From contig CAIMSU010000350.1 of the NCBI GenBank assembly GCA_903844155.1, positions 1 through 39,732 of the forward strand: a DNA stretch of 39,732 nucleotides, in the 5' to 3' direction. This DNA is from an uncultured Pseudomonadota bacterium (GTDB lineage: Bacteria; Myxococcota_A; UBA796; SXON01). Shown in pieces: positions 1-39,732 of the stretch. The translations under genes and the position numbers were made by a program. The notes beneath the pieces were generated by a model. The model saw only the letters and a program-made list of their open reading frames with translations. It did not search any database and was not told the origin of the DNA. Every line of letters starts with the position of its first letter. Within the stretch, counting starts at the first letter, position 1.

Positions 1-138
1 ACCCCACTCGCGGCCGCCCTTTGCGGGCGTCCTCCGTGGGCGGGCTACGCCGCCTGAACGCCTTGTCGGCGTTCGCCGTCGCAGTGCTCCGGCCGGCGGC
101 TCCGCGTCGGGCGCGGACGCCCGACCGCGCCAGGATCG

Positions 139-510
139 GCGCTGATTTTTCGGCGTTCCAAGGCCACGTTCGCCGCCAGCCGCCGAAGACGGCAGCCGGC
201 ACCAAACGTGCGGGAACGCCACGGTGGGGGGCCATTGCCATACCCCTCGACGTGAATTCAGGTGCTTCCGCGTCGCGTGTTTGCCGAGCGCCGGCAATGG
301 CCCGCCGATCCTGGCGCTCGCTACCGCTCGCGCCAGTCTCGGCGTTGATTTTTCGGCGTTCCAAGGCCACGTTCGCCGCCAGCCGCCGAGTACGGCGCCC
401 GTCACCGAACGTGCATGGAACGCCGCGCGGGGGGCCAATCCGACCAGCCATCGCCGCAATTTCAGGTGGATGCGAACGCTATGTTTGCCGAGCGCCCGGA
501 CTGGCCCCCC
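139..510. repeat. Two degenerate direct repeats, 203 bp period, in non-coding DNA
   Basis: A 43-bp block (144-186) recurs identically at 347-389. Similarity continues more weakly for another 120 bp or so, including the shared words TTTGCCGAGCGCC (about 280) and TTTGCCGAGCGCC (about 484), each followed by a C-rich run. The period of 203 bp is not a multiple of three, so the copies sit in different reading frames and are unlikely to be coding. The whole stretch 1-552 has no convincing gene; open frames there are by-products of high GC. Function is unknown. Confidence 0.7.
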
Positions 511-552
511 CTCCGTCGCGCGTCATCGAGCGCGATCGCTCCTCGCCCACCC

Positions 553-2024
553 CTACTTCAGCAGGAACGTCCCGCTCAAATAGACGTTCGCCACGTTCGT
601 CGGGTCGCCGCCGGACGTGTCAAAGTTCGCGTTGCCTGCGGATGCGCTCAACGAGCTGCTCCCGCTCGCGGCGGCGTCGAGCCGGAACGCGTCGATTGGC
701 CAGAAGCGGAGCCCGAGCCCGCCGGTGACCGCGGAGGCCGACTGCGTGAGGGACTGCGTGTCGATCTCGTTGGCGGTCGCGTTCGGGACATCCGCGACAG
801 ACTGCAGGTTGAAGCTGGTCAACAGCCACTGGTACTCGCCGGCGCAGCGCAAGGTCCAGGCGCCGCCCTTGCCGAGCGGGATCTCGACCGCCAGCGGGAT
901 TCCGACGGTGAAGACGCTCGTCTTGTTGGTCTCCGCGGGGAAGGTGGTGGTGTTCGTGTTGCCGTTGCCGTCGTTCGTGGTGTTCGTCGGCGTGAAGTTC
1001 TCGTCGTAGCCGACGCGGCTCACGCGCAGGCCCGGGCGCACGTGGAGCCGTCAAAGCCAAGCTCCAAGGCGCCGAGCACGTCCACGATGTTGTCGCCGTA
1101 CTTGGCGCCGGACTTGTAGGCGTCCGTGCTGGTGATCGTCGTCGTCGACCCGCCGCCTGACGTGACCGACTTCTGGATCGAGTTCGCGTCCTTGGGACCG
1201 CCGCCGCCAAGCCCGAGATCGGCCTGCACGCGCAGCGCGGTGACGTCGGAGAGGGTGAAGTGCGTGTCCGCGAGCAGGCCGCCGCTGACGCCCGAGCGGT
1301 TTTGCCCGAGTGAGGTGCCAGGCATGAAGCCTGTCGCGGTGAACGTCGTGTTGCCGTCGTTGTACCCCGCGTCCACGCTGTTGCTGGCGGTCGCCTGCGT
1401 GATGACGCCGTTGAGCGAGATGATGTGGGTGTCACTGGTGAGTGCTACGCCGACAACGCCGGTAAAAGTCTGGTCGAGCGCGCTCAACGTGCCGTGCGCG
1501 CTGGTGTTGTTGCTGTCGCCCGAGGGGTCGGTGAACGTCGAGATGCCGCCCACGGTCATGGTCGTGGGGTCGACGGAGTAGTGCTGGCCGGTGTGGGCGA
1601 TGAACACGCCGCCGCCGAGCGAGAGGCCGTCGTTGACAGGAACGCCGTACGAGAGGGCGACGTCCCAGGCGTTCACCTTGGCGAAGCTGTCAGTGGTGCT
1701 TTTTGTGCTGACCGTGTTGCCGGCGTTGTCCTTGTAGGGCGTCGACGCGGTCGAGAGGGAGTCGCCCGCCGACTGGCCGTAGTCCGCGGCGGCGCCGAGC
1801 ACACCCGGCCCGAGCTTGCCGTAGTAGCCGCCCATGAACCGGCCGAGCCCGTTCTCCTGGGAGATGACCGTGAGCACGCCGCGCTCGTCCTGGGTGCCGA
1901 GCACGCCGGGCTGCGCGTATTAGTCGTAGGGGTCGCGGAACAGGCCGTCGGTGCTGGTGGAGCGCAGCGAGGCGAGGTCGAGCGCGTAGGCGGGGGAGAG
2001 GGCGAGAAGCACGAGGGAAAACAT
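553..2024 (-). pseudogene. Broken outer-membrane beta-barrel (porin/OmpA-like) gene
   Basis: The ATG at 2024 is preceded by GGAG with a 5-nt spacer and opens a short signal peptide ending near AYALD. The frame then meets a TAA at codon 35 (1922-1920), directly after the residues RDPYD, and resumes as YAQPGVLGTQDERG. The body shows alternating polar/hydrophobic beta-strand segments with many Gly and aromatic residues, and ends in YLSGTFLLK, as expected for a barrel. A second lesion lies near 1037-1041, where the frame shifts by one base: restoring one G would turn STC-A into STW-RPGLRVSRVGYDE. The span of 1472 bp is one base short of whole codons, which fits a single deletion. Two independent lesions suggest a decayed gene. 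Assembly error is the alternative, mainly for the frameshift. The exact porin family is not recognised. Confidence 0.7.
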
Positions 2025-2058
2025 GGGATCTCCGGGGTGTCCGGCGTGTAATCCCCTG

Positions 2059-2082
2059 AGCGGTGGAAAGCCACCGCTTTTT
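2059..2082 (+). terminator. Rho-independent-type hairpin reading on the plus strand
   Basis: An 8-bp perfect stem, AGCGGTGG (2059-2066) with CCACCGCT (2071-2078), encloses an AAAG loop and is followed by TTTT on the plus strand. On the minus strand the same hairpin is followed by CAGGGG, so it lacks a U-tract in the direction of both flanking genes, which are minus-strand. It therefore looks like a terminator for antisense transcription rather than for its neighbours. Confidence 0.5.
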
Positions 2083-2099
2083 CGATGCCGGTTCGCGGC

Positions 2100-5000
2100 C
2101 TACTTCTTCGCGGGGGTCCCCATCGTCGCGCCCGCGTTCTGCGCCTTCACGTCCTTGATGTCCACCTTCACGCCGCCGGCCTCGATGCCGAGCGCGTCCA
2201 GGATCAACTTGGAGAAGTTCACGCTCATGCTCTGCGCGCCCTCACGGTCGACCGTCGCGACATTTCCAGCCCCGAGCGTGGCGTTGATCACGCCAGCGTC
2301 GATGCTGCCGGGCTTGAGACCGACAGTTCCCTGAACGTTGATGGTGTTGGGGTCGACGAGGGGAGGGGGACCCGCTTTCGCCGGGGCTGCGGTCGAGGCG
2401 ACGGGCGCGGGGGGCGACGTGGTCGCGGCCGGGGCGACGGTGCCCGTGCTCGGCGCGGCGTTGGCGGCGGTTGAGGGGCCGACGGGTGCGGGCGTGGCGG
2501 TCGCCGGGAACATATCCGCCGCCAACGTCGTGACTGCCAGCGGGACCTTGTAGCCCGACGCGCCGATGGCCTGATTGGCCTGCTTTGAGATGTTCGGGTC
2601 GAACATCCCGGAGACGTCCGCGTAGAGCTTGCCTTTTTCGTTGAGGTAGACGCCCGGCACGCTCGTCCAGGCCCAGGTGTCGAGCGGCGTCGAGAACTTC
2701 GCGCTGGTGCCCTTCGGCACGATCTGGCCGTCCTTGATCTCGACCTCCACGTACGCCGTGGTGCCCGGCTTGATCGTCGCTTTTGAGAGCCCGGAGCCCA
2801 TCGTGCCCGCGCCGAGCGGGACCTGGGCGTGCAGCGACGCATCGCCAACGAGGGCTGCGGCCTGCTGCATCAAGGGCTTGCCGCCGGTCTTTTCGGGCGT
2901 GGGGTCCTGGCCCACGCCGACGCCGATGGCGCCGGTCTGGATGCCGCCGACCTGGGTGTTCACGCCCGCCACGTTCACGCCCAGGTTCGTCGCCGCCGCC
3001 GAATCAGCGGCGATGGACGTCTTCATTCCGGTCTTCCCTGGGGCGACCTGGGCCTTGAGGTTCTTCGCGTCGATGCTGCCGGAATCGAGGACGCCCGCAT
3101 GGAAATTAGTGACGCCCGCCGAGCCCGCCGTCACGTCGGTGACGCCGCCGGCGCTGCGCATCCGCGCGTCCTGGGCGTTGCCCGTGCCCATGCGGATGCT
3201 CTCGCTGACCAGGCCGTCTGCGTTGATGCTGCCGGCCGACCCCGTCGTGACGCCGTCCGTCATGTCAAACGCAGCGCGGGAGGCTGCGGCGCCGTTCAGG
3301 GACATGCTGCCGTCCTGGATCCCGGAGGCGTTCAGGCCGCCCGCGGAGCCTGAGTAGCCGCGATCGGTGATGTTCAAGGACGTGTCTGTTGCGCCTGCCG
3401 ACGCGATCGTCGCGCCACCGACCTTCAACCCGCTGCCCGAGATCTGCTTCGCGCCGAGCGTGCGGCCGTCCGGGCCGAGGGCGGCGCTGCCGCCGGACAT
3501 GCTCACGTTGCCCGCGCCGACGTCAGGGCTCACGATGCCCGTCGCGCTCGCGTTGTCGACACCGAGCGTCGTGGTCGCACCGCGCACCTTGCCGGTCAAC
3601 CCGGAGGCCTTCATCCCGGCCACGCTCATGGCGCCGTCGACGAGGCCGGCAGCCTCGGCAGTCCCGGCCGACATGTCAGCGCCGTCCGCCCCAAAGCTGC
3701 CTTTTCCGTCCGTCACGCCGAGTGAGGCGAGGTCGAGGCCCCCGGCGTGGATGCGGCTGGCGTTCGCCGTCCCGACGCCGAGGTCCGTGACGCCGCTGGC
3801 GTTGCAGAAGGAGAGGTCCGTGCCATCGGCGCCCGCGATGGTGGTCGCCGTTGGCCCACTTCCGGCCGAGATTCCGGTGATTGCGGCCGTCTTTGCGGAG
3901 GCCTTCGACCCCGTGGGCCCCACGCTCCCACGCGCGCCCGTCACGCCAACGGTGGCGACGTCCACGCCCTGCGCGTGGATCCCGCTCGCATCCAGCCCGC
4001 TCGCTGCGATGCTCGTGGTGCCGCCCCCGATCCCGACGGTCACCTCGTTCGCGCTCGCGCCCTTCACGGTCGCCCCGCCCGCCTTGATCCCGCTGGCCTT
4101 CGCCGTCTTCGCCCCGATCTTCGAGCCCTTCGCGCCAATAGTGGCCGTGCCGCCCGTGATGCCGACGTGGCTGGCCGAGGCGCCGGGAGCCGTGACCCCG
4201 TTCGCGTCGACCGTCGCGGCGCTCAACTTCTGCGTGTCGCCAAAGGTCGCCGCGACGTTGGTCGCGCTCGCGTCCTTCGCCCCGCTCTCCCCAGCAACGA
4301 TCCCCTTCGCACCGAGCTTCTTCGCCGTCGCCGAACTGCCGTCCGGCCCCATCGTCGCACGCGCGCCCGTCGCCGACAGCGATGCCACCGTTGCCCCGCC
4401 AGCCGCGATCGTCTGGGCGTCGATCTGCCCGGCGCCAAGCCGCGTCACCCCCTTCGCGACCGACGCGTCGACGTTCTGGCCCTGCGCGCCAGCCACCGAG
4501 AACCCCGGCCCTGAGATCCCCGACGCCGTCAGGCTCGCCGCCGTCCCAGCCGTCCCGTCCGGTCCGTTCCGACCGGTCAGCCCCTTCGCGCCAACGTTGT
4601 CGACCTTCACCGCACCCGCCGAGAGCCCCGCCACTGTCGCACTCCCGGCCTTCGCGCTCGTCAATCCGTGCGAGGCCTCGATGGACAGCCCGTCCATGCC
4701 CACGGTCTTCGCGCGGACACCACCGGCGTTCATGCCCGCGCCCGAGACCCGGTTGGCCGACGCCGTCACGCCGTCTGCCGTCACGTCCGCCCGCAAGCCC
4801 CGCGCGCTCGCCCCCGCCAGCGTCACCGCCGACGATCCCGTGCCTGCCGAGATCCCCGAGGCATCCACGCTGTCAACGCCGTAGCGGCTCCCGCCCGTCC
4901 CCATGTCCGCCGTGATGCCCTTCGCAGACGCCACGTTCAGGTGCGCCCCGCCCGCGCTCACGCCCAGCGCCTGCGCGCCCCCGATCGCGAGCTGGTTGTT

Positions 5001-5690
5001 GGTGCCATCGCCCGCTGCCATGATGTTCTGCGCGGACAGGTGATCCGCGGCGAGATCGGCCATCTTCAGCCCGTTCACGTTTGCGCCCTCGATCTGGATC
5101 GTCGTCGCACCGGGCTTCGAGAAGAAGTCGGGGAGCGAGCCGCTCTTCTCGTTCAGCTCGCGGTGGACCTTCAGCCCCTCCAGATCCAGACCCGCAGCCG
5201 CCAACGCCGGACTCTTGAGCGCGATGTCCTTGCCGGCGATGTTCGGGACCGTGAGGTCCGCCGTGTAGTTGCCGTTCGCCGCCGAGTCGCCCTCTTTGAG
5301 CTTGATGCCGTCCCCGCTCACCGCGCCAGCCGTGATCTCTGGCCGGTTGATGCTGGCGATTCGAAGCTTCGGGATGCGCATCTCATCCTTGCCCCAGACG
5401 TCGACCTCCATCCGGTTCGAGCCCTTCTCGCTGTCGTCCCAATGCACGCCCTTGCCCTGAGCGCCAAGCATCGTCTTCAAGCTGCTGCTGCCGAGGACGG
5501 CGCCGATCTTGTCGAAGAAGCCGGGCTCCGACGGGGTCTCTTCCTGGGCCGCCTGCTTGGCCGCGATCTGGTCGAGCTTGGCGGCGTTGCCACCGGCCTG
5601 AAGATTGGCGTTGTACGCCGGTCCTCCCGGGTCCGTAGACGTCGAGGTGCTGGAGCCGGGCGCAGGAGGGCGAAAGGTCTTGTCAGCCAT
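2100..5690 (-). CDS. 1196-residue repeat protein, about 19 units of ~36 residues (possible beta-solenoid)
   Basis: Not recognised as a named family. The N-terminus (1-100) has no signal peptide and contains a Ser/Thr/Pro/Gly-rich stretch followed by a more regular segment. From about residue 240 to 925 the chain repeats every 35-40 residues, usually 36, around a core like xASGIxAGGA followed by short V/I-x-G strands. Unit starts are near 276, 388, 423, 459, 494, 530, 566, 603, 643, 679, 715, 750, 786 and 822. Composition is extreme: Gly, Ala, Ser, Thr and Val dominate, and I saw one Cys (629). A regular region resumes at 940-1060, then a Pro/Ala/Thr linker (1062-1110) and a C-terminal segment of about 85 residues. 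The pattern suggests a stacked-strand solenoid, by inference. The ATG at 5690 follows a TANNNT box by 6 nt, so the transcript may be leaderless. Confidence 0.85.
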   Translation of the reverse strand: MADKTFRPPAPGSSTSTSTDPGGPAYNANLQAGGNAAKLDQIAAKQAAQEETPSEPGFFDKIGAVLGSSSLKTMLGAQGKGVHWDDSEKGSNRMEVDVWGKDEMRIPKLRIASINRPEITAGAVSGDGIKLKEGDSAANGNYTADLTVPNIAGKDIALKSPALAAAGLDLEGLKVHRELNEKSGSLPDFFSKPGATTIQIEGANVNGLKMADLAADHLSAQNIMAAGDGTNNQLAIGGAQALGVSAGGAHLNVASAKGITADMGTGGSRYGVDSVDASGISAGTGSSAVTLAGASARGLRADVTADGVTASANRVSGAGMNAGGVRAKTVGMDGLSIEASHGLTSAKAGSATVAGLSAGAVKVDNVGAKGLTGRNGPDGTAGTAASLTASGISGPGFSVAGAQGQNVDASVAKGVTRLGAGQIDAQTIAAGGATVASLSATGARATMGPDGSSATAKKLGAKGIVAGESGAKDASATNVAATFGDTQKLSAATVDANGVTAPGASASHVGITGGTATIGAKGSKIGAKTAKASGIKAGGATVKGASANEVTVGIGGGTTSIAASGLDASGIHAQGVDVATVGVTGARGSVGPTGSKASAKTAAITGISAGSGPTATTIAGADGTDLSFCNASGVTDLGVGTANASRIHAGGLDLASLGVTDGKGSFGADGADMSAGTAEAAGLVDGAMSVAGMKASGLTGKVRGATTTLGVDNASATGIVSPDVGAGNVSMSGGSAALGPDGRTLGAKQISGSGLKVGGATIASAGATDTSLNITDRGYSGSAGGLNASGIQDGSMSLNGAAASRAAFDMTDGVTTGSAGSINADGLVSESIRMGTGNAQDARMRSAGGVTDVTAGSAGVTNFHAGVLDSGSIDAKNLKAQVAPGKTGMKTSIAADSAAATNLGVNVAGVNTQVGGIQTGAIGVGVGQDPTPEKTGGKPLMQQAAALVGDASLHAQVPLGAGTMGSGLSKATIKPGTTAYVEVEIKDGQIVPKGTSAKFSTPLDTWAWTSVPGVYLNEKGKLYADVSGMFDPNISKQANQAIGASGYKVPLAVTTLAADMFPATATPAPVGPSTAANAAPSTGTVAPAATTSPPAPVASTAAPAKAGPPPLVDPNTINVQGTVGLKPGSIDAGVINATLGAGNVATVDREGAQSMSVNFSKLILDALGIEAGGVKVDIKDVKAQNAGATMGTPAKK

Positions 5691-5696
5691 CCTCGC

Positions 5697-5702
5697 ATCG
5701 TA
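5697..5702 (-). promoter_or_regulatory. -10-like box TACGAT, leaderless start for the 5690 gene
   Basis: On the minus strand TACGAT lies six nucleotides (GCGAGG) before the ATG at 5690. That spacing would put the transcription start at or next to the start codon. The same arrangement is seen before the genes starting at 12323, 15089 and 15056. Confidence 0.45.
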
Positions 5703-5941
5703 GCAGATGGGGGGCGCTTTTGGGGATTTTGGGGGCTCATTGGAGCGCGTTCAACGGCTGTGCGATCCGGCCCGCTTCGTTCGGCCTCGGCGCGCCGTCG
5801 AGCAGCGCCGGCTCGCGCATCCGTTCGGGTCTGCGCGAACCGTTACAATGCTCATCCCGTAATTCGTATCCGTGTGATATGAAATGCAGGATGAAAATCG
5901 TAACCGGGGCCGGAGGACGATGGGCGGCGGTAGGAAGAAGA

Positions 5942-6112
5942 AGAAGAGGTTGAACCGCCAAGGCGCCAAGACGCCAAGACCAAGAGAAGGGCCGAGGAGA
6001 GGAGCAGGACGGCGTAGCAGCCGCGGGAGGGGACGCTGTTGGTGGCCAGGCCGTCACAAGACCCACCTTCTGCTCTTCCTTGGCGGCTTGGCGCCCTGGC
6101 GGTTGAATTCTT
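5942..6112. repeat. Inverted-repeat element, copy 1 (CGCCAAG-type arms)
   Basis: Left arm at about 5949-5985 (TTGAACCGCCAAGGCGCCAAG) and right arm at about 6073-6106 are imperfect inverted copies of about 35-50 bp around a central segment of about 85 bp. Each arm is itself a short array of CGCCAAG words. A second element with the same arms lies at 34833-35000, so this is a dispersed family, perhaps a MITE-like or structured-RNA repeat. The rest of 5691-6206 holds no gene; 5835-5900 is noticeably AT-richer than its surroundings and could hold a promoter. Confidence 0.7.
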
Positions 6113-6189
6113 CGCCTCTCGCCTCTCGCCTCTCGCCTCTCGCCTCTCGCCTCTCGCCTTTCGCCTCTCGCCTTTCGCCTCTCGCCTCT
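6113..6189. repeat. Heptanucleotide tandem array (CGCCTCT), 11 copies
   Basis: Eleven head-to-tail 7-mers, nine CGCCTCT and two CGCCTTT variants. The array abuts the right arm of the inverted-repeat element and ends 17 bp before the ATG at 6207. A 7-bp unit changes spacing and frame with each gain or loss, so copy-number change could alter expression of the gene downstream. Confidence 0.85.
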
Positions 6190-6206
6190 CCGGTTACTTC
6201 CCAACC

Positions 6207-6608
6207 ATGAACGCCCGCTCCCTCCCGCCACTGCTGCTTGCCTGCATCCTCGCCTGCCATATCCAGAAGGGCTCTGAGTCGTCCGTGGACTCGTGTACGT
6301 GCGCGGATCCGCCGGTCGCGGATATTGGTGACGCCTCTTCGGCAGCCGTCGGTTCGACCGTCACGCTGGACGGCACCACCAGCTTTTCGTGCGACGGTTC
6401 CCCGGTAACCTGCACCTGGGCGGTTATGTCGGCACCCAACGACTCGTGGCTCACGACGAGCGGTCTGGACGTCAGCGTTCCCTGCAAGTGTTCGTTCGTG
6501 GCGAACGCGGCGGGCACGTACATCCTTGATGTGACGGCGACGGACTCCTGCGGCCGCTACACCCACTCAGAGCCCGTCGTGGTCACCGCCTACTCCACCG
6601 CGCCCTGA
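6207..6608 (+). CDS. Small lipoprotein with PKD/Ig-like domain
   Basis: 133 residues. The N-terminus is a lipoprotein signal with lipobox ILAC, lipidated Cys at 17. After a short Ser-rich, Cys-containing spacer, residues about 35-130 resemble a PKD/bacterial Ig-like beta-sandwich: a GSTVTLDGT strand, a TCTWAV strand and a GTYILDVTATDSCG strand typical of the end of PKD domains. Six or more Cys residues in the mature part suggest disulphides. The start is the first ATG after the heptanucleotide array; no Shine-Dalgarno is evident. Its likely role is a surface-displayed binding or structural domain. The lipobox and PKD-like strands are seen; the function is inferred. Confidence 0.7.
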   Translation: MNARSLPPLLLACILACHIQKGSESSVDSCTCADPPVADIGDASSAAVGSTVTLDGTTSFSCDGSPVTCTWAVMSAPNDSWLTTSGLDVSVPCKCSFVANAAGTYILDVTATDSCGRYTHSEPVVVTAYSTAP

Positions 6609-6633
6609 CCCTCCCCTCCCGCCCGCGCGCGTT

Positions 6634-6639
6634 TACGTT
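6634..6639 (+). promoter_or_regulatory. -10-like box TACGTT for the thiolase operon
   Basis: TACGTT lies 51 bp before the thiolase ATG in the short gap after the lipoprotein stop. It would give a leader of about 45 nt containing the GGAG Shine-Dalgarno. No clear -35 box is visible. Confidence 0.3.
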
Positions 6640-6690
6640 AGAGCCGCGACCCCGTCAGCTTGCGCCTGACCCCTTCTTCGGAGCCCGCTC

Positions 6691-7950
6691 ATGTCCAATC
6701 GTCGCGTCTTCATCCTCGGTGGTGCCAACACGGATTTCCTCGGCAAGGGCAATCCGAACTTCATCTGGAAGAACCACCCGGACTTCGGGAAGCGCGAGAA
6801 CCCGACCTTGGAGGAGCAGCTCAAGGCCGCGGTGGACCTGTGCTTCGCTGAGACAGGCATCGACCCGACGCTGATCCAGCGGGGCTACGTCGGCAATTTC
6901 GTCGGCGAGCTGTTCTCCAAGCAGGGGCACCTCGGCGCGGCGCTGGCGGGTAGCCACCCGGCGCTGGCGATGAAGCCGATGACGCGGACGGAGGGCGCGT
7001 GCGCGTCCGGCGGGCTCGCGATGCTCTGCGGAATGGACGCCATCAAGGCCGGCAGTGACGTTGTGCTCGTCGCAGGCGTCGAAGTCCAGAGCAACGAGAG
7101 CGCCCGGGTGGGTGCCGACTACCTCGCCCGCGCGGCGCACTACGCGCGGCAGCGCAGCATCGACGACTTCACGTTCCCGGCGTTGTTCGGCCGTCGCACG
7201 AAGGCCTACCGCGCCGCCTTCGGCGTCACCGAGGAGGACATCGGGCGGGCCGCGGTGAAAGCCTATGGCAACGCCAACAAGAACCCGCTCGCCCACATGC
7301 GTGCGCGCAAGATGGACCTCGACACGGCGGCAGCGTCCTCGGAGAAGAACCCGACCTTCCTCCAGAACGCCGAGTACGCCCCGTTCATCAAGATGAGCGA
7401 CTGCTCGCAGGTCTCGGACGGCGGCTCGGCGCTCATCCTCGTCAGCGAAGAAGGCCTGCGGAAGCTGGGCAAGTCCATGTACGACTGCATCGCCATCGTC
7501 GGCACCGGGCACGCTACGGCCTCGTTGTACGAGGACAGCGACCCCACGGTCCTCTCCACGACCGCACACGCCGTTGGCGAGGCGTACAAGGCGGCCGGGA
7601 TCGCCGCGAAGGACGTTCGAATCGCGGAGGTCCATGACTGCTTCACCGTCACCGAGCTGATGATGTACGAGGCGATGGGCCTGGCCGCGCCCGGACATGG
7701 CGGGGATCTGCTGCGCGAGGGCGCCACCGACATCGGCGGGAAGGTGCCGGTCAACACCGGCGGCGGGCTCGTCGGCTTCGGGCACCCGGTCGGGGCGACG
7801 GGCGTAAAGCAGGCCGTCGAGATCTGGCGTCAGATGAAGGGAAAGTGCGGCGCCTACCAGGTGGCGAGCACGCCGGGGATCGGCGTGTCCGTGAACATGG
7901 GCGGCGACGACCGCACCACCGTCGTCGGCGTGTACCGGAACGTCGGCTAA
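6691..7950 (+). CDS. Thiolase family protein, SCP-x-like acetyl-CoA acyltransferase
   Basis: 419 residues, the full length of a thiolase. The nucleophilic Cys is C104 in EGACASGG, the catalytic His is H315 in VHDCF, and the GFGHPVGATG loop is at 362-371. The C-terminal second Cys of degradative/biosynthetic thiolases is absent (region GIGVSVNMGGDD), which matches the SCP-x/lipid-transfer-type thiolases. Those act on bulky acyl-CoA or steroid-like substrates. The ATG is preceded by GGAG with an 8-9 nt spacer. First gene of a tight plus-strand run; the next start is 3 bp after its stop. It may work with the acyl-CoA dehydrogenase at 27810. The family is confident; the substrate is unknown. Confidence 0.93.
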   Translation: MSNRRVFILGGANTDFLGKGNPNFIWKNHPDFGKRENPTLEEQLKAAVDLCFAETGIDPTLIQRGYVGNFVGELFSKQGHLGAALAGSHPALAMKPMTRTEGACASGGLAMLCGMDAIKAGSDVVLVAGVEVQSNESARVGADYLARAAHYARQRSIDDFTFPALFGRRTKAYRAAFGVTEEDIGRAAVKAYGNANKNPLAHMRARKMDLDTAAASSEKNPTFLQNAEYAPFIKMSDCSQVSDGGSALILVSEEGLRKLGKSMYDCIAIVGTGHATASLYEDSDPTVLSTTAHAVGEAYKAAGIAAKDVRIAEVHDCFTVTELMMYEAMGLAAPGHGGDLLREGATDIGGKVPVNTGGGLVGFGHPVGATGVKQAVEIWRQMKGKCGAYQVASTPGIGVSVNMGGDDRTTVVGVYRNVG

Positions 7951-7953
7951 GCC

Positions 7954-8574
7954 ATGAACGCGCTCAAGAAATGGCTCCCCTACATCGTCGCCGCCGTGCT
8001 CGGCATCGGCGTTGCGGTGCTGATGTTCATGCCCGACACGGCGACGGCGCCCAAGAAAGCGGCGGACAAGCCCGCTGGCCGGCCCACGATCGCCGCGAAG
8101 GTCGAGAACGGCCTCACGCTCAACGGGGGTGACGGCCCGACACAGTCCGACGCGCAGCGGATCCTCGCCGAGCGCCTCGCCGGCACCCCGCCGCCCGACC
8201 CCAGCACGCTGCGCCCCCAGAACGCAGGCGAGCTGGCCCACGCCGAACGCAGCGCGCGCCCCTTCAACGTGCACTACAAGCTCGTCGCCGCCGACTGGAG
8301 CTCGATGGCCGCGCTCGTCGCTCCGACGAGTCCGGATCTGGCCAAGGAATGTTCGGCGATGGACCTCTACTTGCGCGACCAGTCCAAGCTCGCTGACGCC
8401 GACCTGAACACCGAGGAGGCGATCCGCAACGAGCTCGCGCTCGAGAAGAAGATCTACGCCCTGAACATCGACAATCCGGCGCTCAAGTCGAAGCTCGACT
8501 ACGTCAACAACGTCGCCAACACCGTGTTCCAGGGCGGCGACCCGGCCGCGATCCCCAAGCCGGGCAAGGGGTAG
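7954..8574 (+). CDS. Membrane-anchored protein of unknown function
   Basis: 206 residues. A single N-terminal transmembrane segment (about residues 8-26, YIVAAVLGIGVAVLMFM) follows two Lys, so the rest probably faces the periplasm. After a Lys/Ala/Pro-rich spacer the mature part is Ala/Leu/Glu-rich and probably helical. No family is recognised. It sits between the thiolase (3 bp gap) and the TPR protein (5 bp gap), so it is surely co-transcribed with them. Confidence 0.85.
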   Translation: MNALKKWLPYIVAAVLGIGVAVLMFMPDTATAPKKAADKPAGRPTIAAKVENGLTLNGGDGPTQSDAQRILAERLAGTPPPDPSTLRPQNAGELAHAERSARPFNVHYKLVAADWSSMAALVAPTSPDLAKECSAMDLYLRDQSKLADADLNTEEAIRNELALEKKIYALNIDNPALKSKLDYVNNVANTVFQGGDPAAIPKPGKG

Positions 8575-8579
8575 CCAGC

Positions 8580-9860
8580 ATGCCACAGACTCCCCAGGGC
8601 GGCGGCGCTCGGCACCTGCACGCCGCATTGACTGCGTTGCAGCAACAACATCTCCCAGAAGCCGCTGGAGCTGCTGCGGACGCGCTGGACGCATTCAGCG
8701 CGGAGGGCGACGCGACGGGTGCGGCGGCCGCGCACCAGGTCCTGGCGATGGTGGCGGCGGGGCGAGGGGACCTGCGGACGGCGATGGCGCACGTGGACGC
8801 CGCGATCCCACTTCGGGAGCAGACCGGCGATCACGAAGGGCTGGCCTCTCTTTTCCAGGAACGGTTCGAGCTTTCGCTGGCCGCGGGTGATGTTCCGGCG
8901 GCGAGACACGCGCTCCTGAAGCAGAAAGCGGCGCACGAGCGCGCGGGGGACCGCGAGGGCGTCGCGCATGCGAGCCACCAGCTCGCCCAGATCCTGCTGC
9001 AGGAGGGCCAGATCGACGCGGCGGAGGCACTAGCGCAGGAGGCGATCTTTGCGCTGGAAGGGCCGCAGGGGGCGCGCGGGCGGTCGGCGCTCCATCTGCT
9101 GCTTGCGAACGTGGAAGTGGCAAGGGGGCAGGCCGAGAAGGGCGTTCGGCACGCGCGCGAGGCGCTGGAGCTGGCGCGCTCGGCGCGGTTCCGGCCGGGC
9201 GAGATCGACGCGCTCCAGCAGATCGGCACGTTGCACGCCGCGATGGGCGAGTTCGTCGCGGGACGCCGGGCGTTGGAGGAGGCGCTGGTTGGACGGGAGC
9301 TGCTCAAGGACCTGGAGGGACGGGCGCAGGCGCTGCGGGAGCTGGCGACGTTGGAATTCGCGGCGGGTGAGGTCGAGGCCGGCTTTGAACGTCTGGATTA
9401 CGCCGTTCGCACGCTTCGGGAGACGAACAACTTCGTCGGCGAGGTGACCATGCTGCAGCTCGTCCAGGCGTTCGCGGATGAGCACGGGGACGTCGCGCTT
9501 GGCGACAAGGCCGGGCGCGAGATGATCGAGGCGGCAGCGCGAACGGAAGACGCCGAGGCCATCGCCGCCGCGCACTTTGCGATGGCGTCGCGGCTGGCGG
9601 GCGCGGGCGACCTCGTCGGCGCGCGAAACAGCTTTTCGGCGGCACACGCGCTGCAGAACCAGGCTGGGCAGATCCACGAAGCGGCCGTTTCGCTGGGCAT
9701 GATGGGGCAGGTCGCGGCGGCGATGGGCGACCCGGCTGGCGTTGCCATGATGCGCGAGAGCCTCGTCGCGCTCGACGGCCTCGGCAGCGAGGCGGCGGAT
9801 GCCCTGAGGCCCATCCTTGTCGAGGCAGAAGCCGCATTCTCGTCGCCGGACCCGAGCTGA
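8580..9860 (+). CDS. TPR-repeat protein
   Basis: 426 residues, almost wholly alpha-helical, with tandem TPR-like helix pairs from about residue 10 to 400 (for example GDVPAARHALLKQKAAHERAGDREG, a helix-turn-helix with the typical A/G/L spacing). There is no signal peptide, so it is probably cytoplasmic. It likely acts as a protein-protein scaffold. It ends in TGATG, sharing one base with the HAD gene, which implies translational coupling. No partner can be named from sequence. Confidence 0.85.
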   Translation: MPQTPQGGGARHLHAALTALQQQHLPEAAGAAADALDAFSAEGDATGAAAAHQVLAMVAAGRGDLRTAMAHVDAAIPLREQTGDHEGLASLFQERFELSLAAGDVPAARHALLKQKAAHERAGDREGVAHASHQLAQILLQEGQIDAAEALAQEAIFALEGPQGARGRSALHLLLANVEVARGQAEKGVRHAREALELARSARFRPGEIDALQQIGTLHAAMGEFVAGRRALEEALVGRELLKDLEGRAQALRELATLEFAAGEVEAGFERLDYAVRTLRETNNFVGEVTMLQLVQAFADEHGDVALGDKAGREMIEAAARTEDAEAIAAAHFAMASRLAGAGDLVGARNSFSAAHALQNQAGQIHEAAVSLGMMGQVAAAMGDPAGVAMMRESLVALDGLGSEAADALRPILVEAEAAFSSPDPS

Positions 9861-10594
9861 TGCGGGCTCGTGGCTACGCGCCGTTTGCGGCCTCGGTGGA
9901 GAACGACGCGCTGCTAGACCAGATCATCGCCGTCGCCAGGCCCGGGGCGGTCGCGGTTTTCGACCTTGACGGCTGCGTCTTCGACACGCGGCCGCGGCAG
10001 GTCCGCATCTTCCGCGAGCTGGCAGCCCAGCGCGGATGGCGCGAGCTTTGTGCCGTTCGCGAGGAGCATTTCCTGGATTGGTCCCTGTTCACGACCATGG
10101 CGAACGCAGGCATCTCAGCCGGCTGGATCGCCAGCCACGAAGCCGACGTCCGCAACTGGTGGGCCCGCTGCTTCTTCAGCTCCGAATACGTGATCTACGA
10201 TCACGCAATGCCCGGCGCCGCCGAGCTCTGTCGCGAGGTGTGGGCGCGGGGCGCGCAGGTCGTCTACCTCACCGGTCGCGACATCAGCATGGCCCCCGGG
10301 ACCGAATCTGCGCTTCGTTCCTTCGGCTTTCCGTACAACGCCGTCCGAAGCACGCTGCTCGTGAAGCCGACGTTCGAGATGGACGACACCGCGTTCAAGG
10401 AGACCGCGCTCGAAGGCATCGCGTCGCTCGGACTCACCACGGTCTACCTGGACAATGAGCCGGCCAACGTGAACCTCTACAAGCGCCGTCATCCCGACGC
10501 GCTCGTTGTGTTCGTCGAGACCGATCACAGCCCTCGCCCGGACGCGCCCGCGCCGGGGATCCCGTGGCTGCGTAGCTTCTGGCGGACGGCGTGA
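9860..10594 (+). CDS. HAD-superfamily hydrolase (phosphatase-like)
   Basis: 244 residues with all four HAD motifs: motif I FDLDGCVF (D35, D37), motif II YLTGRD (T138), motif III Lys at about 180 (AFKETAL) and motif IV YLDNEPAN (D198). The cap is a helical insert of about 80 residues between motifs I and II. The family transfers phosphoryl groups through an aspartyl intermediate; the substrate is unknown. Its start overlaps the previous stop by one base, and its stop overlaps the Hsp33 start (GTGA). Confidence 0.9.
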   Translation: MRARGYAPFAASVENDALLDQIIAVARPGAVAVFDLDGCVFDTRPRQVRIFRELAAQRGWRELCAVREEHFLDWSLFTTMANAGISAGWIASHEADVRNWWARCFFSSEYVIYDHAMPGAAELCREVWARGAQVVYLTGRDISMAPGTESALRSFGFPYNAVRSTLLVKPTFEMDDTAFKETALEGIASLGLTTVYLDNEPANVNLYKRRHPDALVVFVETDHSPRPDAPAPGIPWLRSFWRTA

Positions 10595-11475
10595 GCGACG
10601 ACGCTGTCGACGACACAGCCGGCCCGCCGATCCCCGCGCGCGTCCCCGGTCGCTTCGCCGTCGCCCTCGCGCTCGGCGGTCACGCCCGGGTGATGGTCGC
10701 GACCGTTCCCGACCAGGCCGACGAGATCCGCGAGCGTCACGGCCTGGACCGCGCCGCCAGCGTGCTCGCGGCGGAAGGCCTCGTCGCCAGCGTGCTCCTC
10801 TCCGCGCACATCAAGGGCGAGGAGCGGATGACGGTGCAGGTCGCCAGCGAGGTTCCGGCCTTCAGCTTCGTCGCGGACATCGATGCCGTCGGCGTTCTCC
10901 GCGCGCGCTTCGCCCCGGCCGTGGTGATGCCGGTCAAGAAGTTCACCGGCATGCTCTCGGCGATGAAGTCGCTTGGCCAGCGGGAGCTGTACCGGGGTGT
11001 GTCGCCGGTTATGGAAGAGACGTTTGAGCAGGCGTTGTCGCGCTTTCTCAAGCAAAGCCAGCAGACAGACGCGCGGGTCCGTATCCTTTGCCGCTTGGAC
11101 GCCCACGCACGCGTCCGCTTTGCCGCCGGCATGCTCGTCGAGCGATTGCCCGGGATGTCTGCCGAGGACTTCGCCGCGGCGCTTGACGCACCCATGGCCG
11201 GCGCCTCGTTTGAGACCCTCATGCGCGATTTTGCCATGGGTGAGCTGGCGGGGGCGCCCGTCGAGCTTCTCGGCTTCCAGGACTTCGTTTTCCGGTGCAC
11301 CTGCAGCCGTGCACGCGTCGCCAGCATGCTGCGAGCGCTCGGGCGAGAGGAGCTGCGGGAGATGAGGGAGGAGCTCGGAAAGGCCGAGATTACCTGCAAC
11401 TTCTGCAACACCAAGCAGGTCTTCGACGGACCGGCCCTCGACGAGCTGATGGTCGGGCTGCCGCCCCTCTCGTGA
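10591..11475 (+). CDS. hslO: Hsp33, redox-regulated chaperone
   Basis: 294 residues, the usual Hsp33 length. The C-terminal zinc switch is intact: C236 and C238 in FRCTCSR, and C269 and C272 in ITCNFC, a CxC-X30-CxxC arrangement. The N-terminal domain shows the family pattern, including the segment GQRELYRGVSPV near 129-140. Hsp33 is cytoplasmic, and under oxidative stress its Cys oxidise, zinc is released and holdase activity is switched on. The start is GTG at 10591, overlapping the HAD stop by 4 bp. The next gene starts just before or after its stop. Confidence 0.95.
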   Translation: MSDDAVDDTAGPPIPARVPGRFAVALALGGHARVMVATVPDQADEIRERHGLDRAASVLAAEGLVASVLLSAHIKGEERMTVQVASEVPAFSFVADIDAVGVLRARFAPAVVMPVKKFTGMLSAMKSLGQRELYRGVSPVMEETFEQALSRFLKQSQQTDARVRILCRLDAHARVRFAAGMLVERLPGMSAEDFAAALDAPMAGASFETLMRDFAMGELAGAPVELLGFQDFVFRCTCSRARVASMLRALGREELREMREELGKAEITCNFCNTKQVFDGPALDELMVGLPPLS

Positions 11476-11483
11476 GCCGCGGC

Positions 11484-12176
11484 ATGACCGTCCTGCGGTT
11501 GGGCGAGGTCACGTCGACGCAGGATGTGGCGAAGGCGTTGGCGGCCGACGGGGCCGCGCACGGGACCGTCGTGCGGGCGGAGCGGCAGACGGCGGGGCGA
11601 GGGCGGTTGGACCGGCGGTGGACGTCGGAGACGGGCGAGGGGTTGTTGTTCTCCGTGGTACTACGCCCGGAATGCGCGCTCAAGGATGCGCCGATGCTGA
11701 CGCTCGGGGCGGCCGCAGGGATGGCGGAGGCGCTGGACGTCCAGGTCAAGTGGCCGAACGATCTCGTCGTCGCGCACGGGGAGGGTTTCCGGAAGCTCGG
11801 CGGGATCCTTGGGGAGTTGGACTGTGGGCCGGGTGGGGTGGTGCGGCACGTGGTGCTTGGTGTCGGGCTCAACGTGCTCCAACGTGGGTTTCCACCCGAG
11901 TTGCCGTTGGCGACGTCGCTCGCGTTGCACCGGGGCGAGGCGGGCGGCGCTGTGGACCGCGAGGAGGTGTTTGAGCTCGTGATGGACGCGATCCTGGCCT
12001 GGCACGCGCATCCCCGTCGGCTGGACCTCTGGCGCGCCCGGGCCCACACGCTGGGTCGGGTCGTCTCGATCGCGACCGGCGAGGGCACGGTGACAGGGAT
12101 GGCGGAGGCGATCGCCGAAGATGGCGCGTTGATCGTGGATGAACGGGCGGTGTATGTGGGGGAGGTTCTGCGGTAG
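11484..12176 (+). CDS. birA: Biotin-[acetyl-CoA-carboxylase] ligase
   Basis: 230 residues from the ATG at 11484. An in-frame GTG at 11472 (overlapping the Hsp33 stop as GTGA, as at the preceding junction) is an equally fair start. Biotin-ligase motifs: GRGR at 38-41 with following RRW, KWPNDL at 89-94 and KLGGILGE at 104-111, then a small C-terminal beta domain (RVVSIATGEGTVTGMA). There is no N-terminal HTH, so this is a class I, non-repressor ligase that attaches biotin to carboxylase BCCP. It closes the operon. Confidence 0.93.
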   Translation: MTVLRLGEVTSTQDVAKALAADGAAHGTVVRAERQTAGRGRLDRRWTSETGEGLLFSVVLRPECALKDAPMLTLGAAAGMAEALDVQVKWPNDLVVAHGEGFRKLGGILGELDCGPGGVVRHVVLGVGLNVLQRGFPPELPLATSLALHRGEAGGAVDREEVFELVMDAILAWHAHPRRLDLWRARAHTLGRVVSIATGEGTVTGMAEAIAEDGALIVDERAVYVGEVLR

Positions 12177-12311
12177 GATGGGACGTGCTGCTGCTGTCCT
12201 CAACCCTTGCGCTCGCCGCGGACCTCGCGAAACCGACGCACCCTCCGCTACCGCGCGCACACTGGGCGATCGTGGCGACGAACACGGGCGCCTGCTGACC
12301 GCGCTCCCTGC

Positions 12312-12317
12312 TACACT
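12312..12317 (+). promoter_or_regulatory. -10-like box TACACT, leaderless start for M28 peptidase
   Basis: TACACT is followed by five nucleotides (GTCGC) and the ATG at 12323. No Shine-Dalgarno is visible. The identical box with the same spacing precedes the GTG at 15089. Confidence 0.5.
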
Positions 12318-12322
12318 GTCGC

Positions 12323-13279
12323 ATGACCCTCCTCCTCGCCCTCGCCTGCTCCCCGCACCCCACGTCGAAGACCCCCGCGACGAACGACTCGACCGCGACG
12401 ACCACGGATTCTGCCGATTCGGCCGGCGACACCGGCGGGCCCGTCAACCCCTACGCGCTCGCAGCCGAGGTCGACCAGGCCACGCTCCTCGCGGACATCA
12501 CCTCGCTGCAGGACTTCGGCACCCGCTACAGCGGCACCACGGGGAACGACGACGCCCGCGCGTGGATCGAGGATCAGCTCACCGCGACCGGGCTGGACAC
12601 CGAAGAAGATCCGTTCGCCGCCGGGATCAACGTCATCGCCCGAAAGCCCGGGACCACCCATCCAGAGCGGATCTGGGTGTTCTCGGCGCACTACGACGAC
12701 ACCTCGGAGCAACCGCAAACCCTCGCGCCAGGCGCGGACGACAACGGCTCTGGCGTCGCGACAGTGCTCTCAGCGGCGCGAATCCTTGGTCCCCACGCGT
12801 TTGAGGACACGATCTGGTTTGTGACGATGGGGGCTGAGGAGCAGGGCAGCCTTGGGAGCGCGCACCTTGCCCAGGTGATGAACGATGATGGGCTCGATGT
12901 GCAGGGCGTCATCGCGCCCGACATGATGGCCTATTGGCCGCTGCAGGACGGCGACGCGTTCGACATCCTTGGCGACGACGCGTCGGCGGGCATGGTCAGC
13001 AACATGGCGGACATCGCCGATCACCTTGGCGTCGCGAACAAAATGTGGATTGAGCATCACTATTGCGAGGGGGACGACCACACGTCGTTCCAGGATGCGG
13101 GCATCCCAGCGATGTCGCCGATGGATTGTGTGGAGGCGCACAACGTGCCTTCTTCCGGCGAGACGGTCCCGTACTATCACACCTCGGGTGACGTGGTAGA
13201 TACATTGTACCTGCCGTTCACGGCAAGGGTGGCGCAAGTCATCGTTGCTTCGCTTGCGAGTTGGGCGGAGCCGAGCTGA
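12323..13279 (+). CDS. M28-family zinc aminopeptidase, lipoprotein
   Basis: 318 residues. A very short signal ends in a lipobox LALAC (C9), followed by a Ser/Thr/Asp-rich spacer to about residue 40. The M28 ligands are all present: H123 (SAHYDD), bridging D139 (PGADDNGSG), catalytic E172 and ligand E173 (GAEEQGS), D200 (APDMMAY) and H286 (YYHTSGD). It should bind two zinc ions and cleave N-terminal residues, or act as a carboxypeptidase, at the cell surface. It is transcribed alone and ends 25 bp from the convergent caspase-like gene. Confidence 0.92.
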   Translation: MTLLLALACSPHPTSKTPATNDSTATTTDSADSAGDTGGPVNPYALAAEVDQATLLADITSLQDFGTRYSGTTGNDDARAWIEDQLTATGLDTEEDPFAAGINVIARKPGTTHPERIWVFSAHYDDTSEQPQTLAPGADDNGSGVATVLSAARILGPHAFEDTIWFVTMGAEEQGSLGSAHLAQVMNDDGLDVQGVIAPDMMAYWPLQDGDAFDILGDDASAGMVSNMADIADHLGVANKMWIEHHYCEGDDHTSFQDAGIPAMSPMDCVEAHNVPSSGETVPYYHTSGDVVDTLYLPFTARVAQVIVASLASWAEPS

Positions 13280-13304
13280 GCAGGGCGGAGCCTGGCAGTG
13301 AATG

Positions 13305-15056
13305 TCACCTCCAGGGTGGGTCGAGGTTGGGGAGGGGAGTGCCTGCGGCGCAACCGGCGAGGTGAAGGGCGGCGTCCAACTGTACACGTTCATCCTCCAC
13401 GAACGGCTCGATGTCCCGGAGCGAACTCACGTCCTTCGCGTCCAGGATCAGCTGAATCTGCTCGACAACGGTCGCGAGCTCGTCGGTCGCATCGGGCGCC
13501 AGCGTCGGGCAAGCCGCAGCGTCTGCCTTCAGCGCGTCCAACGCCGATTGGTAGAGGGCGAGGGGATTGGGACGCGCCTTTTCCCGGGCGGCGCGGCCGG
13601 CGCGGCTCAGCCGGCCGATGGCAACATCCCAGCCCCGAAGCGGGCCCCAGGCCTGATAGCAGGCGTCTCGCCCAACCAGGTCGTGGTCCAGGTCCACGCA
13701 CGTCCCGTCCGTGGTGGCCATGGCGCGCAGACGATCCGCGGCGAACGCCCCCTCCTCAGGCGACGCCGGCGAGGCAGCCGCAGCCGCGTAGGCCTCCCAT
13801 GCCAGGGCTCGAGCGGCGGACGAAACGTAATTGAGGCGGTCGTACACCTCCGCGAACCAGTCGCCCTTGAGCTGCGCGGGCAGGGCGAGGGTGGCGAGCT
13901 GGGAAGCCCAGGCCTCGTCCGTCATCGCGCCGGCGATGCCGCTACCGGGCGCCGGAGGGTGCAGGTCGCAAAGAAAGCGGGGAATCTGGTCAAAGGCGAG
14001 GCCCGCGCGCGGTTCTGCAGGGAAAGGCGGACACACCCTCGGCACCCAGGGGGCCGCCGGAGCGCTGACACCGGGCGTGCGTGAAGTCTGAGCCAAGGCG
14101 TCAGCACCCACCCCTGCGACCGGAAAATCCACGGATCCCCACTCCACGTCCCGGTACGGGAAGGGCCCCTCCATGAAAACCATGCGAGAAAACTCCATCG
14201 GTGAGAAGGCATCAGTGGCATACCACCCCGCCTTGACGTCACTCGTCGCCGCCGTGGTCTGCAGGTCGCCCCAGACATAGCGGAACAGCTCCTCGGCGCT
14301 CACCCACCCGTCCTTCGCGACTACGCCATCGGCCGATCCAGAGAGCGCCTGGGTGAGCGATACGGTTGTCGACACGGGTGCAGCAGTCGCCATCTCCAGC
14401 GCAGGCCGAGCGAGCAGCAGCAGGAGCGGATCCTGGGGCCGCGCGGTCCATGCGGGCCGCCCCCAGTACGACCACTGGTTTTCGGCGCGCGGCACCCCGA
14501 CCTCGCACGGGTCCACGACGAGCAGGCGATGCGGTGCATCTACAGTTGCGAGCGCTCGGTTCAGCGCAACCAGCGGAAGAACGCCGTCCGCCAGTGTGAT
14601 CGAACCCTCGACCGATGCCTCGACGGGTGGCTGATCGACGGGGCTCGTGGTGCGCGCACACTTCGCGTCCGCGGCGACGTACACGAACGCGGTTTCCGCA
14701 TGCACCGACCCAAGTCTGGCGATCCCGGAGAGCACGCCGGCGGTAGTTGGCGAGTCACCAGCCGCCAACGGTGTCATCTCCCACACCCGGTCGTAGAGAG
14801 CGCTCCGCCGGAGCACCTCCGCGACCGCATGCGCGCTCTCGGGGCCGTCGTCGACGCCGGAGAGGCCGTTCCGGTGCACCCCAACGGCGAGCGCCCAGCC
14901 CCTTTTCGGGCCTCCAGTGCGTGAATTCTCCGCCCTGGCCTTCGCTCCCGCTCCGCCCGGCCCCTGCGCGCCATGGGCGCGATTCCCCGCGATCGCCAGC
15001 CCCGCGGCGCTCAACAACAGCGCGGCGACGAGGGCGTGGCGTGGTGAGTCGGGCAC
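13305..15056 (-). CDS. Exported caspase-like (C14) protein with degenerate catalytic dyad
   Basis: 583 residues from the GTG at 15056 (an upstream in-frame GTG at 15104 would hide the signal peptide). The Sec signal is residues 1-24. Residues about 52-265 follow the caspase/metacaspase pattern: first strand GWALAVGVHRN (53-63), a helix DDGPESAHAVAEVLR (69-83), strand FVYVAADAK (124-132) and strand LLVVDPCEVG (178-187). In active members the strand near 124-132 ends in GHG and supplies His; here it reads VAADAK. Cys184 is kept. So it is probably a pseudo-caspase; a weaker reading is a divergent exported protein with a similar fold. The C-terminal 300 residues are unrecognised and helical. It is divergent from the TPR gene, with 32 bp between starts. 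Confidence 0.75.
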   Translation of the reverse strand: MPDSPRHALVAALLLSAAGLAIAGNRAHGAQGPGGAGAKARAENSRTGGPKRGWALAVGVHRNGLSGVDDGPESAHAVAEVLRRSALYDRVWEMTPLAAGDSPTTAGVLSGIARLGSVHAETAFVYVAADAKCARTTSPVDQPPVEASVEGSITLADGVLPLVALNRALATVDAPHRLLVVDPCEVGVPRAENQWSYWGRPAWTARPQDPLLLLLARPALEMATAAPVSTTVSLTQALSGSADGVVAKDGWVSAEELFRYVWGDLQTTAATSDVKAGWYATDAFSPMEFSRMVFMEGPFPYRDVEWGSVDFPVAGVGADALAQTSRTPGVSAPAAPWVPRVCPPFPAEPRAGLAFDQIPRFLCDLHPPAPGSGIAGAMTDEAWASQLATLALPAQLKGDWFAEVYDRLNYVSSAARALAWEAYAAAAASPASPEEGAFAADRLRAMATTDGTCVDLDHDLVGRDACYQAWGPLRGWDVAIGRLSRAGRAAREKARPNPLALYQSALDALKADAAACPTLAPDATDELATVVEQIQLILDAKDVSSLRDIEPFVEDERVQLDAALHLAGCAAGTPLPNLDPPWR

Positions 15057-15088
15057 GGCACCAGGGTAACCGCACGCTACACTGGCCC
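15057..15088. promoter_or_regulatory. 32-bp divergent leaderless promoter pair
   Basis: The whole gap between two start codons is 32 bp. Plus strand: TACACT (15078-15083), five nucleotides, GTG at 15089. Minus strand: TACCCT (15068-15063), six nucleotides, GTG at 15056. Neither start has a Shine-Dalgarno. If both are used, each -35 region lies inside or near the coding sequence of the opposite gene, so the two would compete or be co-regulated. Confidence 0.5.
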
Positions 15089-17071
15089 GTGCCTGCAGTT
15101 CCACGCCTGCTCCGAACCCTCGCGCTGGCCGCCGGAGGGTTGGTCACGGGAGCCGGCTGGGCGTTTGCGGCAGACGGTGCGGATCCCGACCAGGCGGCGT
15201 TCCTCGCGGCACAGGGGCTGGCTCGATCGGGCGACGATGTCGGCGCGGCTGCGGCATTCCTGGCGATCGCTACGGCTCATCCGACCAGCGCCTACGCCAC
15301 TCACGCGCTCTACTCGGCCGGCGATCACTTTGAGCGTGCCGGCCGGCTCGGGGAGGCCACCCGGGTCTTTGCGGCGTTCGTCGCTCAGCACCCCACTGCG
15401 CCCGAGGCCCCTGCCGCCACCTTTCGCCGGGCTACGGATCTCGTGCGGGAAGGGGACTTCTCCGCGGCGATCGTTGCGTTTGACGATTACCTGCGGCAGT
15501 ATCCCGATGCTCCCGACGCCCGGTCGGCGCTGTGGAACGCCTCAGAGTTTCGGTCCGTCACCGGTGACGCGGCCGGAGGATCAGCAGGCTTCGAGCGCTA
15601 CGCCACCCAGTACCCCGGCGCCGACGACGCGGACGCCACCTGGGTACGCGCGGGGCGCGACGCCACCTGGGTCAGTGACGACGCGGGGGCGGCGGTCGAC
15701 CGACGGTTTCTCGCCGCCCGGCCGCACGCGAGCGTGGATGATCGCGTCGCGAGCTTGTGGGCGTTGCAGCGCGCGACCCAGTACACCGCAGCGTCGGGAC
15801 CACCCTCAGGAACCGCGGACGAGCTGGTCCAGGCCTGGGACGAGGCCATCGCCCGCGGCGAAGTCCCAGACGCTCGCACCCGGGTGATCGTTGGGTACGC
15901 CGCTGAGCGCAAGCTCGTCGATGCGTTCTTTGGACAACCGGCGTTTCAGCAGTCGTCCGACCGGATCCTCGCGCAGGACGCCCTTCGACGCTTTGTTGAC
16001 CAGGCCTTGGCGATCGAAGCAAAGTACAAGTCCCCCGCGGTCTCCGCGCGAGTGACCGCGGACATCGGGGCTGCTGAGATCCTCGTCGCCCGCAAGCTTC
16101 GCAATGAGGCGACCCTCTTCCCCGCCACCGACACCACGGCGTTGGCCCTGCAGAGTTACGCTCTCTCGCTGGAGCTTCGGGGCAAACAGCGGTTGGTTGA
16201 GCTGGTCCGCAGCGCGGGTCCGGCGAAGGTCTGGTGGCAGGGGCACGAAGTTGCCCGGATCACCCTGGAGCGTTGGTATCCGGCTAAGTTCCCGGACCAT
16301 TGGCACATCGATGAGGTCGAGGACCCGGTGCAAGCCGCCGCAACCTCGCCCGAGGCCGCCGCCATCGACGTTCTCGCCGCTACCGACCCGAGCGCCGCGG
16401 TCGTGCTGGCTCGGTCGACGTTGGCGGAGCACCAGTCCCTGCCCGTCGAGTGTGCTCTGGCGCGGGTGCTCCTCGCCGGGGGCTCCGCTCGGCTCGCCGC
16501 GGATCTTCTGGCGATCGCCCGCGACTCAGCCCCACCGGACGAGTTGAAGGTCGACGGCGTCGAGTCGGAGCTGCTCCTCGATCAGGCGGAGTTGATGCAG
16601 GCGGATTGGTGGATGAAGGATGAGGGGATCGACCTGGACGCGCGAGTCGCCGCGGACGCCCGCGGGGTGCTGGCCAAGGCGCCGGATGACCTCGTGGCGT
16701 TGCAGGTGCTCGGCGCGCTTTCGCTCAGGGCGCACGACTACACGGGAGCCGCGGCGCTGTTCGAACACGCCGACCGCCTCCGCCCAGAATCTGCGGCTAT
16801 CCTCGATAATCTCGCGATCGCGCACCGGGGGCAAGGCCGATTTGCGGACGCGCGCACCGAGTATGAGCGCGCGAACGCCCTCGACCCCGCCGACTGGCGC
16901 GCCTGGCACAACCTCGCGGTGCTGTACACCGAATCCCTGCCGGACTACCGGGCCGTCCGCCTGATCCTGCGGGACCATCCCGAGGCCGGGAACGACGAGC
17001 TGGGTCAGGATTGGTGGGACGAAACATTTTTCCGGGAGGCCGGGAGCTGGAGGAGGCCGCCGGCCTTTTGA
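15089..17071 (+). CDS. Exported TPR-repeat protein
   Basis: 660 residues from the GTG at 15089, chosen because it opens a clean Sec signal (two Arg, a hydrophobic core LALAAGGLVTGAGWAF, cleavage after AFA-AD). N-terminal residues 35-200 are TPR/outer-membrane-assembly-like repeats (GAAAAFLAIATAHPTSAY, GEATRVFAAFVAQHP, AAIVAFDDYLRQYP). The middle 250-480 is less regular, and the C-terminus 530-640 has clear TPRs (YTGAAALFEHADRLRPES, FADARTEYERANALDP). It is likely periplasmic or surface-exposed. Its divergent partner is the caspase-like protein, so a joint role is plausible but unproven. No enzymatic motif was seen. Confidence 0.85.
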   Translation: MPAVPRLLRTLALAAGGLVTGAGWAFAADGADPDQAAFLAAQGLARSGDDVGAAAAFLAIATAHPTSAYATHALYSAGDHFERAGRLGEATRVFAAFVAQHPTAPEAPAATFRRATDLVREGDFSAAIVAFDDYLRQYPDAPDARSALWNASEFRSVTGDAAGGSAGFERYATQYPGADDADATWVRAGRDATWVSDDAGAAVDRRFLAARPHASVDDRVASLWALQRATQYTAASGPPSGTADELVQAWDEAIARGEVPDARTRVIVGYAAERKLVDAFFGQPAFQQSSDRILAQDALRRFVDQALAIEAKYKSPAVSARVTADIGAAEILVARKLRNEATLFPATDTTALALQSYALSLELRGKQRLVELVRSAGPAKVWWQGHEVARITLERWYPAKFPDHWHIDEVEDPVQAAATSPEAAAIDVLAATDPSAAVVLARSTLAEHQSLPVECALARVLLAGGSARLAADLLAIARDSAPPDELKVDGVESELLLDQAELMQADWWMKDEGIDLDARVAADARGVLAKAPDDLVALQVLGALSLRAHDYTGAAALFEHADRLRPESAAILDNLAIAHRGQGRFADARTEYERANALDPADWRAWHNLAVLYTESLPDYRAVRLILRDHPEAGNDELGQDWWDETFFREAGSWRRPPAF

Positions 17072-17250
17072 AGCAGGCGCCCCAAACTCCCACCCGCTGG
17101 GGCGCGCGCTTCACCGTCCGCGGACGTTGCCGGCGGTCGGCTCGCCCAGGGGGCCGACAAAACCCGCCACTGCCGCGCGAGTCAGCAGCCGGTGGCCGAG
17201 TGACCGCATCGAACGCCCGGAGGCGCCGGAGCCAGACGCACCCATCCCTC

Positions 17251-18885
17251 TCAATCCCACCGATCCAAAGCGTAAACCACCGCCTCCCCCGTCTTCGCGG
17301 TGACACACACCGTCGCCAGTCGCCAGACCTTCTCGGACTTGCGAAAACAGACCCCGCAGGCCTCTGCCTCGTCGCGACCGGCGATGACGGCCGAGGCAGA
17401 ATAGGCCTCGATCGTCCTTCGGATCTCGTGGTACTCGCTCCGCATCAGCTCGGGGAAAAGCCCAGCGCCCTTCGTGTGTTGGAGATCCTTCGCGCCAGCG
17501 AGCACGAACATCACGCCGTGCCCCTGATGCTCGAACCCTCCAGCGCCCCACGCCATCGGCAACAGGGAGACCGCGGTGACCGGGTGCCAGACGTCGCCAG
17601 TGAGGTTCCAGTGCTTTGCGCTGGAACCGCTTGGGTAGGTGTACCAGGTTACCGGGTTGCGTGCCTCGACCCGGTCCCACTGGATGATCGGCGGCGCGTC
17701 CCGAAGCGCGGCTGTAACGAGGGCATAGAACGGGCCGTTCTCTGCGGGCACGCGGTAGTCGATGCGGATCGCGTCGGGGAGGACCGTGCGCGCGAACTTC
17801 TCCCACGTGAGGGTGACCGGCGGCATGTCTGCGAGCTTTCGCGTTGCCGTGGAGGCACGCAAGTGGGCAAAGACCCCGCCGGTTGCCTTGGGTTCGGGTT
17901 GGGGACGCCAGAGTGTCTCAAGATCAGCGAGTCGCGCAAAACGGCGGTCCAACGCCCCAGCCGTCCGCAGAGCAGCGACGATCGCCTCGGCCCGCGCGAT
18001 GTTCTCAGCGCTCGGGGGCGCGGTCGGACGTTGGTACTGGAGCGGGTGCATCTTCGCGTCGAACTTGCGCTTCACGGTCTCGAAGGGCAGATCGGCGGCG
18101 AGATCCTCCAGCAAGGTGCCGATCATGGTGCTGCGGACGTGGCAGTAGCCAGTCGGGGCGGTCGCGACCGCTCGCCACGTCAGGTTCTCACGCGCGGTCG
18201 GGTCTTTTCGGCCGTCCCGACTTGCGTGGCAGTCGCGCAGCCAGCGGGCAACGCCCTCACACTTCTCTGAGCGGTAGAGCGCCCCGTTGGTGAGCAGGGT
18301 CTGCGCTCGTGCGACGAGCTCGGCCGGGAATTCGTCCAGTCCACGCTGAAGGATGGCGAAGTCGGCGCGCTTCTCCGCCGCGACCTGGTAGCGCGACTTG
18401 ACGGGGGAGGGGACGTAGACCCGGCCAGACTTGGGTGTCACCGAAAAGTGGGCCCAGGTGACCGGGCCCGTCGCCGGTGCGAGCGGTCGTCCCCATTCCA
18501 CCTTGTCGGACACGAAAACGCCCGTCACCCGGGCCGCTTCGACGGTCCTCGCCATCGCCGCGATCGGCGCCCTGAACGCCTCCGGGGCACCCTCCGCGCT
18601 CCACATGGCCGCATGCGTTCGCCCCCGCGCGTCGATGGTGACGAGCTTGCCAAACTGCTTGACGAATTCACGGCAGGTGAAGCAGGTGTGCGCCGGACGG
18701 GCGTCTGCGGGCAGCGCCGCGAGGAACGCGTCGTACACCCCGTGGGCATCGGTGGTGTAGAGGGGCTGGTCGCCGAGGGTGGCGAAGCGCGCGCGCACGC
18801 TGGCGAGGAGCAGATCGTAGGTGTCGTCGGACAGGGCGGCGGCGACGAGGGGGTCTGAGGACGCTGTGGCGGTTGGAACGGGCAT
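17251..18885 (-). CDS. Unrecognised protein with two CxxC pairs
   Basis: 544 residues from the ATG at 18885; an upstream in-frame start at 18972 would add a basic, unconvincing N-terminus. No signal peptide. CxxC pairs occur at CFTC (about residue 68) near a FVKQFGKL segment and at CGVC near the C-terminus, with further single Cys/His residues (GYCHVRS, CEGVARWLRDCH). These could bind zinc or haem-like cofactors, but no known family is recognised. The middle part is helical with a VKRKFDAKMHPLQYQRP segment. It is downstream of the TPR gene on the same strand (183-bp gap containing only weak short hairpins) and convergent with the exported TPR gene (179-bp gap with a 7-bp stem at 17077-17083/17099-17105 but no U-tract). 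Confidence 0.75.
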   Translation of the reverse strand: MPVPTATASSDPLVAAALSDDTYDLLLASVRARFATLGDQPLYTTDAHGVYDAFLAALPADARPAHTCFTCREFVKQFGKLVTIDARGRTHAAMWSAEGAPEAFRAPIAAMARTVEAARVTGVFVSDKVEWGRPLAPATGPVTWAHFSVTPKSGRVYVPSPVKSRYQVAAEKRADFAILQRGLDEFPAELVARAQTLLTNGALYRSEKCEGVARWLRDCHASRDGRKDPTARENLTWRAVATAPTGYCHVRSTMIGTLLEDLAADLPFETVKRKFDAKMHPLQYQRPTAPPSAENIARAEAIVAALRTAGALDRRFARLADLETLWRPQPEPKATGGVFAHLRASTATRKLADMPPVTLTWEKFARTVLPDAIRIDYRVPAENGPFYALVTAALRDAPPIIQWDRVEARNPVTWYTYPSGSSAKHWNLTGDVWHPVTAVSLLPMAWGAGGFEHQGHGVMFVLAGAKDLQHTKGAGLFPELMRSEYHEIRRTIEAYSASAVIAGRDEAEACGVCFRKSEKVWRLATVCVTAKTGEAVVYALDRWD

Positions 18886-19068
18886 GGTCTGGCCCGGTAA
18901 CCGATGGTCAGGCCGGTCTGCGCGTCGGAGGTTTGGAGCTCTCCTCCGGGCACACGGTGAACGCCGTCGCAAGTCAGATCCTCGCCGCCGTCCGCACTGA
19001 AGCCTGCTTGCCAGGACATGGCGTCCCCAGGAAAGCGCCCCGCCACGTCGCCCGTGGCGAGTCGCTAT

Positions 19069-20592
19069 TCATGGAGGCCGGCGCCGAAGCCGTACCGCTG
19101 CAGCCCGGCCATCCCGCGCAAACTGCGCCCTGAGCTCGGGTGTCCCAAGGTTGGGCACGTGTGAGAATTCCTTGTCCAGCGCGACTACGCGATCGAGGTC
19201 CCCTCTGCGGGCGTATTCGGTCAGCACAAACTGTGCTGCGGTCGTGGCGTCCAGACTTTTGGGATACTGCCGGATTGCGGCTACGAAGCGGGCGAGGCCG
19301 TCCTCGCTCGGTACGGAGCGGTAGGCCACCCAGGCCGCCCGGAATCGAGCCGCCGCTCCCGTCGCCGCGGGGGTCGACGGCAGGGAAGCGAGCAGATCGA
19401 GCGCACGGAGCTCCATTTCGGCGGCCGTGGACCACGGGACACCGCCGTCCTCCGGCGAACGGAATCGCGCGTTGTCCTCCAAGCATTGGGCCTGCGCGAC
19501 CGCCTCCCCGGCCGCTTCGGTCGCGTGCACCCCGGAGGGGTCCATCGCCACCACCTTCACATAAAGGTTGTACGCTTCCGCGCAATCCCCTCGCGAACCG
19601 TGAATCGCGGCGTGCCGATACGTTGCCGCATACGATCCGTCGTCCGCGATCGGACACGGACACGCGCCCTGCAGCCAGCACACCACCGCCGGGACCGTGC
19701 GGTTGGCGGCGTCCACCTGTGTCAACAGCAGATCCTCGCGCCATTCGTCGGACTCGGGTGCGGCTGGGTAGTTCACCAACAGCCAGCCATACGCGGCCGC
19801 TGCGGCCGTGTAGTTCTCGTCCACCATCGCAACGCGCGCAAGTTCCGTCCGGGTCAGGGCCCCGCCGCCACGTGCGTCGAAGTATCCCCAGCATGCGGGG
19901 CTTCCGGTCTCGACCCAAAAGTAGGCAAGCGCCGCCCACGCCTCCTTGAGCAGCTCGTCCGATGCCCGCGGGTGGCCGTCAATCCAGGCGGACTCCACAG
20001 CTTTCATCGCTGCGATTGCCTGGTCCACCTCGCCCTGGTTCCAGTATGCCCATCCCAGGTCCCGCTCCGCCTCGGCCCACCGGGGATTCGCGGCGGCCTC
20101 TGTCGCCCGCCGATACGCGGTCAGGCTTCGAGCCTCGCCGGTGCCGAACAGGTCGCCGAGGTCGATGTACGCCTCCGGAGCATGCTCCCAACCTGGGTAT
20201 TCCTCGACGATCCGGGTGAGCGCCGCCAGGGCCGTGGAGCGGTCCCCTACGTCGCGCGCGAGCGCGGCCCGCACGTACAGGAGGTCCGGGCTGGGGACCG
20301 CGCCCGTGGGCGTCGACCCGGCGGGGACCGTGAGCCCCGGGAGTTGCTGCAAGGCGTGCGAGCGCCAGGCGAGCGCGTCCCCAGTGGTCGTCGTTTCAGC
20401 CTCGCGGGCGCACAGCTCCGCGAGCTCCAGCGCCTGCCCGGGGGCGAGGTCGTGGGAGCCATGCTGCTCCTTGCTCAGCACGGCGATCCGCTGGAGCCGG
20501 GCCTCCTCGCCCATCCAGTCCAGGCTCGCGGCGTCCACGGCCGTCGCGATGGCGACACCGGGGTTGGTCAGCGGGAGGGGGCCGTGCGGCAT
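19069..20592 (-). CDS. TPR-repeat protein linked to the kinase gene
   Basis: 507 residues from the ATG at 20592, which lies 25 bp inside the kinase gene end; starts further upstream would read deep into the kinase reading frame. TPR-like repeats run through most of the chain (STALAALTRIVEEYPGWEHAPEAY, EVDQAIAAMKAVESAW, AEAYNLYVKVVAMDPSG, DGLARFVAAIRQYPKSLD). Paired Cys occur at CWLQGACPC. No clear signal peptide is seen, which is unusual for this type of repeat. The overlap with the kinase gene suggests coupled translation and a role as a kinase partner or substrate, by inference. Confidence 0.8.
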   Translation of the reverse strand: MPHGPLPLTNPGVAIATAVDAASLDWMGEEARLQRIAVLSKEQHGSHDLAPGQALELAELCAREAETTTTGDALAWRSHALQQLPGLTVPAGSTPTGAVPSPDLLYVRAALARDVGDRSTALAALTRIVEEYPGWEHAPEAYIDLGDLFGTGEARSLTAYRRATEAAANPRWAEAERDLGWAYWNQGEVDQAIAAMKAVESAWIDGHPRASDELLKEAWAALAYFWVETGSPACWGYFDARGGGALTRTELARVAMVDENYTAAAAAYGWLLVNYPAAPESDEWREDLLLTQVDAANRTVPAVVCWLQGACPCPIADDGSYAATYRHAAIHGSRGDCAEAYNLYVKVVAMDPSGVHATEAAGEAVAQAQCLEDNARFRSPEDGGVPWSTAAEMELRALDLLASLPSTPAATGAAARFRAAWVAYRSVPSEDGLARFVAAIRQYPKSLDATTAAQFVLTEYARRGDLDRVVALDKEFSHVPNLGTPELRAQFARDGRAAAVRLRRRPP

Positions 20593-23156
20593 TCGACCTC
20601 GACCTCCGCGTGCGGGCGCTGACCCGCGGACCGCACAAGTCGAAAGCCGAGCGCCCCGATACGGTGGTTCGGCTCTGTGCCAGAATGGCTCGCGCAACGC
20701 GCGTTCCGGGCGTAGCCGTACCACGCCCCGCCGCGCCACGACCGTTGGCTCATGCCATCCGCCGAACCCGACGGCGTCGCGACCCTGCGCCCTGGCACGG
20801 CCGGGCCGCCGCGCTCGTACACGTCCGCACACCAGTCCTCTACGTTCCCGGCCATCCCGCGGACCCCGTACGGGCTTTCATCCTCGGGAAAGCTGTCGAC
20901 GTCCGCCCACAGTGGGCGCCCGGCGTGGCTCTCCTTCATGCAGCACCACGATGGGTCGAGGACGTCGCCCCACGGAAAAAACCGGCCGTCGGCGCCGCGA
21001 GCGGCCTTTTCCCATTCGAGTTCGCCGGGTAGCCGCCACGCCTGTCCCGTCCGGGTCGCCTCCCATGCGGCGAACGCGGACGCACACGCCCAATTCACCA
21101 TCGTCACCGGCGTGGTCGCGCGCCAGAGATCGCCCTCGGCGTCGGGTCGCAACACAAAGCGGCCCTGCCTGTCGCGACCGAGGATCGCGGCACCGTCCTC
21201 CCCGGGCGTACCAGCCTTTTCACGCGGGGCGAGGCGGAGGGCATCTGCCTCCAGACCACGGGCGACGAGGTCGTCCAGAAACGCGACGTACTCCCCACAC
21301 GTCACCGGAAAACGCCGAAAGACGAGGCCGTCGCACCACAGGCGCCGACGGGGCAGGGAGTCCGCGGCGTCGGGGTCCCCGCCACTCCAGAACCAGCCGG
21401 GCGGCGCGTAGACGTCGTTGGGGCCGAGGTCGTCGGCCCGCAAGAGCGGCACGGGCATCGGATCCGTGGCGCCCGGCGGGACACCGAGCCAATGTTCCCG
21501 TCGACCGATGGAGACGGGGTAGCGGGCGTCCTGCCAGGGCGCACCGGGGCCATTGGGCCCGCGGAGCACGCACAGGTAGCTGCCCATCGGGAGCGGCACC
21601 TCGCGGAGCGGGGTGAGGCCGAGCGACCGTTCGAAAACGGGCACCAGCCGTCGCTCGACCGTGGTGTAGCGGTGCAGGAGGACCTCCGCACCCGGTGGAT
21701 CCGTCGAGAGGGTCAGCGCGCCGCGACCCGACAGGTAGGCCGCGGTGGAGGCGCGGATCGGGTGGTCCTCCGCCAGCATTTCGACGTGCGAGGCGAGGAG
21801 GGCTTCGGCGCGGGCAGCCGCGACGAGGTCACGGGCGCGCTCCGCGGCAACGTGAGCGGCACGGTGGCGCTGGACCAACGCGACGTGTGCCTCGGGGACG
21901 AGCGGGTCCACCTGGAGCGCAGCGCTCAAGAGCTGTTCGACCCGCAGGGCGAGGGCGTCGGCGTCGCGTTCCAGGCGGGCCGCCTCGTCCTGCTTCGCCC
22001 AGCCCTGGGCCTTGTTCGCCGCAGACTCCCACGTTGGAACGGCCGCGAGGATCGATGCAGCCTCCACCCGAAGCTCCGCCGCAGACTCGCGCTGTGCCTG
22101 GGCCTGGGGATCGAGGGCGAGTGCTCGGGCGACGAGGTCCAACGCCCGTTCCCGACGCTGGGCGCCGTCCAGCCAGGCGGTGACCTCGGCAGCCAGCGCC
22201 CCGGAGTCCCGGTGGCGGTCGAGGGGGTCGCGCGCCATTGCCCGCTCACAAACCGCGACCAGCTCTGGCGGCAGGGGCGGCCCCGCCGGGCCTCGTCCCA
22301 CCACGTCCGGCGCCCCATTCGCCACCATTTCCACCACCGCGTAGGCGTTCGGCCCATCAAATGGCGGCCGACCGGAGAGGATCTCGTAGAGGATCGCGCC
22401 CAGCGCGTAGACGTCCGTGCGGGGCGTGATCCGGTCCAGCGCACCGCGGGCCTGCTCTGGCGACATGTAGGCGGGGGTGCCAGCCACGGCCCCCATCTGC
22501 GTCCCAAGGCCGCCGCGCGCTGAGGCGTGGGTGACGACGACGTCCGCGGTCGCTTCGCCGGCTGCCGTCAGCACTTTTGCCAGACCCCAGTCCACGACGA
22601 GCACCTCGCCGTGCTCGCCCACCATCACGTTCGAGGGCTTGAGGTCGCGATGCACCACCCCGCGCGCGTGGGCGTAGCCGACGGCGTCGCACACCTTGAC
22701 GAAGGCGTCGACCAACCTGCGGAACGACCAGCCCGAGGGAGCGGTCTGCCAGACGGTTCGTGGCGAGGCGGCGTGGACCTCCTCGATCATCGCGGCGAGT
22801 GAGCGGCCGACGACCTCGCGCATCGTGAAGTAACACCGTCCATCGGGCAATATGCCTAGCTCGTGGACGGGGAGGATGCCGGGGTGCTGGAGCTGCGCCG
22901 AGCATTGCGCCTCCTCGACAAAGCGGGCGACGACGGTGCGGTGGGCGAGCAGCTCCGGGCGGATGATCTTCATCGCCATGACCCGGTTCAAATCCCGGTC
23001 GAGCACCCGTCGCACCTCCCCCATCCCACCCTCGCCGAGCAGCCCCAGGTCCTCGTACCGGTCGAGGCCGATGACGCGCGGCTCGAGCGCCTCACGGGGT
23101 GGCTCCGAAGAGACCGCCGGGTCGCGGGTGTAGAGGTCCGACGTCCGCGTCACCAC
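20568..23156 (-). CDS. Hanks-type Ser/Thr kinase fused to a SUMF1/FGE-like domain
   Basis: 862 residues. The kinase domain is at about 34-300: G-loop GEGGMGEV (41-48), VAIK-type Lys63 (MAMKII), HRDLKPSN (169-176), metal-binding D189 in a DWG variant of DFG, and activation end GTPAYMSPEQ (226-235). The helical middle 300-560 has TPR-like and coiled-coil character. The C-terminal 575-850 is a formylglycine-generating-enzyme-sulfatase-type fold (VNWACASAFAAW, WRLPGELEWEKAARG, GMAGNVEDWCADVY, SWRGGAWY, GALGFRLV). Of the two FGE catalytic Cys only the second is kept (ARCASH); the first is Ala, so true FGE activity is doubtful. No transmembrane segment was seen. The start is one of two adjacent GTG codons (23156 or 23153) behind AAGGAG. 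Confidence 0.93.
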   Translation of the reverse strand: MVTRTSDLYTRDPAVSSEPPREALEPRVIGLDRYEDLGLLGEGGMGEVRRVLDRDLNRVMAMKIIRPELLAHRTVVARFVEEAQCSAQLQHPGILPVHELGILPDGRCYFTMREVVGRSLAAMIEEVHAASPRTVWQTAPSGWSFRRLVDAFVKVCDAVGYAHARGVVHRDLKPSNVMVGEHGEVLVVDWGLAKVLTAAGEATADVVVTHASARGGLGTQMGAVAGTPAYMSPEQARGALDRITPRTDVYALGAILYEILSGRPPFDGPNAYAVVEMVANGAPDVVGRGPAGPPLPPELVAVCERAMARDPLDRHRDSGALAAEVTAWLDGAQRRERALDLVARALALDPQAQAQRESAAELRVEAASILAAVPTWESAANKAQGWAKQDEAARLERDADALALRVEQLLSAALQVDPLVPEAHVALVQRHRAAHVAAERARDLVAAARAEALLASHVEMLAEDHPIRASTAAYLSGRGALTLSTDPPGAEVLLHRYTTVERRLVPVFERSLGLTPLREVPLPMGSYLCVLRGPNGPGAPWQDARYPVSIGRREHWLGVPPGATDPMPVPLLRADDLGPNDVYAPPGWFWSGGDPDAADSLPRRRLWCDGLVFRRFPVTCGEYVAFLDDLVARGLEADALRLAPREKAGTPGEDGAAILGRDRQGRFVLRPDAEGDLWRATTPVTMVNWACASAFAAWEATRTGQAWRLPGELEWEKAARGADGRFFPWGDVLDPSWCCMKESHAGRPLWADVDSFPEDESPYGVRGMAGNVEDWCADVYERGGPAVPGRRVATPSGSADGMSQRSWRGGAWYGYARNARCASHSGTEPNHRIGALGFRLVRSAGQRPHAEVEVECRTAPSR

Positions 23157-23256
23157 GCACTCCTTGGAGGGCAGGTCCGTATCAAGGAATCAGGCCGGCA
23201 GCGCCACAGCGGCCAGCGCTCCCCCGTGGGACAACCCCCGGATTACACGCGTCGCC

Positions 23257-25866
23257 ATGCTCCTTACCGCGCTCCTCACCGCCCTCGTCAACGCCACCCT
23301 CGCAGCGCCGCCCGTCCGCCTGGACCTGTCGCGCGGGGTGCCGACGGCCGAAAAACTGACCATCCGGATCGACCCGAAGGCGCCCACGTTTTCGGGCGCC
23401 GCGGACATCAGCCTGCACCTGCCACCCGGCGCCCGGTCCATCGACTTGAACGCGGTCGATCTGAGCATTACCTCCGCGACCCTGGACGTCGGCGGCAACC
23501 CCCGTGCGGTGCGAGTCTCCGGCAGCGGCCAAACCCGCACGTTCTCGTGGGTCGGCGCGGTCTCCGGCGACGTCGTGCTCAGTCTGGTCTACACCGGGAA
23601 GGTCATCCCCGACGAGACCCAGGGGATTTTTCACGAGAAGGAGGGCGACGACGACTACGTCTACACCCAGTTCGAGGCGATCGACGCCCGCCGAGCATTC
23701 CCATGCTTTGACGAACCGGATGTCAAGATCCCATGGACAGTGTCGGTCCGCATCCCGCAGTCGGACGGCGCCTACGGAAACATGCCCGTCACGAGCGACA
23801 CCCCCGATCCTGTCGGCCACCTCGTGACCTTCGCCCCCACCCCACCCCTCCCAAGCTACCTCGTCGCCTTCGCGATCGGCCCCTTTGACGTCGTCCCCGC
23901 AGCGGACTCAGTCGGGCCAAGGGGGGTAAAAACGCCCGTCCGAATCATCGTTCCCCGCGGTCAGGCGGGAATGGCGGGCTACGCGGCGGCGAGCACGCCG
24001 GAGATCCTCAATCGCCTGCAGGCGTGGTTCGACATCCCCTACGCCTTTCCAAAGCTCGACGTCGTCGCGATGCCCGAGGCCGTTGGATTTTCGGCGATGG
24101 AGAACGCCGGCCTGGTGACTGTCGGGCAGAGCATCGTGACGGTAAGACCCGAGGATGACAGCGTCGAACACGACCGCGACTACGCGGACACGCTGGCGCA
24201 CGAGCTCGCTCACATGTGGTTCGGGGACTACGTGACGATGAATTTCTGGGACGACGTCTGGTTGAACGAGAGCTTCGCAAGCTGGATGGCGACAAAAACG
24301 GTGGACGCGTGGCACCCCGAGTGGCAGGAGAGCGTCGGCCGGGTTGGGAGCCGCGACGGCGCGATGGCCGAAGATTCACTTGGGACCTCGCGACGGATCC
24401 GTCAGCCCATCGTCCACACCGAGGACATCGAGGACGCTTTTGACGGCATCACCTATCAGAAGGGGGAGGCGATCCTGGAGATGTACGAGGCATGGCTCGG
24501 GCCCGACGTGTTCAGGACCGCCGTCCAGGCGTACTTGCGTGGGCACGCCCTCGGGAACGCAACGGCTGACGACTTCATCGCCGCTCTGGCGACGGCGTCG
24601 GGGCAGCCGATCCAGGCGTCCTTCGCGGGTTTCTTGACGCAGGTGGGCGTGCCCTTGCTGGACGTCACCCTCAACTGCCCGGCGACGGGCGCGCCGAGCG
24701 TCCGACTCTTGCAGTCACGCTACCAGCCGATGGGTGGACACGGCGCAGCGGAGAGCTGGCAGGTCCCTTACTGCCTGCGCTACGGCGAGGGGGACGAAAG
24801 CAAGCGCCAATGCGGCATCCTCGCGGACGTCGCGGCAGACGTCCCGCTTCAGGGCACCTGCCCGACCTGGCTCATCCCGGACGACAACGCCAGCGGCTAC
24901 TACCACGTCCGTCTACAGGGCTCGCTGGCGGACGATCCGTTGCTCCAAAGCGCCCCACTCTCCCTGCCGGAACGCGTCGGCGCGCTTGGGGACGCGAACG
25001 CGCTCGTCAAGAGCGGCGATCTGCTGCCCACCGTCGTCCTCGCCCAGGTCCCCGCCCTCGTCGCCCTCGGCGAGCCCGAGGTCACCGGCGAGACCGTCTG
25101 GATCGTGCGCTCGCTCGATGCCCACCTCGTCCCGGACGATCTACGTCCCAACTACGAGCGGTTTGTCCTGGCCACGTACGGTCCGATCGCCCGGAAGCTC
25201 GGCCTGACCCCGTCGCCCGCGGACCCGGCCGCCCTCCGTGACCTGCGCGCCGACGTCGTCGGCATGGCGGGTCAGGCCGGCGACCAGGACATCATCACGG
25301 CCGCGCGGACTGCGACCGACCGGTGGCTGGGCGATCGCACCGGCATCGACCCGTCGATGGTCTCCGTCCTCCTGGCCACCGCCGCGCGCCATGGCGATGA
25401 AGCGCTGTTCGACCGGCTCCACGCCGAGGCCAAAAAGGAGACCGACCGCAACCGACGCCAGCTCCTGCTCGGCGCGCTCGGCGACTTCACGGACCCGGAC
25501 ATCGCCAGGAACGCGCTCAGCCTCGCCATCTCGGGTGAGTTTGACATCCGCGAGGCCCTTGGCCTGCTCATCGGCCCGCTGACCCACCGCCAGACCCGCG
25601 ACGTTGCCTGGTCCTGGCTCAAGGCCAACATCAAGCCCGTCACCAAGGCCGTGCCGGCCATCGCTCGCGGGTACATCCCTATGTCCGCGCAGGGCTTTTG
25701 CGACGCGGCGCGCTCGGCGGACGTGCGGGCGTTCTTCACGCCGCGGGTGAAGGGCTGGGTGGGCGGCCGCCACCACCTCGCGGAGACGCTCGAGACCATC
25801 GACGATTGCGCAGCGCTCGCCGCGAAGGAGGCGCCGGACGTGCGGGCGTTCCTTCAGGCGCAGTGA
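23257..25866 (+). CDS. M1-family zinc aminopeptidase, exported
   Basis: 869 residues from the ATG at 23257, chosen because it opens a Sec signal (MLLTALLTALVNATLAA, cleavage about 17). M1 hallmarks: exopeptidase motif GFSAMENAG (277-285), zinc motif HELAHMWFGD (315-324) and the third ligand E338 in NESFASW, the expected 18 residues on. A catalytic Tyr is likely in DGITYQKGEA. A C-terminal HEAT-like/ERAP domain follows (about 520-869). It should trim N-terminal residues from peptides in the periplasm or outside. Divergent from the kinase gene, with a 100-bp gap. GGATTACACGC before the start is also found upstream of the broken barrel gene. Confidence 0.94.
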   Translation: MLLTALLTALVNATLAAPPVRLDLSRGVPTAEKLTIRIDPKAPTFSGAADISLHLPPGARSIDLNAVDLSITSATLDVGGNPRAVRVSGSGQTRTFSWVGAVSGDVVLSLVYTGKVIPDETQGIFHEKEGDDDYVYTQFEAIDARRAFPCFDEPDVKIPWTVSVRIPQSDGAYGNMPVTSDTPDPVGHLVTFAPTPPLPSYLVAFAIGPFDVVPAADSVGPRGVKTPVRIIVPRGQAGMAGYAAASTPEILNRLQAWFDIPYAFPKLDVVAMPEAVGFSAMENAGLVTVGQSIVTVRPEDDSVEHDRDYADTLAHELAHMWFGDYVTMNFWDDVWLNESFASWMATKTVDAWHPEWQESVGRVGSRDGAMAEDSLGTSRRIRQPIVHTEDIEDAFDGITYQKGEAILEMYEAWLGPDVFRTAVQAYLRGHALGNATADDFIAALATASGQPIQASFAGFLTQVGVPLLDVTLNCPATGAPSVRLLQSRYQPMGGHGAAESWQVPYCLRYGEGDESKRQCGILADVAADVPLQGTCPTWLIPDDNASGYYHVRLQGSLADDPLLQSAPLSLPERVGALGDANALVKSGDLLPTVVLAQVPALVALGEPEVTGETVWIVRSLDAHLVPDDLRPNYERFVLATYGPIARKLGLTPSPADPAALRDLRADVVGMAGQAGDQDIITAARTATDRWLGDRTGIDPSMVSVLLATAARHGDEALFDRLHAEAKKETDRNRRQLLLGALGDFTDPDIARNALSLAISGEFDIREALGLLIGPLTHRQTRDVAWSWLKANIKPVTKAVPAIARGYIPMSAQGFCDAARSADVRAFFTPRVKGWVGGRHHLAETLETIDDCAALAAKEAPDVRAFLQAQ

Positions 25867-25883
25867 CCGGATAATCCCACCCC

Positions 25884-26383
25884 ATGGACCCCAAGCGCTT
25901 CAAGCTCGCCCTCGGCCACTTCCTCTCCGGCGTGACGGTCGTGACCGCGGGGAGCGCCGCCCCGAGCGACGGCAGCGGCTGGCACGGAATGACGGCGAGC
26001 GCCTTCGTGTCCGTGTCCATGGACCCGCCTCTGGTGCTCGTGGCCGTGCAGAAGAAGGCCCACATGCACACGATCCTCGCTTCGGACGGCGGTCGCGCGT
26101 TCGCCGTCAGCGTCCTCGCCGCCGGGCAGGACAAGGTGTCCAACCACTACGCGGGCTGGAAGGATCCGGCGTTCACCCCGGAGATCGTGCTTGATCGCTT
26201 CCGAACCCCGGTGATCGCCGGGGCCCTCGCATGGCTGGACCTGGATCTCGAACAGGCCGTCGACGCGGGCGATCACACCCTCTACATCGGCCGCATCGTC
26301 GACCTCGACGTCGCCGACCCGGCGCCTGCGGACGGGCTGCCGCTGGCGTACTACCGCGGAAAGTATGGGAAGTTCAGCCTCGC

Positions 26384-26387
<4 letters not shown>
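25884..26387 (+). CDS. Flavin reductase-like / FMN-binding protein
   Basis: 167 residues, the size of the flavin reductase-like (HpaC/split-barrel) family. Diagnostic segment GMTASAFVSVSMDPPLVLVA (35-54), then FAVSVLAAGQ. Members reduce FMN or FAD with NAD(P)H to feed monooxygenases, or simply hold flavin. No monooxygenase partner lies beside it. A GATAAT box lies 8 nt before the ATG, so a short or absent leader is possible. Its TAG stop overlaps the stop of the convergent lipoprotein gene (TTAG). Confidence 0.9.
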
Positions 26388-27712
<1,325 letters not shown>

Positions 27713-27809
27713 TCGGTATCTCAGGGAATGGGCAACTATGCCCGGACTTGGCGCCCGCCGCCTCCGTCCAATGCGGCTCGGGCGGCGGTCGAGACAGGTT
27801 GTGACGTGC

Positions 27810-28964
27810 CTACTTGTTCCGGACGGTCAGCTCGCGCGAGATGATGAGGCGCTGGATCTGCGAGGTTCCTTCGTAGATCTGGAAGATCTTCGCGTCGCGC
27901 ATCAACTTCTCAACCGGGTACTCCTGGCTGTAGCCGTAGCCGCCGTAGATCTGCACCGCGTTCGTCGCCGTCTTCATGCACACGTCGCTCGCGAAGGCCT
28001 TGGCCATCGCCGCCTCCTTCGTGTTGCGCTGGCCGGAGTCCTTCAGCCACGCCGCCTTCCAACAAAGCAGCCTCGCCGCCTCGATCTCCATCGCCATCTC
28101 CGCGATCATGAAGCCGATGGCCTGGTGGTTCGAGATCGGGACGCCGAACGTCTTGCGCTCGCTCGCGTACTGGATCGCGTGCTCCATCGCCGCGCGCGCC
28201 ACGCCCACGCTCGCACACGCCACTGCGGGGCGCGTGTAATCAAAGGCCGCCATCGCCAGCTTCCAGCCGTCGCCGACCGTGCCGACGACGTTCTCCTCGG
28301 GTACCTCCACGTTCTCAAACGTGATGCCGCGCGTGTCCGAGCAGCGCTGGCCCATGTTGTACTCCTTCTTCCCCACGATCACCCCCGGCCAGGAGCGCTC
28401 GACGATGAACCCCGTCATCCCGCCCTTCGCCAGCCGCGCCGGGTCCGTCAGCGCAACGACGAAATACCAGTCGGCAACGCCGGCATTCGTGATCCACATC
28501 TTGTTGCCGTTCAGCACCCACTTGTCGCCCTGCTTCACGGCGGTCGTCTTCATGCCCTGCACGTCCGACCCCGCGTTCGGCTCGGTCACGGCGTAGGCGC
28601 AGAGGCTGAACTTCTCGGCGAACATGCCAAGGTACTTCTTCTTGAGCGCATCCGATCCTCCCAGGATGACCGGCTGCTGCGCGAGCCCGTTCGCCTCCAT
28701 GGCAGTGCCGATGCCGGAGCAGCCCCACGCGAACTCCTCCGCGAGCAGCATGCCGTCGACCGCGGAGAGCTCCAGCCCGCCGTTTGCGCTGCCGATGTGG
28801 GTGTTCATCAGGCCGAGCTCGTTGGCCTTGCGGAGCACGTCGTAGGGGTATTCGCCGGTGTGATCGTGGTGGGCGGCGACGGGGCGCATCTCGTCGCGGG
28901 CGAACTCGTGGGCGAGCTGGCGAAGCGCGAGCTGCTCTTCGGAGAGGGCAAAGTCGATGGACAT
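27810..28964 (-). CDS. Acyl-CoA dehydrogenase
   Basis: 384 residues, a standard acyl-CoA dehydrogenase length. Shows the FAD/substrate signature [14 protein letters not shown] (122-135), WITNAG (157-162), the [16 protein letters not shown] segment (344-359) and catalytic base E365 in IYEGTSQIQ. It oxidises acyl-CoA to enoyl-CoA with ETF as electron acceptor, in the cytoplasm. Preceded by GGAGCCCTCTC-ATG, almost the same leader as the thiolase (GGAGCCCGCTC-ATG). Divergent from the Nfu gene, with 113 bp between. Confidence 0.95.
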
Positions 28965-29077
28965 GAGAGGGCTCCGGGCGGGTGAGGCGGGGGTTGAAGA
29001 GGGGCGGCGGGTAACCCGGGCGACCGCCCGCGGAAACCGGGGCTGCCAAAACGCGCGCCGGTGCTTATGTCCGACGC

Positions 29078-29647
29078 ATGTCCGCCGAGACCGAGATCCA
29101 AGCCGCCATCGACACCGTGGCCACGCCGAACCCGCACGCGCTCATGTTCCGCTTGCAGGAGATGTTGATTCCAACAGGCACGTTCGAGTACCTCTCCCGC
29201 GCCCACGCCAGCGACGCGCCCTTGCCCCGCCGGCTTTTCGACCTCGTCGGCGTCACGCAGGTGCTCGTGGCGCCGCGGTTCGTCACGGTCAACAAGGAGG
29301 CGGACCTGCGCTGGCCAGAGCTTGTGCCCCAGATCAAGGCGGCCATCCGTGACTTTCTCGACTCCGGGGACATGGCGGTGCCCGACGAGGACCTGGCCGT
29401 GGCGCACTACACGGACCCCGTCGAACGACGGATCGTCCGGTTGCTCGACGAGGTCATCCGGCCCGCGGTCGCGGAGGACGGCGGCGACATCGTCTACCGC
29501 GGCCTGCACGACGGGATCGTGCACGTGAAGCTGATCGGCTCGTGCTCCTCGTGCCCGTCCAGCACAGCCACGCTCGCGATGGGCGTGGAGCGGATGATGC
29601 TGGAGGAGGTTCCGGAGGTGAGGGGAGTGTTGCAGGTGAGCGACTAG
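29078..29647 (+). CDS. Nfu-type Fe-S cluster scaffold/carrier
   Basis: 189 residues. The N-terminal Nfu_N-like domain (about 10-95) has TPNPHALMF, then [27 protein letters not shown]. The C-terminal NifU-like domain (115-188) has GGDIVY and the cluster-binding CxxC at C156/C159 (GSCSSCP). It assembles or delivers [4Fe-4S] clusters to client enzymes. It stands alone on the plus strand; no isc or suf genes are nearby. The start is the ATG at 29078; no Shine-Dalgarno is clear. Confidence 0.93.
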
Positions 29648-29716
29648 GGTGCGGATGAGTCGGTGCGTGTGTGCGGCCGAAGCGAAACGCCGAACGCTCT
29701 CGACGTGGATGCAATT

Positions 29717-29839
29717 GGGCGGCCGGCCGGGACCTTTGCGCGGGCGGCCGCCGGTACTCCGGCGCTCCCGCCCGCGCAAAGTCGCGCCGATTTGGTACTC
29801 CAAATCGGCGTTAGGGTCCGGCCCGGGGGTAGGCCGCCC
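29717..29839 (+). other. Three-way-junction structured element, two hairpins with GGTACTCC tips
   Basis: Outer helix: GGGCGGCC (29717-29724) pairs GGCCGCCC (29832-29839). Next, GGCCGGGACC (29725-29734) pairs GGTCCGGCC (29815-29823) with one bulge. Hairpin A: TTTGCGCGGGCGG (29735-29747) pairs 29768-29780 perfectly, and its loop contains GCCGG-TACT-CCGGC. Hairpin B: CGCCGATTTGG (29785-29795) pairs 29800-29810 perfectly with loop TACT. Both inner hairpins thus end in GGTACTCC. A further 9-bp hairpin lies at 29853-29875. The rest of 29648-29932 holds no gene. It could be an untranslated-leader RNA, a small RNA or a mobile repeat; no known class is recognised. The structure was derived by eye. Confidence 0.65.
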
Positions 29840-29932
29840 GCGGCGGCCGGAGGGGGGCGGCGAGCAGCCGCCCCCTTCAGAACGCAGGGTGACGCTTCGA
29901 CCTGAACAGGTGCGGATGCCGAGGGCAGATCG

Positions 29933-30985
29933 ATGCGCATAATGATGGTCGCCCGCCGTTGGCCGCCGGACGTGCGCAGCGGCACCGAGACGGTCTTCGA
30001 GAGCCTCTGGCGACAGGCGCGCGCGGCGGGACACGACGTCCGCCTCGTGGTGGGATATCGTACCTCGTCGGACGGTTTTCCTGCAGACGCCGTCGCCGTC
30101 GACCTGCGCGGCAAGGGTGCGGCCGCGTACGTTGCGATGGAGGGAGCGGCCGTGCGCGAGGCGCGAAACTTCCGGCCCGACGTCGTCCTCTCCAACTCGA
30201 TCGAGATCCGGGTCCCGGGCGTTCGCAACGTTGTGATCGTCCACGACCTCAACTTCGGGGGCGAGGGAGCGGGCCCGAAGCGGTGGGCGCGGGAGCTGCT
30301 GTACCGCGCTCAGGCACGCGCTGGCGCGGTCATCGTCACGGTCAGCGCTGCGACCCAGACGGCGCTCTCGGCGCTGGGGATTGCGTCGACCGTCATCCAC
30401 AACGGGGTCGACCTGGCGCGCTTCTCGCCCGTCCCTCGTCCGGCCCGACCCGGCGTCCACTTCGTCTACCCCTCGCGGATCCTTCCTGGCAAAGGCCAGC
30501 ATGTCGCGCTCGACGCCTTCGGCCGGCTGCGCCCCGATCAGCGCCCGGGTTGGACCCTCACCCTCGTCGGCGCCTCCGCCGACCAGATCTACGCGGACCA
30601 ACTGCGCGTGCAGGCATTCAAGCTACCCGTGACCATCGCCCTCGACGTGCCGGACATCGTCCCGTACTACCAGGACGCCGACGTGGTGCTGTTCCCGACG
30701 CGCATGGCGGAGGGCTTCGGCTTCACCGCGGTCGAGGGCATGGCCTGCGGCAAGCCGGTCATCTGGAGCGAGCAACCGGCGATCCGCGAGGCCACCGGCG
30801 GTATCGGCGTTCCGGTCCCGATGGACGATGCGGACGCGCTCAAGCGCGGGATGCTCACCCTCGGCAACGACCCGGGCCTGCGCGAGCGGCTCGGCGCGGA
30901 AGGACAGGCGTTTGTCCAGCGCTTCTCGTGGCCGCTCGTGTGGACGAGGTACGAGGCCGTCCTGGCTAGCCCTCGGGGCGCCTGA
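29933..30985 (+). CDS. GT4-family glycosyltransferase
   Basis: 350 residues with two Rossmann halves (GT-B). N-terminal acceptor half: MMVARRWPPDVRSGTETV with the Gly-rich turn, and VVIVHDLN. C-terminal donor half: FVYPSRILPGKGQ, then the EX7E motif in EGFGFTAVE and GKPVIW. It transfers a sugar from a nucleotide-sugar donor, probably to an envelope polysaccharide or lipid; the sugar is unknown. GAGGG precedes the ATG by 7 nt. Its last 20 bp overlap the end of the convergent TPR gene. Confidence 0.93.
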   Translation: MRIMMVARRWPPDVRSGTETVFESLWRQARAAGHDVRLVVGYRTSSDGFPADAVAVDLRGKGAAAYVAMEGAAVREARNFRPDVVLSNSIEIRVPGVRNVVIVHDLNFGGEGAGPKRWARELLYRAQARAGAVIVTVSAATQTALSALGIASTVIHNGVDLARFSPVPRPARPGVHFVYPSRILPGKGQHVALDAFGRLRPDQRPGWTLTLVGASADQIYADQLRVQAFKLPVTIALDVPDIVPYYQDADVVLFPTRMAEGFGFTAVEGMACGKPVIWSEQPAIREATGGIGVPVPMDDADALKRGMLTLGNDPGLRERLGAEGQAFVQRFSWPLVWTRYEAVLASPRGA

Positions 30986-32219
30986 GCGCGCGCGGGCCCT
31001 TCGGGTTCTTCTGGCCGGGGCGAGTGGTCGGCCCCTGCTGTTCGGCCCGGAGCTTCGCGGCAGCAGCGTCAGCGCGCAATTCGTCCGCGTCCGGGGGCAT
31101 TGGCATCGGGTTGCCAGGGACGTAGTCCACGCGCCAGGTGATGGGGATGAGCTTGTAAAGGTTCCGCAGCGGGCTGACGCGCACGGTCTTGTAGATGTCC
31201 CGCCATTTTCGCATGGCAGCGACGTCCTTTTCGTGCCAGGCCACATACCAGGCGCTGGCGACGAGATCCGCGTCGGTTTCGAGGGCGTACGAGGCAAGAA
31301 TCTGGTTGGCACCGTCAAAATCGCCCTGATCGGCGAGGATGCGGACGCGGATGGCGTCCGTGTCATTCGTCTCGGTGTTCCTCAACGCGCGCCCCTCGAT
31401 GATGTCCATCGCCTGCCACGTCTCGCCCTCCCGTCGCACCGCCTCGGCGTTGACCATGCGCGCGAGCCCCGGCCGTCGCGGACGCCGGATCCCGCGCATC
31501 ACCCGCGAAACCTCGACGGGATCGTCGAGATCGAGCCAGCTCTGACCCTCCAGCCCCCACAGGTTCCGGATCGTGTCGCGGTCCGTCGGCCATTCGCGGG
31601 CGACGAGGTCGAATTCGGCCAGATCGCCGCGTCGAAGTGCCAGGACGGCGCGGGCGTAGAAGCTGGCATCACGGTCGTCCCGGGCGACGGCCAGCTCGTC
31701 CAGGAGGTGGTCGAGGTTGGCCTCCTGACCGTCGGCGTCGAGCGAGAGGACGAGGTTGGTCAGGGCGCTTGTGTTGCGCGGGCTCTGGTCCACCGCCAGC
31801 TGGCTGAACATCACGGCGTCGTCGGTGAGGCCGAGGCGGCCTGAGCAAACGCCGGCTGCAAGTGCCACTTCGGCTGTGAACGCCTTCATGCCGACATACG
31901 GCCAGAACTCGCGCATCGCCACATCGCATCGGCCAAGGCGCGTGAACGCCCGCCCGAGCCCCAGGTGCGCCGCTACCGAGTCAGGATTCGCCGCGATCTC
32001 CTTTCGGAACGCCTCAGCAGCCTCCCGATAGTTGCCCTGTTGGAAGAACGCCTCGCCCGCGCCGGCAACGCGCTGGTGCTCCTTGCCGTCGTCCGCAGGA
32101 CTACCGGCTCCGCCCGGCGCTGTGGGCTTCGCGCCATGGGGCCGCAACCCTGGGGGTGTTGGCCCGGGTCCGGCCAGCGCCGCCGAGACCAGCAGAAGCA
32201 GGAGGGCGTGCAGGCGCAT
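30966..32219 (-). CDS. Exported TPR protein, second gene of the sulfatase-fold pair
   Basis: 417 residues. Sec signal MRLHALLLLLVSAALAGPG. After a Pro/Gly-rich spacer, TPR-like repeats occupy about 45-330 (AGEAFFQQGNYREAAEAFRKE, SVAAHLGLGRAFTRLGRCDVAM). The rest is helical, ending in a Lys/Arg/Pro-rich tail. The start is the ATG that shares one base with the stop of the upstream gene (TGATG), so the two are translationally coupled and probably act together in the periplasm. Confidence 0.85.
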   Translation of the reverse strand: MRLHALLLLLVSAALAGPGPTPPGLRPHGAKPTAPGGAGSPADDGKEHQRVAGAGEAFFQQGNYREAAEAFRKEIAANPDSVAAHLGLGRAFTRLGRCDVAMREFWPYVGMKAFTAEVALAAGVCSGRLGLTDDAVMFSQLAVDQSPRNTSALTNLVLSLDADGQEANLDHLLDELAVARDDRDASFYARAVLALRRGDLAEFDLVAREWPTDRDTIRNLWGLEGQSWLDLDDPVEVSRVMRGIRRPRRPGLARMVNAEAVRREGETWQAMDIIEGRALRNTETNDTDAIRVRILADQGDFDGANQILASYALETDADLVASAWYVAWHEKDVAAMRKWRDIYKTVRVSPLRNLYKLIPITWRVDYVPGNPMPMPPDADELRADAAAAKLRAEQQGPTTRPGQKNPKGPRALRRPEG

Positions 32220-34705
32220 CACGGCGTCCCCGCTGGCCGGGGCTTCGGCGGCACCGGGCGGGGCGACGACGTCGGCGCGACGGGCGCGGGCGACGGGGTT
32301 GGAGCGGGTGTAGCCGGGGCGGCGCCCGACGGGGTGGCGGGCGTGCCCGGGCCTGGCGGGTTGGCCTCCGTCGGCGACTCGATCGGCTTGCCGGTCTTGG
32401 GGTCGAGGTGGACGACCGTGCCGCCCTTGGCCTCGCCGGCCTTGACGCGGGCGTTGTTCAGCTCGGTCGCGTGCTGGAAGACGGCGTAGCCCTCGTCCTT
32501 CTTGCCCTCCTTGGCGAGCAGGTTCGCGTGGAGCAGGAGCACGTCCGGATCCTCCGGGGCGATGGCGAGGGCGTTGTTCACCTGCTTCCGGGCGGCAAGG
32601 TAGTCCCCGAGGTTGAAGTTGCACTGCGCCAGGCCGAGCTGGGCGGCAACGTCCTTCGGGAACGAGTGGGCGATCGCCTCGACCTGCGGTTTCTGGTCGA
32701 GCCAGCGCTGGTCTTCGCCGTACAGGCGTGCGAGCAGGCGCCTCGCCATGATGTTGCCCGGGAAGTCCTTGACCTCGGCCTCCAACAACGTGTACGCGTC
32801 GCTGCGGGCGCCCGCGGCGATGGCGAGGAGCGCGAGCTGGGACCGGGCCGCGCGACGTGGGGTGGGCCCGCTGACGGCCACGCGCAGGTATTGCTCGGCC
32901 TTCTTGAAGTCCTGCTTTCGCAGCCAGTATTGGCCGAGCAGCGCGCTCACGCCGTAGTCGCGCGGGTTGTCGGTCGTGTACTTCGTCGCCAGCGTGAGCG
33001 CCTCATCCTCGCGCTTGAGCTGGAACAGCGATTGCACCTCGATCTCCTGCGCCTGAGTGCCCTTGGCGTCGAGCTTGAGCGCATCGCGCGCGTACTCCAG
33101 CGCCTGCTCGGGCTGGTCCTGCTGCACGGCCATCCCCGCGAGCGTTGCCCACACACGCGGCTCGTCGCCAAAGTCGGTCTTCAGGGTCTGAACGTAGTCG
33201 CGCGCCTCGTCCGTGCGGTTCATGCGCGCGAGGACGTTCACGCGCCGCATGCGAAGCTCAAAAGCGTCGGGCTTCAGCGCGATCGCGGAGTCGAGGAGCG
33301 CGAGGTTCTCGTCCGGGCTCATCGACGTGCTCTGCCGCTCCATCTTGTTGAGCTTCTCGAAGAACTCCTTGTAGTCCTTCGGATCCGGCAGGTTGGAGCA
33401 GTCGAGCGCGCCACCCGAGGGCGTTGTGTAGCCAAGCGACTCAAGCTGCGCCTGCGTCTCCGCGTCCATCGTCGCGCTGGCGCCGGGCGGGACGGCGTTC
33501 TTGTCGGCGAGCAGCTTCTTGAGCCTGGCGACGTCGTCAGGCCGGGAATCGGCGAGGTTCGTCGCCTCCTTCGGGTCCGTCGCCAGGTCGTAGAGCTCGG
33601 GGCGAGGCGTGTCGATGAGCTTGAGCGTCCCGTCGACGACCATGCGGTGTGGCGCGATCTTGAAGCGGTCACAGAGCTGGTAGCACTCCGCGTAGGGCAC
33701 GTCGGCGGCCTGACCGTCCGCGCTCGGCTGCGGCTTGCCGTCGAGCCCCTCGGGCACCGCAAGTCCCAGTGTTTTCAGGATCGTAGGGGTGAGGTCCGTG
33801 GTCGAGACTGGCGCGTCCACGACGCCCGGCTTCACGCCTACGCCCGAGAGGATCCACGGCACGTGCTGCGTGCCCTGGTAGTTGAACAACCCGTGCGTAA
33901 GCTCTTGATGTTCCCCAAGTCCTTCGCCATGGTCGCCGATGAGCGCCCACAGGACCTGGCGGCCCTTGAAGGCCTCCACGAGCCGCCCGATCTGGTCGTC
34001 GACGTAGGCCAGCTCGGCGTCGTAGGGGCGATCCTTCATCGTCACGTCGTACGGCGGGCGGGCGACGTAGGGAAAGTGGGCGTCGTAGAGGTGGACCCAC
34101 AAGAAGACGGGCTTGTTCTCGGGTTGTCCCGCGAGCCAGGCCAGCGCGTCGTCGACGACGGACTCGCCGGAGCGCTCCGTGTGCCAGTAGTTCTTGTCGG
34201 CACCCTCCTCTTGCGGCATGGTGTCGTAGTACGCGTCAAAACCCTGGGAGAAGCCCCACTGCCGCGTGGTCACGAAGGCAGCTACGCTTGCGCCAGTGAC
34301 GTAGCCGGCCTTGTGGAGGTACTCGGCGAGGGTGGTGAACTTGTCGTCGAGGACGTTGTCGCCGTTCGCGCGAATGCCGTGGTGGAAGGGGAGGAGTCCG
34401 GTCATCAGGGTCGCGTGCGCGGGGATGGTGAGCGGCAGGGGCGAGTAGGCGTTGGCGAAGCGGAGGCCGCTGGCGGCGAGGGCGTCGACGGTGTCGGTCT
34501 TCGCGTCCGCGTACCCGTAGGCGCCGATGCGGTCCGCACGCGTGGTGTCCATCGTGACAAGCACGACGTCCGGAAGATCAGTGGGAACGCCGGCTGCGCC
34601 CTTCTTGCCGGCGGGTTTTCCGCCGCTGCATGCGACGAGTCCGAGGAGCGCCAGGGCGAGCAGGGGAGCCCCGAGTAGGCGGGTTCGGGCGACGAGAAAG
34701 GACAA
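32219..34705 (-). CDS. Sulfatase/phosphatase-superfamily lipoprotein with TPR repeats
   Basis: 828 residues from a TTG at 34705 behind GGAG with a 5-nt spacer. Lipobox LVAC (C26). Residues 45-400 carry the alkaline-phosphatase-superfamily fold: metal Asp in TMDTTRADR (53) and a later metal site IGDHGEGLGEH. At the nucleophile, where arylsulfatases have C/S-x-P-x-R, this protein has PLTIPAHATLMTG, that is Thr93 with Pro95 and His97. It therefore does not need formylglycine and may be a phosphohydrolase, phosphotransferase or unusual sulfohydrolase. Residues about 430-730 are TPR repeats and the last 90 residues are Pro-rich. It faces the periplasm or the surface. Confidence 0.88.
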   Translation of the reverse strand: MSFLVARTRLLGAPLLALALLGLVACSGGKPAGKKGAAGVPTDLPDVVLVTMDTTRADRIGAYGYADAKTDTVDALAASGLRFANAYSPLPLTIPAHATLMTGLLPFHHGIRANGDNVLDDKFTTLAEYLHKAGYVTGASVAAFVTTRQWGFSQGFDAYYDTMPQEEGADKNYWHTERSGESVVDDALAWLAGQPENKPVFLWVHLYDAHFPYVARPPYDVTMKDRPYDAELAYVDDQIGRLVEAFKGRQVLWALIGDHGEGLGEHQELTHGLFNYQGTQHVPWILSGVGVKPGVVDAPVSTTDLTPTILKTLGLAVPEGLDGKPQPSADGQAADVPYAECYQLCDRFKIAPHRMVVDGTLKLIDTPRPELYDLATDPKEATNLADSRPDDVARLKKLLADKNAVPPGASATMDAETQAQLESLGYTTPSGGALDCSNLPDPKDYKEFFEKLNKMERQSTSMSPDENLALLDSAIALKPDAFELRMRRVNVLARMNRTDEARDYVQTLKTDFGDEPRVWATLAGMAVQQDQPEQALEYARDALKLDAKGTQAQEIEVQSLFQLKREDEALTLATKYTTDNPRDYGVSALLGQYWLRKQDFKKAEQYLRVAVSGPTPRRAARSQLALLAIAAGARSDAYTLLEAEVKDFPGNIMARRLLARLYGEDQRWLDQKPQVEAIAHSFPKDVAAQLGLAQCNFNLGDYLAARKQVNNALAIAPEDPDVLLLHANLLAKEGKKDEGYAVFQHATELNNARVKAGEAKGGTVVHLDPKTGKPIESPTEANPPGPGTPATPSGAAPATPAPTPSPAPVAPTSSPRPVPPKPRPAGTP

Positions 34706-34832
34706 GGAGGCTCCGCTGGCGGCGCCGGGGTTTACCCGCGGTTCGGGCGATTCGCAAGAAACGGGATGTCAAGGCCCGCGGGTGGGACGGCAGCATCGTT
34801 CCTGGGGCTCGGGCGGTGCCGCGGCGCCTACG

Positions 34833-35000
34833 GGACGAAGAATTTACCGCCAAGGCCGCCAAGAGCGCCAAGGAAAGACAAGGAAGAAGAGGGGAAAGAT
34901 GAGGAGAGCCGAGCGAGGGGGATTGCCCACGTGAACCCTCTACCCCTCCTCCCTCCGTCTTGGCGGCCTTGGCGGACTTGGCGGTTCAATCCTCTTCGCT
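34833..35000. repeat. Inverted-repeat element, copy 2 (CGCCAAG-type arms)
   Basis: The left arm (34841-34875) and right arm (34956-34990) are inverted copies of about 35 bp. Read on its own strand, the right arm gives TTGAACCGCCAAG followed by CCGCCAAGGCCGCCAAG, the same consensus as copy 1 at 5942-6112. The centre is purine-rich. The remainder of 34706-34832 shows nothing beyond a possible minus-strand promoter for the sulfatase-like gene. Confidence 0.7.
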
Positions 35001-35031
35001 TCCTTCGGATCTTGCGGCGACGGGCGCTGTT

Positions 35032-35070
35032 CTCCCCGAGACGGGGCCCGCAACGCGCCGCCTCGGGGAG
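35032..35070 (+). promoter_or_regulatory. Hairpin covering the ribosome-binding region of the 35073 gene
   Basis: CTCCCCGAG (35032-35040) pairs perfectly with CTCGGGGAG (35062-35070) across a 21-nt loop. The 3' strand contains the GGGGAGG run next to the ATG at 35073. In the mRNA this would occlude the only Shine-Dalgarno-like sequence. There is no following U-tract, so it is not a typical terminator. Confidence 0.4.
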
Positions 35071-35072
35071 GA

Positions 35073-36404
35073 ATGGGTTCGAGACGTCGGAGGGAGGGTT
35101 ACGCAGCGACGATGCTGATGCTGTCGACGTTGCTGGTGAGCGGGTGCACGGCGCCGACCGTAACGGTGACGCTCACCTTGGACGCCGACCACCCCACGGC
35201 GGTGCGCACGACCGTCACCGGTGGGGGAAACTGTGCGCTGTCGTGGAGCGCGATGGATCCCGCTGGCCACGGACACGAGATCACCGACCAACCCGCGCCT
35301 GAGTCTGGCACCCTCCTCGGGATTCCCGCAGGTTGGACGGTGAACGCGAGCGCTTCCTGCTCCGGCGGCGACTATGATCACTTTGGGGGCCACGCCTCGA
35401 TCACCACCGCCTCCCTCCCTTCAACCGTCCCGCACCTCGTCCTTGATGGCAGCACCCCGGCCATCTCGGAGCCCTACATCCTCACCTCGACCTTTGACGT
35501 CAATCAGGGCGCCACCCTCGTGATGGAGACGCTCTCGGGCGACGTGGTCTGGTGGGAGGCGCTGCCGACCGACCACATCGCCACCGCCGCACACTACGAC
35601 GCCGCCAACCAGCAGATCTACGCAGTCGAGGCCACGCCCGATGGCGTCGGCGCCGACTTCATGATCGCGTCGCTCGCCGGGCCCACCCAGCGCTGGGCCG
35701 TGACCAACGCGCACCACGACAGCCTGCTTCTTGGCGATGGCCGGTACCTTTTGACCGTGAGCGAGGAGCGCACCATCGACGGCGACCTCATCCTCGGCGA
35801 CGACCTCGTCGCCTTCGACACGGCGGACGGCAGCACGGAGGTGCTCTGGAGCGCCTTCGACCAGCTCCCCATCGTGCAGAACGACGGTTGGAACCTGCGA
35901 ACCCCCGACGGCGCCGCCGACTGGACGCACATCAACGGGCTGTACCAGGACCCCGCGACCGGCAAGATCTACGCCTCGCTCTACCACGACCACAGCATCC
36001 TCCAGATCGACGCTACCACCTGGCAGACCGACTGGATCCTCGGCGGTCCAAGCACCCAGTTCTCGGTCGACCTCGGCTTTGGCCCGCAGCACAGCCCGTT
36101 CCACTCGGGCAACACGCTCTGGATGTTCGACAACGGTACGGATGTCACGGCGGGCTCTCGCCTCCTCGCCTACAGCCTCGACGAAACCGCCATGACCGCG
36201 ACCCGCTCCTGGATGTACCAGGCCGATCCGCCCGTCTTCGACGTCATCCTCGGCAGCATCGCCCTCACCGACGACGCGACGATCGCCTCCTGGGGCGACG
36301 TCGGCCAGGTGCGGATCCTCGACAGCACCGACGCCGTCCTCGGGTCCTACACGCTCGATGCGCTGGATCAGGTCGGGTATACGAGCCTGGTCGCGGGGTT
36401 TTGA
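35073..36404 (+). CDS. Arylsulfotransferase-like (ASST) beta-propeller lipoprotein
   Basis: 443 residues from the ATG at 35073, preferred because it supplies a basic n-region (RRRR) before MLMLSTLLVSGC. An internal ATG at 35112 is possible but its signal would lack positive charge. Lipobox VSGC. An N-terminal Ig-like part (about 25-105) precedes a beta-propeller with ASST-family segments: AAHYDAANQQIYAVE, DWTHINGLYQDPATGKIYAS (with the conserved His-Asn), and FGPQHSPFHSGNTLWMFDNG. Bacterial ASSTs move sulfate between phenolic compounds in the periplasm through a His. Function here rests on overall similarity. It is convergent with the glycine-rich gene, 91 bp away. Confidence 0.8.
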   Translation: MGSRRRREGYAATMLMLSTLLVSGCTAPTVTVTLTLDADHPTAVRTTVTGGGNCALSWSAMDPAGHGHEITDQPAPESGTLLGIPAGWTVNASASCSGGDYDHFGGHASITTASLPSTVPHLVLDGSTPAISEPYILTSTFDVNQGATLVMETLSGDVVWWEALPTDHIATAAHYDAANQQIYAVEATPDGVGADFMIASLAGPTQRWAVTNAHHDSLLLGDGRYLLTVSEERTIDGDLILGDDLVAFDTADGSTEVLWSAFDQLPIVQNDGWNLRTPDGAADWTHINGLYQDPATGKIYASLYHDHSILQIDATTWQTDWILGGPSTQFSVDLGFGPQHSPFHSGNTLWMFDNGTDVTAGSRLLAYSLDETAMTATRSWMYQADPPVFDVILGSIALTDDATIASWGDVGQVRILDSTDAVLGSYTLDALDQVGYTSLVAGF

Positions 36405-36495
36405 GGGCTTCGGAGGCTGGCGGCCTCGCTCGGCCTCGCGCCTGGGTAAGGGCGCATGCGGAACGGCCGGTTGACCCCACGCGGGGGCGGTGCGG

Positions 36496-38121
36496 TCAGT
36501 AGATGACGATCAACCCCGATCCGCCCGGGATTGCAACGGCGTCCCGGGACGAGTAGTACCCGCCGTCCCCGGCCAGCCCGTCCCACGCGTCGACGCCGCT
36601 CCCGCCCGGCACGTCCCAGTCGGCGGCGAGCGTCGATCCGTCCGTCGTCCAGCTCGACCCACCGCCGCCACCGGTGTTGCTCGTGCACCCGACCCCCTCA
36701 CCGCCGGCGCCGCCCCCGTAGTACCCCGAGCCGCCTCCGCCGGGGCCGACCCCGGCAATATCCAGCGCCGCACCACTGGTCCCACCGCCGAATTCGAATC
36801 CACCCGCCGCGTCGGCTGCGGGAGCCCAGATCACGTCTGGGTTGTTGTCGTAGGTATAGCCGCCCGTGCCGCCGGAGGACTGCGTGCCGCCGCCGCCCGG
36901 TAGTCCCGTGTAGTCCCACCAGTCGTACACGCAGTCCGTACCGCCGCCCCCGTCGCTCCCGGTTTCACCCCCGCCCCCGCCCCCGTGCACGATCCCCCCT
37001 GACCAGGCGCCGCCACCTCCTCCTGCGACCAGGACCAACGTGCCGGCCCCGTCCCAGACGAAGGTCCCGCCGCCACCGCCACCCGTGCCGGGCCCTCCCT
37101 CACCTGGACGGAGGGTCAAGACGTCACCGGGGGTCACGTCCAGGGGCTGCGTCGCGTAGCCCCCACCGCCGCCGTAATTGCCGGTGGAGTCCAACCCACC
37201 ACCGCCGCCGCCCCATGCCTCGATTGTCAGGCTGGAGACGCCGTCAGGCACGGTGTAGGTCTGCTCGTCACCGGTGTAGGTGTACCGGGAGCAAGCCGTG
37301 ACCGTCGCGTCGCCATCGTCGCAATCACCGTCGACGGCGACGTACCCGGCTGGCGCAGCGCACGCGGTCAAGCTGCCCTCGGTCACGCCAAAGCCGTCCC
37401 CGTCGGCGTCGAGGTACCAGGTGCCCGCGTCGACCGCGTATTCGTCGATCACGCCGTCGCAGTTGTTGTCGATGCCGTCGCACACCTCGTCGACGCCGGG
37501 GTTGATCGCGGGGTTGGTCTCGTCGCAGTCGCCCCCGTGGAGCGCGGAGCCGGCGGGCGAGCTGCAGCTCGGGGTGCCGGCCCCAGTTCCGTAGCCGTCA
37601 CCATCGGCGTCGGGCCACCAGCTCGACTCCTGCACGGAGGGGTCGTTGTCGTCGATGAGCCCGTCGCAGTCGTCGTCGAACCCGTCGCAATACTCCTGCT
37701 CCCCAGGGTTGACGACGCCGTTCGTGTCGTCGCAATCGGTGTTGTCTGCGACGTGGCCGTCCGGCTGCGTGCAAGCTGTGGCGGAGACGGTGGGGTCCCC
37801 GAAGTCGTCGCCGTCCGCGTCCCGGAACCACGTTTGGGGCGCGCCGATGCTGGCGCTCCAGTCGTCGCAGTCCACCCCGGCGGGGACGCCGTCGCCATCG
37901 TAGTCGACAACGCCGCTGTCAGCCGGGCTGGTGTCGCGAGCACCGCTGTCCGCCGCCGTCGAGTCCGTGCCCCCGGTGTCCGCGGTAGGCGTACTGTCGC
38001 TGCCCGCGCCCCCGTGCTTCGCCGGGGTGCGGGTGCACGAGGCGAGCAGGAGAGCGCTGAGGGCGGCGCTGAATCGCGCAAGGCGACGCAAGTCCCGGCA
38101 ACACGCCCGTTCACCCGCCAT
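36496..38121 (-). CDS. Lipoprotein with MopE-type Asp repeats and Gly-rich domain
   Basis: 541 residues from the ATG at 38121, which overlaps the upstream stop by one base (TGATG). Lipobox LLASC (C29), then a Ser/Thr/Asp-rich spacer to about 70. Four to five Asp-rich modules follow (DYDGDGVPAGVDCDD, DADGDDFGD, CDGFDDDCDGLIDD, DADGDGYG, CDGIDNNCDGVIDE, DADGDGFG). Residues about 290-541 are Gly-rich (runs of GGGGG with strands such as TYTVPDGVSSLTIEAWG and VLTLRPGEGG), like the glycine-rich domain of ALK/LTK-type receptors and some bacterial surface proteins. It probably binds Ca2+ and is displayed outside. Confidence 0.88.
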   Translation of the reverse strand: MAGERACCRDLRRLARFSAALSALLLASCTRTPAKHGGAGSDSTPTADTGGTDSTAADSGARDTSPADSGVVDYDGDGVPAGVDCDDWSASIGAPQTWFRDADGDDFGDPTVSATACTQPDGHVADNTDCDDTNGVVNPGEQEYCDGFDDDCDGLIDDNDPSVQESSWWPDADGDGYGTGAGTPSCSSPAGSALHGGDCDETNPAINPGVDEVCDGIDNNCDGVIDEYAVDAGTWYLDADGDGFGVTEGSLTACAAPAGYVAVDGDCDDGDATVTACSRYTYTGDEQTYTVPDGVSSLTIEAWGGGGGGLDSTGNYGGGGGYATQPLDVTPGDVLTLRPGEGGPGTGGGGGGTFVWDGAGTLVLVAGGGGGAWSGGIVHGGGGGGETGSDGGGGTDCVYDWWDYTGLPGGGGTQSSGGTGGYTYDNNPDVIWAPAADAAGGFEFGGGTSGAALDIAGVGPGGGGSGYYGGGAGGEGVGCTSNTGGGGGSSWTTDGSTLAADWDVPGGSGVDAWDGLAGDGGYYSSRDAVAIPGGSGLIVIY

Positions 38122-39599
38122 CACGGCGCCCCCAGCCCGTTCAGCGCATCCCCCACCCGCCACCCGCTCCACACCACCGCCCCAATGCTCCCATCAAACC
38201 CCGTCAACCCGCCCATCCCCGGCGCGCCCATGCCCGCGGCCTCGCCGACCGCGTACAGGCCGGCGATGGGGCTGCCGGACGCGTCGAGCACGTGCCCGTC
38301 CATCGCGACGTCGATGCCGCCGTAGCTCTTCTCGCCGATGCGGGCGGGCAGGAAACCGCAGAGGGCACGCCCGGCAAAGGGCACGAGGCTCTGCGGGTCG
38401 CGGTTGACGGGGTCCAATGCGGTCCCCGCGCGCTCGGCCTCGATCGTGTCGATGGTGGCTTGCAGGCCGACGCCGTCGACGCCGAGGGCGGTGGCCAGCC
38501 CGGCGACGGTGTCGTCGCAGGCGAAGGACCCGGAGCCGGCTGCTGCGTCGAGGGTCGCGAGGTCGGGGGCGCTCACGGCGGCGACGAGCTCGTCGCGCGG
38601 GATGATGGCCCAGGACCCCGCGTGACCATCGAGCGGGCGAGAGAGCGAGAGGCTCCAGATGCCGGTCTCGTCGACGTAGCGTCCACCGGCCGGATCGACC
38701 CAGATCCACGGGATCACGAAGGGCTCGGCGTCCCAGTTGATGCCCACGTGCAGCGGGAGGTTGGCGCTGTCGAGGATGCCGATCGTGCCGAAGTACCAGC
38801 CGATTGCGTCGAGGTGGCTGGACGACCACCCGCCGGCGTTCGCCCACGTGAGCGCGTCGCCCGTCGCGCCGGGCACGTCGCTCGCGGCCCAGAGTCCGGT
38901 CCTCGTCTGCACCTCCGGGTCGAACAACGCCGGGTTTCCGGAGAACCCTCCCGTCGCGACGACCACCGTCCCGGCCGGCACACGCTCGCCGTTCACCTCG
39001 ACCCCCACGACGCGCCCGTCCTCGACGTCCACGGACTGCACGGGCGTGCTCGCAAGCACCGTCACGCCGCTGGGGAGCGCGGCCATCAGGGCGCCGCCAA
39101 TCCCGATCGGCGTGGTGCGGCTGACGGAGATCAGGCGTTGTTTGTGAAGGATCGGGTCCTGCCGCGAGAACAGCTCGAACGTCACCCCAAGCGCCGCCAG
39201 CCGATCCCGCGTCGCCCGGCTGTCCGTCAGGTAAGCGACCGTCTCGTCCGTCGCTGCGGCGCCTGTCAGGCTCGGCCAGTCGGCGACGGCGGCGTCGACC
39301 GTGTCGGCGATCCCGGCCGCCTCCTGCTCTTCGGAGTCCACGACCATCACGACGTTGCCGCCGGCGGGCGCGCGGCCTCCGAGGAACGGCGTGGATTCAT
39401 ACAGCGTGCCCTGGCCGGCCGCGCCTGCGCACGCGAGCCCGGACGGACCACCGCCGATGATCAGGAGCGGGCCGACGTCTCCCGTGGAGGAATCGCCCGA
39501 CGACTCGTGGCTGGAGTCGGTCGTGGAGTCGTGCGCGCCCGAGTGCGCGGCGTCCTTGTGTCGGCAGGCGAGGAGCAGCAGGAGCGGCACGCGGCGCAT
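38121..39599 (-). CDS. FAD-dependent oxidoreductase lipoprotein (fumarate reductase/ketosteroid dehydrogenase type)
   Basis: 492 residues. Lipobox LLLAC (C12), then a Ser/Thr/Asp/His spacer to about 42. Dinucleotide-binding fold LLIIGGGPSGLACA (45-58) and a later VVVATGGFSGNP strand. The C-terminal FAD motif is GLYAVGEAAGMGAPGMGGLTG. Layout matches the fumarate reductase/3-ketosteroid dehydrogenase flavoprotein family, with GEKSYGGIDVAMDGHV near the cap. Such enzymes are usually cytoplasmic or cofactor-loaded and Tat-exported; a lipobox here implies envelope location and no twin Arg was seen. Substrate unknown. It is coupled by overlap to the MopE/Gly-rich gene. The group II intron end lies just upstream. 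Confidence 0.88.
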   Translation of the reverse strand: MRRVPLLLLLACRHKDAAHSGAHDSTTDSSHESSGDSSTGDVGPLLIIGGGPSGLACAGAAGQGTLYESTPFLGGRAPAGGNVVMVVDSEEQEAAGIADTVDAAVADWPSLTGAAATDETVAYLTDSRATRDRLAALGVTFELFSRQDPILHKQRLISVSRTTPIGIGGALMAALPSGVTVLASTPVQSVDVEDGRVVGVEVNGERVPAGTVVVATGGFSGNPALFDPEVQTRTGLWAASDVPGATGDALTWANAGGWSSSHLDAIGWYFGTIGILDSANLPLHVGINWDAEPFVIPWIWVDPAGGRYVDETGIWSLSLSRPLDGHAGSWAIIPRDELVAAVSAPDLATLDAAAGSGSFACDDTVAGLATALGVDGVGLQATIDTIEAERAGTALDPVNRDPQSLVPFAGRALCGFLPARIGEKSYGGIDVAMDGHVLDASGSPIAGLYAVGEAAGMGAPGMGGLTGFDGSIGAVVWSGWRVGDALNGLGAP

Positions 39600-39732
39600 A
39601 GGTAGACTCTTAGCGCAATACCGGCGTTTTGCCGGCTTGTTTCAAAAAGCCCCCATTCAAACCGTGCTTGCGGTTTTCCCGCACACGGCTTTCCAACGGT
39701 CTTCGTGGGGCAGCTTCGGACAGGTAGACGAC
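39600..39732 (-). mobile_element. 3' end of a group II intron (domain V), cut by the window edge
   Basis: On the minus strand, 39691-39659 folds as a canonical domain V: AAGCCGTG at the base with the catalytic AGC triad, lower stem GCCGTG/CACGGT, a 2-nt bulge (AG) on the 3' side, upper stem TGCGG/CCGCA and a GAAA-type loop. A following hairpin GGCTT...AAGCC (39651-39634) may be domain VI. The intron 5' part and any reverse transcriptase/maturase would lie beyond 39732. The 3' splice site is not determined but lies before the flavoprotein ATG at 39599. Confidence 0.75.

Follow-up and report, generated by a model that had tools for sequence, protein, structure and literature searches.

A covarying repeat family placed before unrelated genes in an uncultured Pseudomonadota bacterium, read as a probable promoter-targeting MITE-like element

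A gene-free gap of 285 bp (29648–29932) in contig CAIMSU010000350.1 (GCA_903844155.1) of an uncultured Pseudomonadota bacterium contains a block of DNA that folds almost completely, and the locus raises the question of whether this block encodes a structured RNA or belongs to mobile DNA. We analysed a window of 39,732 nt, meaning the whole stretch around the block, together with the host genome and its relatives.

Results

The window copy and its fold

The gap lies directly upstream of a glycosyltransferase gene, as a first-pass annotation of the sequence had it, and all the helices described there are present at their positions. A three-way junction is predicted for 29718–29840, with two hairpins capped by TACT, and its minimum free energy of −129.8 kcal/mol compares with a mean of −103.8 (s.d. 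4.9) for shuffles that keep dinucleotides (z = −5.3, with none of 200 shuffles as stable). On the minus strand the fold is just as strong (z = −5.45). The features of the locus are as follows.

29078–29647 (+): upstream neighbour, Nfu/NifU-type Fe–S scaffold gene, outside the element
29718–29907 (+): structured part of the repeat element (type A); similarity with the other copies stops at about 29907
29721–29823 (+): junction helix P1, 29721–29729 with 29814–29823, enclosing the three-way junction; 97.5% of cells paired
29731–29783 (+): hairpin arm P2, 29731–29747 with 29768–29783; inner stem 29749–29754/29759–29764; TACT loop 29755–29758
29784–29811 (+): hairpin arm P3, 29784–29795 with 29800–29811; TACT loop 29796–29799; five pairs changed on both sides
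29825–29832 (+): conserved linker GGGGGTAG, at the foot of hairpin HP3; kept in the sister-species family too
29832–29848 (+): hairpin HP3, 29832–29838 with 29842–29848; four pairs changed on both sides in 8–10 of 20 copies
29849–29949 (+): 3' module (HP4, TCAGAA, GGTRACGC, CTGAAC and onwards); 3' model match of 58.2 bits, E = 3.3e-16
29850–29878 (+): hairpin HP4, 29850–29861 with 29867–29878; both-side changes at four pairs
29933–30985 (+): downstream neighbour, family 4 glycosyltransferase gene, outside the element

Comparison with other copies redraws the outline of the block. The element is longer than the 123 nt originally marked, similarity reaching about 29907. The outer 8-bp helix and the inner helix are both present in the window copy, but the outer one (GGGCGGCC/GGCCGCCC) is specific to it and not a family feature: across the family its 3' arm forms part of the separate hairpin at 29832–29848, and the conserved junction helix is 29721–29729/29814–29823. 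GAAAC is missing at the left of the window copy, right-hand similarity stops at CTGAAC (29907), and no recognisable counterpart of the terminal GTTTCNTGATA seen in other copies precedes the glycosyltransferase start at 29933; the window copy is an old one, decayed at both ends.

A dispersed family with more than one core

A DNA search of the host assembly (8.13 Mb, 375 contigs) with a 166-bp block returned 74 rows, of which many were incomplete or echoes on the minus strand. With a covariance model of the core (111 nt) there were 43 matches, and a model of the 3' part, running from HP4 to the terminal GTTTCNTGATA, found about 60 copies, roughly half of which carry a different core. The window block is one copy of a short repeat with about 60–70 copies in the genome, a figure that is a lower bound because many copies sit at the contig ends of a fragmented assembly. 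The element is a repeat and not a single-locus riboswitch-like RNA, and like MITEs in general it is short, non-coding and dispersed in many copies with unrelated flanks.

The twin hairpin tips that had drawn attention to the locus are both GGTACTCC in the window copy (29753–29760 and 29794–29801), but the second differs in 10 of 31 aligned copies, nine of which have CGCCCRAGCG and one CGCTTCGGCG. A second core type is represented by 13 copies, whose alignment is too poor for its fold to serve as evidence. Variation extends to inserts: in one sub-family (L036, L037, L038 and L040, each cut by a contig end) a longer structured insert (GGCGGCCGCGGGTCTTCCCGCGGC...) takes the place of the second arm, and in L035, L135 and L150 an insert of another type, bounded by GGGGGCCAATCC/GGATTGGCCCCC and found in both orientations, sits inside HP4. 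One copy at a contig end (L018, G000:C82) is joined to Illumina adapter sequence CTCTTCCGATCT, an assembly artefact. Alignments of the 3' module show conserved GGTARCGC and ATCTGAACGCGATC between HP4 and the promoter-like end. We take GGTARCGC to resemble the ops element; the ops-like GGTAGCGC was considered as a site for a NusG paralogue and set aside, as the promoter-like end is downstream of the motif.

Strong covariation without strand bias

It had been predicted from the window copy that homologues would exist and that the 13-bp and 11-bp stems would covary, and both proved true. Among 20 full-length copies, pairing survived changes on both sides at 18 of 59 pairs, as it did at 13 of 40 pairs in 31 cores. 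Across the same 31 cores there were 102 double-change cells against 34.8 in shuffles and the covariation score was 0.222 against 0.068, a signal destroyed when the partner was slid by one to three columns. Eight of the pairs changed on both sides lie in P2, over helices 2 and 3; P1 is almost invariant and therefore shows little covariation. Covariation of this strength indicates that the structure is real in some strand.

Core mismatches comprise 7 G·U and 6 A·C, leaving out one invariant G·U pair (31 cells), so nothing points to one RNA strand, and replacements are mostly whole Watson–Crick swaps with few intermediates. Processes acting at the level of the palindrome, such as recognition of single-stranded DNA or templated hairpin correction, explain the covariation as well as selection on an RNA does. 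The proposal of an RNA that has twin identical tips and binds a protein or ligand is not supported, one tip being unconserved and the mismatches showing no strand bias.

Element ends, junctions and tandem units

On the right, full-length copies end in GTTTCNTGA or a close variant, after which come TA and unrelated sequence; on the left they begin with G directly after TA, or in some cases TG, giving TAG or TGG in nearly all units (for example gtattaG in L021, tgctaG in L036, tgataG in L136, gaataG in L148, cggtaG in L151 and gggtaG in L155). With regard to target-site duplication, TA stands at most right ends and TA or TG at left ends. Most copies have internal GAAAC/GTTTC only and no matching terminal inverted repeats; L130 is the only copy with matching inverted ends, its left end TATCATGAAAC being the exact inverse of a right end, GTTTCNTGATA, and that left end too sits just before an ORF, on the opposite strand.

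Successive insertion at one TA predicts tandem units that share the junction TA. In tandem units the second starts exactly at the TA of the first, and units of different type (A-to-B) are joined at TA in L016, L021 and L130; L134 has two identical units in tandem.

Placement relative to gene starts and probable host promoters

Among 61 right ends, 49 precede a co-oriented ORF and three a convergent one, the remainder meeting a contig end, another unit or something unclear. The distance from the TGATAN end to the start codon is 7–9 nt in 22 of the 49 and 16–24 nt in a further 14, among which several have GGAG ahead of the start codon; the survey took the longest ORF in a 130-nt window, a choice that favours short distances, though not a peak at 7–9 nt. 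Pfam domains begin at residues 3–9 in four short-leader ORFs, indicating that their start codons are sound. The downstream genes are unrelated (kinase, SDR, 3HCDH and NTP transferase among them), and in two cases it is a tRNA-Arg gene that begins 10 nt beyond the end of the element. The first-pass annotation had held that many copies with no relation to genes would reduce the block to a simple mobile palindrome; the copies are many, but their relation to gene starts is precise.

Host upstream regions offer a match to this spacing. Upstream of 62 host genes with no recognised element, TA is enriched at −13/−12 from the ATG, with 11 at these two positions against about one per position elsewhere; a few of the 62 regions are diverged element ends, making the host-only figure somewhat lower. 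The element-end TA falls at the same position. Most simply read, leaderless genes would be common in the host, this TA would be the start of a −10 box, and the last bases of the element, TGA, would supply a putative extended −10 in front of it. Because the conserved promoter-like sequence is downstream of the fold, the fold would lie outside the mRNA leader of the gene; this, with copies that precede unrelated genes and tRNA genes, argues against a ligand- or protein-binding RNA.

Relatives, sister species and synteny

The host family itself appears confined to the host among the genomes searched. Across 58 relatives a DNA search gave scattered fragments only, with E no better than 5e-5, the core model had no matches among relatives in the order, and the 3' model gave weak matches (best 27.7 bits in G032, E = 1.3e-5) and no convincing copy. 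An exact-pattern scan of public genomes yielded nine scattered matches, all failing the core model and set against an estimated dozen or so expected by chance, which we treat as noise, as we do the two matches of a viral scan, which also fail the core model; plasmid and phage collections returned short chance-like pieces or nothing.

The same-genus genome G004 has a family of its own, with seven copies of GGGGGTAG-hairpin-GGAGGGGG. One of them (L190) folds into a three-way junction, a linker and two hairpins with stem sequences unrelated to those of the host family. The two species' families have in common an architecture of three-way junction, GGGGGTAG, HP3, GGA, HP4 and TCA on differing stems, and in two G004 copies (L163 and L188) TA was seen by eye at −12 to −10 before the ATG.

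In four same-genus genomes this glycosyltransferase does not come after the NifU orthologue (83–93% identical), and similarity at the nucleotide level stops at the end of NifU. As gene order differs after NifU, the window locus gives no empty-site comparison: the element marks a gene-order break there, suggestive of an event, and not an empty site.

Competing explanations

The most serious competitor, which we nevertheless consider unlikely, is a composite REP, in which GGGGGTAG and HP3 form a GTAG-tagged REP hairpin moved as single-stranded DNA by a RAYT (Y1/HUH) transposase and the three-way junction is a passenger. GTAG at the hairpin foot is the defining tag of GTAG REPs (PMC3733652), a tag beside a 20–40 bp palindrome is found here in two species as HP3 with GGGGGTAG, that linker is kept across both while the hairpin sequence changes, and the host genome has two Y1-type transposase genes. 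However, the 3' module is absent from both Y1 gene regions, one of the Y1 genes is flanked by unrelated AAAAGCGACGTCGTCG palindromes, and G004, which carries the family, has no Y1 match in a genome that is 86% complete, so that no association with a RAYT was found in the host Y1 gene regions or in G004. REPs are also 20–40 bp long, mostly downstream of genes and often in inverted pairs, whereas the units here are promoter-adjacent, and TA at both ends is not described for REPs in the same source (PMC3733652). At L203 (G000:C268, 1397–1456 and 2298–2349) a Y1-type (RAYT-like) gene has AAAAGCGACGTCGTCG palindromes and TATCAAAA/TTTTGATA ends on both sides and represents a separate mobile palindrome family. 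Ranked just behind the REP, and improbable in our view, is a cis-acting regulatory RNA (a leader, attenuator or riboswitch-like element) that controls the downstream genes and was spread by duplication. Such an RNA would suit the strong fold and covariation, the co-orientation with downstream genes and the conserved single-stranded linkers, but promoter-like TGATA follows the fold, with starts 7–9 nt later, which would leave the fold out of the mRNA; tRNA genes follow two of the copies, the downstream genes are unrelated, and the core mismatches lack strand bias (7 G·U to 6 A·C). The closest relatives are also without the element at the window locus, and the Rfam search recommended in the first-pass annotation gave no family for the element at gathering score over the whole window and 18 other loci with copies, a permissive scan of the window copy returning only chance-level matches.

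A small RNA gene standing on its own, or a bidirectional terminator, whose copies were reshuffled through ordinary recombination is very unlikely: although the elements occupy the space from a stop codon to the next promoter, HP4 forms a strong, G+C-rich hairpin and a search of the Y1 family found no transposase for the element, there is no T run after HP4 and no terminator-like site around the element. Different unit types meet exactly at one TA, and a TA fixed at both junctions is not what recombination by itself would produce. RNA-guided nuclease systems are known to have RNAs of about 200 nt that form several hairpins and occur in many stand-alone copies, and on that likeness the element could be the guide-type RNA of an RNA-guided transposon nuclease (IscB/HEARO or a TnpB omega RNA) in stand-alone copies. 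We give this the least credence of all, as the TnpB domain is absent from the genome in a search whose positive controls worked, and HEARO had no match at gathering score, nor did the window copy give one in the permissive scan; an IscB domain search of the genome, run without a positive control, had 0 matches.

A reverse transcriptase partner was also considered and rejected, the core model having no match in either of two reverse transcriptase loci. One of these (L055, G000:C62, 94–2092) has an HRDC-domain ORF, a bAvd-like ORF, a reverse transcriptase and then AAC-rich repeats, and reads as a diversity-generating retroelement; the other (L056, G000:C314, 412–1992) encodes a 526-aa reverse transcriptase of retron-like appearance. 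In the window itself, 39596–39693 (−) matches the Group II intron family RF00029 (43.9 bits) near the contig end, the rest probably lying outside.

Discussion

A probable MITE-like element at promoter TA sites

The best explanation, to which we assign a probability of about 0.7, is that the window block is a decayed copy of a short (about 200–300 bp) non-autonomous MITE-like element that would insert at a promoter TA and rebuild an extended −10. This reading brings together the repeat family, the covarying fold, the placement rule, the junction TA, the heterotypic tandems and the sister-species architecture. It also favours the DNA substrate for transposition or recombination that had been offered alongside an RNA, given that copies are dispersed by the dozen, that tandem units of unlike type meet at a fixed dinucleotide, and that the families are specific to their species. 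A full-length element starts with G right after TA (sometimes TG), continues through a variable core (here the three-way junction), GGGGGTAG, two G+C-rich hairpins and TCAGAAAA, and ends in GTTTCNTGA directly before TA. A putative transposase, supplied in trans, would recognise the folded ends and insert the element, with a 2-bp TA duplication, at a TA that most often belongs to a promoter −10 box. In front of that TA the right end would then place TGN, a presumed extended −10, so that the downstream gene keeps a putatively active promoter at the same distance, and the next insertion would reuse the same TA and build tandem arrays.

Against mobility stand the short length of a 2-bp TA duplication and the TG seen at the left junction of several copies. 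No pair of filled and empty sites was found, and mobility is what we infer from the junctions and copies described above; among Y1-family genes, the transposases searched, none shares the element ends. Orientation and spacing may reflect targeting of promoter TAs, and could also reflect survival there, through selection after random insertion. A bolder form of the MITE-like reading, which we offer tentatively and consider doubtful, is that the three-way junction, GGGGGTAG and two hairpins may mark a fold-defined mobile class that targets the leaderless −10 TA, rebuilds the extended −10 and uses folded-strand machinery (single-stranded DNA or RNA) outside the known IS partners.

Known mobile repeats provide partial parallels. 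Correia elements of Neisseria (CREE/NEMIS) are likewise short, non-coding mobile repeats of high copy number with TA ends and strong stem-loops, lie just upstream of genes and carry promoters, as the element here putatively does (PMC10969869, PMC2229807). They differ in having 24-bp terminal inverted repeats and simple end-to-end pairing; the ends here, GTTTCNTGA-TA and TA-G, form no long inverted repeat, inverted ends occur in one copy only, and the element has a three-way junction and two hairpins, is G+C-rich, has interchangeable cores and places its TA on the host −10 TA. RUP of Streptococcus pneumoniae (about 100 bp, about 100 copies) is also non-autonomous with TA insertion, and its mobilisation by an IS630-type transposase has been proposed (PMC2229807); RUP has inverted ends in common with IS630-Spn1, whereas our search, which covered the Y1 family, found no partner IS for the present element. 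GTAG-tagged REPs and REPINs resemble it in GTAG at the hairpin foot, species-specific stems and tandem clusters (PMC3733652), but the element is much longer, lies upstream of genes, has TA at both ends and is not beside the Y1 genes of the genome. YPAL/RU-2 is similarly not A+T-rich, and CIR similarly has separate hairpin arms joined by a linker (PMC2229807); YPAL differs in its 3–26 bp duplications and lack of TA ends, and neither YPAL/RU-2 nor CIR is reported in that source to rebuild a promoter (PMC2229807). The element is probably a variant of the MITE-like kind.

Implications

The element is a worked example of strong base-pair covariation without strand bias, and a warning for the discovery of structured RNAs by covariation alone. 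Because a sister species has the same fold with different sequences, whether the fold is the thing recognised is directly testable. If the promoter-targeting reading is true, this repeat would occupy promoters at low cost, inserting at the −10 TA and restoring it, which would explain the rule of orientation and spacing, the tandem arrays, and one promoter end common to dozens of unrelated genes and two tRNA genes.
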